Below, one piece after another: positions 1 to 64,000 of a DNA stretch of 64,000 nucleotides (its first letter is position 1; every line of letters starts with the position of its first letter). The position numbers and the translations under genes were made by a program. Source of the stretch: Bacteroides sp. (GTDB taxonomy: Bacteria > Bacillota > Clostridia > Lachnospirales > Lachnospiraceae); NCBI GenBank assembly GCA_023666705.1, contig JAMPBO010000001.1, positions 62,001 through 126,000 of the forward strand, read 5' to 3'. A model generated the notes under the pieces. It was not told the origin of the DNA, ran no database searches, and worked only from the letters and a program-made list of their open reading frames with translations.

Positions 1-589
1 TAATGGAAAGGATGTCCACAACATCGTCAACGGACATCATGTCACCGCGTCTTACCATGTCCTGACGGATTTTATTGATAATCAAATCAATTCTTGGCAT
101 TTCATTTGCATCCAATATACCGATGATTCTGTCCGCATCCCTGATTGCCGATACTTCAGGCGTTGTAACTACAATTGCCCTTTGGGCTGCTGCAATGGCA
201 TTTTTAAAGCCATGCTCGATTCCTGCAGGACAATCAACTAATATGTAATCATATTCCGGTTTTATCTGCTCAATCAGCTTTCGCATCTGCTCCGGTGATA
301 CGGAAGTTTTATCTCTCGTCTGTGCAGCAGGAAGCAAAAACAGTCCGGGACACTGCTTGTCCTTTATGATTGCCTGACTTGCCCTGCAATTGCTTTCAAT
401 AACATCAACAAGATTATATACAATTCTGTTTTCCAGTCCCATTACAACGTCAAGGTTCCTTAACCCGATATCCGTATCGATAAGCAAAGTCCTGTATCCC
501 AGCTTTGCCAGACTGTAACCAACATTTGCGGTTGTAGTCGTTTTTCCCACACCGCCTTTTCCAGATGTAACAACAATAACTTCACTCAT
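1..589 (-). CDS. minD: Septum site-determining ATPase MinD (3' end outside window)
   Basis: This is the N-terminal part of MinD, the membrane-associated ATPase that recruits MinC and blocks division away from midcell. The deviant Walker A motif SGKGGVGKT lies at about residues 9-17, followed by DTDIGLRNLD (switch I region) and the DCPAGIE Walker B-like segment, all typical of MinD. The ATG at 587-589 overlaps the stop of minC in an ATGA arrangement, so the two are translationally coupled. The reading frame runs off the left edge, so the C-terminal membrane-targeting helix cannot be seen. Confidence 0.96.
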   Translation of the reverse strand, partial: MSEVIVVTSGKGGVGKTTTTANVGYSLAKLGYRTLLIDTDIGLRNLDVVMGLENRIVYNLVDVIESNCRASQAIIKDKQCPGLFLLPAAQTRDKTSVSPEQMRKLIEQIKPEYDYILVDCPAGIEHGFKNAIAAAQRAIVVTTPEVSAIRDADRIIGILDANEMPRIDLIINKIRQDMVRRGDMMSVDDVVDILSI

Positions 590-1098
590 GAATACCCCTC
601 CTGATATAAGCCATATACAAAAGTATTTTCCCTGCCTCCGCATCCGGAAAGAACCTCGCCGTTTATGTTTCCTATGACAACAACGTTTCCTTCCGATGTT
701 ACCGACCCGCCATACTCAATATCGCCGATAATAACAATGCTCTCCTTTGCCTCGAGAGACTGACCGTTTTTTATATTGCCGATATAAAATAGTCCGTCCG
801 TATCTTTTGGTACAGCTTCCGCTTCATCATGGGTATCTTCTATTTCTTTTATTTCCTTTTTTGTTTGAATATTTAGTCCTGTATTTTGTAAAAGAAAAAT
901 AATTTCTTCCTCGTCTTCCTTGGTAAGCATTTTTCCTTCAAAGGTAACTTGAATCGGATTATTATTTTCACAGTATTGTTTTTGTGTGCCAAAGCGTTTC
1001 AGAAGCTCGTCCTTAATCAGCTCCACCGACGCCGTTTCCTCCATAATAATTCTAATTCCCACGTTATTACCCTTGACAATAACGGGACAATTGTTCAA
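586..1098 (-). CDS. minC: Septum site-determining protein MinC
   Basis: This 170-residue protein is the probable division inhibitor MinC, which antagonises FtsZ and is localised by MinD. An N-terminal domain (about 1-85) is followed by a linker and a glycine-rich beta-helix C-terminal domain with repeated hydrophobic turns (SIVIIGDIEYGG, GNVVVIGNINGE). The predicted start is a TTG at 1096-1098 with a GAGGTGAT ribosome site a few bases upstream; no suitable ATG exists nearby. The protein stops soon after ENTFVYG, whereas MinC relatives usually continue for a further strand carrying a RIAxY-like tail. It sits directly between PBP2 and minD in one operon. Function is inferred from fold and position; identity is supported mainly by the C-terminal domain and minD. 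Confidence 0.88.
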   Translation of the reverse strand: MNNCPVIVKGNNVGIRIIMEETASVELIKDELLKRFGTQKQYCENNNPIQVTFEGKMLTKEDEEEIIFLLQNTGLNIQTKKEIKEIEDTHDEAEAVPKDTDGLFYIGNIKNGQSLEAKESIVIIGDIEYGGSVTSEGNVVVIGNINGEVLSGCGGRENTFVYGLYQEGYS

Positions 1099-1125
1099 AT
1101 ACTTATCACCTCAATATGAATTTGA

Positions 1126-3963
1126 TTAATCTCCACCCACATTGTCACCACTCATGTGAGCATTGACAAGCTTTTCAGGGTCATACAGATATGCATATAT
1201 AAAGCCGGCAACCTCTCTTGCATTACCGGAATAAAAACCATTTTGAATAACACAAGTTATGGCAACCTCAGGATTCTCATATGGTGCATACGAAACAAAC
1301 AGTGCATGGTTTCTTCCGACGTCGCTCTCCTGTGCAGTACCTGTTTTTCCTGCAACTGCAACATCAAGTCTTTTTACAATATCACCGTAGGAGGTAACAA
1401 CCTGCCGCATTCCCGAATGAATGGTATTCCAGTTATATTCGCTTAGCTCTATTGTGTCATACACCTCCGGTTCCTGTTCCATTACGATGTTTCCCTCATA
1501 ATCAGTAACCTTATCAATGAGCGTGAGGTCATAACAGGTTCCGCTGTTTGCGACTGCTGTTATATATTTTGCAAGCTGAACCGGCGCATAGGAATTTCTT
1601 CCCTGTCCGATTGCACTACGGACCGAGTCATTGTTTGACACAACCGGCTCTATCTCAGGAACCTCAACACCCGAAACCTCAGAAAGTCCAAATTTTTCTG
1701 CATATTTTGACAACCGTTCCAGCCCGTACGAGTCTACATATTGATGTTTTTCATTGATGGCAAGACTATATCCCACATTGTAAAAAAACATATTACAGGA
1801 TGCGGCAATTGCACCCTCCACGCTAAGATATCCGTGCCCGTAGTTGTACCAGCATTTTGGTGATGGGTCAATCTTGTCAAAGACATCATAGCAAAGAAAG
1901 CTGGTTGATGTGTCAATTACGCCCTCCGATAAGCCTGCAACAGAAGACAAAACCTTGAATGTGGAGCCTGGTGCGGTTCTTTGCTGGGTTGCCCTGTTAT
2001 ACATCGGTCTTGTTTCGTCCTCCAGCAGCTGATTGTAATACTCAGAGTTTATCTCATTCGTGAGGTAATTATTATCATAGCTTGGATAACTTACCATTGC
2101 CAGTACATCCCCTGTGTCCACGTCCGTTACGACCACGGCACCTGAGCATGGCGAAAGTGCGAGCATGGCAGGTGTAATATCAAGATTTTGGAGCTTCTTT
2201 ATGAAAAACTCATAAGGACCATACAAGCCATTTTTGTATTCTGCATATTCCGTATCGTTATTCTTGTCCAAAACACCCTGCTCATACAGCAGATCAATCA
2301 CCGTTGCACCTGATATTTCTGCTGATTGTATCATACCTTTAATGATTTCGTTGTCGAATTCTGTGTCCTCTCTCAGACATTTTACAATATACTCACATAA
2401 AATCGAATATACCTCGTCGGAGTCGTAATAGTTACTCTCGACCTCCAACAATTCAATATCAATTGCCTCCACGCTAATCAGATACTGTAAAAAATCTGCA
2501 AGGGAGGTCTGGTTATTTACATATGCCTTAAACTCCGTGCTTTCCCTGTCAATAATAGAAGATTTCATCACCCCATTGGCACTCAGCATTTCACAGATAT
2601 ACTCCATATAATCCTGATAGGTTATATCCAGTTCGGAAAGCGGTGTGAATTCTGTAGTGAGAATTGCATCAATTCTGCTAATAATGGTATCCTTTTTCGT
2701 TGTAAATGCTTGATATACATTTTTTTCAACCTCAGATGCATCCGCCCGCTGCATTTTATCCATAACAATGTAATGATTGTTAAATAATCCGAAATACACC
2801 TCCGAAATAGCAATCTGATAGTTTTCCGAAGGGGTCACATAAAGCTCAGGTGTAAGGTTCGACAGTATGATGGATGCAATTTCCTTCTCTAACGTGTCAT
2901 AACAATACTTTTCCAAATCTGCATCGATGGTCAGGTATACGTCATTTCCTGCTGATGCGGGAACGGTTTCCACATTCTCGATGACTTTTCCGAGATTATC
3001 CACATACATGGTCTCATAGCCTCTGGTACCCCTTAAATATTCCTGACAATACTGCTCGATTCCTGTTTTTCCCACAATATCCTCGGCAGTATACCTGCTT
3101 GTTCCCGTATATTTTGAATTGTACTCGGAAAGCTCCGTATCCGATATTGCACCGATATAGCCGATAATATGGGCAAAATATTTTGCATCGTTGTAACGCC
3201 GCAATGATTTTACGGCAACCTCCATGCCGAGAAGCTCGTCACAATATTCGGTAATTGCCGCATTGCTCGCCTCACTTATGTCATAAGCGATTGTGACAGG
3301 CATGTACTGCTGGAAACGGTTCTGCCATAGCTTATAGCGGCAGGACAAAATCTTAAGCTGCTCCTCCCTGGAATATTTGTCGGATATCTCAAAGCGTTTC
3401 GTGCAAAGGTATTCCACGATTTCCTCTGCCGTGGCATTCTTGTGCTCGTCGGTAAGGCTGTCAAAGGAATTGGCACCGTACACATCCTTTTTAAAATTTT
3501 CAAGCTGGGTTTCGTAGATTGTAAACTCATAGCTGCCGGATGCCGTAAGCTGTATTGGAAAATCTACAAACAGGCGGTCATTGTTTGACTCCAGTATTTG
3601 TATTGTCCTGTGTACAATCTGGTTTCTAAGCTCTGATTCGGATATTCCAAGCTCCTTTGCTCTTGTCTCCACATTATTGTTGTTGCTGTATACAACCGAA
3701 TAAGAAAGCTCATTGTATGCAAGAAGCTTACCGTTTCTGTCAAAAATATTTCCTCTGACAGATTCTATCGTCAGCGTTTTTTCCGTTTTGTATATGAAGT
3801 TTTCCATATGCTCCTGTCCTTCAACAATCTGAAGTGCAAACAGTCTTTTTACAAGAATAAAAAACATCACAATAACAAGCACGGTTACAGGGAATAACCT
3901 GTGCTTCACAAAATCCAGTATAATCTCTTTTATTGATGTAAGAATTTCACGCAGTAATGACAT
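1126..3963 (-). CDS. mrdA: Penicillin-binding protein 2 (class B transpeptidase, elongasome)
   Basis: This is a class B penicillin-binding protein of 945 residues that would cross-link peptidoglycan during side-wall growth. A single membrane helix near residues 20-40 is followed by the PBP dimerisation domain and the transpeptidase domain, with active-site motifs STFK (Ser667), SCN and KTGT (Lys873). It is far longer than the roughly 600-700 residues usual for PBP2; the extra 250 or so residues form an acidic helical insertion between about 365 and 610. I start at the ATG at 3961-3963 rather than the TTG three codons earlier. Its neighbours mreC, mreD and minCD place it in the elongation and division-site operon. 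It could be named pbpA in other schemes. Confidence 0.93.
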   Translation of the reverse strand: MSLLREILTSIKEIILDFVKHRLFPVTVLVIVMFFILVKRLFALQIVEGQEHMENFIYKTEKTLTIESVRGNIFDRNGKLLAYNELSYSVVYSNNNNVETRAKELGISESELRNQIVHRTIQILESNNDRLFVDFPIQLTASGSYEFTIYETQLENFKKDVYGANSFDSLTDEHKNATAEEIVEYLCTKRFEISDKYSREEQLKILSCRYKLWQNRFQQYMPVTIAYDISEASNAAITEYCDELLGMEVAVKSLRRYNDAKYFAHIIGYIGAISDTELSEYNSKYTGTSRYTAEDIVGKTGIEQYCQEYLRGTRGYETMYVDNLGKVIENVETVPASAGNDVYLTIDADLEKYCYDTLEKEIASIILSNLTPELYVTPSENYQIAISEVYFGLFNNHYIVMDKMQRADASEVEKNVYQAFTTKKDTIISRIDAILTTEFTPLSELDITYQDYMEYICEMLSANGVMKSSIIDRESTEFKAYVNNQTSLADFLQYLISVEAIDIELLEVESNYYDSDEVYSILCEYIVKCLREDTEFDNEIIKGMIQSAEISGATVIDLLYEQGVLDKNNDTEYAEYKNGLYGPYEFFIKKLQNLDITPAMLALSPCSGAVVVTDVDTGDVLAMVSYPSYDNNYLTNEINSEYYNQLLEDETRPMYNRATQQRTAPGSTFKVLSSVAGLSEGVIDTSTSFLCYDVFDKIDPSPKCWYNYGHGYLSVEGAIAASCNMFFYNVGYSLAINEKHQYVDSYGLERLSKYAEKFGLSEVSGVEVPEIEPVVSNNDSVRSAIGQGRNSYAPVQLAKYITAVANSGTCYDLTLIDKVTDYEGNIVMEQEPEVYDTIELSEYNWNTIHSGMRQVVTSYGDIVKRLDVAVAGKTGTAQESDVGRNHALFVSYAPYENPEVAITCVIQNGFYSGNAREVAGFIYAYLYDPEKLVNAHMSGDNVGGD

Positions 3964-3968
3964 TTCAA

Positions 3969-4469
3969 TCAACTCTCTTCTTTTCGTTTTAACCTTTTAT
4001 TTATAAACACATATATCTTATATACTATAATCGTAAGCAATGCCGTGCAAAGCATTTCGGGCAATATTACCCTCGTAAAAAAGACGCCGAATTCCAGCCG
4101 GTTCTTTAACAGGAAGGAAATCAGATACACAACCGTATTAAAGAAAAAATCGTCAATGATAATTACAATCAGAGGAAGCAGCACATCCTCAACCATGTAA
4201 TTTTTGTGGAAAAATCCGTTTACATAGCCAATTATCATATATAAAAACATGTATGGACCGAGCACGGGTGTAAAGAAGCTGTCCACAAGAAGACCGCTGA
4301 AAAAACCTATCAGCATACCCTCCTTACGTCCCCGCATAAGACCAAATGACATGGTAAGTATCAGCAACAGATTGGGGGTTATGCTTCCAAGATTATGAAA
4401 GCCGAAAATCGTTGACTGAAGAACAAAATTGATTACTATTAATATTGTTAACGAAATGGCACGTATCAT
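3969..4469 (-). CDS. mreD: Rod shape-determining protein MreD
   Basis: This 166-residue protein is almost entirely hydrophobic, with about five predicted membrane segments, as expected for MreD, the integral membrane partner of MreC in the elongasome. Sequence conservation in this family is low, so the call rests on size, topology and its position between mreC and the PBP2 gene, the canonical order. The charged tail KRLKRKEES ends five bases before the PBP2 start. Confidence 0.88.
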   Translation of the reverse strand: MIRAISLTILIVINFVLQSTIFGFHNLGSITPNLLLILTMSFGLMRGRKEGMLIGFFSGLLVDSFFTPVLGPYMFLYMIIGYVNGFFHKNYMVEDVLLPLIVIIIDDFFFNTVVYLISFLLKNRLEFGVFFTRVILPEMLCTALLTIIVYKIYVFINKRLKRKEES

Positions 4470-4480
4470 GTTTACCTCTG

Positions 4481-5329
4481 TTAATTCAAAGTTTTTTTCG
4501 TATCTGTTATGACTAACACTGCGTCAATATTTGAAAAATCTACAGTTGGTGTAATGTATGCAGTCATGGTTAAATTGTTGGAATCAAGCTTTATATCAGC
4601 CACATACCCTACCGTGAGCCCCTGATGATACCGCTCAGATATATGGGAGGTCACAACCTTATCGCCCACGGAAACAGCAGCATCCTTATCAATGTCCGTT
4701 GCCACAAGGTATCCGTTCTGATATTGGCTTAAGCTTCCCTCCACGGAGCAAAGTGCGTTTGACGGCATAATTTTTGCACTGATTTTTGAACTGTCGTCTA
4801 TCACCGCCCGTACTTTCGCGTATTCCTCCTGACATTCGATGATAATACCACAAAGTCCGTCTCCTGCCATAACATTGGCACCCGTGAAAAGACCGTCCTT
4901 TGTCCCCTTGTCAATATAAAAGGTTGAAAACCACGATGTGGAATCCTTTGCAAATACGTGGGCAACCGTCTTGTGAAATTCAGGATAATTTTCATCAAGG
5001 GAGTATAACAGTCTTAAAGTAACAAGCTCATCAAGCTTTCCCTGATAGATTGTTATTGTGCTTTTTGCTTCCTCAAGCTCTCTCTTTAAAGCTTCATTTT
5101 CCTTGGTGAGCTGCTCGATTTCCTGAAGATTTTCAAGCTTGTCATCGGTCCAGAGACCAATGGAATTAATGCTGTTTTGAATCGGTACGATAAACTTGTT
5201 TGTATATTTCTTTATGATAAGAATACTGTCGCTTGCAAAGTATGACATAACAAGCAAGATAACGCATATAATTGTAAGTACCAAAAGCAGATACTTTGGG
5301 CTTATGTCTTTTTTTGAGTCGAATCTCAT
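4481..5329 (-). CDS. mreC: Rod shape-determining protein MreC
   Basis: MreC (282 residues) is the bitopic elongasome scaffold. One membrane helix at about residues 14-34 is followed by a coiled coil (about 65-100, rich in E, K and L) and the beta-rich extracytoplasmic MreC domain containing the KDSTSWFSTFYIDKG segment and a hydrophobic core around VGDKVVTSHIS. The start overlaps the radC stop in an ATGA arrangement. mreB, which normally precedes mreC, is absent here. Confidence 0.95.
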   Translation of the reverse strand: MRFDSKKDISPKYLLLVLTIICVILLVMSYFASDSILIIKKYTNKFIVPIQNSINSIGLWTDDKLENLQEIEQLTKENEALKRELEEAKSTITIYQGKLDELVTLRLLYSLDENYPEFHKTVAHVFAKDSTSWFSTFYIDKGTKDGLFTGANVMAGDGLCGIIIECQEEYAKVRAVIDDSSKISAKIMPSNALCSVEGSLSQYQNGYLVATDIDKDAAVSVGDKVVTSHISERYHQGLTVGYVADIKLDSNNLTMTAYITPTVDFSNIDAVLVITDTKKTLN

Positions 5330-6018
5330 TTTAATATTCCTCTCTCAAGCATGCTGACGTAGCAGTTGTTTCCTACTATAATATGATCTGACAATTGTAT
5401 GCCGACAAGTCTTCCTGCCTCGCATATTCTTCTTGTAGCTTCCATGTCAGCATCACTTGGCTCAGGTATTCCTGAGGGGTGATTGTGCACAAGAATCATA
5501 AACACAGCCTCATATTTTAGTGCTTCTATATAAATCTCACGTGGAGATATGATTGCGTAGTTTACTGTCCCCTCGGACATGAGCAGTTCCTTAATTAGCC
5601 TATGTGCAGTGGAAAAAAGCATAAGATACGTTTGTTCCTTTGTCGCATATTTGCATTTTTCCATGAAATACGCAGCAATGGATTTGGGATTTGAAAATGT
5701 AATATCCTCCCGCAGCCTGCCCGTATTCATTCTTTTGGCAAGCTCGGCAACAGCTAAAAGCTGTGTTGCCTTTATATCACCCACACCCTTAATGGATGTA
5801 AGCTCCTCCCTGCGTAAAAAGTTTAACCCGGAAAGCCCTTTGTGGTAAAAATGGGCATTGAGTATTCTGTTTGCCAAATCGACAGAGCTTGTATCACGTG
5901 TTCCATTTCTTAATATAACGGCAACAAGCTCCGCATCGCTGAGTGCCGCAATTCCATATAAAACGGCTTTTTCATATGGACGTTCGCAGTCAGCAATATC
6001 TCTGATTAAATTATTCAT
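5326..6018 (-). CDS. radC: RadC family JAMM-fold protein
   Basis: This 230-residue protein has the RadC architecture: an N-terminal helix-hairpin-helix region (IKGVGDIKATQLLA, about 75-90) and a C-terminal JAB/MPN+ metalloprotease-like domain whose metal ligands appear in HNHPSG and the following SDADM. RadC is often encoded beside mreBCD in Firmicutes, as here, but its biochemical role is unsettled; a DNA-repair role was once proposed and is disputed. A strong ribosome site (AGGTGAAAGGA) precedes the ATG at 6018. Confidence 0.95.
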   Translation of the reverse strand: MNNLIRDIADCERPYEKAVLYGIAALSDAELVAVILRNGTRDTSSVDLANRILNAHFYHKGLSGLNFLRREELTSIKGVGDIKATQLLAVAELAKRMNTGRLREDITFSNPKSIAAYFMEKCKYATKEQTYLMLFSTAHRLIKELLMSEGTVNYAIISPREIYIEALKYEAVFMILVHNHPSGIPEPSDADMEATRRICEAGRLVGIQLSDHIIVGNNCYVSMLERGILK

Positions 6019-6055
6019 ATATTCCTTTCACCTCTCCGGGGTGCAAGGAAATCAT

Positions 6056-6316
6056 TTACAGAACCTTATATATAATTATACCAATAATTATGCCGATAAT
6101 ACTTGCTATGTTGATTGTTATCTTAAGTCCAAAGGTAAGAATCAGGATACCAAGGTCAAGTACAATGGGTTCTGATAAACCAAATGTCTGACCAAAATTA
6201 AGCCAGGCAAGCCAGCTTATTCCACGGCACAGATATCCGATAAAACCACCGAGCACAATTCCACTCAGTAATATAAGTAAAAAAGTCCATTTACTTTTGT
6301 TAACAGCTCCAGCCAT
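6056..6316 (-). CDS. DUF4321-type small membrane protein
   Basis: This 86-residue protein has two clear membrane stretches (about 10-28 and 55-84) with a short extracytoplasmic loop. The pattern, including the N-terminal basic WTF segment and the VLDLGILxLTFGL region, resembles the uncharacterised DUF4321 family of Firmicutes, which is frequently found near radC and mre genes. The start has a GGAGG site (GGAGGTAGCATATG). No function is known; its position suggests an envelope role, which is inference only. Confidence 0.8.
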   Translation of the reverse strand: MAGAVNKSKWTFLLILLSGIVLGGFIGYLCRGISWLAWLNFGQTFGLSEPIVLDLGILILTFGLKITINIASIIGIIIGIIIYKVL

Positions 6317-6347
6317 ATGCTACCTCCAAATAAATTCTTTGTCTAGT

Positions 6348-7637
6348 CTACCATACAATAAGACCTTTTTCTACAATTTTTTGCAACGACATCATAATAC
6401 CGAATTTTGCATGGGGATACGTAAGTCCACCCTGAAAATATACCGCATACGGCTCTTTCATCGGAGCGTCTGCACTGAGCTCTATGGATGCCCCTGACAC
6501 AAATGCCCCCGCCGCCATAATAACCTGACTGTCATATCCCGGCATATCCCAAGGGATTGGAGTGACAAAGCTGTCAATTGGAGCGGCTGCCTGTATTCCC
6601 TCACAAAAGGCACAGACAAGCTCAGGCTTCCCAAACTCAACCGCCTGTATAATGTCATATCGTTCCCTGCTGCTTTCGGGAACTGTTTTAAAGCCAAGTT
6701 TTTCGTATATTTTTGCCGCAAATATGGCACCCTTTAAGGAGGCGGCAGTAACTGCAGGTGCAAGAAAAAGCCCCTGTGCAATATTTCTTGTGACACCAAG
6801 GGATGCTCCAACCTCCTTGCCAAGCCCCGGCGTTGTCAGTCTGTAAGCACAGTTTTCTATACATTCCTTTGTTCCGCAGATATAACCGCCAATCGGTGCA
6901 AGCCCTCCACCCGGATTTTTTATGAGGGAGCCAACTACCATATCGGCTCCAACCTCGGACGGTTCCATCGCCTCAACAAATTCACCGTAACAGTTGTCAA
7001 CCATGCAGATAACATCAGGCTTAATCCCCTTTATATAGGAAATCAGTTCTCCAATTTGTGCAACTGAGAGGGTAGGTCTTGTCTCATAACCCTTGGAACG
7101 CTGTATTTCTATCAGCCTTGTCCGCTCATTAATGGCATTTTTGATACCCTCATAATCAAAATTACCGTTTGGCAGCAAATCTACCTTTTTAAATGTAATT
7201 CCGTATTCTGCAAGTGACCCCTTGCTTTCCCTTATGCCGATAACACCCTCTAATGTATCATATACCCGTCCCACGGGCGAAAGAATTTCGTCACCCGGAC
7301 GTAAATTTCCCGCCAATGCAATGTATAATGCATGGGTACCGCATGTAATCTGCTGTCTTACAAGGGCGTCTTCCGTCTTAAAAACCGTTGCATATATTTC
7401 CTCAACAGCCTCCCTGCCGCTATCATTATATCCATACCCTGTCGTACCGTAAAGGTGCTGCTCTGCCAATTTGGCATGCTGCATTGCCTTGATTACCTTT
7501 ATCTGGTTCAGCTCTGCCATCTTATCAATACGGTCAAATCTTTCTTTTAAGCTTTCTTCCATTTCATTGCAGAAATCGTAAACCTTTTTATCAATTCCGT
7601 TATCAATGTAATACTTCCTGATTAAATCCTGTGACAT
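6348..7637 (-). CDS. PLP-dependent methionine gamma-lyase family protein (YnbB/aluminium-resistance type)
   Basis: This 429-residue protein is a fold-type I pyridoxal-phosphate enzyme of the family annotated as methionine gamma-lyase-like or aluminium resistance protein (B. subtilis YnbB relatives). A glycine-rich region and the putative PLP-binding lysine in SLIKNPGGGLAP (about residue 240) are visible, preceded by the aspartate-containing VDNCYGEF segment that would contact the PLP ring. In Bacillus, ynbB also lies near miaA-hfq-hflX genes; here it lies directly after miaA (12-bp gap), so it belongs to the miaB-mutSL-miaA operon. The physiological substrate is not established. Confidence 0.88.
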   Translation of the reverse strand: MSQDLIRKYYIDNGIDKKVYDFCNEMEESLKERFDRIDKMAELNQIKVIKAMQHAKLAEQHLYGTTGYGYNDSGREAVEEIYATVFKTEDALVRQQITCGTHALYIALAGNLRPGDEILSPVGRVYDTLEGVIGIRESKGSLAEYGITFKKVDLLPNGNFDYEGIKNAINERTRLIEIQRSKGYETRPTLSVAQIGELISYIKGIKPDVICMVDNCYGEFVEAMEPSEVGADMVVGSLIKNPGGGLAPIGGYICGTKECIENCAYRLTTPGLGKEVGASLGVTRNIAQGLFLAPAVTAASLKGAIFAAKIYEKLGFKTVPESSRERYDIIQAVEFGKPELVCAFCEGIQAAAPIDSFVTPIPWDMPGYDSQVIMAAGAFVSGASIELSADAPMKEPYAVYFQGGLTYPHAKFGIMMSLQKIVEKGLIVW

Positions 7638-7649
7638 TCTTTCCTCCTG

Positions 7650-8603
7650 TCAGTTTATGATATTTTTTTCTGCTAATTTATCCATAATAAAGCGAAGCTG
7701 GTTTTCAATGTCCGGAAGCTCGTCCTTATCTACCCATATGACTTCCCGCTCCCTGCGGAACCACGTAAGCTGTCTCTTGGCAAAATGTCTTGTGTCACGC
7801 TTGATTCGGTATACTGCCTCATCAAGACTGGTTTGTCCGTCCAGATAGTCCAGTATCTCCTTGTAGCCAAGTGCCTGCATGGAAACCATCTGCCTGTTCA
7901 CATGATAATGCTCCTTTAAAAATAGGAGCTCGTCCACAAGCCCTGCATGAAGCATCAAATCAACCCGTTTGTTTATTCTGTCATACAAAAGCTGCCTGTC
8001 ACAATTCAGGACAAAATATCCAAAATTGTACGGGGAGTGATTGTTTTGCTGCGTTTCATTGTGCATGGATATTTTTTCTCCTGTCTGCTCATAGTATTCC
8101 AGTGCACGTATTACCCTTTTATAATTGTTGGGATGGATACTGTCTGCGGATTTTGGGTCAACCTGTTCCAGAAGCTTATGTATATAAAGAGAACCTTGTT
8201 CCTCATGTAGAAGCTCATATTTTTTTCTTATATTATCTACAGCCGTATCCTCAAAGGTAACGTCATATACAACCGACTGTATATAAAATCCTGTTCCACC
8301 GGCGATAATTGGTATTTTTCCCCTGCCATAGATACCCCTTATGGCATCACAGCAAAGCTCCTTGAAGGAAGCAATATTAAATGCCTCATCAGGCTCTAAA
8401 ATATCAATCAGGTGATGGGGGATGCCCTGCATTTCCTCCTTGGTTATCTTAGCAGAGCCTATATTCATATGCCGATATACCTGAACGGAGTCCGCCGATA
8501 TAATCTCACCATTTATTTTTTTTGCAAGCTCAATGGAAAGCTCTGTCTTACCAACAGCCGTGGGGCCTGTTATAATTACAAGCGGCTTTTTGTTCATATC
8601 CAT
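7650..8603 (-). CDS. miaA: tRNA dimethylallyltransferase MiaA
   Basis: MiaA (317 residues) transfers a dimethylallyl group to A37 of tRNAs reading UNN codons, making i6A. The P-loop GPTAVGKTELS is at about residues 13-23, followed by the family motifs SADSVQVYRHMNIGSAK and HHLIDILEP. The MiaB methylthiotransferase, which acts on the i6A product, is encoded upstream in the same operon, with mutS and mutL between them. Start ATG at 8603 follows an AGAGGAT site. Confidence 0.97.
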   Translation of the reverse strand: MDMNKKPLVIITGPTAVGKTELSIELAKKINGEIISADSVQVYRHMNIGSAKITKEEMQGIPHHLIDILEPDEAFNIASFKELCCDAIRGIYGRGKIPIIAGGTGFYIQSVVYDVTFEDTAVDNIRKKYELLHEEQGSLYIHKLLEQVDPKSADSIHPNNYKRVIRALEYYEQTGEKISMHNETQQNNHSPYNFGYFVLNCDRQLLYDRINKRVDLMLHAGLVDELLFLKEHYHVNRQMVSMQALGYKEILDYLDGQTSLDEAVYRIKRDTRHFAKRQLTWFRREREVIWVDKDELPDIENQLRFIMDKLAEKNIIN

Positions 8604-8671
8604 AAATATCCTCTATACTATAAATCTAAAATGTGTTTTTTTCATGTCCATAGCGGACCGCTTATTTTACT

Positions 8672-10558
8672 TTATACAATCCGCTTAAATTTCTTTTCCA
8701 GCTCCTGCTCGCTTATGGATATAATCGTCGGTCTTCCGTGCGGACACGTGTAAGGATTTTCTAAAGTCAGCAGCTTTTCAATCAGTGCATTTGCTTCCGC
8801 TAATGTAATTTGCGTATTTCCCTTGATTGCTGCCTTACATGCCATGGTTGAAAGCCGTTTAATAAAAACATCATCCGTTACATATCCCGAATTGTTAATC
8901 AGGGATCCGACAAACTCCATAAACATCTGTCTTCCGTGTATGCCATAAATATTTGATGGTACTGCATTAATTTTAAACTCATTTCCGCCAAATTCCACAA
9001 TATCATAGCCAATTTTCATAAACAGGTCATAATGGTCAAGGATTGCCTGCCGCTCTGCATAGGAAACCGTAATTACCATAGGCGGCATAAGCTGCTGTGA
9101 TAATACCTCACGTCCCTTAAGGGTGCTCATCAGTTCCTCATATTTGACCTTTTCATGGGCGGCATGCTGATCCATGATATAAAGATTTTTTTCATATTCC
9201 ATCAGCCAATAGGTTCCAAATACCTGTCCGATAATCCTGTGCTTTGGTCTTGCCTTTTGCGTGAGAAAATCGTCGTCAAACATACTGGTCTGCCTGTCTG
9301 CCTGGGCAGTGTACTGCACACCCTTATCCCGCATCACCGTGTTTTCAATCTGCTCTGCATAATTTGGCGTTTGGGGTTCCTCATTTTTACTTTGCTGTTC
9401 CTCATTTTTCTTTAAGGATTCCAGTATCTTATAGGTAGGACTATACTTTCCTGCCCTGATGTCAGGCTTAGGTGTATGGTGTTCCTTCCGGTTCACCTCA
9501 TATGGCTCCGCAGGCTTTGTCTTTTCTGCCGCAGGTTCTTCTTTTTCCCCGTAAGAAACCTCCTTCGGAATAATTTCTTTTCCGTTTAGGGCATCCTTTA
9601 TCGTGTGGGTAATCGTCTCAAACAACTGCTTTTCATTGTCATATTTGAATTCCATCTTGGTCGGATGCACATTGATATCGCATTTTTCGGTAGGCAGGTC
9701 AATATAAAGCACGGTAAACGGGAACTTATGCTGCATGACAAAGGTTTTGTAGCCCTCCTCAATTGCCCTGTTTACCACGTTGCTTCTGATAAATCTCCGG
9801 TTAATGAAATAAGTTTCCAAGCCTCTGTTGCCTCGTGCAATAAAAGGCTTTCCGATATATCCGCTGATTTTGATGTCGCCGTCCTCACAGCTTACCTCCA
9901 TAATGTTGGATGTGATATCCCTGCCAAACAGCTCATAAATTGTATTTTTTAAATCTCCGTTTCCTGAGCTGCTAATCTTTGCCTGTCCATTCACAATCAG
10001 CTTTAAGGCAATATCAGGATGTGACAATGCAATCCGAAGCACTAAATCAGCAATATAAGAAGCCTCTGTCATGGAGGATTTTAAGAATTTTTTTCTGGCA
10101 GGCGTATTATAAAACAGATTTCTTACTACTATGGTTGTTCCTTCCGGAACACCAATCTCCTTAAGCTCCTCCTCCACACCGCCATTTATCACGTATTTTA
10201 CGCCCGTTATGGAGCCGGCGGTTTTGGTCACCATCTCGCACTGTGACACGGCGGCAATGGTCGAAAGTGCTTCTCCGCGAAAGCCAAGTGAAGTAATGTA
10301 GGATAAGTCCTCTACCGTTTCAATTTTGCTTGTGGCATGACGTAAATATGCAGTCTGGACCTGCTCCTTCGGTATTCCGCAGCCGTTATCCGTCACCCGG
10401 ATAAAGGAAAGTCCGCCTTCCTTTATCTCTACCGTTATGGCAGTGGCACCTGCATCGATGGAGTTTTCCAAAAGCTCCTTGACAACGGAGGAAGGGCGTT
10501 CGATTACTTCTCCCGCAGCGATTTTATCTATTGTTGTCTGGTCAAGCAATTTAATCAT
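8672..10558 (-). CDS. mutL: DNA mismatch repair endonuclease MutL
   Basis: MutL (628 residues) couples MutS mismatch recognition to strand nicking. The N-terminal GHKL ATPase shows ELLENSIDAGAT, DNGCGIP and GFRGEALST; HPTKMEF marks the end of the N-terminal half. The C-terminal dimerisation domain carries the endonuclease motif DQHAAHEK (about residue 464) plus ACKAAIKG and CPHGRP, so this is the nicking type of MutL found in bacteria without MutH. A low-complexity, charged linker rich in E, K and P spans about 330-430. It follows mutS by 7 bp. Confidence 0.98.
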   Translation of the reverse strand: MIKLLDQTTIDKIAAGEVIERPSSVVKELLENSIDAGATAITVEIKEGGLSFIRVTDNGCGIPKEQVQTAYLRHATSKIETVEDLSYITSLGFRGEALSTIAAVSQCEMVTKTAGSITGVKYVINGGVEEELKEIGVPEGTTIVVRNLFYNTPARKKFLKSSMTEASYIADLVLRIALSHPDIALKLIVNGQAKISSSGNGDLKNTIYELFGRDITSNIMEVSCEDGDIKISGYIGKPFIARGNRGLETYFINRRFIRSNVVNRAIEEGYKTFVMQHKFPFTVLYIDLPTEKCDINVHPTKMEFKYDNEKQLFETITHTIKDALNGKEIIPKEVSYGEKEEPAAEKTKPAEPYEVNRKEHHTPKPDIRAGKYSPTYKILESLKKNEEQQSKNEEPQTPNYAEQIENTVMRDKGVQYTAQADRQTSMFDDDFLTQKARPKHRIIGQVFGTYWLMEYEKNLYIMDQHAAHEKVKYEELMSTLKGREVLSQQLMPPMVITVSYAERQAILDHYDLFMKIGYDIVEFGGNEFKINAVPSNIYGIHGRQMFMEFVGSLINNSGYVTDDVFIKRLSTMACKAAIKGNTQITLAEANALIEKLLTLENPYTCPHGRPTIISISEQELEKKFKRIV

Positions 10559-10565
10559 ATCAGAC

Positions 10566-13208
10566 TTATCCTTTCAATCTTTCCTTTAGCTCCTGAAGAT
10601 ATAGCATCGCCTTCATCGGCGTCATGTTATCCAAATCAAGGTTTTTAAGCTCATTTGCAACCGTCATTTCAACAGGCGATGAGAACAGTGACATCTGTTC
10701 ATAGGATGGCTTATTGTCAGCCTTACCACTGTCGTCATGCTTATTTACCGTTTTGGTATCAATTCCTTTTGCCTTGAGAAGCAAATCCGAATCAATCAGC
10801 TGGTCACATATTTCCCTCGCACGGACAAGCACCTGCTCCGGAACACCTGCAAGCCTTGCAACCTGAATGCCGTAGCTCCTGTCTGCACCGCCTTTAATGA
10901 TTTTCCGTAAGAAAACAATGGACTCCCCATCCTCCTTTACGGCGATACAATAATTATTCACGGCGGACAGCTTTCCCTCAAGCTCCGTCAGTTCATGGTA
11001 ATGTGTTGCAAACAATGTCTTTGCACCTAAAATATCTTTATCCGCAATATATTCTACAACCGCCCACGCAATACTGAGACCGTCAAAGGTGGAGGTTCCC
11101 CGTCCGATTTCATCCAGTATAATCAGACTGTTTTTCGTTGCATTTCTAAGGATGTTGGCAACCTCATTCATTTCAATCATAAAGGTTGACTGCCCCGATG
11201 CCAAATCATCCGATGCACCTACCCTTGTAAAGATTCTGTCACAAAGTCCGATATTGGCATAGCCTGCAGGAACAAATGAGCCAATCTGTGCCATCAGCAC
11301 AATCAGTGCCGTCTGACGCATGTATGTAGATTTTCCTGCCATGTTTGGTCCTGTTATAATGGAGATACGACTCATGGAATTGTCCAGAAATGTATCGTTA
11401 TCAACGAAATTACCGTCTCCGATTACCTTTTCCACAACAGGATGTCTGCCATTTTTAATATCTATTACACCATTCTCATTTATTTCAGGTCTGACATAAT
11501 GATTTTTCACTGCAACATATGAAAGGGATGCAAGGGCATCAAGCTCCGCAATATAATGTGCCGTATTTTTCACACGCTTTACTGTTTCACCAAGCTTGTC
11601 CCGAAGAATGACATACTGCTCGTATTCCAGCCCGTAAAGCTTATCCTCGGCACCGAGAATCGTATTTGATAAATCCTCAAGCTCATCCGTTGTATACCGT
11701 TCCGCATTTGCAAGTGTCTGCTTCCTTATAAAATAATCAGGCACCTGCTCCTTAAAGGAATTTGTAACCTCAAAATAATAACCGAATATCTTGTTATATT
11801 TGATACGGAGATTTTTAATTCCCGTTTTTTGACGTTCCTGTTCCTCAAGCCCGGCAAGCCAGCTTTTACAATTTGTCTTTGCATCCTTAAGCTTATCAAT
11901 CTGACTGTCATAGCCCGGCTTAAAAATGCCTCCCTCCTTAATTGCAATGGGCGGCTCATCCTCGATGGCAGAATCAATCAGTACATATAAATCATCAAGC
12001 GTATCCAAATCCTCATATATGGCTTTAAACCTTGGGGCATCAAGCTCCCGTAAAAGATTTTTAATGTCAGGAAGATACTGAATGGAATTTTTGAAGGAAA
12101 GCAAATCCCGTGGGTTTGCCGTCTTTAATGTTATTCTTGCAAGCAGCCGTTCCAGGTCATAAATGGAATTTAAATATTCCCGCAGTTCCTCCCTCGTTAT
12201 CATTGCAGTATTTAAATTTTCAATGGAGGTAAGTCTGTCCTCTATGGCTTCCTTATCCATAAGGGGCTGCTCCACATATTCACGTAACAGCCTTGCCCCC
12301 ATGGCTGTCCTTGTCTTGTCCAGTACCCAGAGCAGGGAACCCTTTTTCTGCTTGTCCCGGATGGTTTCTGTAAGCTCAAGATTTCTTCTTGTGGCAGCAT
12401 CGATAACCATGTAGGATTCTACAGAGTAAATGTTGATGCTGTTTATATGGTTTAAGCTGTTCATCTGCGTATCATACAAATATTGAAGCAGTGCACCGGA
12501 CGCAGAAACCATTGCAGGAAAATCAGACAACCCCAAGCCCTGCAGACTGTTTACCTTAAAATGCTTTTGCAACAGGCGTGTTGTGTTATCCAAATCAAAA
12601 TAACGTCCATCCACAACCGATTTTGTAATGGAAAGCTTATCAATAATAAAGCCAAAATCATTGGACGAAAAATCAAAATCCTCCCTGCATATCAACTCTG
12701 ACGGCTGATATTTGTTAAGCTCATCTATCACCTTTTCCTCTGACTTTACCGTACAGGTTTTAAAAATTCCCGTGGATAAATCTGTCACGGCAATTCCGTA
12801 TCTGTCTTTCAGACAGGATATACACATAATATAATTATTTTTTCCCTCGTCGAGAAGCTCCGTTGACATGTTTGTTCCCGGAGTTACAATTTTTATTACC
12901 TCACGCTTTACAAGTCCCTTTGCGAGACGCGGATCCTCCACCTGCTCTCCTATGGCAACCCGATAGCCCTTTTCCACAAGGCGGTTAATATATGTATCAG
13001 CAGCATGATATGGCACACCGCACATCGGTGCCCGTTCCTCCATACCGCACTCTTTTCCCGTCAGGGTGATTTCCAGCTCCCTTGATGCAAGCAATGCATC
13101 GTCAAAAAACATTTCGTAAAAATCACCGACTCTATAAAATAACAGACAGTCCTTATACTGCTCCTTTGTCACCAGATATTGCTCCATCATAGGAGAAAGC
13201 TTAGCCAC
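10566..13208 (-). CDS. mutS: DNA mismatch repair protein MutS
   Basis: MutS (880 residues) binds mismatches and signals to MutL. The mismatch-recognition motif GDFYEMF is near residue 35, and the ATPase domain shows Walker A GPNMAGKSTYM (about 620), the DEIGRGTSTFDG Walker B region and the ATHYHEL segment. I choose the GTG at 13206-13208, giving the family-typical N terminus MAKLSPMMEQYL, rather than the ATG four codons upstream, whose ribosome-site match lies flush against it. mutL follows after 7 bp. Confidence 0.97.
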   Translation of the reverse strand: MAKLSPMMEQYLVTKEQYKDCLLFYRVGDFYEMFFDDALLASRELEITLTGKECGMEERAPMCGVPYHAADTYINRLVEKGYRVAIGEQVEDPRLAKGLVKREVIKIVTPGTNMSTELLDEGKNNYIMCISCLKDRYGIAVTDLSTGIFKTCTVKSEEKVIDELNKYQPSELICREDFDFSSNDFGFIIDKLSITKSVVDGRYFDLDNTTRLLQKHFKVNSLQGLGLSDFPAMVSASGALLQYLYDTQMNSLNHINSINIYSVESYMVIDAATRRNLELTETIRDKQKKGSLLWVLDKTRTAMGARLLREYVEQPLMDKEAIEDRLTSIENLNTAMITREELREYLNSIYDLERLLARITLKTANPRDLLSFKNSIQYLPDIKNLLRELDAPRFKAIYEDLDTLDDLYVLIDSAIEDEPPIAIKEGGIFKPGYDSQIDKLKDAKTNCKSWLAGLEEQERQKTGIKNLRIKYNKIFGYYFEVTNSFKEQVPDYFIRKQTLANAERYTTDELEDLSNTILGAEDKLYGLEYEQYVILRDKLGETVKRVKNTAHYIAELDALASLSYVAVKNHYVRPEINENGVIDIKNGRHPVVEKVIGDGNFVDNDTFLDNSMSRISIITGPNMAGKSTYMRQTALIVLMAQIGSFVPAGYANIGLCDRIFTRVGASDDLASGQSTFMIEMNEVANILRNATKNSLIILDEIGRGTSTFDGLSIAWAVVEYIADKDILGAKTLFATHYHELTELEGKLSAVNNYCIAVKEDGESIVFLRKIIKGGADRSYGIQVARLAGVPEQVLVRAREICDQLIDSDLLLKAKGIDTKTVNKHDDSGKADNKPSYEQMSLFSSPVEMTVANELKNLDLDNMTPMKAMLYLQELKERLKG

Positions 13209-13241
13209 GTCATCACCCATCCTTTCGTATTTTAAGGAAAT

Positions 13242-14693
13242 TTATACTTGTTCACCCATAAAATAAAAGCCCTTACATTCATCCAGTCTGACAGTTACAA
13301 GCTGACCAATAAGCGTACTGCTTCCCTTAAAATGAACGGTTATGTTTTCACTTGTACGTCCTGTTACAAGGCGGCTGTCCTGATTATTTATCTCCTCAAC
13401 CAAAACCTCCCTGCATGTGCCCTCGTATCTCTTTATCTGATTGTTTGATATGGTGTTGACCCGTTCCAACAATCTGTTAAAACGCTCCTTTACAACTTCT
13501 GCCGAAATCTGGTTGTCCATGGAAGCGGCTGGGGTACCTGTTCTTTTTGAATAAATAAATGTAAATGCCTGGTCAAATTTAACCCGTTCCACCACATCAA
13601 GGGTTTCCAGAAAATCCTCCTCGGTCTCGCCAGGGAAACCGACCATAATATCCGTTGTCAGCGATATATCAGGCATTGCAGCTCTTATTTTATCCACAAG
13701 TGCCAAATAATGCTCCTTTGTATACCTCCGGTTCATTTTGTCAAGGATTGCTGACGAGCCTGACTGGACTGGCAAATGAAGATGTCTGCAAATCTTGTCA
13801 TTGGCAGCCATAACTGCTATCAGCTCGTCCGACAAATCCTTTGGATGGCTTGTCATAAATCTGATACGTGAAAGCTTTGGAATCTGACACACCATTTCCA
13901 AAAGCTGTGGAAATGTAATCTGCTCATCATCCGTCAATTGGACAATCTTTCCATCTGTATAGTCAAATATTTTTCCGTAGGAATTTACGTTCTGCCCCAG
14001 AAGCATAACCTCTTTTACACCGCACTCCGTAAGCCTTTTGATTTCATCCAATATCTCATCAGGTCTTCTACTCTTTTCCCGTCCTCTCACATAAGGAACA
14101 ATACAATAGGTACAGAAATTATTGCAGCCAAACATAATATTGACACCTGATTTAAAGCTGTATTTTCTTTTTTGCGGAAGTGCCTCCACGGTCTGCTCTC
14201 CCTGCCTTAGGACCTCAATAACCTGATTTTTTGTGTTAAGCTGTATGCTTAAAAGCTCTGCCAGCTTGTATATGTTATGCGTCCCGAAGATAATATCAAC
14301 AAAGCTATACTTCTTCTTTATTGTTTCTATCACATGGGGTTCCTGCATCATACAGCCGCACAGACAGATAATCATGTCGGGATTGTTCTGTTTGAGACTT
14401 TTTAAATGTCCCAAATGACCGTAAAGCTTCTGATTGGCGTTTTCCCTTACCGTACATGTATTGTATATGACAAGGTCAGCATTTTCCCCCTCCTGCTCAC
14501 AAAAACCAATTACATCCAAGATACCCTTTAGCTTTTCGGAATCATGGGCATTCATCTGACATCCAAAGGTCGTTACGCAATACGTCAATTCACGGTTTTT
14601 CTTTGTGCTGATATCATGTATCTGTTCCTTGCATATATTCATAAAATAATATTGTCTGTCTGGCTCCATAAGATGAGCCCTATTTGTATCCAT
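13242..14693 (-). CDS. miaB: tRNA-2-methylthio-N6-dimethylallyladenosine synthase MiaB
   Basis: MiaB (483 residues) is the radical SAM enzyme that converts i6A37 to ms2i6A37. The N-terminal UPF0004 domain has the cluster cysteines in TFGCQMNAHDSE and CGCMMQ, the radical SAM motif is CNNFCTYCIVP (CxxxCxxC), and a C-terminal TRAM domain ends the protein. The start is taken as the ATG at 14691-14693 because it follows GAGAGGA at good spacing, and because the predicted promoter would begin transcription at about 14733, too close to the upstream ATG at 14732. It is the first gene of the miaB-mutS-mutL-miaA operon. Confidence 0.97.
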   Translation of the reverse strand: MDTNRAHLMEPDRQYYFMNICKEQIHDISTKKNRELTYCVTTFGCQMNAHDSEKLKGILDVIGFCEQEGENADLVIYNTCTVRENANQKLYGHLGHLKSLKQNNPDMIICLCGCMMQEPHVIETIKKKYSFVDIIFGTHNIYKLAELLSIQLNTKNQVIEVLRQGEQTVEALPQKRKYSFKSGVNIMFGCNNFCTYCIVPYVRGREKSRRPDEILDEIKRLTECGVKEVMLLGQNVNSYGKIFDYTDGKIVQLTDDEQITFPQLLEMVCQIPKLSRIRFMTSHPKDLSDELIAVMAANDKICRHLHLPVQSGSSAILDKMNRRYTKEHYLALVDKIRAAMPDISLTTDIMVGFPGETEEDFLETLDVVERVKFDQAFTFIYSKRTGTPAASMDNQISAEVVKERFNRLLERVNTISNNQIKRYEGTCREVLVEEINNQDSRLVTGRTSENITVHFKGSSTLIGQLVTVRLDECKGFYFMGEQV

Positions 14694-14739
14694 ATGTAAT
14701 ATCCTCTCATTAATCATTTCTAAATCGTTCAACTGAATA

Positions 14740-14768
14740 ATTATAAGACAGATATTTCATTTTTTCAA
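14740..14768 (-). promoter_or_regulatory. Sigma-A type promoter of miaB-mutSL operon
   Basis: On the minus strand TTGAAA (14763-14768) and TATAAT (14740-14745) are separated by exactly 17 bp. Transcription would start near 14733, about 40 bases before the miaB start codon. The terminator of the preceding LysM gene lies just upstream. Confidence 0.8.
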
Positions 14769-14792
14769 CCATGTAAATGTAACAAAAACAAA

Positions 14793-14817
14793 GGGGCTGC
14801 CAATTGAATGCAGCCCC
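14793..14817 (-). terminator. Intrinsic terminator of the LysM/YneA-like gene
   Basis: An 8-bp perfect GC-rich stem (GGGGCTGC with GCAGCCCC) with a 9-base loop lies 26 bp after the stop codon and is followed on the minus strand by a T-rich stretch (TTTGTTTTTG). Confidence 0.85.
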
Positions 14818-14843
14818 AGTGCAAAAGGTGTAAAATGGTAACT

Positions 14844-15176
14844 CTACATTGGTGCTCCATAATAAGGAACTATGATAGATGCACCATTATAAAGGGTGTC
14901 GCTTGTTAATCCGTTAATCTCCATGACCTCTGCAATGTAGGCTTCCATAGAGTCATATTCCTCTGATATGTACTCCTTGGCGATACTCCAAAGGGTATCG
15001 TCTCTCTCAACGGATATACACTTGAAATACTTTTCGTTGTGTGTGTTTGCACTTACATCACGGCTTATGCCTGATGCACCAAATATAATGACAGAGGCAA
15101 CAAGTAAAATACTTATGCAAAGGATAAGTTTCCTGTAATTGCTATGAATAAAATAAATGACTGTTTGTTTGTTCAT
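14844..15176 (-). CDS. LysM-domain membrane protein, probable SOS cell-division inhibitor (YneA-like)
   Basis: This 110-residue protein has one N-terminal membrane helix (about residues 13-37) and a C-terminal LysM peptidoglycan-binding domain (about 52-106) with the pattern DTLWSIAKEY..NGL. This is the layout of YneA, the SOS-induced division inhibitor of Bacillus. The start chosen is the ATG at 15174-15176, placed behind a strong AGGAGGTGAT site; a longer frame from 15206 would read through the operator. Its promoter carries three LexA-type boxes (separate entry), which strongly supports an SOS role. lexA itself is not adjacent, unlike in Bacillus. Homology to YneA is inferred from architecture and regulation, since sequence conservation in this group is poor. 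Confidence 0.85.
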   Translation of the reverse strand: MNKQTVIYFIHSNYRKLILCISILLVASVIIFGASGISRDVSANTHNEKYFKCISVERDDTLWSIAKEYISEEYDSMEAYIAEVMEINGLTSDTLYNGASIIVPYYGAPM

Positions 15177-15189
15177 ACTATCACCTCCT

Positions 15190-15201
15190 GAACGTGTGTT
15201 C
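15190..15201. promoter_or_regulatory. LexA (SOS) box 1, downstream of the start site
   Basis: GAAC-GTGT-GTTC is a perfect dyad matching the Gram-positive LexA/DinR consensus (GAACNNNNGTTC). It lies between the predicted transcription start and the ribosome site of the LysM gene. Confidence 0.87.
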
Positions 15202-15214
15202 TTCAACTGTTATT

Positions 15215-15243
15215 ACTATACCGTACATTTGTTCGTTTGTCAA
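15215..15243 (-). promoter_or_regulatory. Promoter of the LysM/YneA-like gene
   Basis: On the minus strand a consensus -35 TTGACA (15238-15243) and a -10 TATAGT (15215-15220) are separated by exactly 17 bp. The spacer itself contains a LexA-type box. Transcription would start around 15208. Confidence 0.9.
15223..15234. promoter_or_regulatory. LexA (SOS) box 2, inside the promoter spacer
   Basis: Read on the minus strand this is GAAC-AAAT-GTAC, one base off the GAACNNNNGTTC dyad. It lies wholly between the -35 and -10 elements, so bound LexA would block RNA polymerase. Its centre is 33 bp from that of box 1. Confidence 0.75.
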
Positions 15244-15253
15244 TACTTTTTTC

Positions 15254-15265
15254 GAATAAATGTTC
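15254..15265. promoter_or_regulatory. LexA (SOS) box 3, upstream of -35
   Basis: GAAT-AAAT-GTTC has one mismatch to the dyad. Its centre is 31 bp from that of box 2, so the three boxes are about three helical turns apart and on one face of the DNA. Confidence 0.7.
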
Positions 15266-15394
15266 TTTTTTTTGATATAAACGCTTTACTATCATATTTA
15301 CATTTATCCCTGTATTGTCCTGCCGCCTCTATATATTTGTTTTACCATATCATTTGTCCCATAAACGTCTCTTTCAAATAAAAATACTTGGTCA

Positions 15395-15423
15395 TTGTAC
15401 GAAAAAAAAATTTATGCTAGAAT
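15395..15423 (+). promoter_or_regulatory. Promoter of the ttcA-like gene
   Basis: TTGTAC (15395-15400) and TAGAAT (15418-15423) are 17 bp apart, about 50 bases upstream of the ATG at 15470. It diverges from the SOS-controlled LysM promoter. Confidence 0.6.
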
Positions 15424-15469
15424 AACTTGCAGCTTCACTTATATTTTGATGCGGAAAGGAAGAACGATT

Positions 15470-16183
15470 ATGAAGCTTCAAAAGCTTTTAAGCTATACGA
15501 GAAAAGCGGTTGACACCTATGGAATGATAGAGGAAAATGACAAAATTGCAGTTGGTATATCAGGTGGAAAGGACAGTCTTACACTTTTATATGCCCTTGC
15601 AAATTTAAGAAGATTTTATCCGAAGCATTTTGATATAATTGCCATCACGGTTAATCTTGGAATTCCCGGCTTTGAAACAGAGGAAATAAAAAAGCTCTGT
15701 GACCGTCTTGGTGTAGAATACTACGTTCTGGACACAGAGATTTATGAGATTATATTTCATGTCCGGAAGGAGTCAAACCCATGCTCCCTGTGTGCAAAAA
15801 TGAGAAAGGGGGCCTTAAATGACAAAATTGTCTCACTTGGCTGTAACAAGCTTGCCTATGCCCATCACAAGGATGATATTATAGAAACCTTTATGATGTC
15901 CCTGATATATGAAGGACGTATTCATACATTTGCACCCGTTACCTATCTTGACCGTTCCGGGCTTACACTGATACGCCCGCTCATGTTCTGCAATGAAGGT
16001 GAAATTAAAGCGTTTGAACGACAGATGGAGCTTCCTGTCGTAAAAGCAAGGTGTCCTGCTGACGGCTTTACCAAACGGGAATATGCTAAAAATCTAATCA
16101 AGTCACTTGAGGCAGAAAATCCCGGCTGTAGGGAAAAAATATTTAACGCCATCTTAAATGGAAATATTAAGGGTTGGCAATAA
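15470..16183 (+). CDS. TtcA-family tRNA 2-thiocytidine synthetase-like protein
   Basis: This 237-residue protein belongs to the TtcA/TtuA group of ATP pyrophosphatases that thiolate tRNA. The PP-loop GISGGKDSLTLLY is at about residues 28-40, and the CxxC pair in NPCSLCAKM together with the later Cys in KARCPADGF are the usual iron-sulphur cluster ligands. The ATG at 15470 is preceded by a GGAAAGGAAG site; an ATG at 15395 lies inside the promoter and is rejected. It is one of only two plus-strand genes here. Its 3' end overlaps that of the convergent nadE by 17 bp. Many Clostridia carry such a paralogue, and the exact modified base is not known for all members. Confidence 0.88.
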   Translation: MKLQKLLSYTRKAVDTYGMIEENDKIAVGISGGKDSLTLLYALANLRRFYPKHFDIIAITVNLGIPGFETEEIKKLCDRLGVEYYVLDTEIYEIIFHVRKESNPCSLCAKMRKGALNDKIVSLGCNKLAYAHHKDDIIETFMMSLIYEGRIHTFAPVTYLDRSGLTLIRPLMFCNEGEIKAFERQMELPVVKARCPADGFTKREYAKNLIKSLEAENPGCREKIFNAILNGNIKGWQ

Positions 16184-18128
16184 GCTCTGCAAGCTGCTTC
16201 TGCCACATGTGAAGTGACGCATCACTTGGCATACGCCAGTCACCCCGCGGGGAAAGACACACACTTCCCACCTTAACTCCGTCAGGCATACAGCTTCGCT
16301 TAAACTGCTGGGTGAAAAACCGTTTATAAAATGTATTCATCCATTTTAAAATAATATCGCCTGTATAAATTCCTTTAAATGCTTTTTTTGCCATATAGTA
16401 TATCTTATCCGGTGCAAATCCGTACCTCACAACATAATATAAAAAGAAATCATGAAGCTCATACGGACCCACAAAATCCTCCGTTTTTTGTGTGATATTG
16501 CCGTTTTCGTCAGGCGGTAAAAGTTCAGGGCTGATTGGCGTATCAATAATATCCATCAGCACGTCTGTACTGTTCGGAAATAAATTATGCCTGATAACGC
16601 TGTCAATCATCCATTTGACAAGTGTTTTCGGAATGCTTGCATTTACGCCGTACATACTCATCTGGTCCGCATTGTAGGTACACCAGCCAAGTGCCAGTTC
16701 ACTTAAATCTCCCGTTCCGACAACAATAGCACCTATTTTGTTGGCATAGTCCATCAGCACCTGCGTTCTCTCACGTGCCTGCACATTTTCAAATGTAACA
16801 TCCTTGTTTTTCGGGTCATGACCGATATCCCTGTAATGTGTCAGGCATGCCTCGGCAATCGGAATTATTTTTGTGTCAATCTGAAGACTGCTCATCAGCT
16901 TCAGGGAATTGTTGTAGGTCCGGTCTGTGGTTCCAAAGGCAGGCATGGTGATTCCAACCAGATTTGTCATCGGCAGTCCAAGCCGTTCCAAGGTTTTGGC
17001 ACAAACAAGCAACGTGAGCGTGGAATCCATGCCGCCAGAAACGCCGACAACCATTTTTCCGTCCGTGACACTGAGTCGTTTGGCAAGACCACCGACCTGC
17101 ATGTTAAAGATATCATTGCATCTTGAAAGCCGTTTCATTTCATTGACAGGAATAAACGGATATTTTTGCACATTGTATATGGAGCCGTCAGAACCAAGGA
17201 AAGCATCCTTGATATGAATTTCACGGATGGCAACATTTTTACAGTATGCACTATAGGAATCCTTGTAGGTTTTTCCCTTGATTCTGTCCGCTCTTATTTT
17301 TCCAAGGTCAATATCTGATACAAGCAGATAATTGTTATCGGCAATCTTTTTATTTTCGATTAAAACACGTCCGTTTTCCACAATCATGGAATGTCCTGAA
17401 AATATTAAATCCGTCGTGGACTCACTTGAGCCTGCAGATGTATAAATGTACTCACACATAAGGGCAACAGACTTGCTCTTTACGATATTGCGTCTGTACT
17501 CACGTTTGCCGATTGTATCATTGCTTGCCGAGAGGTTTAATATGATTTCCGCTCCGGATACCGCCATCCATGTGGACGGTGACACGGGTGCCCACATATC
17601 CTCGCAAATTTCCACACCGAGTGTAAGTCTTCCGCAGAAATTATATATGATGTCATTTCCCACAGGAATTTTGTAATCCTCACAGTCGGTTGCCACATCG
17701 GTTGCAGAAACCTCTGATGCAGAAAGGTCTGCGGCATAGGAAAACCACCGTTTCTCATAAAACTCATTATAATTTGGGATAAATGATTTAATGTTGATGC
17801 CATGAATGATACCGTCAAATATAATGTATGCGGCATTAAACAGCTGGTTTTCTATTTTACAAGGTGCCCCTACCGCAATAATCATGTTAAGATTGGCGGA
17901 TGCCTTAACAATACGGCTTATTGCCGTTTTACATGAATCAAGCAGCACATCCTGAAAAAACAGGTCCCCACAAGTATAACCGGTGATGCAAAGCTCAGGA
18001 AAACAAATGATATCTACATTTTGCCTGTGTGCCTTTTCCAGTATATTGATAATCTGGTCCGTATTATAGTCAACGTCAGCAACCTTAACATCCGGTACTG
18101 CAGTACAAATTCTGTAATAATCAAACAT
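16167..18128 (-). CDS. nadE: Glutamine-dependent NAD+ synthetase NadE
   Basis: This 653-residue protein makes NAD+ from deamido-NAD+ using glutamine. The N-terminal nitrilase-type glutaminase (about 1-280) shows the nucleophilic cysteine in GVEICEDMW (about 178), and the C-terminal synthetase has the PP-loop GVSGGMDST (about 364) and GTGDLSELALGW. Its length fits the two-domain form. I take the ATG at 18126-18128, which follows AGAGGTGA, instead of the GTG at 18143 that overlaps recU. It follows recU by 4 bp. Confidence 0.96.
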   Translation of the reverse strand: MFDYYRICTAVPDVKVADVDYNTDQIINILEKAHRQNVDIICFPELCITGYTCGDLFFQDVLLDSCKTAISRIVKASANLNMIIAVGAPCKIENQLFNAAYIIFDGIIHGINIKSFIPNYNEFYEKRWFSYAADLSASEVSATDVATDCEDYKIPVGNDIIYNFCGRLTLGVEICEDMWAPVSPSTWMAVSGAEIILNLSASNDTIGKREYRRNIVKSKSVALMCEYIYTSAGSSESTTDLIFSGHSMIVENGRVLIENKKIADNNYLLVSDIDLGKIRADRIKGKTYKDSYSAYCKNVAIREIHIKDAFLGSDGSIYNVQKYPFIPVNEMKRLSRCNDIFNMQVGGLAKRLSVTDGKMVVGVSGGMDSTLTLLVCAKTLERLGLPMTNLVGITMPAFGTTDRTYNNSLKLMSSLQIDTKIIPIAEACLTHYRDIGHDPKNKDVTFENVQARERTQVLMDYANKIGAIVVGTGDLSELALGWCTYNADQMSMYGVNASIPKTLVKWMIDSVIRHNLFPNSTDVLMDIIDTPISPELLPPDENGNITQKTEDFVGPYELHDFFLYYVVRYGFAPDKIYYMAKKAFKGIYTGDIILKWMNTFYKRFFTQQFKRSCMPDGVKVGSVCLSPRGDWRMPSDASLHMWQKQLAELIANP

Positions 18129-18132
18129 TTTT

Positions 18133-18663
18133 TCACCTCTCACTTAAATCCTTTTGTAACCCTTTTAAATAATGCACAAGAGCCCCCTGCTCCTGCCTGA
18201 TAAAGTATTCCTTATCAAGCTCCTGATACTTAAAATTTTTTGGATGCCCTTCCTTCATTCGTTCTATGTACACCGAAAGCTCCGAAAAACGCATGTAGTA
18301 AAATTCGTTTCGTGCTGTAAACATGATAATTAGGAAGCTTATGCCCTTTTGAGCCTCAAAGTCCCGCATAAATTCAATCTGATGCTCGTGTATATTTCTC
18401 ATGTTAAAGGTATCCACCGCACATTCCTTTGCATCAAAGCATACAGGAATGCCCTGCACCACCCCGATATAGTCAACCGTGGAATCTTTTTCAAAATATG
18501 CCAGTGAAATATTTCCCTTTTCCTTGTCTATTTTAACAGGTGTTATGGGCGTGGGAATTTTTTGGACAAGCCCAAGCCCCTTTTGTCTGTAAAGCTCGTT
18601 TGTATGGTTAATCAGCTCCTCAAGGGTTGAACCCCGCAAGCCTCTGGAATTCCATGTCGCCAT
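18133..18663 (-). CDS. recU: Holliday junction resolvase RecU
   Basis: RecU (176 residues) is the Firmicute Holliday junction resolvase. The family signature is clear: NSRGLRGSTLEELI near the N terminus, VDYIGVVQG with the metal-binding Asp, and FDAKEC completing the nuclease D..DxK motif. RecU is often paired with a penicillin-binding protein gene in Bacilli; here it is instead between an RluA-type gene and nadE. It lacks the long N-terminal extension of Bacillus RecU. An AGGTGAAG ribosome site precedes the ATG at 18663. Confidence 0.95.
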   Translation of the reverse strand: MATWNSRGLRGSTLEELINHTNELYRQKGLGLVQKIPTPITPVKIDKEKGNISLAYFEKDSTVDYIGVVQGIPVCFDAKECAVDTFNMRNIHEHQIEFMRDFEAQKGISFLIIMFTARNEFYYMRFSELSVYIERMKEGHPKNFKYQELDKEYFIRQEQGALVHYLKGLQKDLSER

Positions 18664-18674
18664 TTTGCTTCACC

Positions 18675-19664
18675 TCAAATGTTATATATTTCTTCTGCCG
18701 GCACCTTTGACATATCATGCCCACATACCGTCATAAATATATCAGGCAGTACATCCCGTATTTCAAGTCCATCAGGGAAAACTATCTGTCCCGCATGAAG
18801 CAGCTGGTGCTTCAGCTTAAAATTATCCCTGACATACCGGTTTACATCCTCACTGCCGTATTTGTAATCACCAATGACAGGATATCCGAGATATGCCAGA
18901 TGTGCCCGTATCTGATGGGATTTGCCAGTTATGAGCTCCACCCGTATCAGTGAAAACCGTTTTCCCGTGCAAATCGGTGAAAAGCGTGTTTTTATGGGAC
19001 TGTACGCCTTATCATTCTTATATTGTTTTGCAGGGATGACATAGGATTTATTGTACTCCCTGTCTTTTCTTATATAGGCATTGTCTGTCAATGCCTGATT
19101 AAAGCAGCCCTCCACGATTGTATAGTAATATTTACGAAGCTTCCGCTCCTTCAGCATCGATGCAAGCATCTGACTGCCATGTAAGGATTTGCCTGCCAGT
19201 ATGATACCTGATGTATTCCGGTCTAAACGGTTACAGACTGACGGCTTAAATGCATCCTCATCCGAAACAAGTCCCTTACTGATACAGTAATCAACAATAG
19301 CTTCATTTATGGAGTAATCATCCTCCTTAGCCTTTTGTGACAACATCCCTTGCGGCTTATGGACCGCAAGGATATGCTCGTCTTCATATAAAACTTTTAA
19401 GCTAAAGCTGCTTTTTTCCCTGCCTGCCGTTTCTTTTGCATCGGATGTTTTAAATTTTTCTATTGTCTCCTCCGAAAGATAAAGCTGAACCGTATCGCCG
19501 TCCGAAAGCTTCTCGTCTCCCTTTGCCTTTTTATTGTTCAGGGTAATATTTTTTTTCCGCAGCATTTTGTATATAAAGGAGGAGCCTGCCCTGTCCAGAT
19601 ACTTGAGCAGATATTTATTTAACCGCTGCCCTGCCGCCTTATCGTTTATCCTTAACTCTCTCAT
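18675..19664 (-). CDS. RluA-family pseudouridine synthase
   Basis: This 329-residue protein converts uridines in rRNA or tRNA to pseudouridine. An N-terminal S4 RNA-binding domain (about 1-75, SFIYKMLRKKNITLNN) is followed by the RluA catalytic domain with the signature CNRLDRNTSGI, in which the Asp is catalytic. The ATG at 19664 has only a modest ribosome site (GGAAAAAAT). The precise target (RluC- or RluD-like) cannot be told from sequence alone. Confidence 0.93.
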   Translation of the reverse strand: MRELRINDKAAGQRLNKYLLKYLDRAGSSFIYKMLRKKNITLNNKKAKGDEKLSDGDTVQLYLSEETIEKFKTSDAKETAGREKSSFSLKVLYEDEHILAVHKPQGMLSQKAKEDDYSINEAIVDYCISKGLVSDEDAFKPSVCNRLDRNTSGIILAGKSLHGSQMLASMLKERKLRKYYYTIVEGCFNQALTDNAYIRKDREYNKSYVIPAKQYKNDKAYSPIKTRFSPICTGKRFSLIRVELITGKSHQIRAHLAYLGYPVIGDYKYGSEDVNRYVRDNFKLKHQLLHAGQIVFPDGLEIRDVLPDIFMTVCGHDMSKVPAEEIYNI

Positions 19665-19673
19665 ATTTTTTCC

Positions 19674-20249
19674 TTACACGCACATATCCTTAATATTTTG
19701 AGCCACATGCTTATCTATGGTTCTGGTTTTCTCATTTGGTTCACTGATGGAATTTGCTTTCTTGATATATCCTTCAATGGTATCATAAATAAAAACCGCA
19801 TATTGATATTTGCTGTCCTTAAAACAGCCTTTAATCCAGTTTTCATACTCCTTTTTCCCGTCATGGACATTTTTATCCAATACGAGTGCACATACCTTCC
19901 CATTTTTTACACACATTGCCTGATAAAATTTAAAGCCCTCATACTGTGATATGACAAGGTCATACATCAAAAAACCGTATTGGTTCTTAACTGCTTCCTC
20001 TATTTTTTTGTGGCTTTCTTCGTCCAAGGGCTTAAATTTCACACACGTAATAAATGCAATAAAAAACTTTGCCATGGGAAGTGTCAGCAAAATTGCAAAA
20101 ACAATTCCCACACGGTTTGTGGAGCCAAACATCAAAAGCATGGTTATCACGATAAATTCAATCATTGCAACAAATATGATAAATCCCACAAGCTTTCCCC
20201 GTCTGTATGCCTTTAAATAACCGTATTCTCCTTTGTTACTCTTACTCAT
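19674..20249 (-). CDS. Hypothetical two-helix membrane protein
   Basis: I do not recognise this 191-residue protein. Its N terminus is basic (about 1-18) and is followed by two hydrophobic segments (about 20-42 and 48-68). A cytoplasmic domain of about 120 residues follows, mixed alpha/beta in appearance, with repeated aromatic residues (YQYAVFIYDTIEGY). It lies between an SDR and an RluA-type gene with short gaps on both sides, so is probably co-transcribed. No catalytic motif is visible. Confidence 0.7.
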   Translation of the reverse strand: MSKSNKGEYGYLKAYRRGKLVGFIIFVAMIEFIVITMLLMFGSTNRVGIVFAILLTLPMAKFFIAFITCVKFKPLDEESHKKIEEAVKNQYGFLMYDLVISQYEGFKFYQAMCVKNGKVCALVLDKNVHDGKKEYENWIKGCFKDSKYQYAVFIYDTIEGYIKKANSISEPNEKTRTIDKHVAQNIKDMCV

Positions 20250-20276
20250 ATTACTCTCCGCTCTTTATAACATCTG

Positions 20277-21035
20277 TCAGGACAAAAATTTTACAATAAA
20301 GGTGGATGGAAATATTTTTGCTGCAATCCGGTACAGCTTCATCGTTATCCCATACACGGAAAAATGTGAATTATGGTAGGCGTCCCGCAATGCCTTGGCA
20401 ACCACCTTTTTGGGGGCAGCCTTAAACATTTTCTTAAACAGCTTTGTCTGTGTATATTTTTCTGCAACCTCAAAAAATTCTGTTTTGACAGGTCCCGGAC
20501 ATACTGCAGTAACGCAAATTCCCCTGTAAGCAAGCTCCCTGCCCAGTGCCGTGGAAAAACTTTTTACATATGCCTTTGTTGCCGCATAAACCGCAAATGA
20601 TGGCTGTGGTGCAAATGCAGCCGAGGATGCAAGATTTATAATATTTGCCCTTCCCTCACGCATGTATGGCAGTGAAATATGTGTGATTTCTGTAAGCCCA
20701 GTGACATTGATATCACACATGCCACAGTTGTCCTTTTCACTGATATCCTCAAAATGTCCTATCATGCCATAGCCTGCAGCATTTACCAGCACTCTTATGG
20801 ACGGCTTTTTTAACTCCAGAAGCTTTTTATATTCCGCAAGCTGTTCTTGATCCGTTATGTCACAGGTTATGGGCTGTATGGTAACACTTTTTATATTGTT
20901 TTTAAGTGCGGTAAGCCGCTCTGTTCTTCTTGCCAGCACCCATATTTCATCAATTGTTTTATATTTTTCGGAAATCTGCTTTACAAATTCCCTTCCAAGT
21001 CCTGATGACGCTCCTGTTACAACTGCAATATTCAT
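20277..21035 (-). CDS. Short-chain dehydrogenase/reductase (SDR)
   Basis: This 252-residue protein is a classical SDR oxidoreductase: the NAD(P)-binding TGASSGLG motif is at about residues 7-14, NAAGYG follows the fourth strand, and the catalytic Ser-Tyr-Lys triad appears as ASSAA..YAATKAY. The C-terminal part is rich in basic and hydrophobic residues, which could indicate membrane association. The ATG at 21033-21035 follows GGAGG and overlaps the stop codon of the upstream methyltransferase by one base (TAATG), implying coupled translation. The substrate is unknown. Confidence 0.92.
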   Translation of the reverse strand: MNIAVVTGASSGLGREFVKQISEKYKTIDEIWVLARRTERLTALKNNIKSVTIQPITCDITDQEQLAEYKKLLELKKPSIRVLVNAAGYGMIGHFEDISEKDNCGMCDINVTGLTEITHISLPYMREGRANIINLASSAAFAPQPSFAVYAATKAYVKSFSTALGRELAYRGICVTAVCPGPVKTEFFEVAEKYTQTKLFKKMFKAAPKKVVAKALRDAYHNSHFSVYGITMKLYRIAAKIFPSTFIVKFLS

Positions 21036-22402
21036 TATAGTAACCTCCATCCGGGTAAATATTTATTTTTCAGTATACCCTTATTCAGCTTTCCCCAACC
21101 CAAAGGATATCCGTCAACCAGAACAAGTGTCCAGCCGTCCACTCCCCCGGCTTCTATTGTCTCGCCCTTCAGGTATTTTATTACTCTGATATCCTCATGG
21201 GACAAGTCGATTTCATTATCAAAATCACCCTTCGTAAGTGTCATGGCAAGGGATTGGCTTGGTTCAAATCTGTTTTTCTTATTTTCCCCCAGGAAAAGTC
21301 CGCACCGCAATATTCTAAGTCCCTTAACATCAGGAAAGCTATCAGTAATATAGTAAAGCTTATCGTCTGACATTTCAATTCCTGCCACATCAATTTTATT
21401 ACCAAGCCGTTCAAAAAATGCAAGTGCCTCCGCACTTAGCTTCGCTTTTTTCCGCCTATAGCTTCCGAAGTTTCCACGGCTGTCACAGGTGCCATCCTTT
21501 CTTGCAAGGCACACGAAGTGTCCTTCTCCCTCTACTTTGTGCGGCCATATCCTTGCACATTTTTTAAGTGCGTCATTTCCGGACAGTGACCACTCCGGAT
21601 GTCCGTCACCAAAAAGCCCGTACTTGTCAAATTCGCATAAGGAAAGCCGCTCGTCGAGAGAAAGCATATATTCCACGGACTGTTCATTTTCCAAAGGTGA
21701 AAATGTGCAGGTAGAATATACGATTGTTCCCCCCGGCTTTAACATATCAACAACATACTTTAAAATGTCCCTCTGTATGTCAACAAACACTTGGTTTTGA
21801 TTGTTTTCCCATGCTGTAATCATGGACTGGGACTTTCGGAACATGCCCTCTCCCGAACATGGTGCGTCAATCAGTATTTTGTCAAAATACTCATGAAACC
21901 GTTTGCCAAGCCGATACGGTGCCTCACTGATAATCAGGGAGTTTACCACACCAAACACCTCCAGATTTTTAAGAAGTGCCTTTGCTCTTGATGCACTGAT
22001 ATCATTTGATACCAGTATGCCTGTACCGTTCAGCTTTGCGGCAAGCTCCGTCGATTTTCCCCCAGGTGCTGCACAAAGATCAAGCACTCTGTCACCATCA
22101 TTTACAGGCAAAACAGACGCAGGCGTCATGGCACTTGGTTCCTGAATATAATACAGACCTGCGTAATAGTATGGATGCCTGGATGGCTTATCCACCGTTT
22201 CATCATAATAAAATCCGTTTTCACACCACGGAACTTTTTTTAAATGAAACGGATTTATTTTCAGGAATTCCTCAACTGATATTTTAAGCGTGTTGATTCG
22301 TATGCCGTGATGCATCGGTTCATCCAGACATTTTTTGTATTCCTCAAACTCCTCCTTTAAGAGCTTTCTCATATTTTCCTCATAGCTTTTCGGTAAATCC
22401 AT
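21035..22402 (-). CDS. RsmF/NOL1-NOP2-Sun family rRNA (cytosine-5) methyltransferase
   Basis: This 455-residue protein has the RsmB/RsmF methyltransferase core: the SAM motif LDLCAAPGGKST, motif IV DAPCSGEGMF and motif VI YSTCTFSP with the two catalytic cysteines. After about residue 300 comes a C-terminal extension like the RsmF N1/PUA-type RNA-binding domain. It would methylate a cytosine in 16S rRNA. The ribosome site is weak, and the gene begins 8 bp after hflX. Confidence 0.93.
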   Translation of the reverse strand: MDLPKSYEENMRKLLKEEFEEYKKCLDEPMHHGIRINTLKISVEEFLKINPFHLKKVPWCENGFYYDETVDKPSRHPYYYAGLYYIQEPSAMTPASVLPVNDGDRVLDLCAAPGGKSTELAAKLNGTGILVSNDISASRAKALLKNLEVFGVVNSLIISEAPYRLGKRFHEYFDKILIDAPCSGEGMFRKSQSMITAWENNQNQVFVDIQRDILKYVVDMLKPGGTIVYSTCTFSPLENEQSVEYMLSLDERLSLCEFDKYGLFGDGHPEWSLSGNDALKKCARIWPHKVEGEGHFVCLARKDGTCDSRGNFGSYRRKKAKLSAEALAFFERLGNKIDVAGIEMSDDKLYYITDSFPDVKGLRILRCGLFLGENKKNRFEPSQSLAMTLTKGDFDNEIDLSHEDIRVIKYLKGETIEAGGVDGWTLVLVDGYPLGWGKLNKGILKNKYLPGWRLL

Positions 22403-22410
22403 GTATATCT

Positions 22411-23640
22411 TTATATATCAAGGCTTTTGTCAGCATATGCCCGGATATATATTCCATCCTCTCTGTAATCTTCCTCAAGTATGCTTCCCGTTTTACGGAT
22501 TTTATTGAGTATGCCTGCCTCAGAATACGGTACAAGCTTCTCGATATAATTCCTGCTCTTATTGACCTCGTCCGTTATGGCATCAATCAATTCCTCAAAT
22601 CCCATCTCTTTTTTTGCGGCAATATATACGACATGGTCTGCCTTAAAATCCTTAATAACGGGAATTGTTTCCACCTTGTCAATCTTGTTAAATGCCGTAA
22701 TGACAGGCTTATTTTCAACCCCAAGACCGCCAAGTGTCTCATATACCGTGGCAATGTGGGTATCTGCACATGGACTTGATATGTCAACCACATGCAAAAT
22801 AATATCGGAATACTTTGCCTCCTCTAAGGTAGAACGAAACGCATTAATCAGGTGATGGGGCAGCTTCTTAATAAATCCTACCGTATCCGTTATAATGATT
22901 TCCTGACCGTTTGCGAGCTTATAACCTCTTGACGTAGGGTCAAGGGTTGCAAACAGCATATCCTCCTCAAGAACACCTGCAAGGGTCAGCTTATTTAAAA
23001 GTGTAGATTTGCCTGCATTCGTATAACCCACAATCGATACGATTGGAAGGTTGCCCGACATACGCTGCTTCCGCATAACCTCCCTGTGCTGCTTGACATC
23101 CTCAAGCTCCTTTTGGAGCTGTCCGATTCTGTCACGGATAATTCTTCTGTCAATCTCAAGCTTTTTTTCTCCCGGTCCTCTTGTTCCGATACCGCCGCCA
23201 AGACGTGAAAGTGAATTTCTCATGCCAATCAGCCTTGAGGAACGATACTTAAGCTGAGCAAGCTCCACCTGAATAATACCCTCACGGGTCGTGGCTCTCT
23301 TTGCAAATATATCAAGAATTACCATAGTTCTGTCCATGATTTTTGTGTCCAAAAATTCTTCTAAGTTTTTCATTTGCATCGGGCTTAGCTCATCGTCGGA
23401 CACAATGCCTGACGCATCAAGCTCTGCAACAAGTGCTTTAAGCTCTTCCGTCTTTCCGGAACCTATGTAGGTCGCCTTATCCACAGCTTCCTTTTTTTGA
23501 ATCAGTCTGCCAACGACAACGGCACCTGCCGTTTTTACAAGATCTTCCAATTCATCTAAATTGGCATCAATATCCTCGCCCTTATCCAAATCAACGGCGA
23601 TGAGTATTACCTTTTCCATTTCCTTGTCTGTATTATACAT
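22411..23640 (-). CDS. hflX: Ribosome-associated GTPase HflX
   Basis: HflX (409 residues) binds the 50S subunit and can split stalled or hibernating ribosomes. The N-terminal HflX domain with a helical bundle contains GGGIGTRGPGEKKLE; the GTPase domain has GYTNAGKST (G1), DTVGF (G3) and NKID (G4). It precedes an rRNA methyltransferase gene, a translation-related context. The ATG at 23640 follows a GGTG site. Confidence 0.96.
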   Translation of the reverse strand: MYNTDKEMEKVILIAVDLDKGEDIDANLDELEDLVKTAGAVVVGRLIQKKEAVDKATYIGSGKTEELKALVAELDASGIVSDDELSPMQMKNLEEFLDTKIMDRTMVILDIFAKRATTREGIIQVELAQLKYRSSRLIGMRNSLSRLGGGIGTRGPGEKKLEIDRRIIRDRIGQLQKELEDVKQHREVMRKQRMSGNLPIVSIVGYTNAGKSTLLNKLTLAGVLEEDMLFATLDPTSRGYKLANGQEIIITDTVGFIKKLPHHLINAFRSTLEEAKYSDIILHVVDISSPCADTHIATVYETLGGLGVENKPVITAFNKIDKVETIPVIKDFKADHVVYIAAKKEMGFEELIDAITDEVNKSRNYIEKLVPYSEAGILNKIRKTGSILEEDYREDGIYIRAYADKSLDI

Positions 23641-23734
23641 ATGTCACCATCTACTTTACATAACATTATTATTGTAACCAGCCATCCTAAGTTTCTATTT
23701 AAAAGCTCTATCTCGTGGAGGCTGACCGAATATA

Positions 23735-24658
23735 TCATCCGTCGGTTTCCTCCGAATCATATGTCTCATTGGTATCCGCCGGTTCCACGATACTGTCATT
23801 TAAATCATATATATCATGCACCACATAAGGATTGGGATTTACCCTCGTATAGACATACTCATAAATATCCTTTCCTCTGTCATCATCTGCATAAAGCGTT
23901 GTAAAATTTTGGGTCAGACTGTAAGCCTTCTCATATTCTCCAAGCTCTATGTAACATAAAATCTGGTTATAAAGCAATTCTTTTTTGTCTTCGCTATCCT
24001 GCCCAAGATTTGCCTCTATGTAGGAAAGTGCCTTGTTATAATCCTTCCTTTGCATATACAGAAGTGCATACCGGTTTGCAAGTGCCTGTGTAAATCCATA
24101 TGCATTTGTGTAAATGTCATAGTATTTCAGCATGTTATCATAGTCGCCAAGCATTTCATAGCAATGCCCTGCATATAAGCTTAATTCCACATGACCGTAG
24201 TCCACTACCTTTGCAAATACCAGTGCCTCATCCTTATAATTTCCATGGGAATAACTGTCAAGGGTTATGGCAATCACACTAAGCTCATTCACCTTATCCC
24301 TGTCATAATCCCTGTCTTTATATTTTGTGAGTATTGTGTCATAGGCTTCATATGCCTCGTAATACTCTGACAAATGTATGTGTGCATCCGCCTTATACAT
24401 AAGCGTGTCCACATCCTTCTTATTGGAAAACCATTGTTTGCAGCCTAAGGATTTATCAAAACAGGTTATAGCTTCCTCGTAGCTTCCCTCGTTATAATAC
24501 TCAATTCCCATGTCGCGGTATTTATTTTTCTTTGTAAATAAATGCAGTGCACTGATTATAATGGCAGGCACTAAAATGACAACAGATATCAATCTGCAAA
24601 TAATCTGTATCTGCCGGTTAATTCTTTTTCGTCTTTTTCTGCTGCTACTTGTACTCAT
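23735..24658 (-). CDS. Membrane-anchored tetratricopeptide repeat protein
   Basis: This 307-residue protein has a very basic N terminus (RKRRKR), one membrane helix at about 22-44, and then TPR-like helical pairs (YYNEGSYEEAITCFDKS, HLSEYYEAYEAYDTIL, GDYDNMLKYYDIY, LGEYEKAYSLT). The repeats would face outside the cell. The tail is acidic (EPADTNETYDSEETDG). It probably mediates protein contacts in the envelope; no specific partner can be named. The gene has a good ribosome site (GGGGGGAGAAG). Confidence 0.82.
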   Translation of the reverse strand: MSTSSSRKRRKRINRQIQIICRLISVVILVPAIIISALHLFTKKNKYRDMGIEYYNEGSYEEAITCFDKSLGCKQWFSNKKDVDTLMYKADAHIHLSEYYEAYEAYDTILTKYKDRDYDRDKVNELSVIAITLDSYSHGNYKDEALVFAKVVDYGHVELSLYAGHCYEMLGDYDNMLKYYDIYTNAYGFTQALANRYALLYMQRKDYNKALSYIEANLGQDSEDKKELLYNQILCYIELGEYEKAYSLTQNFTTLYADDDRGKDIYEYVYTRVNPNPYVVHDIYDLNDSIVEPADTNETYDSEETDG

Positions 24659-24707
24659 ATATGCTTCTCCCCCCCTGCTTTGAATATCACACGTCCCTAA
24701 ATTAATA

Positions 24708-25592
24708 TTAATAATTTATAAGGCTGTGAAATTCATCCAGTGTTAAATTATGCTCAGTCATAAACCTTGCCGCCTCCTCGCCCACATACCGGAAATGCCA
24801 CGGTTCATAGCTTATCCCTGTCACATCAGCCTTATCCTTTGGATAACGCACCACAAAGCCATATTGCGTGCAGTTGTCGGTAAACCATTTAATCGTTTCA
24901 TTTGTCTCCAAATCCTCAGTCAGTCCATAAACGCCTTCCTCCGTCAGGTCGAGGGCAAGCCCTGTCTCGTGCTCGCTGTGCCCGACTGCCTGAACGGTTT
25001 CTAACGTTTTTTCATATGCTTCATCCTGATTTAAGCCCTTATCCATAAGCTCCTGGACATTTCTGTCAATTACACCCTGCTGTGTCTCCTTGTCCCTGTA
25101 TGCGGAAATGATGCTGTAATGGTATCCTGCATCATTACATGCCTTAAGCATTCGGTACAAATCAATGTAAGCACGCTCATCAATGATGGCTCCGCTGTTT
25201 AAAACATGCTGCTCAAACTCATAATCCTCAGGAATTGCAGTCTTTGTATTCACAAGCAAAAGCAGCTCTTTATTTTTGTCGTAAATTGCCTGACACTCAT
25301 TCGCAAGCTCTGCATTCGGGTCCTTTAATTCCGTTACCGCATCCGACTTTGTCGCTACAGGTGCCAGGTCCTTCTTTTTTTCCTTTTTATCAGGCTTAAG
25401 GATATTTACAACAAGTACAATAATCAGTGCAAAGACAACGAGCACCGTAATTGTATAAATAAGCACACTGTAATCCCCTGCCTTTGTGTGCCTGACCAGC
25501 AGTCTTGTATATCTCCTAAAAAATTTTTTTATCTTTTTTCCTGTTTTCTTAAGCGATTTTAATAAACGTGCAAAAAACCCCTGTATATCCAT
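24708..25592 (-). CDS. Membrane-anchored M15 D-alanyl-D-alanine carboxypeptidase (VanY/DacB-like)
   Basis: This 294-residue protein would trim the terminal D-Ala of peptidoglycan stems. A basic N-terminal stretch and a membrane helix (about 42-64) are followed by an M15B domain. Visible zinc and catalytic features are SAYRDKETQQ, the metal site SEHETGLALDL (His and Asp) and the C-terminal EPWHFRYVG (Glu and His). I take the ATG at 25590-25592 behind GGAGGAG rather than the ATG at 25610. There are no van genes nearby, so a housekeeping wall role is more likely than glycopeptide resistance. Confidence 0.92.
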   Translation of the reverse strand: MDIQGFFARLLKSLKKTGKKIKKFFRRYTRLLVRHTKAGDYSVLIYTITVLVVFALIIVLVVNILKPDKKEKKKDLAPVATKSDAVTELKDPNAELANECQAIYDKNKELLLLVNTKTAIPEDYEFEQHVLNSGAIIDERAYIDLYRMLKACNDAGYHYSIISAYRDKETQQGVIDRNVQELMDKGLNQDEAYEKTLETVQAVGHSEHETGLALDLTEEGVYGLTEDLETNETIKWFTDNCTQYGFVVRYPKDKADVTGISYEPWHFRYVGEEAARFMTEHNLTLDEFHSLINY

Positions 25593-25624
25593 ATAGCTCC
25601 TCCTTTGCAATGATTAAAGATCAG

Positions 25625-25927
25625 CTATTGCAGCAGTTCAAGAATGGACTGCTTTGGAATAGCTCCCACTGAGCGTTTTGCAACCGCTCCATCCTTGAAT
25701 AAAATAAGCGTTGGTATGGACATGACATTATATGACACGGCAAGCTGTTGTGCATTGTCCACGTCACACTTGCATACCTTCACATCGTCTGTTTCCGATG
25801 CAATCTGCTCAATAACCGGACCCATCATTTTACAAGGTCCGCACCAGTCTGCATAAAAATCAACAAGCACCGGCTTATCACTCTTCATTACTTCTTCTTC
25901 AAAATTATCATCATTTAAATAAATCAT
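25625..25927 (-). CDS. trxA: Thioredoxin
   Basis: This 100-residue protein is a standard thioredoxin with the redox motif WCGPC at about residues 28-32 and the cis-proline segment SIPTLILF. It would reduce protein disulphides in the cytosol. It sits 11 bp after the TetM-like/NYN gene and upstream of the VanY-like gene. Confidence 0.95.
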   Translation of the reverse strand: MIYLNDDNFEEEVMKSDKPVLVDFYADWCGPCKMMGPVIEQIASETDDVKVCKCDVDNAQQLAVSYNVMSIPTLILFKDGAVAKRSVGAIPKQSILELLQ

Positions 25928-25938
25928 TGCGTTCTCCT

Positions 25939-28482
25939 TTACAAATCATACTCGTCACGAAGACGATTTTGTTCATCCAAAATTATCTGCTTTAGCTCCC
26001 TCGACGATAAAACCGTACAATTTTGTCCTCTTGTTATTTGCTGTATCAAGCCGTCAGAGCTTGCAACTGTTATATTATAACACGTTTGGTTGGAATTAGT
26101 AAACTTTTCTATATATTGGTCTGCCGTTTCCCCTTCTTTTGTATAAATAACCGTTATTTCATCCGTCGTATTTTCGGAGCCGGGGTTATTTTTTAATTTA
26201 TACCCATCAAATACCACAATTATACCGTAATCCGTCATGCCTTTATAATTTGCCAGTATGGAAAGAAGTCTGTCCTTTGCTGAATCCATATTAAGATCTG
26301 CAAGCTCCTTTAAATCCTCCCATGCAAAAATGACATTGTAGCCATCAACGATAAGCAGCTTCGGCAGCCTTGGCTGCGGCTTTCCAAAATGAGTTTTATA
26401 TTCAGGTGCATGAATCTTTTTCTTCTGGTAATTTCGTTTTGCATTTTGGTTGGAATATGCAGTTTTATTAATTATCTCATCAATTTCATCCACGCCGATG
26501 GAATAATCAAAGCTGCTTCGTTCCTTCCTGTATTCGGTACCATAATCCGTTCTTTCACCATTTGGGCTGTCATCCGTTACATGCATGTATTGTTCAACCT
26601 CGTACCACGGAACAATAAAGCCTGCCCCATGTGCACAAAATACAGAGGAAGACATGTTATGCAAATCCGCCTCAGGGTCATAGCCGCACGTTTCTATGAT
26701 TTCATTTTGGTTATGACATTCAAAATAGCCGCTTGGCATACAGGAAATATTTCCAAGCCCTCTGGTGTATTCACTTATATTTTCCTGATATTCCCTGAGG
26801 GTAATAACAGGACCGCTTCCCCTGATAACTGCCGTATCGCCATCTAAAGCAGGATCCGTCAGGGAGCACCTTAACAAATCAAGGTCCGTCATTGCCTTGC
26901 CAAGTAAATCTGACGGAAGGGTAAGCTCAAAGTCATAGTAAGGCTCCAAAAGTACAGAGCTTGCCTTCATCAAGCCCTGCCTGACTGCCCTGTATGCAGC
27001 CTGACGAAAATCGCCTCCTACCGTATGTTTATCATGAGCCCTGCCGTTTATCAGGGTTATCTTGACATCCGTAAGGGGTGAGCCAGTGAGTACGCCCCTG
27101 TGAAGCTTTCCTCGCAGGCAGGAAATAATATGCTTCTGCCAATTTGCAGACAAAATATCCGTACTGCAGTTTACATCAAAGGAGATACCGCTTCCCCGTT
27201 CTCCCGGTTCAAGCAAAACATGTACCTCCGCATAATGCCGCAGTGGTTCAAAGTGCCCCACTCCCACTACAGCTTCGGCAATTGTCTCCTTGTACTCGAT
27301 TTGTCCCATATCAAAGTCTGGCAAAAAGCCAAACCTTTTTTCGACGAGTGCCGCGATAATTTCAAGCTGGACAAGCCCCATTATTTTTATGGAAATTTGT
27401 TTATCTTTTTCATCCCATGAAACATCCAGTTCCGGAATTTCCTCTCCGAGGCTCACGATATCAGGATAAATTTTTCCTGCATCCACCCCGTCAGGAACAA
27501 GCATATTATATTTTAACACAGGTTCAATGACCGGAAGCTTTAATGCACCGCCGTCATCACCTAACAGCTCACCTGCCCTTGTATGCTCTAAGCCAAGCAC
27601 CGTGCATATACTCCCTGCATCAGCGTACCCTGCCGTCTCATATTTTTCACCGGAATAAAACCGTATCTGCGACACCTTATCCTCCCCTATGATATCGCGT
27701 ACCTGTAAGTATCCGCCTGTTATTTTCATATGGGTCAGGCGGTTCTTTTTTTCGTCTCTTGCTATTTTATATACAGTTGCAGAAAAATTACTTCCATACT
27801 GCGGAGCCTCGGAATATTTGCTGATTCCTGCAAGAAGTGTCTCAACATTTACAAGCTTTAACGCTGAGCCAAAATATGTGGGAAAAATTTTCCTATTTTT
27901 TATCAGTGCCGTTATATCCGCATCTGAAATGGAAGCTCCGTTTAAATATTTCTCAAGAAGCTGTTCGTCGGACATTGCCATGCTTTCATATGTATCTGTT
28001 GTAAATGCTTCGCTTGAAAAGTCGATGCATTCATCACAAAGGGAAGCCCTGACCGCTTCAAAAACCTGCTCCTTTGTCACATCAGGCATGTCCATTTTGT
28101 TTACATAAATAAATGTGGGAATATTGTAAACCTTGAGAAGCCTCCACAGCGTCCTTGTGTGGCTTTGCACGCCCTCAGACCCGCTGATAACCAGAATTGC
28201 ATAGTCAAGAACCTGAAGTGTCCGCTCCATCTCAGCACCAAAATCCACATGTCCCGGTGTATCCAACAAAACATATTCCACATCCATGTATGTGAACCTT
28301 GCCTGCTTGGAGAATACGGTTATCCCCCGTTTTCTCTCAATGTCTTCATTATCTAAAAATGTATTTCTTTTATCTACCCTGCCAAATGTCTTTAAAACAC
28401 CTGCACTGTAAAGAATCGCCTCAGACAGTGTGGTTTTTCCCGCATCCACATGAGCCAAAATTCCGATACATATTTTTTTCAT
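25939..28482 (-). CDS. TetM/EF-G-like ribosomal GTPase fused to a C-terminal NYN (YacP/Rae1-type) RNase domain
   Basis: This 847-residue protein joins two domains. Residues about 1-660 are an EF-G-like GTPase of the ribosomal-protection class, with AHVDAGKTT (G1), RGIT (G2), DTPGH (G3) and NKMD (G4), followed by EF-G domains II-V; the domain IV loop reads HTVGGDFRQ. After a basic linker (about 670-700), residues about 705-847 form a YacP-type NYN nuclease domain (LLIVDGYNVI, VVFDGYKL, VASSDGLIQ with conserved acidic residues). Stand-alone YacP (Rae1) of Bacillus cuts mRNA in the ribosomal A site. I infer a factor that enters the A site and cuts mRNA there; drug resistance is less likely. Such fusions are annotated in other Lachnospiraceae but their role is not established to my knowledge. 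Confidence 0.92.
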   Translation of the reverse strand: MKKICIGILAHVDAGKTTLSEAILYSAGVLKTFGRVDKRNTFLDNEDIERKRGITVFSKQARFTYMDVEYVLLDTPGHVDFGAEMERTLQVLDYAILVISGSEGVQSHTRTLWRLLKVYNIPTFIYVNKMDMPDVTKEQVFEAVRASLCDECIDFSSEAFTTDTYESMAMSDEQLLEKYLNGASISDADITALIKNRKIFPTYFGSALKLVNVETLLAGISKYSEAPQYGSNFSATVYKIARDEKKNRLTHMKITGGYLQVRDIIGEDKVSQIRFYSGEKYETAGYADAGSICTVLGLEHTRAGELLGDDGGALKLPVIEPVLKYNMLVPDGVDAGKIYPDIVSLGEEIPELDVSWDEKDKQISIKIMGLVQLEIIAALVEKRFGFLPDFDMGQIEYKETIAEAVVGVGHFEPLRHYAEVHVLLEPGERGSGISFDVNCSTDILSANWQKHIISCLRGKLHRGVLTGSPLTDVKITLINGRAHDKHTVGGDFRQAAYRAVRQGLMKASSVLLEPYYDFELTLPSDLLGKAMTDLDLLRCSLTDPALDGDTAVIRGSGPVITLREYQENISEYTRGLGNISCMPSGYFECHNQNEIIETCGYDPEADLHNMSSSVFCAHGAGFIVPWYEVEQYMHVTDDSPNGERTDYGTEYRKERSSFDYSIGVDEIDEIINKTAYSNQNAKRNYQKKKIHAPEYKTHFGKPQPRLPKLLIVDGYNVIFAWEDLKELADLNMDSAKDRLLSILANYKGMTDYGIIVVFDGYKLKNNPGSENTTDEITVIYTKEGETADQYIEKFTNSNQTCYNITVASSDGLIQQITRGQNCTVLSSRELKQIILDEQNRLRDEYDL

Positions 28483-28501
28483 TTACATTTTCCTTTTGCA
28501 G

Positions 28502-29191
28502 CTACATATTTTTTATTTCCAGTTCCTCTTTCAGCTCAGTAAAGTCATGGATACATGCCCGAATCTGCTTTAAATTGTCCAAGCCATTACAGGTACTGTC
28601 ACCCGTGATTGCAACAATATTTTCAACCCCTGCATTGATTGCTGCAAGGATGCCTGTTTCGGAATCCTCAAAAACAATACAGGATTTTGGCGGAATCTTT
28701 ATCATTTTAGACGCCACAAGATATAAATCAGGAAACGGCTTGTCCCGAAGACGCTTGTCATGGTATACGATTTTGTCAGGATCAAACCATCTGTACAAAT
28801 CAAAGGTTTCAAAATAATACATTACATTTGACAGATTTGCCATGGTTGCCATCGTCCTCGGAATATTATACTTGTCCAGATAATCCAGAAATTCAACAAG
28901 CCCCGGAGCAAGCGTAAGCTTATTCTTAGCAATGAGCCTTCTGTAAATATGCTCCTTTTCATCGCTTAGCTGCTCCAGTGTATCCTTTGAAATTTCATAT
29001 CCGAGAAAATGCTCTAAAATATCCTTTGCAGATTTGTTAATTATATATTCCTTTTTAGTTATCTCATCAGGATATACTCCCGTAATTTCCTCAACATAAA
29101 GTGACCATGCCTCAATGTGGTATTTTGCATCAAAAAGCATCGTCCCGTTAAAATCAAATATAACTCCTATTATTTTATCCAGTTCAAACAT
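28502..29191 (-). CDS. HAD-superfamily protein, beta-phosphoglucomutase-like, with DxN motif I
   Basis: This 229-residue protein has the HAD fold with a helical cap, as in beta-phosphoglucomutase-type phosphatases. Motif I reads FDFNGT (Asp13, Asn15) instead of the usual DxD, motif II is in TMAT and motif IV is FEDSETGILAA. The missing second aspartate is the general acid/base in most phosphatases of the class. The ATG at 29189-29191 follows AGGAGA; the frame is open much further upstream but that part lies over the subtilase gene and is rejected. Substrate unknown. Confidence 0.85.
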   Translation of the reverse strand: MFELDKIIGVIFDFNGTMLFDAKYHIEAWSLYVEEITGVYPDEITKKEYIINKSAKDILEHFLGYEISKDTLEQLSDEKEHIYRRLIAKNKLTLAPGLVEFLDYLDKYNIPRTMATMANLSNVMYYFETFDLYRWFDPDKIVYHDKRLRDKPFPDLYLVASKMIKIPPKSCIVFEDSETGILAAINAGVENIVAITGDSTCNGLDNLKQIRACIHDFTELKEELEIKNM

Positions 29192-29204
29192 AGTATCTCC
29201 TGTC

Positions 29205-30854
29205 TTATAAAACACCCCATCCGATTTCAGGATTCGGATATGACGTATAACCCGGTAGCGGTCCTGCTTCCCGTATGAGATTTGCCTTAACCTTTTCTCC
29301 GTACATAAACGGGTCGTTGCCCTGTACAATTCCCCACTCCATAAGCTTTGCTGCCCTTGCCGACACATACGGCGTGGCAAAGGAAGTTCCCGATACGGTA
29401 GCGTAACCGCCGCCTGGACTTGCCACCCGTATATTGACACCTGGTGCCGCAAGGTCAGGCTTTACCTGATTGTCGATGGAATAACCCCTGCCTGAAAACG
29501 GTGCATAGGCAAGCAATCGTTCATCGTAGGCACCTACGCTTATGATACTTCTTGCCGAAGCAGGTATGGTCATTGTCGTAAACCTTGACGGTGTTATAAA
29601 TCTTACTTCTGATGAGGTCCCTTCGGAAACGGGAAGCCATAAATCAACCCTGCCGTTTAATATGGATTTTGGGTTAAAGGAAACCGTCCATATCCCCGCT
29701 TCAATGTAATCCCGCTTCGGTGCAATTGACAGATACGTTTCCTGATTTTTATTGTAGGGTGTGGGATAACCGTTTATAACATTGATATCCATATTAAGCA
29801 GATTGTAGCTCATGACCTCATTATATGAGTTAAACGGTCCAAGCACAGTCCCTCCCGGTGTGGTAATGAAAATATCAACCACATCAACAAAGTCTCTCCA
29901 TATTTGCAAATTGATGCCAAGCTCATATGGATTAACCTGAAAATCCACATACTGCCACGCTGTATTTCCGAGCATGATTTGTGCATGTCTGGCACTCCTG
30001 CCCTCATTTCCCATACCCGTAACGAGGCTGATTTTGGCAGTGTCAGCAACACTGTCTATATATTCTTCAATCATGGAATTGGATCCATGGTCACCGTAAT
30101 TATTTCCGAAGCTTAAGTTAATGACCATCGGCAAGTCGTATCTCCTGGAAAAGCTTACGGCATAATCAATTGCAAGCATTAAGGACACGGTATTCGGATA
30201 CCCTGACACATTGCTGTTATCCAGTTTAATGGCAAGGAGCCCTGCATCAGGAACATCCCTTGCAACTATGCCTGCCACGCCCGTCCCATGTCCGGAATAA
30301 TCGTATGTAGGCAGTTGTTCCCCTGTTTTTAGTGCAGTGTTTATTTCTTCTCTTGTAAAAAACCTGCCAACACCATATTGATTGGGATTTTCCTCACTAT
30401 ATGGCAGTGTCTGGTCCCAAATGCCGACAAGCCTTGTCGTGCCGTCATTATTGATGAATGCTCCTGATTTGTAATCAATCCCCGAATCAATGACTGCAAC
30501 AACGACCCCCTGCCCTAAAAGCCCATCTATGCTTAAAATGGACTCTGCCGCCGTAACCTCAAGATAAATACTCTTTGGCTTTTCTATAAAAATAACGGAC
30601 GGAACACGGGTAAGCTGTTCTATATTTTCACTTCGGATGCGGATAATTGCATAATTATTTTGAAGAATTGTATAGGAAAAGCCAACGGATTGGCTTACCT
30701 CCTCCAAATTACCGGTATATCTTATAATGAGCTGCCATTCATCCAAAGAACTGTTGTAGCCCACATCCAAGTCCATGGAATTTCTTCTTTCCTCCTGTGG
30801 TACGGCAAGCGATAAATTAAGCTCTGTTCCCAGCTTCGCTGGATCATAAACCAT
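29205..30854 (-). CDS. Csp-type S8 family subtilisin-like serine protease
   Basis: This 549-residue protease has no signal peptide. An N-terminal pro-region (about 25-100) precedes the S8 domain with the catalytic triad Asp in VAVIDSGID (about 122), His in SGHGTGVAGI (about 188) and Ser in SGTSFATP (about 491); the oxyanion Asn lies in GMGNEG. A beta-barrel-like insertion sits between the His and Ser blocks. This layout matches the clostridial Csp proteases, which process germination-related spore proteins. A role in germination is inference; other family members act elsewhere. Confidence 0.9.
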   Translation of the reverse strand: MVYDPAKLGTELNLSLAVPQEERRNSMDLDVGYNSSLDEWQLIIRYTGNLEEVSQSVGFSYTILQNNYAIIRIRSENIEQLTRVPSVIFIEKPKSIYLEVTAAESILSIDGLLGQGVVVAVIDSGIDYKSGAFINNDGTTRLVGIWDQTLPYSEENPNQYGVGRFFTREEINTALKTGEQLPTYDYSGHGTGVAGIVARDVPDAGLLAIKLDNSNVSGYPNTVSLMLAIDYAVSFSRRYDLPMVINLSFGNNYGDHGSNSMIEEYIDSVADTAKISLVTGMGNEGRSARHAQIMLGNTAWQYVDFQVNPYELGINLQIWRDFVDVVDIFITTPGGTVLGPFNSYNEVMSYNLLNMDINVINGYPTPYNKNQETYLSIAPKRDYIEAGIWTVSFNPKSILNGRVDLWLPVSEGTSSEVRFITPSRFTTMTIPASARSIISVGAYDERLLAYAPFSGRGYSIDNQVKPDLAAPGVNIRVASPGGGYATVSGTSFATPYVSARAAKLMEWGIVQGNDPFMYGEKVKANLIREAGPLPGYTSYPNPEIGWGVL

Positions 30855-30906
30855 AAATTCACCCGTAAAAACATATTTATACTATAATACAAATCCCAGA
30901 TAATAT

Positions 30907-32457
30907 TTATGCAGATTTTTTTACAAACCGGTTTACAATTCGTGTAAATATATCCTTCGCCTCCCCAAATTCCTTAAGCCTTGTGTAAAAGAGGAAAAAT
31001 ACAACATTTGACAACACGGCACAGATGAACAGCCTGATGATGATTGTACCGATTCCCGCCCCCGTAACAAGGCTGCATGCCAGATAGCAGACCGTACATG
31101 CAATCAGCGTAATAAATGCATACAGGAACAACCGTAACACATATTCCTTTTTGCTTCTCTTAAACATCGTCTTAAAAATATTGTGGAGAATCCAAGGCAT
31201 ACCCACACATGACACGGATATGACGGATGCAACCAATATGCCGTAAATTCCAAAAAATTGAACGAGTATGATGTTTAATATCAGGTTTGTAAAGGATGTG
31301 GCGAGCGGACGGAATCTGTCCTCATGCCATATTCCTGCTGCATTTTTATAGGTGTGGAGCACTAAATTCATCTGGTCAACGAAGAAATATACGGTAAAGC
31401 AGATATCAATAAGAATACCCAATGTATTTTCCTCTCCTGCCCAAAGAATCATAAACGGATGCAGCAGACAAAGCAGACAGCAGCAGCATATGCCCACAAG
31501 CCACGCCACAATAAAGGTAAATTTCTTCATGTCGTTATAATTTTTGTCATCTGACTCAAGGATAATACTATTTCCGATGCCGGCAGTACAGGACGCATAA
31601 ATAACCTGAAGCAGCGTAATGACCGACTTCACGATATAATAGTAATTGTTGTAAATTGCCAGCGGCGTAAGCCCCATGAAAATAGATATGACGATAGAAT
31701 CCATTGACATAACCATAACCATTCCGATTCTTGAGGTAAACAAATCCTTAATCCGCTGGTTTATGCTCTTTACAATTTCAGGTGACAGCTCGCCCTCCGG
31801 TTTATATTCGGGATATTTTTTTGTGGAGAAATACGCCACCACAATATTTGTTAATACCTGTGTCAAAAATGAAACGATTAAATACAGATAATAGCTTTTA
31901 AAAATAATAACGACAAGAAACTGTCCCACATATTGGAAGGTATTTGTAATTAAGGAAACCTTACTTGTAATGTCGTCCCTCTGGTGTGCCGTGAGCAGAC
32001 TTCCCCTGTAGGCAAACAGCCAGTAGGATATTACCGTACAGGCAAGATTAAGCAGATAAATAATATATATATTTACATCTGGTGGCACCTCATCCACTGC
32101 ATTTTTTGCAATCAGATGCGGAACAAAGGGAAGTACAATCGTTCCCACAACAGCAATAATTCCGCCAATAATTCTGTAATACTTTCTGTAAAGCTTGAGA
32201 AGTGCACATATCTCCTGCTTATCCTGCCTGATAATAGGCTCATACATACTGTAAACCATGGCAGAGCCTACACCAAGCTCAGCCATATTAAGCACAAGTA
32301 AAATAGACGAAAAAAGTCCATTCAGACCAAGATATTTGATACCCATAAAGTACATAATCGCCGTTCTCATAAAAAATGGCAGCAGAATTTGGTATACCTT
32401 GAGTATCATTCCAAAAAATATATTTCTTGTGGCATTTGTAACTCTACCCTCGTCCAC
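30907..32457 (-). CDS. Polysaccharide (oligosaccharide) flippase family protein
   Basis: This 516-residue integral membrane protein has about 12-14 hydrophobic helices and the MOP-superfamily Wzx-like start NATRNIFFGMILKVYQ followed by RTAIMYFMGIKYLGLNGLF. It would move lipid-linked sugars across the membrane. The start is a GTG at 32455-32457 behind AGGGATG. It is not part of a visible sugar-synthesis cluster, so the substrate is unknown. A 120-base leader with hairpins and a small open frame precedes it. Confidence 0.9.
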   Translation of the reverse strand: MDEGRVTNATRNIFFGMILKVYQILLPFFMRTAIMYFMGIKYLGLNGLFSSILLVLNMAELGVGSAMVYSMYEPIIRQDKQEICALLKLYRKYYRIIGGIIAVVGTIVLPFVPHLIAKNAVDEVPPDVNIYIIYLLNLACTVISYWLFAYRGSLLTAHQRDDITSKVSLITNTFQYVGQFLVVIIFKSYYLYLIVSFLTQVLTNIVVAYFSTKKYPEYKPEGELSPEIVKSINQRIKDLFTSRIGMVMVMSMDSIVISIFMGLTPLAIYNNYYYIVKSVITLLQVIYASCTAGIGNSIILESDDKNYNDMKKFTFIVAWLVGICCCCLLCLLHPFMILWAGEENTLGILIDICFTVYFFVDQMNLVLHTYKNAAGIWHEDRFRPLATSFTNLILNIILVQFFGIYGILVASVISVSCVGMPWILHNIFKTMFKRSKKEYVLRLFLYAFITLIACTVCYLACSLVTGAGIGTIIIRLFICAVLSNVVFFLFYTRLKEFGEAKDIFTRIVNRFVKKSA

Positions 32458-32513
32458 GTTTCATCCCTAACCTTTCGTGGCATGACTGTCATGCCTGACT
32501 TACATTGCAGCAT
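32406..32513 (-). CDS. Candidate leader peptide (35 residues) overlapping the flippase start
   Basis: An ATG at 32511-32513 follows a strong GCAGGAGGAATT site and opens a 35-codon frame that crosses the flippase start in another frame and stops at 32406. It reads through the leader hairpin. Whether it is translated is unknown; no homology is recognised. Confidence 0.3.
   Translation of the reverse strand: MLQCKSGMTVMPRKVRDETWTRVELQMPQEIYFLE
32479..32495 (-). promoter_or_regulatory. Leader hairpin before the flippase
   Basis: GGCATGA-CTG-TCATGCC is a perfect 7-bp stem with a 3-base loop, 22 bases before the GTG start. It has no U-run, so it is not a terminator; it could modulate translation. 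Confidence 0.5.
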
Positions 32514-32586
32514 TACGGATAATTCCTCCTGCAACACAAATGAATCAGACAGTCCTGCCAGATTATGTGCAAAGCACACTTAACTA

Positions 32587-32615
32587 TATATATTATATTT
32601 TACGTGCATAGTCAA
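32587..32615 (-). promoter_or_regulatory. Promoter of the flippase gene
   Basis: Minus-strand TTGACT (32610-32615) and TATATA (32587-32592) are 17 bp apart. The -35 lies inside the 3' end of the endolysin gene. Transcription would begin near 32580. Confidence 0.6.
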
Positions 32616-33681
32616 GACTTATCCATCCTGCACCGCTTATAAGCTTTCCCCATTTTGATGCACCTGTTCCGGAAGCCTCTGCAACAATTGTATAAACCTC
32701 GTTCATTCTTACGGACCCGGTCACGGAATAATTTGTTCCTGCCCCTGACCTTACGTTTAGCACAGCCGTCGTAATTTTCACGTTGTAGCGTTGAAACGAA
32801 TTTGCCCCAAGCCGTTCATTTACTCTTGCCTGCACCGCATCATAATCATATCCTGCAGCAGTCAGTCTGTCCTTTCTATCCTTATCAATACCCCATTTCC
32901 CCGCAATTACTTCATCCGCCAGCTCCTCTATGGTTTTCTTCTTTGAAAGGAGTTGATTTACCCTTGCCTGCACTGCATCGTAGTCATAGCCTGCGGCAGT
33001 CAGTCTGTCCTTTCTATCCTTATTGATACCCCATTTTCCCGCAATTACTTCATCTGCCAGCTCATTTATTGTTTTCTTAGGATTTTCTCCACCTGCATAC
33101 TCCTTATAAAAGAAATTCATATCACAGTTTCCCGTGACACCATCAACCCGCCCTGTTGATGAATATTGCCATCCCACATAGGGCTTTTCGTATTGACATT
33201 CCTTGTAATATTGTGCAACCCATTTATCCCACTTGTCAAATCTGCTGTCAGTCAGTTTATTGTTCAGCCAGTAAAGATTTGCATATATCCCAACCTGATA
33301 ACCCGCTTTTAGTATCTCATTGCAAAAGGCTTCTGCGATATCCCCCATCACGGACGTTGTACAGCTTCCCAAGGTGTCATTATCTTCCATGTCATAAAAT
33401 ACGGGATACGTAAGTTTTTTTCCCTTAACAAGACGTATTACATGTTCCGCCTCGCTTTTTGCATGCTCCACATTTGTTGAATATGAATAAAGATAAACTC
33501 CATACGGAATATTAAGTGCTTCGCAGGCTTCTGCATTTGCCGCAAACCGCTTATCATCCTGAGACTCCACATTTTCTCCGAAGCCGCATCTTAAAATTGC
33601 AAACGTTACTCCCGATGTCTTTGCCTTTTGCCAATCCACAGCTCCCTGAAACTCCGAAACGTCAATTCCAAACTTTTCCAT
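32593..33681 (-). CDS. GH25 muramidase (endolysin-like) with two CW_7 repeats and SH3 domain
   Basis: This 362-residue protein would cleave the glycan strands of peptidoglycan. Residues about 1-195 are a GH25 lysozyme domain (FGIDVSEFQG with the first catalytic Asp, VFYDMEDND with Asp and Glu, VGIYANLYW, WQYSSTG). Two near-identical 44-residue CW_7 (Cpl-7-like) wall-binding repeats follow (about 203-291, ADEVIAGKWGI..DRKDRLTAAGYDYDAVQARV), then an SH3-type domain (about 300-360, TTAVLNVRSGAGTNY). There is no signal peptide, as in phage endolysins. The ATG at 33681 follows AAGGA; the ATG eight codons upstream is less likely. No holin or phage gene is nearby. Confidence 0.93.
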   Translation of the reverse strand: MEKFGIDVSEFQGAVDWQKAKTSGVTFAILRCGFGENVESQDDKRFAANAEACEALNIPYGVYLYSYSTNVEHAKSEAEHVIRLVKGKKLTYPVFYDMEDNDTLGSCTTSVMGDIAEAFCNEILKAGYQVGIYANLYWLNNKLTDSRFDKWDKWVAQYYKECQYEKPYVGWQYSSTGRVDGVTGNCDMNFFYKEYAGGENPKKTINELADEVIAGKWGINKDRKDRLTAAGYDYDAVQARVNQLLSKKKTIEELADEVIAGKWGIDKDRKDRLTAAGYDYDAVQARVNERLGANSFQRYNVKITTAVLNVRSGAGTNYSVTGSVRMNEVYTIVAEASGTGASKWGKLISGAGWISLDYARKI

Positions 33682-33806
33682 ACATAAAATCCTTACATAA
33701 CACATAATTCAATATGATAGTATGAATTGAATTTATTTTTTAGAACAAAACTCTACTGCAGATTTTGCAAACAGAAAGTTAAGTCCGATGCCAATTGTTT
33801 TTTTAT

Positions 33807-34019
33807 TTAATCCCAGTTTATGGCATCATGGGAAATTGTTCCGTTTTCTTTTATGTCCTGCTCTACTTCCTCTAATTCCCGACGTTCTGCTTGTGTCAGT
33901 TTTGTAAAATCCGGATCCCATGCAAGGACTAATTTTTTTATAAATGCAAGTGCAAATTTCTGTTCACTTTCTGGCAAAATTTCCATAAGTTCAATAACCT
34001 GCTTTGTTGCTGTACTCAT
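33807..34019 (-). CDS. Small antitoxin-like protein
   Basis: This 70-residue, very acidic protein (QDIKENGTISHDAINWD at its end) has helix-forming segments (KQVIELMEILPESEQKFALAFIKK) and lies 20 bp downstream of a RelE-type toxin gene. It resembles the small antitoxins encoded with such toxins. The order, toxin before antitoxin on the transcript, is the reverse of most relBE operons. AAAGGAGTG precedes the ATG at 34019. No DNA-binding motif is certain. Confidence 0.7.
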   Translation of the reverse strand: MSTATKQVIELMEILPESEQKFALAFIKKLVLAWDPDFTKLTQAERRELEEVEQDIKENGTISHDAINWD

Positions 34020-34039
34020 ATATTACACTCCTTTTCGTG

Positions 34040-34387
34040 TTATTTATATATATCCCCTCTCGAATCCACATTGATTATATATAATACTTCTATTTCCCCA
34101 TTTGGAAGATAATTATATATAATTCTGTATTGTCCTACCCTCAGACGTTTTCGTCCGTCTGAATAGCCTTGTAATGTTTTTATATCACCTCTTGGCGGTG
34201 TTTCTGTAAGTCCCTCTATTGCCGTCTTTATTCGCTGTCTTGTCGGCTTATCCAAACCATTTATATATTTTGCCGCCTTTTTACTATACTCAATTTGCAA
34301 CAGTTTTTGTATCCTTTCTACCGATTTGCCATTTATTGGACTAACCATAGCATACACCATATTGAATGCAATATCAAATAGTTTCAC
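34040..34387 (-). CDS. RelE/ParE-family toxin
   Basis: This protein (115 residues from the longest start) has the RelE/ParE core: IEYSKKAAKYINGLDKPTRQRI, the central GDIKTLQGYSDGRKRLRVGQYRIIY with basic residues typical of ribosome-binding RNase toxins, and a short hydrophobic final strand. The start is uncertain: a GTG at 34387, two internal ATGs (residues 10 and 14) and a TTG near residue 31 are possible, and the conserved domain begins near residue 31. It lies between the tRNA-Leu terminator and an antitoxin-like gene. Confidence 0.75.
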   Translation of the reverse strand: MKLFDIAFNMVYAMVSPINGKSVERIQKLLQIEYSKKAAKYINGLDKPTRQRIKTAIEGLTETPPRGDIKTLQGYSDGRKRLRVGQYRIIYNYLPNGEIEVLYIINVDSRGDIYK

Positions 34388-34425
34388 TTTACTTTTTTGT
34401 CACCTTTTTGAATCCGTAACAAAAT

Positions 34426-34470
34426 AAAATCCTTGGAAAACAAGGGTTCAAACCACTTTCCAAGGATTTT
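34426..34470 (-). terminator. Intrinsic terminator of tRNA-Leu
   Basis: Long near-symmetric stem (AAAATCCTTGGAAA with TTTCCAAGGATTTT) around a loop of about 17 bases, 10 bases after the tRNA 3' end, with A/T tails on both sides that allow termination in either direction. Confidence 0.8.
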
Positions 34471-34479
34471 ATTAACCAA

Positions 34480-34564
34480 TGCCGGTGGTGGGACTCGAAC
34501 CCACACACCCTTGCGGATAACAGATTTTGAGTCTGTCTCGTCTGCCAATTCCGACACACCGGCA
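34480..34564 (-). tRNA. tRNA-Leu (anticodon CAA)
   Basis: The 85-base minus-strand sequence folds as a class II tRNA. The acceptor arms TGCCGGT/ACCGGCA pair over 7 bp, the anticodon stem ACAGA/TCTGT encloses the loop CTCAAAA giving anticodon CAA, and a variable arm and a T arm with GGTTCGAGTCC are visible. No CCA is encoded. It reads UUG codons. Confidence 0.95.
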
Positions 34565-34574
34565 AGCAAGAGAA

Positions 34575-34603
34575 AATATAACACATTTGACATCTTATGT
34601 CAA
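34575..34603 (-). promoter_or_regulatory. Promoter of tRNA-Leu
   Basis: Consensus TTGACA (34598-34603) and TATATT (34575-34580) with a 17-bp spacer; the tRNA begins about 10 bases after the -10 box. Confidence 0.88.
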
Positions 34604-34660
34604 GAATATTTCCCCTGCTTCATACTTAAGGTATTTTGCACTATCATGCACAATACTCTG

Positions 34661-36480
34661 TTATTTATATGTTACATTCTTTCCCGCACCCTTGCTTTTT
34701 AACAGCTTCTTATATGCCGCTTTTTTGCTTTTCGGAACCTTGATTGTTGCCTTGGCATTTATTCCCTTAAAGGCATTGGAGCCGACTTTTGATTTCGTAA
34801 GCTTTGTTGTGCTTATCGTTATATTCTTTAACTTTTTACAGCCATAAAAAGCCTGCTTGCCAATTTTCTTTACATTCTTAGGAATTGTTATGGCAGTCAG
34901 TGCCGTACATTTATTAAATGCACCATTTCCTATTGTCGTAAGTCCTGTTCCGAGCGTTACCTTTTTAAGCTTCGTGCAGCCTGCAAAAGCTGAGTTGCCT
35001 ATCGTTTTTACATTACTGCCAATCTTAATCTGTGTAAGAGCCTTACAGTTATAGAATGCCTTATCTCCAATCTTTGTCAGGTTTTTATTCAGCGTTACCG
35101 TCTGAAGCTTCTTACATCCGCTGAAGGCTTCGCTTCCCACAGCCGAAATATTTTTTCCAAGGGTTACTGCGGTAATTCCTGTTTTATTTTTGAAGGCTCC
35201 CTTATATACCGCAGTTACCTTAAAGGTCTTTCCCTTATACTGAATTGTTGCAGGAATGGTTACCGTTCCCGATTTCGCCGTTGTCTTTATATAAGATACC
35301 GTCTGTTTGCCTGTGATTTTGTATGTTCCCTTTGACTTTGTATCCTTGAAGGTCTCTCCAACCTTAGGTGTACTGACAGGCTCTGTCGGTTCCTCAGTCA
35401 CTTCCTGCTCTTCCGTTGTTTCCTGTTCCTCAGTTGCTTCCTGTTCTTCAGTTGTTGGCTGTTCCTCAGTTGTTGCCTGCTCTTCCGTTGGTGGTTGTTC
35501 CTCGGTCACTTCCTGTTGCTCAGTTGTCGGTTGTTCCTCGGTCACTTCCTGTTGCTCAGTTGTCGGCTGTTCTTCCGTCGCTTCCTGTTCCTCGGTCGTC
35601 GGCTGTTCCTCACTTGTTATCGGATTGTCAGACACACCTGTCACAATAAATGTGATATTGTTTTCTTTCGCATATTGCTGTGCATATGAGCCTGATTTTC
35701 CGTATATCTCAAAATCAGAACTGCAACCAGAAAATGCATCGCTTCCGATACTCGTTACGGCATCCGGAATTTCTACCACAGCTAACTTCCCGCAACCGGA
35801 AAATGCACCGGAACCGATGCTTGTAACACTTCCCGGAAGTTCTATGTCGGTCAGGCTGTCACAATTATAAAATGTACGAAAGCTTATGCTTTTTACTCCA
35901 TTTGGAATTTTTACGTTTTTCAGGCTGTCACAGTAAGCAAATGCACTGCTTCCGATTCGTGTTACGCTTGACGGAAGTTCCATGTCCGTCAAGCCTGTAC
36001 AACCGTAAAATGCATTGCTTCCGATACTTGTAACACTTTCCGGAAGTTCTATGCCTGTCAACCCTGTACAGCCAGAAAATGCTCCATAAGCGATGCTTTT
36101 TACTCCACTTGGAATTACTATATTCCCTTTCATTCCTTCCGGACACCGGATTAACTCTGTTTTATCTTTATTGTACAATATTCCATCTGCCGAGCTATAG
36201 TATAAGGATGCTTCGTCAACGGTTATACTTGTCAGGTTTGTGCAGCCATAAAATGCATAATTTCCAATACTCGTAACACCTGACGGAATTTCTATGGTTT
36301 CAATACTTTCACAATTCAAAAATGCATAGCTATCTATACCTGTCACTGTTTTGCCGTCAATTTCATTCGGTATGACAACTGTTGTTTCATTACCGCTATA
36401 TCTGGAAATCTTTGCAGTTCCGTCTGCCGCTTCGCTGTACTCGCAGTCCCCTGATTCCTCAGGTTCATTGATGATAGCAA
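34661..36480 (-). repeat. Long direct repeat, copy A (3' end of LRR gene 1)
   Basis: This part of LRR gene 1 matches 38549-40317 of LRR gene 2 in the same orientation. From 34661 to about 35376 no differences were seen at an offset of 3888. From about 35584 onward the offset is 3837, with long identical runs (for example 35928-36146) and rising divergence past about 36260. The stalk between them differs by 51 bp in length. Confidence 0.88.
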
Positions 36481-38467
36481 CAAATTTAATGCTTCTATAC
36501 TCTGCATACTGTTGTGCATAAGAATTTGCTTCTCCGTAGATTGTAAGGTCGGTGCTGTGTCCAGAGAATGCAAAACTATCTATATCAGTCACACTTGCAG
36601 GGATTTTTACACTTGTCAAGCATGGACAAGTGGAAAATACTGCAAAACCTATTTCTTTAACACCGTCTAGGATTTCTACTTCTTGTAAACATTCACAATT
36701 AGAAAATGCATGGCTTCCTATTCGCTCTACACTTGATGATATTTCAACTTTGGTTAAGCCTGAACAATAAGAAAATGCACTCTGTCCTATACTCGTTACA
36801 TTCAATGGTATTTCTACTTTGAACAAGCTGGAGCAATTATAAAATAAATAATCTTCTATACATTTTACACTTGATGGTATTTTTATTTGGGTTAAACTGG
36901 TGCACTTATAAAATGCGTACTTCCCTATACTTGTTACACTCGCTGGTATTTCTATTTGGAGCAAACCTGAACAACTAGCAAATGCATATTCTCCTATACT
37001 CGTTACACTTAATGGTATTTCTATTTGGGTCAAGCCAGCACAACCATAAAATGCATGCCCTTCTATACTTGTTACCTTATTTGAAATTTCCAGTTCTGTC
37101 AAATTTGAGCAACCAAAAAATGCATATTCTCCGATAGTAGTCACACTATCCGAAATTACTAATTTTCCTTTTATCCCTTGCGGACATCTTAATAATTCTG
37201 TTTTCTCTTTATTGTATAATATGCCATTCTCTGAACTGTAAGCCAAAGAAGTACTGTCCACCGTTATATTAGTTAAATTTTTACAATTTAAAAATGCTCT
37301 GCTATCTATAATTCTCACACTTGCAGGAATTTTTACACTTATCAAGTTTTTACAATTTGAAAATGTCGCATAGTTAATTTTATTAACCCCATTTAAAATT
37401 TCTACTTCTATTAAGTTTGTACAACCATAAAATGCTTCCTGCCCTATGCTCTTTACACTCGATGGTATTTTTATTTTTGTCAAGCTGGAGCAATTAGAAA
37501 ATGCCCCCTGCCCTATACTCGTTACTTTATCTGAAATTTCCAGTTCTGTCAAACCTGAACAATTTTCAAATGCACATTGCCCTATAGTGGTTACGCTATC
37601 TGAAATTATAACTTCCCCTTTTACCCCTTGCGGACATTTTAATAATTCTGTTTTATATTTATCGTATATCATGCCATTCTCTGAACTGTAAGCTCTAGAA
37701 GAATTGTCTATCGTTATATTGACCAGGTTGATGCAATCTTGAAATGCACTGAAATCTATGCCACCTACACTTGCAGGAATTTCCATACTAGTCAATCCCG
37801 TACACCCTTTAAACACACCCACCGTTATTTCCATTACACGTTTTGGAATTTCTATTTCTGTGAGACTCGTACAATTTTCGAATGCATACCACCCTATGGT
37901 AACTAGATTGTCTGGCATTTCTATATTTGTCAAGTTTATACAGTCTCTAAAAGCTCCATCTCCGATATTGGTTACTCCATCTGGAATTTTTATGGTTTTT
38001 AGGCTTTTACATCCTGAAAATGTTGCCGGCCCAATATTGGTTATTTCACTTGGAATTTCTATCTCTGTTAAACTCGAACAATCTTGAAACGCCCCTTGAC
38101 CTAGGTATGTTATATTTGGGGACAATTTTACACTTGTTAAAGCAGAACATTCCTTAAATACCATATCTCCTATATATGTTACTGTGTCTGGGATTTCTAC
38201 TGCTTTTATGTTGCCATTATACGGCATATATGTTAAGTCATATATACTTGTAACCTTTTTTCCATTAATTTCACTTGGTATCACAAGTTCTGTTTCGTTT
38301 CCATCATATCTGCATATCTCTACAGTTCCATCGTCAAGCTCACGATATGTCCAATCCTCAAACTGAAACCACTCTTCCGCTTTTGCAACTTTACATGTAA
38401 AAGGTGCAAAGGACACTACAACCATGATCAAACTTAAAATAATACTTAATTTTTTCTTCACCTTCAT
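34661..38467 (-). CDS. Secreted BspA-type leucine-rich repeat protein 1
   Basis: This 1268-residue protein has an N-terminal signal peptide (KVKKKLSIILSLIMVVVSF, cleavage probably after AKA near 32). It is built of LRR_5/BspA-type repeats of about 23 residues (pattern LTEIEIPxSVTSIGxxAFxxCSx). Two larger modules begin at DWTYRELDDGTVEICRY and CEYSEAADGTAKISRY. A Thr/Glu/Gln stalk follows (about 948-1030, repeats of TTEEQ/EEQxxT), then a separate, Lys-rich LRR domain ending in GKNVTYK. There is no LPXTG or other anchor. The ATG at 38465-38467 follows GGAGGAGG. Surface adhesion or glycan binding is inferred from BspA relatives. The last 1.8 kb is nearly identical to the end of the upstream LRR gene. 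Confidence 0.93.
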   Translation of the reverse strand: MKVKKKLSIILSLIMVVVSFAPFTCKVAKAEEWFQFEDWTYRELDDGTVEICRYDGNETELVIPSEINGKKVTSIYDLTYMPYNGNIKAVEIPDTVTYIGDMVFKECSALTSVKLSPNITYLGQGAFQDCSSLTEIEIPSEITNIGPATFSGCKSLKTIKIPDGVTNIGDGAFRDCINLTNIEMPDNLVTIGWYAFENCTSLTEIEIPKRVMEITVGVFKGCTGLTSMEIPASVGGIDFSAFQDCINLVNITIDNSSRAYSSENGMIYDKYKTELLKCPQGVKGEVIISDSVTTIGQCAFENCSGLTELEISDKVTSIGQGAFSNCSSLTKIKIPSSVKSIGQEAFYGCTNLIEVEILNGVNKINYATFSNCKNLISVKIPASVRIIDSRAFLNCKNLTNITVDSTSLAYSSENGILYNKEKTELLRCPQGIKGKLVISDSVTTIGEYAFFGCSNLTELEISNKVTSIEGHAFYGCAGLTQIEIPLSVTSIGEYAFASCSGLLQIEIPASVTSIGKYAFYKCTSLTQIKIPSSVKCIEDYLFYNCSSLFKVEIPLNVTSIGQSAFSYCSGLTKVEISSSVERIGSHAFSNCECLQEVEILDGVKEIGFAVFSTCPCLTSVKIPASVTDIDSFAFSGHSTDLTIYGEANSYAQQYAEYRSIKFVAIINEPEESGDCEYSEAADGTAKISRYSGNETTVVIPNEIDGKTVTGIDSYAFLNCESIETIEIPSGVTSIGNYAFYGCTNLTSITVDEASLYYSSADGILYNKDKTELIRCPEGMKGNIVIPSGVKSIAYGAFSGCTGLTGIELPESVTSIGSNAFYGCTGLTDMELPSSVTRIGSSAFAYCDSLKNVKIPNGVKSISFRTFYNCDSLTDIELPGSVTSIGSGAFSGCGKLAVVEIPDAVTSIGSDAFSGCSSDFEIYGKSGSYAQQYAKENNITFIVTGVSDNPITSEEQPTTEEQEATEEQPTTEQQEVTEEQPTTEQQEVTEEQPPTEEQATTEEQPTTEEQEATEEQETTEEQEVTEEPTEPVSTPKVGETFKDTKSKGTYKITGKQTVSYIKTTAKSGTVTIPATIQYKGKTFKVTAVYKGAFKNKTGITAVTLGKNISAVGSEAFSGCKKLQTVTLNKNLTKIGDKAFYNCKALTQIKIGSNVKTIGNSAFAGCTKLKKVTLGTGLTTIGNGAFNKCTALTAITIPKNVKKIGKQAFYGCKKLKNITISTTKLTKSKVGSNAFKGINAKATIKVPKSKKAAYKKLLKSKGAGKNVTYK
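35373..35630 (-). repeat. Tandem stalk repeat of LRR gene 1
   Basis: Imperfect 15-bp and 30-bp units encode TTEEQ, EATEEQ and EVTEEQ blocks. Copies differ in order and number from the matching stretch of the neighbour gene, as expected for slippage or unequal crossing-over. Confidence 0.75.
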
Positions 38468-38548
38468 AAAAATCCTCCTCCGTCCCTGTGTGACCATCAA
38501 CAAGAGATTGTACACCTAAATAATAGAATCCATATTTTTTAAATTATA

Positions 38549-40317
38549 TTATTTATATGTTACATTCTTTCCCGCACCCTTGCTTTTTAACAGCTTCTTA
38601 TATGCCGCTTTTTTGCTTTTCGGAACCTTGATTGTTGCCTTGGCATTTATTCCCTTAAAGGCATTGGAGCCGACTTTTGATTTCGTAAGCTTTGTTGTGC
38701 TTATCGTTATATTCTTTAACTTTTTACAGCCATAAAAAGCCTGCTTGCCAATTTTCTTTACATTCTTAGGAATTGTTATGGCAGTCAGTGCCGTACATTT
38801 ATTAAATGCACCATTTCCTATTGTCGTAAGTCCTGTTCCGAGCGTTACCTTTTTAAGCTTCGTGCAGCCTGCAAAAGCTGAGTTGCCTATCGTTTTTACA
38901 TTACTGCCAATCTTAATCTGTGTAAGAGCCTTACAGTTATAGAATGCCTTATCTCCAATCTTTGTCAGGTTTTTATTCAGCGTTACCGTCTGAAGCTTCT
39001 TACATCCGCTGAAGGCTTCGCTTCCCACAGCCGAAATATTTTTTCCAAGGGTTACTGCGGTAATTCCTGTTTTATTTTTGAAGGCTCCCTTATATACCGC
39101 AGTTACCTTAAAGGTCTTTCCCTTATACTGAATTGTTGCAGGAATGGTTACCGTTCCCGATTTCGCCGTTGTCTTTATATAAGATACCGTCTGTTTGCCT
39201 GTGATTTTGTATGTTCCCTTTGACTTTGTATCCTTGAAGGTCTCTCCAACCTTAGGTGTACTGACAGGCTCCGTCGGTTGTTCTTCGGTTGTCGGTTGCT
39301 TCTCCGTTGTCGGCTGTTCCTCGGTTGCTTCCTGTTCCTCCGTTGTTGTATGCTCTTCCGTTGTTGGTTGTTCTTCCGTAGCCTCCTGCTCCTCAGTTGT
39401 TGGCTGTTCTTCCGTCGCTTCCTGTTCCTCGGTCGTCGGCTGTTCCTCACTTGCTATCGGATTGTCAGACAGACCTGTCACAATCAGTGTAATATTGTTT
39501 TCTTTCGCATACTGTTGTGCATATGAGCCTGCTTTTCCGTATATCTCAAAATCAGGACTGCAACCAGAAAATGCATCGCTTCCGATACTCGTTACAGCGT
39601 CTGGAACTTCCACCACAGCTAACTTCCCGCAACCGGAAAATGCACCGGAACCGATACTTGTAACACTTTCCGGAAGTTCTATATCGGTCAGGCTGTCACA
39701 ATTATAAAATGCATGAAAGCTTATGCTTTTTACTCCATTTGGAATTTTTACGTTTTTCAGGCTGTCACAGTAAGCAAATGCACTGCTTCCGATTCGTGTT
39801 ACGCTTGACGGAAGTTCCATGTCCGTCAAGCCTGTACAACCGTAAAATGCATTGCTTCCGATACTTGTAACACTTTCCGGAAGTTCTATGCCTGTCAACC
39901 CTGTACAGCCAGAAAATGCTCCATAAGCGATGCTTTTTACTCCACTTGGAATTACTATATTCCCTTTCATTCCTTCCGGACACCGGATTAACTCTGTTTT
40001 ATCTTTATTGTACAATATTCCATCTGCCGAGCTATAGTATAAGGATGCTTCGTCAACGGTTATACTTGTCAGGTTTGTACAGCCATAAAATGCATGATTT
40101 GCTATATTCGTGACACTTGACGGGATTTCTATGGTTTCAATACTTTCACAATTCAAAAACGCATAGCTGTCTATACCTGTCACCGTTTTGCCGTCAATTT
40201 CATTCGGTATGACAACTGTTGTTTCATTACCGCTATACCTGGAAATCTTTACAGTTCCGTCTGCCGCCTCGCTGTACTCGCATTTTCCTGATTCCTCAGG
40301 TTCATTGATGACAATAA
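38549..40317 (-). repeat. Long direct repeat, copy B (3' end of LRR gene 2)
   Basis: Partner of 34661-36480. It encodes the last module, the stalk and the C-terminal domain of LRR protein 2. The two copies are in direct orientation about 2 kb apart. Confidence 0.88.
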
Positions 40318-43300
40318 CAAAATTAATGTATTTTCTCTTTGCATACTGATGTACATAAGAATTTTCTTCTCCGTAAATTGTGACGGAAGAACCAATAGTA
40401 AATACAATATCATCCATAACAGTCACACTTGCAGGGATTTTTACACTTCTCAGGTTTGGACATTCTACAAATGCAGCACGTTCTATTTCTTTTGCACCAC
40501 TTAGTATTTCTGCTTCTATTAAACTTTCACAACCGAAAAATGCACTCCGCCCTATACTTGATGGTATTGTTACTTTTGTCAAGCTGGTGCAATAATCGAA
40601 TGCATACTGTTCGATACTCGTTACACTCGTTGGAATGTCCACTTCTGCCAAACCGTAGCAATGTTCAAATGCACACTGCTCTATTTTTGTTACACCCATA
40701 GGCATTTTAACTTTGGTCACACCGTAACAATATTCAAATGAACTTTCACCGATAATCGTTACGCCATCTAAAATGATGACTTCCCCTTTGGTTCCTTCCG
40801 GGCATTTTATGAATTCTGTTTTATCTTTATTGTATAACATGCCATTTTCTGAACTATAAGATAAGGAATCACTATCAACCGTTATACTAATCAAATTACT
40901 GCATTCCCTAAACGCAGTGCAGTGTATGCTCGTCATACTTGCAGGGATTTCTATTTCTGTCAATCCCGTACAGCCGCAGAATGCACCCAATTCCAAAGTC
41001 GTTATATTGGCAGGAAGTGTTATGTCTGTCAGGCTTGTACAACCTTCAAATGCATAACTGCCTATGCAAATCAGTTCATCTGGCATTTCTATATTTGTTA
41101 AGTTCACGCAGCCTTGAAATGCCCCACTATCTATATGGGTTACTCCATCTGGAATTTTTATGCTTTTCAGGCTTTCACAACGTGCAAATGTTGACTTTTC
41201 TATACCGGTTATTCCATTTGGAAGCTCTATCTCTGTCAAGCTTGAACAACGTTCAAACGCTCCAGAATCTATATATGCTACATTTTGGGACATTTTTACA
41301 CTTGTCAGACTTGTACAACCTGAAAAGGTCATTCTTTCTATACTGATTATTCCATCTGGAAGCTCTATCTCTGTTAAACTCGTACAATTTTGAAATGCTC
41401 CATAACCGATATGCGTTATATTTTGGGACATTTTTACACTTGTCAAGGCAGTACATTCAGAAAATACCAAATCTCCTATGTATGTTACTCCGTCTGGAAT
41501 TTCTACTGTTTTTATGCTGTCCCGGCAATACGAAAATGGTTGTCCCTCTATTCTTGTAACCGTTTTACCATTAATTACACTTGGTATCACAACATCTGAT
41601 TGGTTTCCATGATAACTTGAAATTTCAACCGTTCCATCTTCAAGCTCCCGATACCCCCAATCTATCGGCATCTCAATCTCAGGTTCCTTTGTTGTAGAAA
41701 CAAAATGAATTCCTTTTCTTTCTGCGTAATATTGTGCAGCAGAATATGCTTCTCCATAAATTGTAAGCGATTCGTTATGGTTATTAATAGCCCATTCATT
41801 GATATCCGTTACGCTTGCTGGAATTTCCAGTTCTGTCAAACCAGCACAATTTTCAAATGCACCTTCATCAATAGTGGTTACACTATCTGGAACGGTGACC
41901 TTCCCTGTTATCCCTTCCGGACATTTTAATAGTTCTGTTTTATCTTTATTGTATAACAAACCATCCTCTGAACTGTAAGACAAGGAAGCACTGTCTACCG
42001 TTATATTGGTCAGATTGCTGCATTTTCTAAACGCAATGCCGTTTAGGTTCGATACACTTGCAGGAATTTCTATTTCTGTCAATCCCGTACAGCCACGAAA
42101 CGCACCTAATTCTATAGTTGTTACATTTGCTGGAATGTTTATTTCGGTGAGGCTCGTACAATTTTCAAATGCATAACACCCTATGCTATTTAATCCGTCT
42201 GGCATTTTTATATTTGTCAGGCTTGTACAATCTTTGAATGCCCAATCGCCTATCTGGGTTACTCCATCTGGAATGTTTATTTCTCTCAGGCTTGTACACC
42301 CTAAAAATGTCTCGTGTTCTATGCTGGTTATGCTATTTGGCAGTTCTATTTCTGTCAAGCTTGAACAATCTAAAAACGTTGAACCACTTATATACGTTAC
42401 TCCGTCAGGAATTTTTATTGTTTTTATGTTGTCCCGACAATCCATAAATGTATCGTTGCCTATTTCTGTAACCTTTTTACCATAAAGTTCACTTGGTATT
42501 ACAAGGTCTGTTCTAGTTCCAGTATACTTATATATCGATACCGTTTCATCGTCATGTACATAATACATCCAGTTTGGCCGATCTTCCTCTTCATACATAA
42601 TAACAAATTTTATGCCAGCAGACTCTGCATAATGTTGTGCAGGAGAATTTGCATCTCCATAAATTGTAAAGGATTCGTTATGGTTATCAAATGCATCCGG
42701 CTCTATACTCATTACATTTATTAGAAGTTCCATTTTTGATAAAGCCGAACAACCGTAAAAAGCACGCTTCATGATTCCGTTTACGCTTGTTGGGATTTTT
42801 ATTTCTGTCAAGCCGGAACAATTTTCAAATGCATGTTCACCGATATTGTGTACGCCATCCGGAACGACGACTTCCCCTGTTATGCCTTCCGGACATCTTA
42901 ACAGTTCTGTCTTATCTTTATTGTATAACATGCCATTCTCTGAACTATAAAACGAGGAAGCACTGTCCACCGTTATATTGGTCAGGCTGCTGCACCCGCT
43001 AAACATGGTACTGTCAATCCTTCCCATATTTGCAGGAATTTCTATCTCTGTCAATCCCGTACAGCCACAAAGCACATCTGATTCCATTACCGCTATATTG
43101 TCTGGAAGTTTTATTTCGGTCAGGCTTACACAATTCATAAAAGCACGATGCCCTATGTCATTCATGGTGTCTGGCATTTCAATATTTGTTAAGTTCGTGC
43201 AATCTCCAAAAGCCTCTTCTCCTATGCTGATTACATTGTCTGGAAGTTTTATTTCGGTCAGGCTTGTACAACCTGAAAATGTCTGGTCATCTATACGGAA

Positions 43301-44623
43301 TATGCCATTTGGAATTTCTATTTCTTCCAGACTTGAGCAATTTTGAAACGCATTGTGTTCTATATATGTTACATTTTGGGACATTTTTACGCTTGTCAAA
43401 GCAGTACATCCTTTAAATGCTGAATCTTCTATATATGTTACTTCATCCGGGATTTTTATTGTTTTTAATGTCTCGTTTTGCTCAAATGCCGCATTTCCTA
43501 TTTTTGTAACCGTATTTCCGTCAATTTCACTTGGTATTACAACGTCTGTTTCGCTTCCCGTATAACCTAAAATTTCAATTGAGCCATCGTAAAGCACACT
43601 ATACTCCCAGTCGGTCTGCTCCTCAGGTACATTTATGGCAACAAAGTTTATACTTTTAATATTAGCATAATATTGTGCATAGGAATCTAATTCTCCGTAA
43701 ATTGTAAGTGCCTTATTATGGTTATTAAAAGCCCACTCATAAATATTCGTTACGCTTGCAGGAATTTCCAATTCCGTTAACTTGGTGCTATTATGAAATG
43801 CAAATTCCCCGATGATACTCTCTACTCCATCCGGAATTATTACTTTCCCTGTTATGCCTTCCGGACATCTTATTAGTTCTGTTTTATCTTTGTTGTATAA
43901 TATACCATCCTCTGAGCTGTAGGACAAGGAATCACTATCAACCATTATATTGGTCAGGTTGCTGCAACCGCTAAATGCATCTAATTCCATAGTCGTTACA
44001 CTGGCTGGAATGTTTATTTCTGTCAGGCTTGTACAATTTAAAAAAGAATAGCAGCCTATTTCGTTTAGTGTGTCTGGCATTTCGATATTTGTCAGGTTCG
44101 TGCAATCCCCAAAGGATTCATCTCCGATACTGGTTACTCCGTCTGGAATTGTTACACTTGTCAGACTTGTACAACCTGAAAATGACCAGTTTTCTATACG
44201 GGTTATACCATTGGGAAATTCTATTTCTGATAAACTTGAGCAATTTTGAAACGCCCAATGACCTATATATGTCACATTGGGGGACATTTTTACGCTTGTT
44301 AAAGCAAAACAGTTTCTAAATGCCGAATCTCCTATACGCGTTACTTCGTCTGGAATTTTTACTGTCTTTATTTTCTCATTTATCTCAAACATTCCAGTTC
44401 CCAAACTTGTAACTCTTTTTTCATTAATTACACTTGGTATCACAACATCTGTTTCGCTTCCGTTATATCTGCATATCTCTACAGTTCCATCGTCAAGCTC
44501 CCAATAACTCCAATCCCCATAATATAAATACTCATACGTCATTGCTTTACACGTAAAAGGTGCAAAGGACACTATAATCATTATCAAGCTTAAAATAATG
44601 CTTATTTTTTTCTTTCCCTTCAT
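38549..44623 (-). CDS. Secreted BspA-type leucine-rich repeat protein 2 (giant)
   Basis: This 2024-residue protein has a signal peptide (KGKKKISIILSLIMIIVSF) and five large modules of about 280-460 residues. Each opens with a capping motif of the form DWxYxxLxDGTVEIxxYxGxxTDVVIPS and most end with a strand like LTIYGExxSxAQxYA, with many 23-residue LRR_5 repeats between. The modules open near 44.52, 43.61, 42.57, 41.66 and 40.28 kb. A shorter Thr/Glu/Gln stalk and a C-terminal Lys-rich LRR domain close the protein, the latter identical at protein level to that of the neighbouring LRR protein. The ATG at 44623 follows GAGGAGGA. Likely a surface-exposed binding protein; ligand unknown. Confidence 0.93.
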   Translation of the reverse strand: MKGKKKISIILSLIMIIVSFAPFTCKAMTYEYLYYGDWSYWELDDGTVEICRYNGSETDVVIPSVINEKRVTSLGTGMFEINEKIKTVKIPDEVTRIGDSAFRNCFALTSVKMSPNVTYIGHWAFQNCSSLSEIEFPNGITRIENWSFSGCTSLTSVTIPDGVTSIGDESFGDCTNLTNIEMPDTLNEIGCYSFLNCTSLTEINIPASVTTMELDAFSGCSNLTNIMVDSDSLSYSSEDGILYNKDKTELIRCPEGITGKVIIPDGVESIIGEFAFHNSTKLTELEIPASVTNIYEWAFNNHNKALTIYGELDSYAQYYANIKSINFVAINVPEEQTDWEYSVLYDGSIEILGYTGSETDVVIPSEIDGNTVTKIGNAAFEQNETLKTIKIPDEVTYIEDSAFKGCTALTSVKMSQNVTYIEHNAFQNCSSLEEIEIPNGIFRIDDQTFSGCTSLTEIKLPDNVISIGEEAFGDCTNLTNIEMPDTMNDIGHRAFMNCVSLTEIKLPDNIAVMESDVLCGCTGLTEIEIPANMGRIDSTMFSGCSSLTNITVDSASSFYSSENGMLYNKDKTELLRCPEGITGEVVVPDGVHNIGEHAFENCSGLTEIKIPTSVNGIMKRAFYGCSALSKMELLINVMSIEPDAFDNHNESFTIYGDANSPAQHYAESAGIKFVIMYEEEDRPNWMYYVHDDETVSIYKYTGTRTDLVIPSELYGKKVTEIGNDTFMDCRDNIKTIKIPDGVTYISGSTFLDCSSLTEIELPNSITSIEHETFLGCTSLREINIPDGVTQIGDWAFKDCTSLTNIKMPDGLNSIGCYAFENCTSLTEINIPANVTTIELGAFRGCTGLTEIEIPASVSNLNGIAFRKCSNLTNITVDSASLSYSSEDGLLYNKDKTELLKCPEGITGKVTVPDSVTTIDEGAFENCAGLTELEIPASVTDINEWAINNHNESLTIYGEAYSAAQYYAERKGIHFVSTTKEPEIEMPIDWGYRELEDGTVEISSYHGNQSDVVIPSVINGKTVTRIEGQPFSYCRDSIKTVEIPDGVTYIGDLVFSECTALTSVKMSQNITHIGYGAFQNCTSLTEIELPDGIISIERMTFSGCTSLTSVKMSQNVAYIDSGAFERCSSLTEIELPNGITGIEKSTFARCESLKSIKIPDGVTHIDSGAFQGCVNLTNIEMPDELICIGSYAFEGCTSLTDITLPANITTLELGAFCGCTGLTEIEIPASMTSIHCTAFRECSNLISITVDSDSLSYSSENGMLYNKDKTEFIKCPEGTKGEVIILDGVTIIGESSFEYCYGVTKVKMPMGVTKIEQCAFEHCYGLAEVDIPTSVTSIEQYAFDYCTSLTKVTIPSSIGRSAFFGCESLIEAEILSGAKEIERAAFVECPNLRSVKIPASVTVMDDIVFTIGSSVTIYGEENSYVHQYAKRKYINFVIVINEPEESGKCEYSEAADGTVKISRYSGNETTVVIPNEIDGKTVTGIDSYAFLNCESIETIEIPSSVTNIANHAFYGCTNLTSITVDEASLYYSSADGILYNKDKTELIRCPEGMKGNIVIPSGVKSIAYGAFSGCTGLTGIELPESVTSIGSNAFYGCTGLTDMELPSSVTRIGSSAFAYCDSLKNVKIPNGVKSISFHAFYNCDSLTDIELPESVTSIGSGAFSGCGKLAVVEVPDAVTSIGSDAFSGCSPDFEIYGKAGSYAQQYAKENNITLIVTGLSDNPIASEEQPTTEEQEATEEQPTTEEQEATEEQPTTEEHTTTEEQEATEEQPTTEKQPTTEEQPTEPVSTPKVGETFKDTKSKGTYKITGKQTVSYIKTTAKSGTVTIPATIQYKGKTFKVTAVYKGAFKNKTGITAVTLGKNISAVGSEAFSGCKKLQTVTLNKNLTKIGDKAFYNCKALTQIKIGSNVKTIGNSAFAGCTKLKKVTLGTGLTTIGNGAFNKCTALTAITIPKNVKKIGKQAFYGCKKLKNITISTTKLTKSKVGSNAFKGINAKATIKVPKSKKAAYKKLLKSKGAGKNVTYK
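39266..39465 (-). repeat. Tandem stalk repeat of LRR gene 2
   Basis: The same Thr/Glu/Gln-coding unit family as in LRR gene 1 but 17 codons shorter overall and with TTEEH and TTEKQ variants. Confidence 0.75.
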
Positions 44624-44688
44624 AAAAATCCTCCTCTTTCATATTTATCCTAATAGTATTCTATTTTCCGAAATCATATTTACCACTA

Positions 44689-44717
44689 ATTTTATATTTT
44701 TTTCCATATATTTTCAA
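44689..44717 (-). promoter_or_regulatory. Promoter of LRR gene 2
   Basis: TTGAAA (44712-44717) and TAAAAT (44689-44694) are 17 bp apart on the minus strand, about 65 bases from the start codon. The 323-bp gap 44624-44946 holds only this promoter, AT-rich DNA and the sigE terminator; I see no gene in it. Confidence 0.6.
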
Positions 44718-44843
44718 GGTATAACCACATGAAATTAGCATGAATTCCAAAAATTAATTTGTTTTTTTGCTAACCAAAGACTTTTACTACTAAAATTTAA
44801 CAATTTTCATGCTCCATAGGAGTATTCAAGTTGACAAAAACAA

Positions 44844-44894
44844 ACAAAAAACGCAGAACCGTCATATCTCCCCTTTTATGCACAGTCCTGCGTT
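44844..44894 (-). terminator. Intrinsic terminator of the spoIIGA-sigE operon
   Basis: A stem of about 13 bp with two wobble pairs (AACGCAGGACTGT with ACGGTTCTGCGTT) is followed on the minus strand by six T residues, about 50 bp after the sigE stop. Confidence 0.85.
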
Positions 44895-44946
44895 TTTATG
44901 GTTTTCATTGTACGATGCCTTTTGATACCGCCTGAATTTTATCCGT

Positions 44947-45669
44947 TTACTCAAGCTTCAGCATCGTTCTTTTCAGTCGCTTGATTATCTTTTTTTCCAA
45001 CCTTGAAATGTATGACTGGGAAATCCCCAGCAAATCCGCCACCTCCTTTTGGGTAAATTCCTCATCATTGTCCCCAAGCCCAAATCTGAGTTCAATAATT
45101 AACCGTTCCCTGTCTGACAAGGTTTCCATCGCCTGCATCAGTATATTTTTATCTATCTCATCCTCGATATCCTTATATATCATGTCGTCATCCGTTCCCA
45201 AAATATCAGACAGCAACAGCTCATTTCCATCCCAGTCCACATTTAAAGGCTCGTCAATGGATACCTCGATTCTTGTTTTTAAGCTTCTCCGCAGATACAT
45301 AAGAATTTCATTTTCAATACATCTGCTTGCGTAGGTTGCAAGCTTTATATTTTTATCCGCCTTAAATGTATTTATCGCTTTAATTAGCCCTATTGTTCCA
45401 ATCGAAATTAAATCCTCCACTCCGATTCCCGTGTTGTCGAACTTTTTTGCAATATAAACAACCAGTCTGAGATTGTGTTCAATCAGTGTTCTTCTTACAT
45501 CCTCATCCTCAAGTTGTCTGATTAATTCTGCTTCCTCCTCCTGTGCCAGCGGTGCCGGCAGTATCTCGGAACCTCCAATGTAATGAACCTCATTTTTAGG
45601 AAATAATAAAAAATTGGATATGCTTTTTATGTTAAACCTCACTTTATTGCTGCTAACTAAACTAATCAT
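44947..45669 (-). CDS. sigE: Sporulation sigma factor SigE (mother cell)
   Basis: SigE (240 residues) is the first mother-cell sigma factor of sporulation, made as an inactive precursor. The N-terminal pro-sequence ends in the region EVHYIGGSE, where SpoIIGA cleaves. Region 2 shows [26 protein letters not shown] and region 4 shows [35 protein letters not shown]. The ATG at 45669 follows GAGAGGAG and overlaps spoIIGA by 8 bp, so the protease and its substrate are co-translated. sigG, the usual third gene, does not follow. Confidence 0.97.
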
Positions 45670-46528
45670 TTGAATTCTCCTCTCTAATTTTATTCATGCT
45701 TGTGTGCAGTAAAATATGGTAGTCGCTGCCCGAAAAATTTTGTCTGCATATTCCGGCAACCACATTTGTAAAAATCCTGTTTGTATCTAAAATACAAAGC
45801 TTTTCCAGCTTAAATGCGGGCATAACCGCTGCCCGTTCGCTAACGGTGCTATATAAAACGGGATAAAATACAGGGTACCCTTCTCCTCTTGCACCCTCAT
45901 AGTCAAATACACCTGTTTTATGGTAATCCTCAAGATAAGCCTTTAAATGATTCCCTGCAATTTTTGTGGCAAGCTTGTAGCTTATAATCACAACCGGATT
46001 ACCTGTGGCATAGTCCGTCAGCATATTACCTGAATCCATATATGCCTTACATTTGATACATCTGCTACGTACCATAAGAGAAACCTCATAAATATTTTTT
46101 TCATACTCCCGAAAGCCTTTTACACTTTTGCAGATTAACAGCATAAAAAACAGATAAACCAGAAGAACGATATACGAAATATAGTTTCCCCTTGCATCGA
46201 TGGCAAGACCAACCACCCCATAAGTAGCCATCATTGCAATTAAAATGGAAAGCAACAGTCTCACACTTCCTGAAAACGACCGAAACGTAAAAAAAGATGT
46301 CGTCATAATTATGTAAATTGCAGCATATAATATATAATGTATCACTTTGCCAAAGCCCAGCATCAAAATGTATTCCGCAGTTGTAACAGCACCGGTCAGC
46401 ACAGCCCACACCGTTATTTTTGTTATTTTTATGCGGACCCCCATAAGCATAGCTGCCAGGATAAGCACAACCATATTGATTATGCTGCTCCATACGAGCA
46501 TCACATCCGCATATAATACATAGGTCAT
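45662..46528 (-). CDS. spoIIGA: Sigma-E processing aspartic protease SpoIIGA
   Basis: This 288-residue protein has five predicted N-terminal membrane helices (about 1-145) and a C-terminal aspartic-protease-like domain whose catalytic motif is DSGNML (Asp near 165). SpoIIGA activates pro-SigE at the septum after a signal from the forespore. The ATG at 46526-46528 sits behind AGGGGGTG; the GTG two codons upstream is within that site. The gene immediately precedes sigE, the conserved arrangement. Confidence 0.95.
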
Positions 46529-46564
46529 AAACACCCCCTTTGTTTGTTGGCTTTATTTTTCTAA

Positions 46565-46596
46565 ATTATATCCGTATCACATTGAAAAGTTCGTCG
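46565..46596 (-). promoter_or_regulatory. Candidate Spo0A-controlled promoter of spoIIGA-sigE
   Basis: The minus strand has a perfect -10 TATAAT (46565-46570). A 0A-box-like CGACGAA (46590-46596, TGNCGAA consensus) lies where the -35 would be, and there is no good -35. This matches the spoIIG promoter design, in which Spo0A-P replaces -35 contacts. Confidence 0.55.
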
Positions 46597-46647
46597 ATTC
46601 CTGTATGAGAATTTCGTAAAAAAAGTACAAAATGAGACATTGAAAAA

Positions 46648-46654
46648 AGTCGAA
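46648..46654. promoter_or_regulatory. Second Spo0A-box-like site
   Basis: AGTCGAA differs from the TGTCGAA box by one base and lies 58 bp upstream of the promoter-proximal box. Short sites of this kind also occur by chance. Confidence 0.4.
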
Positions 46655-46668
46655 AAAGAAAGAAAAAA

Positions 46669-46693
46669 AGAGACTGCCCCATTGCCAGTCTCT
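46669..46693 (-). terminator. Intrinsic terminator of the sortase gene
   Basis: An 8-bp stem (AGAGACTG with CAGTCTCT) is followed on the minus strand by a run of T (TTTTTTTCTTTC), 12 bp after the sortase stop. Confidence 0.85.
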
Positions 46694-46705
46694 CTTAACT
46701 ATATT

Positions 46706-47539
46706 TTATCTTATTTTCTTAGCCACAACAACAAACCTTCCGTTCGTTTCATGGTATGCACATGTGGAAAGTGTGATTAACTTATCTCCGTATTTTGCAG
46801 TGGCAGGAATTTCATATGGCGTCAGCTTTTTGCAATTTGACACGTAATTATCAAATTCCTCTTTGCTTCCCGCATCAAAAAATTCATAATACTTAAAGCC
46901 TTCATAATCCACCTCATATATTTTGGAGCGGAAGGCAGCTATAATCTCATACTCTCCACTGCCATAAATGGTGTCGAAAGTTATCTTCTTATGCTTTGCA
47001 TAGTAATCCTCGTCATCATATTCCTCAAGCTCATGGAACATTTTTCCCGTGTTCATATGGTGCCCGTATATGATAATATTGTCACTTGGCTTTTTTATAT
47101 CGCTTGTTGTATCTGCAAAAAGCGTTCCCGCATAACTATACTCCTTATCGAAGTCCCGCCTGATGTAAAATTCCTCATCGTACATGGACTGCATGACAGG
47201 ATAATCAACAATCGTATCCTCGATTGTCAGCCAGCCGATAAAATCGGTATTTCTCCTGTACAGATAAACAAATTTCCGCAATATGGATTTGCCGTCAACA
47301 TTGTAAAATCTGTCTGCATCTGTATGGGAAGCCGTTTCCGTACTTTCAGGCAAATCAGGAATGTCCTCATTTTCTGCCACAATCAGCTTCCGGAGCTCGT
47401 CAAACTTGTCCTCACTCTGCTTGCTTTCCCAAAAATATTTTATAAGATATACGGCACATCCTATAAACACGGTACACAAAACAATAAGAAGACCCCAGTA
47501 TAAAGCCTTCGACAGCTTCTTATTTTTTTTCTTTGCCAT
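46706..47539 (-). CDS. Class B sortase
   Basis: This 277-residue protein has a basic N terminus, one membrane helix (about 11-33), and a sortase domain with the catalytic His in IIYGHHMNTG (about 160), Cys260 in TLSTCAY and the Arg in NGRFVVVAKKI. The long insertion and TLSTC motif are typical of class B enzymes, which attach proteins bearing NPxTN-like or SPKTG-like signals to peptidoglycan. I take the ATG at 47537-47539 behind GAGGAA. No protein in the window carries an obvious sortase signal. Confidence 0.93.
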   Translation of the reverse strand: MAKKKNKKLSKALYWGLLIVLCTVFIGCAVYLIKYFWESKQSEDKFDELRKLIVAENEDIPDLPESTETASHTDADRFYNVDGKSILRKFVYLYRRNTDFIGWLTIEDTIVDYPVMQSMYDEEFYIRRDFDKEYSYAGTLFADTTSDIKKPSDNIIIYGHHMNTGKMFHELEEYDDEDYYAKHKKITFDTIYGSGEYEIIAAFRSKIYEVDYEGFKYYEFFDAGSKEEFDNYVSNCKKLTPYEIPATAKYGDKLITLSTCAYHETNGRFVVVAKKIR

Positions 47540-47557
47540 AAATTCCTCACGTATCAA

Positions 47558-48010
47558 TTAAAAATACTTTTTACTGCCCCATAGATTATTATGCCTTAAC
47601 ACAGTATATTCCGAATACGCCTGCTCAAGTATCTGCTTTTCATTTGGAAACTTAAGCAAATGATACGCCTCATGATACTTGTAGTAACCCGAGTCCAAAA
47701 AATATTCTTCCTTTTGTGGCTTACTAAAGTAGCTGTCAGCCATCATCAAATACCAGTGAACATCCTTATTCACAACATCATATGAAGTATTAAATGTGTA
47801 ATTACTTTTTCCAATGTACTTAATAATCTGGGCGTTGACTCCCGTTTCTTCCCTGACTTCCCGAAGTGCAGTTTCGTTGTGCTGCTCATCCTTTTCTACA
47901 GTGCCTTTTGGTAATACCCATCCTTCATACTTGTTTTTGTAATTTTTGTAAAGTAATAATACCTTTCCTCTGAAGATTACCACACCGCCACAGCTAGTTG
48001 CTTCTACCAT
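47558..48010 (-). CDS. Nudix hydrolase
   Basis: This 150-residue protein contains the Nudix box GTVEKDEQHNETALREVREETG (Gx5Ex7REUxEExGU), with two upstream strands including VLLLYKNYKNKYEGWVLPKG. It would hydrolyse a nucleoside diphosphate derivative; the substrate is not evident. A GGAGGAATT site precedes the ATG at 48010, and the sortase gene begins 18 bp downstream. Confidence 0.9.
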   Translation of the reverse strand: MVEATSCGGVVIFRGKVLLLYKNYKNKYEGWVLPKGTVEKDEQHNETALREVREETGVNAQIIKYIGKSNYTFNTSYDVVNKDVHWYLMMADSYFSKPQKEEYFLDSGYYKYHEAYHLLKFPNEKQILEQAYSEYTVLRHNNLWGSKKYF

Positions 48011-48049
48011 TGCAATTCCTCCTGCAATCTAAAAAGATTTGGTGGGTAT

Positions 48050-48140
48050 ATAGCAGGTTCCGGAGGAGCCTGCCAAATACATAGCAGGTTCCGAAGGAGC
48101 CTGCCAAAACATAGCAGATTCCATAAAGAGCCTGTTATTT
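48050..48140. repeat. Three tandem palindromic repeats of 30-31 bp
   Basis: Three units start at 48053, 48084 and 48114. Units 1 and 2 read GCAGGTTCC-3 bases-GGAGCCTGC, a 9-bp stem with one G-T wobble when read on the plus strand. Unit 3 is degenerate. They fill the gap between the Nudix gene and the PBP gene; no gene is seen in 48011-48281. Confidence 0.8.
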
Positions 48141-48281
48141 TGTTAAAATTGTGTTAATTATATCAAACTATGCGGTATATAGCAAGAATGAGTTTCTTAC
48201 GATTATTTCCAAATTTTAACCACTGTGGCAAGTTATTCCTCAATCAGCTCCATTTCAAAGGATATCCCCCATATCAGTCAT

Positions 48282-49781
48282 CTACTGGTAATACGCATCA
48301 AATATCTGCTTGGCAACCCATGCACCTGAAACTCCGTAAATCTGGTAATCCTCCACAATCACGCTCACAACAATATCGGGGTCATCCGGATTTGAAAATC
48401 CGATAAACCATGAATTACAATTTCCTTCATCGTCGTATTCCGCCGTACCCGTCTTTGCTGCAACATCATATGATGAGCCTGAAAAAAATCTCGCTGCCGT
48501 ACCATAATCACCGACTGCCTTCATATTATCAATGAGAATATCCGCTTCTTCGCTTGTCATCAGGTTTCCATATGACTTACTGGAAAATTTTTTAATGGTT
48601 GCACCGTCATCATTTTCAATGGACTGTATCAGATACGGCTTCATCAGCACACCACCGTTTGCAATTGCCGATGCAATCATGGCATTGTGCAACGGTGATA
48701 TTTTTGTGTCGCCCTGTCCGATTGCAGTTTGCGGAATCTGGTCAGGTCTGCTGTCCCCGTCTATCACAAAGGAGGACTTGACATATTCCCCGTCATACGG
48801 AAGCTCACAATTAAACAAAAGCTGTTCCGCCGTTTCCCGGTAACTCTTATAATCAAGGGTGCTTCCAATGTTTGCAAAGGAAGCATTACAGGAGTTGGCA
48901 AGTGAGTCCTTCAATGTTTCAGTTCCATGCACACTTCCGCCTATACAATGAATATCCACACCTGAAAATATTTCATTTCCCGTACACTCATAGGTATAAT
49001 CCAAATAATCCTTTGGGTTTTCCCTTATATACTCAAGCAGCGTGACAACCTTAAAGGTGGAGCCTGGTGCATATCTTCCCTGTGTGGCACGGTTTAATAG
49101 AATGGAACTCTCCGCACCCTCCTCAGTCTTTAAATATTCCCACACGCCGTCTATGTTGTTTGGATCATAATCCGGCTTCGAAACCATAACGAGAATCCTC
49201 CCCGAATCCGGTTCCATTACCACAACGGCACCGTTACAGCCGCCAAGTGCATTGTACGCTGCACTCTGAAGCTTATAATTTACTGTTGTAATAAGGTTAT
49301 CCCCACGGTTTTTTTCCTCCAGAAGCTGCTTGTATACACGCTCAAATATATTAATGTGGGAACGGAGCATATAAAAGTTTCCTGCAAGCTCCAGTCCCGC
49401 CTTTCCATAGCTGTCATAGCCTACCAGGTGGGCAAACATATTGCCATGGGGGTAGCTTCTTGTCGTAACGCCCTCCTCGTCGGTCGTACTTGTTGCAATC
49501 ACTTCCCCATCACTTGTTATAATATCCCCCCGCTCAACAACATCCGCAAAGGAATCCTGCCTGATGTTTCTTGAATTTGCGATAATGCTCTCAGACTTAA
49601 ACTGCATAAAATATATAATATATCCAAACAGCAGCATAAATACAAAAACCATCATATACGTTATCACAAGTATTGGTTTGTTCTTTATTCTATTGTTTTT
49701 TGCCCTCTCTTTTTCTTTGAGCAGGAATTCTTCCTCCCCGCTCAACTGCAAGGGCACTTGTTCTTGCCTTTTCTTTTTCAT
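48282..49781 (-). CDS. Class B penicillin-binding protein (FtsI/PbpA-like transpeptidase)
   Basis: This 499-residue protein has a cytoplasmic charged N terminus, a membrane helix (about 35-57) and a transpeptidase domain with motifs STFK (in YAPGSTFKVVTL), SCN and KTGT (AAKTGTAEYD). It is compact, with no PASTA domains, and resembles Clostridial PbpA partners of SEDS proteins. It overlaps the upstream FtsW/RodA gene by 92 bp, and the ATG at 49781 has a GAGGCGG site inside that gene. The pair probably forms one glycosyltransferase-transpeptidase complex. Confidence 0.92.
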   Translation of the reverse strand: MKKKRQEQVPLQLSGEEEFLLKEKERAKNNRIKNKPILVITYMMVFVFMLLFGYIIYFMQFKSESIIANSRNIRQDSFADVVERGDIITSDGEVIATSTTDEEGVTTRSYPHGNMFAHLVGYDSYGKAGLELAGNFYMLRSHINIFERVYKQLLEEKNRGDNLITTVNYKLQSAAYNALGGCNGAVVVMEPDSGRILVMVSKPDYDPNNIDGVWEYLKTEEGAESSILLNRATQGRYAPGSTFKVVTLLEYIRENPKDYLDYTYECTGNEIFSGVDIHCIGGSVHGTETLKDSLANSCNASFANIGSTLDYKSYRETAEQLLFNCELPYDGEYVKSSFVIDGDSRPDQIPQTAIGQGDTKISPLHNAMIASAIANGGVLMKPYLIQSIENDDGATIKKFSSKSYGNLMTSEEADILIDNMKAVGDYGTAARFFSGSSYDVAAKTGTAEYDDEGNCNSWFIGFSNPDDPDIVVSVIVEDYQIYGVSGAWVAKQIFDAYYQ

Positions 49782-51111
49782 GCCTAGCCGCCTCTTTATT
49801 ATTTATTATACTGACTCCCTGCACAATGGCAAAAATAATCAGCGTACTCATTACGGAGCTTACACCATAGCTGATAAGCGGAAGTGTGACACCGGTTGAC
49901 GGTATAAATTTTGTCACACCGCCAAGATTCAGCAATGACTGGATAATGTATATTGTGGCAAAGCCAAATGCAACATACTTATAAAATGGTCTTCTGCACT
50001 TCATTGCCACATTTGCAAAGGAAATGAAAATGCTGACAATAACCAGTATCAGACAAAGTCCAAATATCACACCCATTTCCTCACATATTGCAGAAAATAT
50101 AAAGTCACTCTCACTGACAGGAATCGAACTTGCCTTGCCAAGCGTAAGACCTGAACCTGCATAGCCTCCTGTACCGATTGCAAACAGGGACTGTGACACC
50201 TGATAACCGCCTGTATCAATGTGGGCAAACGGATCCCGCCATGCTTCCACACGGACCATAACGTGGGCAAACAACGAGTCCTTAAATAACATATATGCCC
50301 CGCAGACTGCCGCCACACCAAGGGAAATTCCACCAACCAGAAAAACACTTCTTGATGTTGCCACATACACGAGGAACACATAGGTTATATAAAAAATGAC
50401 TGCCGCACCCAAATCCTTTTCCAGTACAAGCACACCCATAAAGCCTGCCGAAATCAGTGCATTTACAAATAAATCCTTAAACGTATTTGCCTTTACAAGC
50501 ATACTTGCCACGAAAAAGACAAATAAAATTTTTACGAATTCCATCGGCTGTAAGGAAAGGGAGCCGATACGAATCCAGTTACGGGAGCCGTAATTCGAAA
50601 AGCCAAGCCCGGGAATAAAAACCGTGATTAAAAATATGATTCCAACAATTCCGTAAACTGTTCCCATATCCTTAAGCTTTTTCCATTTTACTATGATAAG
50701 TGGGATAAAGGATGTAATAAACAGTCCGATTGTCGCAAACAAAAACTGTTTCATTGCCAGTGAAAAATTCAGCCTTGTCAAAATAATATAGCCAATCAAC
50801 AGCAAAAACGCCATATTATTTGTAAGCAGCCTCGACGACTCCTTGTATATGGAATGAAACACAATCATATAGAAAATGGCAACAAATATCTGAACACCAT
50901 AAAATACAAGTATTTTTATTTGTCCCAGCCTTAAATATAAAATCAGAAAATTAAAAAAATGTATCAAAAAGACATAAACAATCTGTTTGTTTAAATTTGA
51001 GCTGCTATCCTCCTGATTTTTTGATGACATAATAACGAAGCATTTTACAGTATACAGTATCATAAACAAAAGGCTTAAATACTTTGCTGCCTCGCATATT
51101 AAATTTATCAT
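49690..51111 (-). CDS. FtsW/RodA/SpoVE family SEDS peptidoglycan glycosyltransferase
   Basis: This 473-residue protein has about ten membrane helices and SEDS family motifs (GSRNWIRIG, SEDLG-type VLEKDLGAAVI, and ESDFIFSAICEEMG with the essential acid). It would polymerise lipid II glycan strands. Its tail is charged (EKEKARTSALAVERGGRIP) and is encoded by DNA shared with the start of the PBP gene. Context with zapA and a PBP suggests division or sporulation, but FtsW and RodA cannot be separated here. Confidence 0.93.
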   Translation of the reverse strand: MINLICEAAKYLSLLFMILYTVKCFVIMSSKNQEDSSSNLNKQIVYVFLIHFFNFLILYLRLGQIKILVFYGVQIFVAIFYMIVFHSIYKESSRLLTNNMAFLLLIGYIILTRLNFSLAMKQFLFATIGLFITSFIPLIIVKWKKLKDMGTVYGIVGIIFLITVFIPGLGFSNYGSRNWIRIGSLSLQPMEFVKILFVFFVASMLVKANTFKDLFVNALISAGFMGVLVLEKDLGAAVIFYITYVFLVYVATSRSVFLVGGISLGVAAVCGAYMLFKDSLFAHVMVRVEAWRDPFAHIDTGGYQVSQSLFAIGTGGYAGSGLTLGKASSIPVSESDFIFSAICEEMGVIFGLCLILVIVSIFISFANVAMKCRRPFYKYVAFGFATIYIIQSLLNLGGVTKFIPSTGVTLPLISYGVSSVMSTLIIFAIVQGVSIINNKEAARHEKEKARTSALAVERGGRIPAQRKREGKKQ

Positions 51112-51112
51112 A

Positions 51113-53563
51113 TTACTCTACTCCTCTAAACAAATGACCTGTTGTTGTATCAAAATCCAAAGCAAAAGTTTTATCTCCCAAAATCAGCCTGTGATAAATA
51201 ACGTCCAAAACCTGTTTTACCGTTTCCGTAGTTTCAATGGTAAAATCAATTCTTGCACAGGAAGCTTTAAGCTGCTTTGCAATGTCCGCCACATCCTTGT
51301 CAAGCATACAAAAGGCAGATTTATTGTAAAGCCTGCTGTAGCATTCCTCACAATGGGAAACGCTGTAAAAAACATTTCCAAGGTCATCCTTTATTTTGTA
51401 AATTTCATGATTCCCTGAGCATGTACCCTTTGTCCTGCCGATGCACTGTGCAGTTAACATAACTCTTGTATGCCCATATAAAAGCATTTCGTATGGCACA
51501 TTCGGCGTTTGCTCCCTCAAAAGGGCAAGCTCCTTCAAATTCAGCTCCACAGGCAGCTCATAGGTCATGGACGGACAAATTCCCTCTAAAGCAGAAACCG
51601 CATTTTGATTATAGGCATAAAGGCTTGACGCACATATAATATGGATATCATGCAATATGTGTTCATCCAAATCACACACACAGGAAAGTCCGTCTATATT
51701 CCTAATATATATACCATTTATATGTTTATTTGGCAAATATTTCTTTAAATCAAAGTTGTTTTTAATGATATCAGGCAATAAAATATATAATTCCTTTTCT
51801 GTTGCATTTATTGCTTCCATACAAGCATCCGAAAGGGTGGAAAATAATGCTGCATCCAAGATGATTCCTGTTACAAAATCATAATTTAAGACAATTTGAA
51901 GCTGCTTTTCATGCTCCGTATATACACGAATATTGTAGAAATCAGCACAATCTGTCATATTATTAACTATATCAGTGTCCCTATTTGCTACAATTTCAAT
52001 GTCAGCATTACCAGATTTCCTTGCCGTGAGTTCCGTATCCTCATTTACAACCAGACAATCTGTTCTCCCAAATGCTCTTTTTACATTTGCTTCAAGGTTT
52101 CTTATGGCTTCCCGCTTCAAATGCTTCAAAACACTTAGGGGGATAAATGCATTTTCATCCACACATATATCAAGCTCAGTAAGCACATAATCCGTATTGC
52201 CAAGCTGGGAAAGTTTATTTTTTATAAGCTCCATGTCAGCCTTTTTATTCAATGAGGCCTCCACAAGGTCACCGTACGCTGTTCCCTCATAGGCTTGGTC
52301 AAACAAACAACAGGAAACGGTAAAGCAGGCGGCTTGTCCCACGATGCCGCAAAACCTGCCTGAAAGTACGGTCTGCTTTTTTCGTCCAATTATATTGTTT
52401 GTAATTTCATCAATCAAATGATTACATCTCGTCCTGTAAACATCCTGTCCCACTTTGATAAGCCTTGTTTTTGGTGCATTTAAGGAAACCGTCATGCCGG
52501 GCATCCCGCTAATGCCCGATGTAAGATCCATACTGCTGTCATCTGAAAGCTTTATTTCAAGCACATCCTGCTTAAACAGCTCCCTTGTCAGCTTTATTTT
52601 TACCGTGCCCTTATTTACATCCGTCAAACGTCCCACACATACGCCCTGATTGTTCGGACGGTCCTTTGAAATCATTTCACTGCCGTTATGCATAAAAAAA
52701 TATCCATCCGAAAATCCACCTCTGTTATATATGGACGCAAGCTTAAATTTATATTCTTCTGCCTTGTCGTGGCGAAAGCAGCCTGCCAGATAATCATTAA
52801 CCAGTGTGTTATATGCATCTACTGCGGACGCAACATAATATTCATTTTTCATTCTGCCCTCTATTTTAAAGGAGTCTATCCCTGCATCCACAAGCTTCGG
52901 TATATTGACGAGGGAGCACATATCCTTCATGGACAGAAGATACGCCCCGTCATATTTCTTGCGGCATGGCTGTGCACATCTTCCCCTGTTGCCGCTTCTT
53001 CCACCTGCCAATGAGCTTAACAGGCATTGCCCGCTGTAGGAATAACACATTGCACCATGTACAAAAGCTTCCACCTCGATATCCACCTTCGCCTTTACAT
53101 ATGCAATTTCATCCAGCGGCATTTCACGTGCCACAACAACTCTTGTGGCTCCGTTTTGCTTCATAAGCTGTGCACCATGCCATGATGTTATATTCATTTG
53201 CGTGCTGCAATGAATGTTTAAGCCCGGATAATGTGTCTTTATATAATGAAATACACCTATGTCCTGAACGATAACCGCATCAAGACCATGTGCGTAATAA
53301 TCACCTATATAATCATCAAGCTGTGCTATTTCATTGTCTTTCAAAAGGGTATTTACCGTAAGATATAATTTACAGTTATGAAGATGTGCAAATTCAATTG
53401 CATCTAACAAGGATGCGTGGTCAAGGTTTTGGGCATATGCCCTTGCCCCAAATTTATCGCCGCCAACATAGCAGGCATCTGCACCTGCATGTATAGCGGC
53501 TTTTAATATCTCATATGACCCGCACGGTGCGAGTATTTCAGGTTTCCTTATATTAGTCGTCAT
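51113..53563 (-). CDS. U32 family peptidase with DUF3656-type domain
   Basis: This 816-residue protein begins with a U32 peptidase/collagenase-like TIM-barrel domain (ILAPCGSYEILKAAIHAGADACYVGG, TVNTLLKDNEI, HGAMCYSYSGQC, the cysteine-rich RGRCAQPCRKKY). DUF3656-type and C-terminal regions follow. Some U32 relatives are radical-dependent or RNA hydroxylation enzymes (RlhA, TrhP), so the word peptidase may mislead; tRNA or rRNA hydroxylation is possible. The ATG at 53561-53563, behind AAAGGAAG, overlaps the end of zapA by 11 bp; the frame opens earlier but lies over zapA. Confidence 0.9.
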   Translation of the reverse strand: MTTNIRKPEILAPCGSYEILKAAIHAGADACYVGGDKFGARAYAQNLDHASLLDAIEFAHLHNCKLYLTVNTLLKDNEIAQLDDYIGDYYAHGLDAVIVQDIGVFHYIKTHYPGLNIHCSTQMNITSWHGAQLMKQNGATRVVVAREMPLDEIAYVKAKVDIEVEAFVHGAMCYSYSGQCLLSSLAGGRSGNRGRCAQPCRKKYDGAYLLSMKDMCSLVNIPKLVDAGIDSFKIEGRMKNEYYVASAVDAYNTLVNDYLAGCFRHDKAEEYKFKLASIYNRGGFSDGYFFMHNGSEMISKDRPNNQGVCVGRLTDVNKGTVKIKLTRELFKQDVLEIKLSDDSSMDLTSGISGMPGMTVSLNAPKTRLIKVGQDVYRTRCNHLIDEITNNIIGRKKQTVLSGRFCGIVGQAACFTVSCCLFDQAYEGTAYGDLVEASLNKKADMELIKNKLSQLGNTDYVLTELDICVDENAFIPLSVLKHLKREAIRNLEANVKRAFGRTDCLVVNEDTELTARKSGNADIEIVANRDTDIVNNMTDCADFYNIRVYTEHEKQLQIVLNYDFVTGIILDAALFSTLSDACMEAINATEKELYILLPDIIKNNFDLKKYLPNKHINGIYIRNIDGLSCVCDLDEHILHDIHIICASSLYAYNQNAVSALEGICPSMTYELPVELNLKELALLREQTPNVPYEMLLYGHTRVMLTAQCIGRTKGTCSGNHEIYKIKDDLGNVFYSVSHCEECYSRLYNKSAFCMLDKDVADIAKQLKASCARIDFTIETTETVKQVLDVIYHRLILGDKTFALDFDTTTGHLFRGVE

Positions 53564-53960
53564 TTCTTCCTTTTTCGGCCTCAAGCTGTATAATTTTTCT
53601 CTGCAATGCATTAATCTGCTCTTTGTACTCATCAATCATTCTAAGGGCTGACTCATGCTTAATCTGGGCTTCAATAACCTCATGTCTTAGGTCATATAAT
53701 TGCTGTTCCTTGTTGCTGTCCTCTGACACCATACTGTCCGCCTTTGACTTTGCCTTGAAATAATCATCTGCAATGTTAAGGGCAAGAAGAATTCCCTGAT
53801 ATTCTGCATTCATTCTTCTGTATTGGTCGGATGCCTTACACTCTGAGATTTTATTATTTATGTATGTTGCTATATTTTGTAGATAATCCTCACCCTCGTA
53901 ACCACTCAAAGTATAAACTTTACTGTTTATTACAACAGGAATATCAATTTTCTTAGCCAT
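53553..53960 (-). CDS. zapA: Cell division protein ZapA
   Basis: ZapA (135 residues) bundles FtsZ filaments. The N-terminal beta region (VVINSKVYTLSGYEGEDYLQNIATYIN) matches ZapA heads, and a coiled coil with heptad hydrophobics occupies about 70-130. It is longer than the roughly 85-100 residues usual for Bacillus ZapA, because of the coiled coil. It lies between ruvB and the U32 gene, an order common in Clostridia. Confidence 0.92.
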   Translation of the reverse strand: MAKKIDIPVVINSKVYTLSGYEGEDYLQNIATYINNKISECKASDQYRRMNAEYQGILLALNIADDYFKAKSKADSMVSEDSNKEQQLYDLRHEVIEAQIKHESALRMIDEYKEQINALQRKIIQLEAEKGRNDD

Positions 53961-53982
53961 TTTTATTTCTCCTTCGTTATAT

Positions 53983-54984
53983 TTAATCGTTCATCAGCAT
54001 CTCAAGTCCAAAATGCTGATAGCAGAGTTCTGTTACTATTCTACCACGGGGCGTCCGATTAATAAACCCATTTTTTATAAGATATGGTTCATATACATCC
54101 TCAATCGTTCCCGAATCCTCACCGATAGCCGCTGCTAATGTATCCAAACCGACCGGTCCGCCGGAAAATTTGTGTATCATGGTTTCCAAAATGCTCCGGT
54201 CCGTGTTATCCAAGCCATAGGAATCAACCTCCAGCCTGTCAAGTGCCGTTTTTGCAACATCATAGTCTATTGTACCGTCATGCTCCACCTGTGCAAAATC
54301 CCGGACCCGTTTAAGAAGCCTGTTTGCAAGCCTCGGTGTTCCTCTGGAACGCTTTGCAATCTCAAGTGCTCCCTCATCATTGATATCGACAGCCAGCACC
54401 TTCGCAGAACGTATAATAATCTGCATAAGCTCGATTACGTTATAAAACTCCAATCGGTTGACAACACCAAAGCGGTCCCTAAGCGGTGCCGTGAGCATAC
54501 CCGCCCTCGTGGTTGCACCCACCAACGTAAACTTTGGCAAATCAAGACGGATGGATCTTGCACCTGCACCCTTTCCTATGACAATATCTATGGCATAGTC
54601 CTCCATTGCAGGATAAAGAACTTCCTCAACCTGCCTGTTAAGACGATGAATTTCATCAATAAACAGTACATCATGCTCCGATAAATTGTTTAAAATAGCC
54701 GCAAGTTCGCCAGGCTTTTCTATGGCAGGACCCGATGTTATTTTCAGATTCACTCCCATCTCAGCGGCAACAATGCCTGCAAGTGTTGTTTTACCAAGCC
54801 CCGGAGGTCCATATAACAAAACATGGTCAAGCGGCTCATGCCTTTTCTTTGCCGCTTCAATGAACACCTTGAGATTGTCCTTCGCCTTTTTCTGCCCGAT
54901 ATAATCAGCAAGACAGACAGGCCGCAGCCCCTGCTCTATATTTTCATCTTCCGTTGTAATTTCAGTGCTTATTATTCGTTCCAT
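53983..54984 (-). CDS. ruvB: Holliday junction branch migration helicase RuvB
   Basis: RuvB (333 residues) is the AAA+ motor of branch migration. The N-terminal RuvB signature [12 protein letters not shown], Walker [10 protein letters not shown], Walker B DEIHR, sensor I GATTRAG and the winged-helix C terminus ([17 protein letters not shown]) are present. It follows ruvA by 15 bp. Confidence 0.98.
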
Positions 54985-54999
54985 ATAAAACCTAACATG

Positions 55000-55596
55000 T
55001 TAAATCATATTTTTCAAGGAATTCTTTAATAATTCCTCAACTGACATAGTTTCATAACCGTTTACCTTCTTTATTGCACGCAATGCCTCAAGATTGGAAT
55101 ATCCAAGTCCCGTTAGTGCCAAAGCCGCCTCCGACACGGTATCATTTTCTTTGATTTCATCGGTACTCATGGTATCTTCTGTACCCAGTACATCCTCAAG
55201 CTTAAATTTATCCTTTAAGTCAATGACAACCCGTTGAGCCGTTTTTGCACCGATTCCGTTTGCCTTGGCAATCGCCTTATGATCTTCTGATAAAACTGCA
55301 ATCCGAAGCTCGTCAACCGTAAGCGTGGAAAGTATCGATAACGCTCCCTTGGGACCAATTCCGCTTATTCCAATAAGCAGCTTAAAAACGGACTGTTCTT
55401 CCTTTGTAAGAAACCCATACAAGCTGATATCATCCTCACGGACATTCATGTATGTGAACAAGGTAACGCTATCATGGATACGGAGCTTGTCCGTTACGTT
55501 CTGGCTGGTAAATATCCGGAAGCCGATTCCATCCTTATCCAGAACTACTTCTTCACAGTCAATGGCTTCAACTGTGCCCTTTATATATGCAATCAT
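55000..55596 (-). CDS. ruvA: Holliday junction branch migration protein RuvA
   Basis: RuvA (198 residues) binds the four-way junction and loads RuvB. An N-terminal OB-fold (MIAYIKGTVEAI), helix-hairpin-helix segments (GISGIGPKGALSIL, ANGIGAKTAQRVVIDLKDK) and the C-terminal RuvB-binding domain (EAALALTGLGYSNLEA) are all visible. Its AGGAG site comes directly after the terminator hairpin of the divIVA-type gene. Confidence 0.97.
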   Translation of the reverse strand: MIAYIKGTVEAIDCEEVVLDKDGIGFRIFTSQNVTDKLRIHDSVTLFTYMNVREDDISLYGFLTKEEQSVFKLLIGISGIGPKGALSILSTLTVDELRIAVLSEDHKAIAKANGIGAKTAQRVVIDLKDKFKLEDVLGTEDTMSTDEIKENDTVSEAALALTGLGYSNLEALRAIKKVNGYETMSVEELLKNSLKNMI

Positions 55597-55612
55597 TGTC
55601 TACTCCTAAAAA

Positions 55613-55635
55613 GAGTGCTGCCGTGGCAGCACTCT
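55613..55635 (-). terminator. Intrinsic terminator after the DivIVA-type gene
   Basis: A perfect inverted repeat (GAGTGCTGC with GCAGCACTC, at least 9 bp) is followed by TTTTT on the minus strand and then, without a gap, by the ribosome site of ruvA. It probably limits read-through from divIVA into ruvAB. Confidence 0.88.
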
Positions 55636-55649
55636 ATGTATAAAATATT

Positions 55650-56231
55650 CTATAAGAATTCGAAATCCATATCCTCTTCTTCCTCGCCGTCTCCTATCAT
55701 CATACGGTCAGGCTTACGAGAATCTTCAATCTCTCCTACAAAAATCTCATCATCATCCTCAGATGCACTGCTCACTGGAGCTTCCTCTTCAACCTTTTTG
55801 AAAAATCTTGAGGATGCAGATTCCTTAACCGGTTCTTCCTTTACAGGCTCAACCTTTTTCTCAGGCTTCGGTGCAGCTGCACCCGCCTCAAACTTACTGC
55901 TCTCTTTCTTTGCGTTTGCAATAATCTCAGCAGCAGCCTTTTCAGCATTTTTGATAATATCGTCCGCTTTTTTCTTAGCGTTGCTGTCATCATCGTAGGA
56001 TGAAACATTTTCCATCTTCTGAACCTTGCTTTCAAGGTCAAACATTTTTAATCTGTTTTCCTGAAGTGAGGCGTTAAGCTTGTCCAAACTGTCCGATAAT
56101 TTGGCATTTTCATTATATACGTCCTCATATGCCCTATATACTGTATTAATGAAATCATCAACATCCGCACTCTTGTAACCCAAGATACCTTTTTTAAATT
56201 TTTTTGTCTTTATATCGATTGGTTGTATCAT
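55650..56231 (-). CDS. DivIVA-domain protein
   Basis: This 193-residue protein has the N-terminal DivIVA lipid-binding domain (PIDIKTKKFKKGILGYKSADVDDFINTV), a coiled coil (about 40-80), an Ala/Lys-rich helix, and an acidic C-terminal tail rich in E, D and P. DivIVA proteins mark negatively curved membrane and organise division or pole proteins. The ATG at 56229-56231 follows GGAGG. It may be a GpsB/SepIVA-like paralogue rather than the main DivIVA. Confidence 0.9.
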   Translation of the reverse strand: MIQPIDIKTKKFKKGILGYKSADVDDFINTVYRAYEDVYNENAKLSDSLDKLNASLQENRLKMFDLESKVQKMENVSSYDDDSNAKKKADDIIKNAEKAAAEIIANAKKESSKFEAGAAAPKPEKKVEPVKEEPVKESASSRFFKKVEEEAPVSSASEDDDEIFVGEIEDSRKPDRMMIGDGEEEEDMDFEFL

Positions 56232-56266
56232 GCTATCTGTCCTCCGTAACAAAATCATATAATGAA

Positions 56267-56294
56267 ATTATAACATATACCATAAAAAAAACAA
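56267..56294 (-). promoter_or_regulatory. Promoter of the DivIVA-type gene
   Basis: A perfect -10 TATAAT (56267-56272) on the minus strand has a TTGTTT (56289-56294) 16 bp upstream. It lies about 36 bases before the start codon. Confidence 0.6.
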
Positions 56295-56398
56295 GCATCT
56301 TATTTTACTGTTTAAAAAATGTTAAAATTTTTTTCATGCCACAGGCTTCACTGGCATATTTACCATATGCAAAAATTATGTAGTTATTATATTTTTAA

Positions 56399-56409
56399 TA
56401 TGCTATAAT
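56399..56409 (+). promoter_or_regulatory. Extended -10 promoter of the yprB-like gene
   Basis: TATGC directly before TATAAT (56404-56409) forms an extended -10 element. The -35 region is poor. It is 48 bases upstream of the ATG at 56457. Confidence 0.6.
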
Positions 56410-56456
56410 TTTGTTAATCATATAAACTATTTCAGGCAGGTCAGGAGAATTTTGAG

Positions 56457-57521
56457 ATGGAAATTATAACAAATGATGCCCACGAAAATAAATATTTGCA
56501 ATTAGCACTTTACTATAATCCTGCGGATATTTGTCTTTTTGATATTGAAACAACAGGCTTTGCAGCCGAGGCAACAACGCTTTATCTGATTGGATGCTGT
56601 TTTTATGAGAATGGTGTGTGGCGGATACGCCAGTGGTTTAATGATGACGGCTGCTCGGAGCAGGAAATTATCCTGGCATTTACCGAATTTATTTCTAAGT
56701 ACAAGTATATTTTACATTATAACGGCGACGGCTTCGACATACCTTATCTGGCAAAAAAAATAGAAAAGTATGGCATGGACTACTCCTTTGGATCCATTGA
56801 AAGCATCGATTTATACAAAAAAATTAAACCGTTTAAGAAAATACTCCATCTCGATAACCTAAAGCAAAAATCAATTGAAAAGCTGATTTCCATTAACCGT
56901 TTGGATAAATATTCCGGCGGCGACCTGATTAAAATATACAACAATTTTATGGCTGACAGGGATGCTGCAGGAAAAACACTGCTTTTACAGCATAACTATG
57001 AAGATTTAGAGGGACTTTTATATTGCTGCTGTCTGCTATCCTATACAAAGCTTAAGGCAGGCTGCTTCTCGGTACAAAAAATGTCTGTTAAGGAAAACCG
57101 CCTGTTATTCTCACTTACGTTGCAATATCCGATTCCAAAACGTATTTCTCTTGGCATAAGTGACATTATCATAACGGGAAATCATAATGAAATGACAATC
57201 AATGCACCTATCTTTTCAGGCGAGCTGAAATTTTATTTTGATAATTACAAGGAATATTACTATCTGCCTGCTGAGGACATGGCTGTCCACAAAAGCGTCG
57301 CAGCATATGTAGACAAAAATTTCCGCATACAGGCAAAAAAAGAAAGCTGTTATCTCCGCCATATGGGGCACTATATCTCACAGATTAATGACGGAATCAT
57401 GTCAGGCTACCGAAAGGATATCAGGGACAAGGAAACCTTTATCGAGTTAAGCGATTCCTTTTTACAGGACATGGATATGGTGAATGCCTACGCACGCCAT
57501 GTTATTTCCTGTGTAATATAA
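56457..57521 (+). CDS. YprB-like ribonuclease H-fold exonuclease
   Basis: This 354-residue protein has a DEDD-type 3'-5' exonuclease fold like Bacillus YprB: motif I in FDIETTGF (Asp and Glu), motif II in HYNGDGFDIPYL and motif III in HNYEDLEGL. The C-terminal half, about 200-354, has no motif I recognise. It is likely a nucleic-acid processing enzyme; the substrate is unknown. An AGGAGA site precedes the ATG. It is alone on the plus strand, with the histidine kinase gene ending 19 bp beyond it in the opposite direction. Confidence 0.88.
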   Translation: MEIITNDAHENKYLQLALYYNPADICLFDIETTGFAAEATTLYLIGCCFYENGVWRIRQWFNDDGCSEQEIILAFTEFISKYKYILHYNGDGFDIPYLAKKIEKYGMDYSFGSIESIDLYKKIKPFKKILHLDNLKQKSIEKLISINRLDKYSGGDLIKIYNNFMADRDAAGKTLLLQHNYEDLEGLLYCCCLLSYTKLKAGCFSVQKMSVKENRLLFSLTLQYPIPKRISLGISDIIITGNHNEMTINAPIFSGELKFYFDNYKEYYYLPAEDMAVHKSVAAYVDKNFRIQAKKESCYLRHMGHYISQINDGIMSGYRKDIRDKETFIELSDSFLQDMDMVNAYARHVISCVI

Positions 57522-57540
57522 AGTGAAGCTTCCTCTTAAA

Positions 57541-58821
57541 TCAAAAGGACTGGCACGCTACCATGACATCAAGTATAAAATTTCCACTTTCTGTATAGCA
57601 GTACATTTCCCCACCAAGCTGTTCTGCCGCATCCTGTATGGTTGCAAGCCCAAAGCCATGGTCATGTCCTTCTTTATCCGTACCCGGCACCGTTCCCTTT
57701 TCAACATTCAGGTCGTCCCTGCATCTGTTTCTGATTCGTATCAGCAGGTAACTTCTGCTGTATTTCATTTGTACGGAAATCTCCCGTTTTTCTTTCTCAA
57801 GCCCCTTTAAGGCATCGCATGCATTTTCCAGTCCGTTTGAAAGTATCTGACAAAGCTCCATATATGGAAGTGCCTCATCCCCAACTTGTATGTTCATATG
57901 ATACTGTGCACCCATTTTTTCCAATTTTCCTGAATACTGTATCAGCACTGCATTTAGATATGGATTGGCACAAAATTGTCCCGTAAGTACATTCATTTCC
58001 GCTTCCATCCCCGCAAGATACTCTTGTGCCTCCTTCGTCTTTCCTGCGGAAAGCAGTCCTGCAAGTGTTATCGTATGCCCTTTCATGTCATGCTTCATTT
58101 TACGTATACGCTGCTGGTTATCGAGCTGTTCCTCTAACATATTTTTCTGTTCCTGCAAAATATGCTCATTCTGCCGTTTCCGGTACAGCAGAAGCTGTCT
58201 GTATAATGCCGCAAAAATGGTTGCATAGGTCATTGGCATCAACACAAGTATGAGTAAAAACGATGGCATTTCCTCTGGTCTTTGTGTAACAATAACAGGG
58301 AAATTTCCTTTTACTGCAAGCAAAATATAATATAATGCCGTCATACCAGCAAAGACACCCCATCCGTCTGCAACAGACTCCTGTAACTCTAAATAAGGCT
58401 TTCTCAGATAGCGGATTGCCAGCCATTCCAACAACGGGAACAGCACAAGCCTTCCGATAAACATAAGAATGTACTGTTCGCCGCCTAAATAAAAATCTAA
58501 TATATTTGTTACGGAAATAATCCACAGGGCAACCGTATCAGCAACACAAAATGTAAAGAAAAATCTTCCCTTTTTATCCTTGGATATAAACCAAAAAAAC
58601 AACAGGCTTGGCAGGGTGCAGGTCAGTATAAAGACCTTTCCCATCATTTCCGCACCATATAAGAATAAGCCTATAACATTAAGTACAAGCAATGGTCCCA
58701 TTGCAATTCCCGTGAGAAGGAAGGTTTTTCTTCTTCCATAGCGGGAACGGTACAGCAGCATGAACAGTATTAAAATATGAAACAGTGACCACAGCACCGA
58801 TAACTCACGGAATACGGTCAT
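57541..58821 (-). CDS. GHKL sensor histidine kinase (AgrC/VirS type)
   Basis: This 426-residue kinase has about six membrane helices (1-195), a helical region with the phosphoacceptor His in MKHDMKGH (about 242) and a GHKL ATPase domain with the N box LSNGLENACDAL and G box GFGLATIQDAAEQLGG. This architecture is shared with the peptide-sensing AgrC family. The ATG at 58819-58821 overlaps the response-regulator stop by one base (TGATG). No agrB or agrD gene is nearby, so the signal is unknown. Confidence 0.92.
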   Translation of the reverse strand: MTVFRELSVLWSLFHILILFMLLYRSRYGRRKTFLLTGIAMGPLLVLNVIGLFLYGAEMMGKVFILTCTLPSLLFFWFISKDKKGRFFFTFCVADTVALWIISVTNILDFYLGGEQYILMFIGRLVLFPLLEWLAIRYLRKPYLELQESVADGWGVFAGMTALYYILLAVKGNFPVIVTQRPEEMPSFLLILVLMPMTYATIFAALYRQLLLYRKRQNEHILQEQKNMLEEQLDNQQRIRKMKHDMKGHTITLAGLLSAGKTKEAQEYLAGMEAEMNVLTGQFCANPYLNAVLIQYSGKLEKMGAQYHMNIQVGDEALPYMELCQILSNGLENACDALKGLEKEKREISVQMKYSRSYLLIRIRNRCRDDLNVEKGTVPGTDKEGHDHGFGLATIQDAAEQLGGEMYCYTESGNFILDVMVACQSF

Positions 58822-59519
58822 CAATCTACCTCCTCAAACAAAATCTCATGGTACCTTTTCTTAACCTGCTCATAATATCGTCTGGATATTGGTATCGTAT
58901 GGTCAGAAATAATCAGTTCTTTCCCTGTTAAGTTATCTACATGGCTCAAATTGACAAGAAAGCTTTGGTGAACACGGCAAAATACATCATCATTGAGCTT
59001 AAGCATAAGCTCGTCTAATTTTCCGCCACACTCCTGTACCGTGCCACCCTCACAATGAATGAAAAGGTTATGTCCCCTGCTGGCTACATATAATATTTTG
59101 TCATAGGGAATGGTTCCCGTTTCCCCTTTCCATTTGAAGGATAATTTCTTTTTCTTTCCCGCCATACGGCTTGTGGATACCCGCTCTAAAAGACGTCTGA
59201 CCGCAGCACCATTTATCGGCTTTAACAAATACTGTACCGCATAAAGGTCATATGCCTCCCTATAAAAATCATTACTTGTTGAAACAAAACATATCGTTGC
59301 ATTTGAATCCCTGCTGCGGAGCCTTTTTGCCAGCTCAATTCCACCCATGGAATGCTCCATATAAATATCAAGTAAATATAAGTCAAAAGAAAGCTGCCGT
59401 TCTTCCACATCGGAAAGAAGCTCCTCCGCCTGAAAATATGTCCTGACATCATTTCCCTGCAAAAAGATTTTAATACTACGCACGTCCTCCTGACAGTCAT
59501 CACAAACTGCTATCCTCAT
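58821..59519 (-). CDS. LytTR-family response regulator (AgrA type)
   Basis: This 232-residue regulator has a receiver domain with the phosphoacceptor Asp51 (LYLLDIYMEH), acidic residues Asp7-Asp8 and the Lys in LLKPINGAA. A LytTR DNA-binding domain follows (about 132-228, FCRVHQSFLVNLSHVDNLTGKELIISDHTIPISRRY). LytTR proteins bind direct repeats with a two-turn spacing, and such repeats occur at this operon's promoter. GGGAG precedes the ATG at 59519. Confidence 0.94.
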   Translation of the reverse strand: MRIAVCDDCQEDVRSIKIFLQGNDVRTYFQAEELLSDVEERQLSFDLYLLDIYMEHSMGGIELAKRLRSRDSNATICFVSTSNDFYREAYDLYAVQYLLKPINGAAVRRLLERVSTSRMAGKKKKLSFKWKGETGTIPYDKILYVASRGHNLFIHCEGGTVQECGGKLDELMLKLNDDVFCRVHQSFLVNLSHVDNLTGKELIISDHTIPISRRYYEQVKKRYHEILFEEVD

Positions 59520-59559
59520 AAGTGTTCTCCCTTCGCTTATATACTTTATCTAGCCAATA

Positions 59560-59652
59560 GCACTGAGGACTCCTCCGTATAATCCTATCCCTCAAGTCTA
59601 CAGTGCCGCTCTACCTTTGCAAAGGTCCGTTGTGTAATATAGACTGGCACTG
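59560..59652 (-). promoter_or_regulatory. Leader with two mutually exclusive hairpins
   Basis: CAGTGCC (59601-59607) can pair with GGCACTG (59646-59652) over 7 bp. Alternatively, AGTCTACAGTGC (59595-59606) can pair with GCACTGAGGACT (59560-59571), 6+4 bp with an internal loop. The same central segment is used by both, so only one can form. Confidence 0.4.
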
Positions 59653-59670
59653 CTCATTGCTTTCGTGCAT

Positions 59671-59676
59671 ATTATA
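59671..59676 (-). promoter_or_regulatory. Candidate activator-dependent -10 of the two-component operon
   Basis: Perfect TATAAT on the minus strand without a recognisable -35. The leader to the start codon would be about 145 bases. The gap 59520-59839 contains this promoter, direct repeats, leader hairpins and the ssrA terminator, and no convincing gene. Confidence 0.55.
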
Positions 59677-59698
59677 CCACACTTGTGCTACCCCCTCC

Positions 59699-59735
59699 CA
59701 CGTTATTTTTGCTTCCTGACATGTTATTTTTGCTT
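59699..59735. promoter_or_regulatory. Direct repeat CACGTTATTTTTGCTT / CATGTTATTTTTGCTT (LytTR-box candidate)
   Basis: Two copies (from 59699 and 59720) match at 15 of 16 positions and are spaced by exactly 21 bp, two helical turns. The nearer copy ends 23 bp from the -10 box, at the missing -35. Weaker CACGTTT and TACGTTA copies follow at 59737 and 59756. Each contains the GTT core of LytTR/AgrA boxes, though flanks differ from the Staphylococcus consensus. Confidence 0.5.
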
Positions 59736-59791
59736 GCACGTTTTGCGGATTTTATTACGTTATCGGTATAATCATTTTTAAAGCTTCAGAA

Positions 59792-59833
59792 CAAAAAAGC
59801 AAAGCCTTGAAGCACTATATCTTCAAGGCTTTG
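59792..59833 (-). terminator. Intrinsic terminator of ssrA
   Basis: A perfect 13-bp stem (CAAAGCCTTGAAG with CTTCAAGGCTTTG) lies 7 bases past the tmRNA 3' end, with T-rich flanks on both strands. Confidence 0.92.
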
Positions 59834-59839
59834 TTTTTA

Positions 59840-60182
59840 TGGAGCTGGCGGGAATCGAACCCGCGTCCGAAAATTCTTCCATTATACTTTCTCCCATCAC
59901 AGTCTATATATATTTATTCCCTCAGCAAAGTGCCTATAGACAGGCACGTCACATCGGTAGCTTCATAAATTTTCCCTGACCGCAAAGCTTAAGTCAAAGA
60001 GTTTCCCACGATTTTGATGCCGGTATCCTAAGCTGTGGGGTGCCTAAGACCGACAGCTGCCACTAGGCAGCGTACGCGTAATTTTCGTCTGCGTTTATAT
60101 TTAATTTCTAAGTTTTTAGGTGGTCCTAGTCCACCGATGGCTTATATAATTTCTAAATCCCCGTCGAAACCAGTACAACCCC
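59840..60182 (-). ncRNA. ssrA: Transfer-messenger RNA (ssrA)
   Basis: The 343-base minus-strand RNA rescues stalled ribosomes together with SmpB. The tRNA-like ends pair (GGGGTTG with CAGCTCC), the 5' part has GTACTGGTTTCGACGGGG and the 3' part a T arm GGGTTCGATTCCC. The tag frame reads Ala-Asp-Glu-Asn-Tyr-Ala-Tyr-Ala-Ala then TAG. No CCA is encoded. The 5' end could be one base further out. A TATAAA at about 60190-60195 may serve as a local promoter. Confidence 0.95.
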
Positions 60183-60212
60183 CTGGTTTATATCAGACGA
60201 AATTTATTGCTG

Positions 60213-60557
60213 CTATTCTGCATCCGTATCCGATGCATCTGTTCCTGCCGCATCGGAGCTTGTTGCATCTGTGTCACTTGCAATGTTATCCGCAATAAAA
60301 GAATATTTACCGCTGTACATGGCAGACCAGTATTTTTGAATATTGTAATCTAATGTATCAGGATTAATGGTAGCATTTGCATCACGCTCAGCGGCATATT
60401 GCTTATAGATTACCTTTCCAAGCGGATATCCGATTGCTGCACCTGCAAGAAGTGCACAGACAAATAAAGCAATCAGATTCTTTATCTTTTTCTTTTTTAT
60501 ATTTTTTGCCCTGTTTTTTTTCTCCTGTTTATACCTGTCAACCTTTGCCTGACTCAT
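60213..60557 (-). CDS. Small single-helix membrane protein between smpB and ssrA
   Basis: I do not recognise this 114-residue protein. A strongly basic N-terminal third (KQEKKNRAKNIKKKKIKN) precedes one membrane helix (about 28-48). A short outside segment is followed by a low-complexity acidic tail made of Ser, Asp, Thr and Ala (SDTDATSSDAAGTDASDTDAE). AGGAGAT precedes the ATG at 60557. It lies between smpB and ssrA, 30 bp from ssrA, so is likely on the same transcript. Confidence 0.75.
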   Translation of the reverse strand: MSQAKVDRYKQEKKNRAKNIKKKKIKNLIALFVCALLAGAAIGYPLGKVIYKQYAAERDANATINPDTLDYNIQKYWSAMYSGKYSFIADNIASDTDATSSDAAGTDASDTDAE

Positions 60558-60582
60558 AATTATCTCCTTATTAATCCGTAAA

Positions 60583-61053
60583 TCAATTGAGGTTTCTTAT
60601 CTTGAAGTCCCTCTCTGCTTCTCTTTTGATATCCTTCTTTGCAATATCAGCTCTCTTATCGTACAGCTTTTTACCTCTTGCAAGACCAATCTCCAGCTTT
60701 ACGAGACTTTCCTTAAAATATACCTTAAGCGGAACAAGCGTGTATCCCTTCATTTTCTGTTGACCGATTAAGCGGTTAATCTCAGACCTGTGAAGCAGGA
60801 GCTTTCTCGCCCGCAGCGGGTCTTTATTAAATATATTTCCCTTTTCATATGGTGAAATATGCATTTGGTAAATATAAACTTCATTGTTGTCCACACTGAT
60901 AAAGGATTCTTTTATGCTGCACCCGCCTGCCCTTAAGGATTTCACCTCCGTACCTGCAAGTGCAATCCCTGCCTCATAGGTATCCTCAATAAAGTAATCA
61001 TGGTATGCTTTTTTGTTATTTGCGATAAGCCTGATACCTTTTTCCTTCGGCAT
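60583..61053 (-). CDS. smpB: SsrA-binding protein SmpB
   Basis: SmpB (156 residues) brings tmRNA to stalled ribosomes. The signature [32 protein letters not shown] is complete, as are the [13 protein letters not shown] segment and basic C-terminal tail. The ATG at 61053 (PKEKG start) is at better spacing from GAGGG than the ATG two codons upstream. It lies between rnr and the small membrane protein in the ribosome-rescue cluster. Confidence 0.97.
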
Positions 61054-61085
61054 TTGCATTCACCCTCTTTACTTTGCCAAATGTC

Positions 61086-63221
61086 CTACGACATTATATC
61101 ATTACACATTGAAAAATCAATACTTTTCTTTATTTTATCACATTTTAACACCTTAACTCTCACCTTGTCGCCAAGCTGGTATCTCTTTTTTGTCCGTTCG
61201 CCTATCATGGCGTATTCATCCTCGTTAAAATAATAACAGTCATCATACATGTAAGCCACGGATACGGCTCCCTCCACGGTATTTTCAAGCTCGACAAAAA
61301 TAAAGTTTGAGGTAACGCCTGATATCACTCCATCATATTCCTCGCCGATGTGCTCTGACATGTACTCGATTTCCTTCAGCTTGATAACCTCCCGTTCTGC
61401 TTCCTCTGCACGTCTCTCCTTTTGGGAATTATCGTCAGAAACCATCGGAAGTATACGTTTATAATGCGTTATCCGCTTTTGGTTCAGTCCTCCATGAAGA
61501 TTTTCCTTGATAATTCTATGAATCTGCAAATCCGGATATCTTCTGATAGGCGATGTAAAATGGCAGTAATACTTGCAGGACAGACCAAAATGACCCGAAC
61601 ATTCCGTGGAATACCTTGCCTGCTTCATGGAACGGAGCATCATTTTGCTAATCAGTGCCTCATACGGCTCACCGTCAATTTTTTCAAGCACCTTTTGAAG
61701 CTCTTTTGGATGGATTTCATCGTGTCCCGCCTTCATGTGAATACCAAAATTGCCCAGGAAGAACAACAAATTTTCTATCTTTTCCATATCAGGACTTTCA
61801 TGTGTCCTATATTCAAATGGAAGCTCCTGCCAAAAATAATCCTCAGCGATTGTCTCATTTGCCATGAGCATAAAATCTTCAATAATTTTAGTGGCAGGGT
61901 TTCTGTCATAAGGCTTAATCTCAATCGGCTTGTGGTTTTTATCCACTATTATTTTTGTCTCAGCAACATCAAAATCTATGGAGCCTCTCTTATGCCTGCA
62001 TGCCCTTATAATCTGTGACAGCTCAAGCATCAAATCAAACATGGAAACCAGATAATCGTATCGTTTTAGTGGTGCATCCTCTGTTCTGTCCAGAATTTTT
62101 GCCACATCCGTGTATGTCATACGCTCATTTACATTTATGACGCCCTCACATATTCTGTGATTCACAACCTTCCCCTTTTTGTCTATATCCATAACACAGC
62201 TTAGCGTCAGCCTGTCCACGCCTGCATTCAGGGAACAGATACCGTTTGAAAGCTTGTGGGGAAGCATTGGAATTACGCTGTCTACAAGATAACAGCTTGT
62301 TCCTCTTTTCAGTGCCTCCTTGTCAAGCTCTGATTTTTCCGTCACATAATTTGATACGTCCGCAATATGGACGCCTAAGGTATAAATTCCGTCCTGATAG
62401 CTTAAGGTTATGGCATCATCCAGATCCTTTGCATCCTCGCCATCAATTGTAACGGTGTACAAATCCCTGAAATCCTCTCTGCCTGCAAGCTCCGCCGCAT
62501 CCACGCTATCTGAAATATTGTTCAGGCTGTCCATAACCTTTTTCGGAAACTCCGTCGGAATATCATATGCCTTGACAACGGATAATATGTCAGTTGCAGG
62601 GTCATTGATATGACCTAAAATCTCCACAATCTTACCCTCAGGAGACTTTCCCTTTCCCCCGTAATTGGTTATATGGCATACAACCTTATGCCCTGACATT
62701 GCACCCATGGAATCCTTTTTGTCAATGAATATATCATTGGAAACCTTTTGGTTGTCAGGTATGACAAAGCCAAAGCCGTCCTGCTTATCGTAGGTTCCCA
62801 CAATAAGCTCCATGCCTCTCTCAAGAATTTGGACAATCTGACCCTCTGCCCGTTTTCCCTCTGTACCGTCCTTGTATGCTTTCAATAATACACGGTCACC
62901 GTGAAAGGCATCTAAGCTATATTTGGCTGGAATAAAATAATCGTCCTTTTCGCCCTCAACCCTGACAAATCCAAAGCCTTTCTTGTTGCCAATAAAAACT
63001 CCTACCTTTCGGTCGTCATCCATTTTTTTGTATTTTCCCTTTGGTGTTACGGTAATTTTTCCTTCCTTGACAAGCTCGTCCAATACCTCGGCAACCTTTT
63101 TCTTATCCTCATCGCCAACCTGAAGAAGAAAACGGATATCCTTAAGCTTCATCGGCTTATATTCTACATCACATATAAACGAGTAAAGCTTTTCCTTTAT
63201 GCTGTCTCTTTTTGCCCCCAT
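61086..63221 (-). CDS. rnr: Ribonuclease R
   Basis: RNase R (711 residues) degrades structured RNA 3' to 5' and, with tmRNA-SmpB, non-stop mRNA. An N-terminal winged-helix region (about 1-65) and cold-shock domains (FIGNKKGFGFVRV, TYDKQDGFGFVIP) precede the RNB catalytic domain (DGEDAKDLDDAITL with the metal-binding aspartates) and a C-terminal S1 domain. The ATG at 63219-63221 follows AGGAGG at 8 bases; the GTG three codons upstream lies in that site. Confidence 0.97.
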   Translation of the reverse strand: MGAKRDSIKEKLYSFICDVEYKPMKLKDIRFLLQVGDEDKKKVAEVLDELVKEGKITVTPKGKYKKMDDDRKVGVFIGNKKGFGFVRVEGEKDDYFIPAKYSLDAFHGDRVLLKAYKDGTEGKRAEGQIVQILERGMELIVGTYDKQDGFGFVIPDNQKVSNDIFIDKKDSMGAMSGHKVVCHITNYGGKGKSPEGKIVEILGHINDPATDILSVVKAYDIPTEFPKKVMDSLNNISDSVDAAELAGREDFRDLYTVTIDGEDAKDLDDAITLSYQDGIYTLGVHIADVSNYVTEKSELDKEALKRGTSCYLVDSVIPMLPHKLSNGICSLNAGVDRLTLSCVMDIDKKGKVVNHRICEGVINVNERMTYTDVAKILDRTEDAPLKRYDYLVSMFDLMLELSQIIRACRHKRGSIDFDVAETKIIVDKNHKPIEIKPYDRNPATKIIEDFMLMANETIAEDYFWQELPFEYRTHESPDMEKIENLLFFLGNFGIHMKAGHDEIHPKELQKVLEKIDGEPYEALISKMMLRSMKQARYSTECSGHFGLSCKYYCHFTSPIRRYPDLQIHRIIKENLHGGLNQKRITHYKRILPMVSDDNSQKERRAEEAEREVIKLKEIEYMSEHIGEEYDGVISGVTSNFIFVELENTVEGAVSVAYMYDDCYYFNEDEYAMIGERTKKRYQLGDKVRVKVLKCDKIKKSIDFSMCNDIMS

Positions 63222-63243
63222 AAATGACACCTCCTACTTAAGT

Positions 63244-63276
63244 AAAAAAAGATGCTTTGAAATAGCCCAAAGCATC
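63244..63276 (-). terminator. Intrinsic terminator between secG and rnr
   Basis: A 9-bp stem (GATGCTTTG with CAAAGCATC) is followed by seven T residues on the minus strand, only about 10 bp before the AGGAGG of rnr. It ends most secG transcripts and would make rnr depend on read-through. Confidence 0.88.
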
Positions 63277-63285
63277 ATTGTAGTT

Positions 63286-63519
63286 CTAAATAAACTTTGA
63301 AGAAAGAAGTAACGCAAGTACCATAAATATAATTCCAATTACAATGGTAACTTTCATCAGCACCGCTTCCTTTGACTTACCCTTGTTCCTGCTCCAGTAG
63401 GTTTCCGTGGAACCGCTGATTGAGCTTGTAAGTCCTCCTTCTTTGCCTTCCTGCATCATAACGATAATCGTTAAAATAACAGCTATTACTAAAAATACAA
63501 TAATCAATGGCGTTTTCAA
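63286..63519 (-). CDS. secG: Protein translocase subunit SecG
   Basis: SecG (77 residues) is the small third subunit of the SecYEG channel. Two membrane helices (about 3-22 and 54-75) flank the cytoplasmic loop QEGKEGGLTSSISGSTETYWSRNKGKSKE, the family pattern. The start is a TTG at 63517-63519 placed 7 bases after AGGAGG; the longer frame from 63570 adds residues not seen in SecG. It leads the secG-rnr-smpB-ssrA cluster known in Firmicutes. Confidence 0.93.
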   Translation of the reverse strand: MKTPLIIVFLVIAVILTIIVMMQEGKEGGLTSSISGSTETYWSRNKGKSKEAVLMKVTIVIGIIFMVLALLLSSKFI

Positions 63520-63579
63520 AAAATAACCTCCTAAAATAAGCACACTACGCTTATGTATATATTTGTTCACACTTGTCTT

Positions 63580-63608
63580 ATATTACCATATCACAAAATG
63601 GATGGCAA
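63580..63608 (-). promoter_or_regulatory. Promoter of secG
   Basis: Minus-strand TTGCCA (63603-63608) and TAATAT (63580-63585) are 17 bp apart; transcription would start near 63573, about 54 bases before the TTG start. Confidence 0.7.
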
Positions 63609-63630
63609 CTGTTTTTTTGAAAATATAAAA

Positions 63631-63702
63631 GCTGCCCATACCAAGAAAATCTATACAGTAACCAGAAACACATTACGATATCATTTTCTTAGTTCAGGCA
63701 GC
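63631..63702 (-). terminator. Imperfect long inverted repeat after enolase, probable terminator
   Basis: Arms 63631-63650 and 63683-63702 match at 16 of 20 positions around a 32-base loop, followed by a T-rich stretch on the minus strand. It begins about 10 bases past the enolase stop. The long loop makes it less typical than the other terminators here. Confidence 0.5.
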
Positions 63703-63712
63703 CTCACATGTG

Positions 63713-64000
<288 letters not shown>

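Follow-up and report, generated by a model that had tools for sequence, protein, structure and literature searches.

Translational GTPases of the TetM/EF-G type bind to the ribosome on its A-site side. Few bacterial nucleases are known to cleave mRNA inside translating ribosomes; Rae1 (YacP) is one of them. In B. subtilis it cleaves mRNA in the A site (reviewed in PMC12320835). Atkinson 2015 (BMC Genomics 16:78, PMC4342817) described ten Clostridiales with Tet proteins that carry an added YacP-like NYN RNase domain, and suggested for them an RNase-based mechanism of tetracycline resistance. The architecture was therefore already published in 2015, and the protein analysed here, which is encoded in a stretch of 64,000 nucleotides (the window), belongs to the Atkinson set. 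Our search of the literature found no experiments on any fused member.

Architecture of the fusion protein

The gene is one open reading frame without internal stop, with its ATG at 28482 and its stop codon at 25939-25941 (Table 1). According to our analysis its product joins a TetM/EF-G-like GTPase to a Rae1/YacP NYN domain through a linker of 72 residues, most of them disordered. Pfam matches span residues 4-223 (GTP_EFTU), 393-508 (EFG_IV), 510-592 (EFG_C) and 710-844 (NYN_YacP, PF05991), the last with 142 bits against a Pfam cut-off of 24.6. The nearest PDB entries by sequence are TetO (2.8e-74) and TetM (4.8e-72) for the GTPase half (residues 1-634), and B. subtilis YacP 5mq8/5mq9 (7e-20) for the NYN half. 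An AlphaFold model made with 74 homologues, confident in the GTPase and the NYN, has a mean pLDDT of 85.5 and matches EF-G structures over about 680 columns in Foldseek. A preliminary description had read this locus as a single 847-residue frame with a GTPase and a YacP-like NYN, and the frame, Pfam and PDB matches confirm it far above chance.

The pLDDT falls below 50 at residues 641-663 and 675-702 of the linker, which is highly charged with a net charge near neutral (+1 in the window, median +2); the linker had earlier been called basic, which it is locally but not overall. Its short predicted helix is absent from unfused homologues and could be a binding motif.

Table 1. Features of the fusion gene, in window coordinates
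Feature	Coordinates	Strand	Basis
Whole fusion gene, 847 aa and stop codon	25939..28482	-	ORF, Pfam, full-length homologues
GTPase (G) domain, residues 1-223	27814..28482	-	GTP_EFTU 3.9e-48; motif conservation
EF-G-type domain IV, residues 393-508	26959..27306	-	EFG_IV 2.8e-17
Domain IV tip loop, residues 480-492, GRAHDKHTVGGDF	27007..27045	-	Alignments; family form GxxHxKHTxGGDF
Domain V, residues 510-592	26707..26955	-	EFG_C 1.2e-13
GTPase C-terminal extension, residues 593-634, SVFC...W...MH	26581..26706	-	Conserved in alignments
Linker, residues 635-706	26365..26580	-	pLDDT and composition
Short predicted linker helix, residues 664-676, E666 and I670 near-invariant	26455..26493	-	AlphaFold model and alignment
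NYN (Rae1/YacP) nuclease domain, residues 707-847	25942..26364	-	NYN_YacP 2e-41; 5mq8/5mq9 matches
D713, active-site acid (B. subtilis D7)	26344..26346	-	46/46 free, 115/115 fused
D759, active-site acid (B. subtilis D53)	26206..26208	-	46/46 free, 115/115 fused
D788, TAD-motif active-site acid	26119..26121	-	Invariant in fused alignments
D810, SSD/TSD-motif active-site acid (B. subtilis D104)	26053..26055	-	46/46 free, 115/115 fused

The nuclease half as a replacement of free YacP

Of 146 genomes from the window's order that were searched for NYN_YacP, 123 have it, each with one genuine copy, which is fused in 49 genomes and free in 74; none has both. The fused frames measure about 850-980 aa (one is a 523-aa fragment) and free YacP 170-272 aa. 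Within the window's own family 14 of 15 genomes carry the fusion, and in the window's genome the fused copy is the only NYN_YacP. Named carriers include Blautia, Anaerostipes butyraticus, Mediterraneibacter massiliensis, Clostridium punense, Desulfosporosinus acididurans and Fusibacter. MutS2 was found in all 20 genomes examined, which makes its distribution uninformative.

Free yacP lies immediately after rlmB in 18 of 20 and in 40 of 42 loci, usually with sigH next. The rlmB region was read in 15 fusion genomes and no yacP was found beside rlmB in any of them; rlmB is followed by sigH in nine, the window's genome included (cysS-mrnC-rlmB-sigH, L237), and in one of these nine a 60-aa frame intervenes. 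The NYN has left its ancestral slot, rlmB-yacP-sigH. A phylogeny of fused and stand-alone YacP, which the preliminary description had proposed as a check, unites the fused NYNs and one free YacP (G485, from the window's family) in one clade with an SH-aLRT of 96, inside the free YacPs of the order, and the fused domains thus branch from the order's own YacPs. What had been called Rae1/YacP-like is Rae1/YacP by descent, with its catalytic acids intact, and the fusion is the lineage's own Rae1, which replaces free YacP one-for-one.

In G485 (L111, L134) the GTPase and YacP are encoded by two separate genes, and yacP lies away from rlmB, near genes that, judged by eye, resemble gatCAB/aspS; this genome may represent the pre-fusion state or a later split.

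The four aspartates listed in Table 1 are invariant in 74 aligned fused homologues, and all of the 46 free and 115 fused NYNs compared have D7, N10, D53, T79 and D104 (B. subtilis numbering); the comparison of the NYN acids with Rae1, also proposed earlier, reveals no loss of any of the four. Other positions are relaxed. R118, invariant in free Rae1, is retained in 39 of the 115 fused NYNs and is V in the window copy, while E162 and R165 of the C-terminal segment, conserved in free Rae1, are often lost in fused NYNs. The window NYN is devoid of the entire segment (E162, R165, R166), with a tail of 37 aa versus 64-86 in free YacP. The B. subtilis reference sequence in this comparison is confirmed up to residue 166 except at position 164, where the 5mq9 entry has L in place of the wild-type W. 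The segment matters in B. subtilis, since R166P in its Rae1 is a loss of function (PMC6613710), and because the window copy has lost both R118 and this segment, its activity or specificity may differ from those of Rae1. Measured against L141, a relative with 80% identity, the NYN evolves more slowly than any other large module of the window protein (dN 0.073, dS 0.63, a high dS that makes the ratios rough); it is under purifying selection and is not decaying.

Loss of the C-terminal segment in the window copy could also shift the substrate, and the NYN family was first proposed for rRNA and tRNA maturation (Anantharaman and Aravind 2006, according to the passage citing it in PMC4342817), from which one might suppose that the NYN cuts rRNA or tRNA instead of mRNA while the GTPase serves as a ribosome anchor. 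We regard this as highly improbable, because the known substrates of Rae1, from which the NYN descends and which it replaces, are mRNAs.

The GTPase half and tetracycline protection

The G-domain motifs AHVDAGKTT, RGIT, DTPGH and NKMD are invariant in the alignments. The window protein scores below both the NCBIfam tet_protect model (419 bits, cut-off 775) and the EF-G equivalog (262 bits, cut-off 659); its GTPase is about 29% identical to TetM, and a separate EF-G gene is present besides the fusion gene. At the tip of domain IV nearly the whole family has GxxHxKHTxGGDF, compared with YYSPVSTPADF in TetM/TetO/TetW and FFSPASTPADF in TetB(P). The window protein has HDKHTVGGDF where Tet proteins carry SPVST, with neither YSPVST nor an equivalent of Pro509, the residue that sits in the drug site in TetM (PMC8161019).

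A careful GTPase tree was built after F_L166, a long-branch artefact in an earlier tree, had been replaced. All fused proteins group there in a single clade (100/99), together with a NYN-less plasmid copy from L. salivarius. The unfused protein of G448 is sister to this clade (99/99), which is nested inside a larger unfused family (100/99). TetM, TetO, TetW and TetB(P) make a separate clade with a Bacillales TetB(P)-like group (95/92). By this tree, the GTPase family is the sister of the Tet proteins and falls outside the Tet clade: the earlier term TetM/EF-G-like fits the domains, but the protein is not a true TetM and belongs to a sister subfamily whose domain IV tip differs.

Most unfused homologues end within about 10 residues past the position of fused residue 634. 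The L. salivarius UCC118 copy on pMP118 (L221, 3986-5920), which adjoins an opposite-strand rpsN (S14) gene, stops right after the GTPase extension; as it is also nested in the fused clade, the NYN appears to have been lost there. The simplest reading of the trees is a single fusion with later spread and one NYN loss in L. salivarius. Unfused GTPase and free YacP show no association (the GTPase is present in 10 of 40 YacP genomes), which gives no hint that the two were partners before they were fused, and a Rosetta-stone argument from their co-occurrence was dropped. Since the GTPase occurs without YacP in G342 and G392 and without the NYN in L. salivarius, it must have a function of its own, possibly A-site clearance.

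It would be logical to ask whether the fusion protects from tetracycline, an A-site drug, with the GTPase clearing the drug and the NYN disposing of the blocked mRNA or acting on rRNA, as Atkinson 2015 proposed. The Tet proteins are indeed the nearest characterised families to the GTPase, and there are genomes without YacP that keep an unfused member. The B. cereus group has a chromosomal TetM-like protein that gives tetracycline protection (PMC5209696), and the kin of this protein may be a Bacillales-rich TetB(P)-like group (L225, L230-L233, L235, L236, L254) with a third form of the loop, HHVxHTHPLDF, one member of which carries a tetB(P) prediction with just 38% identity. Because of this protein and its candidate kin the absence of YSPVST is compatible with protection and the loop may be dispensable; an argument that a protein without it gives no protection was softened. 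Still, the place of the GTPase outside the Tet clade, its score below the tet_protect cut-off and its different loop speak against such a role, and so do the near-universal, chromosomal occurrence of the gene in its family and the fact that the fusion holds the place of a housekeeping gene. We therefore consider a protection factor quite unlikely. Usable tetracycline susceptibility data for Lachnospiraceae were not found in the literature.

The gene is chromosomal, and members of the family were met on 2 of 72,556 plasmid records, both large replicons, for which reason a mobile resistance gene was rejected. Over 108 fused loci no conserved neighbourhood was found: the most frequent adjacent gene family, generic ABC ATPases, reaches at most 17 loci, and thioredoxin is near the fusion in four. 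The preliminary description, which pointed to thioredoxin and not to resistance genes nearby, was correct in that the gene does not resemble an acquired resistance determinant, but the vicinity of thioredoxin is not conserved. Thioredoxin, HflX and RsmF-like neighbours were accordingly rejected as a functional clue. Downstream in the window, on the same strand, lie genes of HflX, a ribosome-splitting GTPase (22411-23640, minus; kept only in the two closest relatives), and of an RsmF-like rRNA methyltransferase (21035-22402, minus; seen in four loci). A subtilisin-like protease at 29205-30854 (minus) resembles the spore germination protease CspBA.

Proposed action and relation to known systems

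The composition, catalytic acids, descent, replacement, single fused lineage and selection, all computed here, suggest that the lineage's Rae1/YacP was relocated and joined once, by a flexible linker, to the C-terminus of a translational GTPase of a Tet-sister family. The product probably cuts mRNA on ribosomes with the help of its GTPase. Docking on the ribosome, which we infer together with nuclease activity, the order of events and the purpose of the fusion, is supported by the fold and motifs that the GTPase has in common with EF-G and TetM. The GTPase half would dock as EF-G and TetM do, the tether would hold the nuclease at a high local concentration, and the NYN would cut mRNA on stalled or slow ribosomes after the GTPase leaves the A site, which would initiate mRNA decay and tmRNA rescue. 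The window has a tmRNA gene at 59840-60182 (minus) with the tag ADENYAYAA; its product would be the expected partner for rescue once mRNA has been cut in the A site.

The interpretation in the preliminary description is partly supported; delivery of the nuclease to the A site, for rescue or silencing of ribosomes, is a hypothesis. Simultaneous presence of GTPase and nuclease in that site is doubtful, because domain IV of TetM-class factors and Rae1 would need the same space there; as the two cannot share the site, an A-site cut would have to be sequential or use another route of access. The relaxation of Rae1 residues after the fusion is compatible with the GTPase having taken over the binding role. 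We may even suggest, tentatively and at somewhat less than even chances, a GTP-driven A-site nuclease, in which a blocked A site is recognised or cleared by the GTPase, which on leaving hands the emptied site to the tethered Rae1, whose ribosome-binding C-terminus was given up as the GTPase does that job. If true, a large group of Clostridia would have in it their standing factor for mRNA surveillance.

Alternatively the halves may have separate jobs on or near the ribosome and be joined only for co-expression. The long disordered linker, the GTPases that occur alone, with or without YacP, and the loss of the NYN in L. salivarius agree with such a passive tether. However, many families have retained the fusion, with a linker motif that is conserved, and positions that do not vary in free Rae1 are relaxed in fused copies, a hint that a role passed to the GTPase. 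This makes a mere tether unlikely in our opinion.

What is new is that the fusion replaced the free nuclease across a bacterial family, with one NYN_YacP per genome, fused or free; that yacP was lost from its ancestral slot, that the fused NYNs descend from YacPs of the order and that the fused GTPases derive, as a single clade, from unfused homologues; and that a chromosomal gene without conserved neighbours encodes a GTPase of a Tet-sister family without the YSPVST loop. The fusion and its relaxed Rae1 residues amount to a natural experiment that makes the question of Rae1 recruitment testable, and point to R118 and the C-terminal E162/R165 region as possible contacts with the ribosome. Fusions are also annotated as tetracycline resistance genes in database records, which may inflate resistance counts in gut commensals; the fused protein of Agathobacter rectalis (L222, 5974-8775), recorded as a TetM/TetW/TetO/TetS family tetracycline resistance protein, is likely such a misannotation.

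Compared with known systems, the window protein shares its architecture, a Tet-like GTPase with a C-terminal YacP-like NYN in Clostridiales, with the fusions of Atkinson 2015, which were filed as Tet resistance proteins with a gained domain, whereas here they emerge as a Rae1 replacement outside the Tet clade. With B. subtilis Rae1/YacP (5mq8/5mq9) its NYN has in common the fold, all active-site acids and descent; that Rae1, however, is a free 170-aa protein at the rlmB-sigH locus and has retained R118 and the C-terminal E162/R165 region, both lost in the window copy. The five-domain translational GTPase is common to TetM, TetO, TetW and TetB(P), from which the window's family differs as a sister clade with the tip HxKHTxGGDF, its own C-terminal extension, a non-mobile gene and the added NYN. 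The unfused GTPases of the family from Clostridia and Bacilli (L131-L139, L224, L226-L228 and the L. salivarius pMP118 copy, itself annotated as a Tet protein) have the same domain IV tip in nearly all cases and the SVFC...W...MH C-terminus in most, but neither linker nor NYN.
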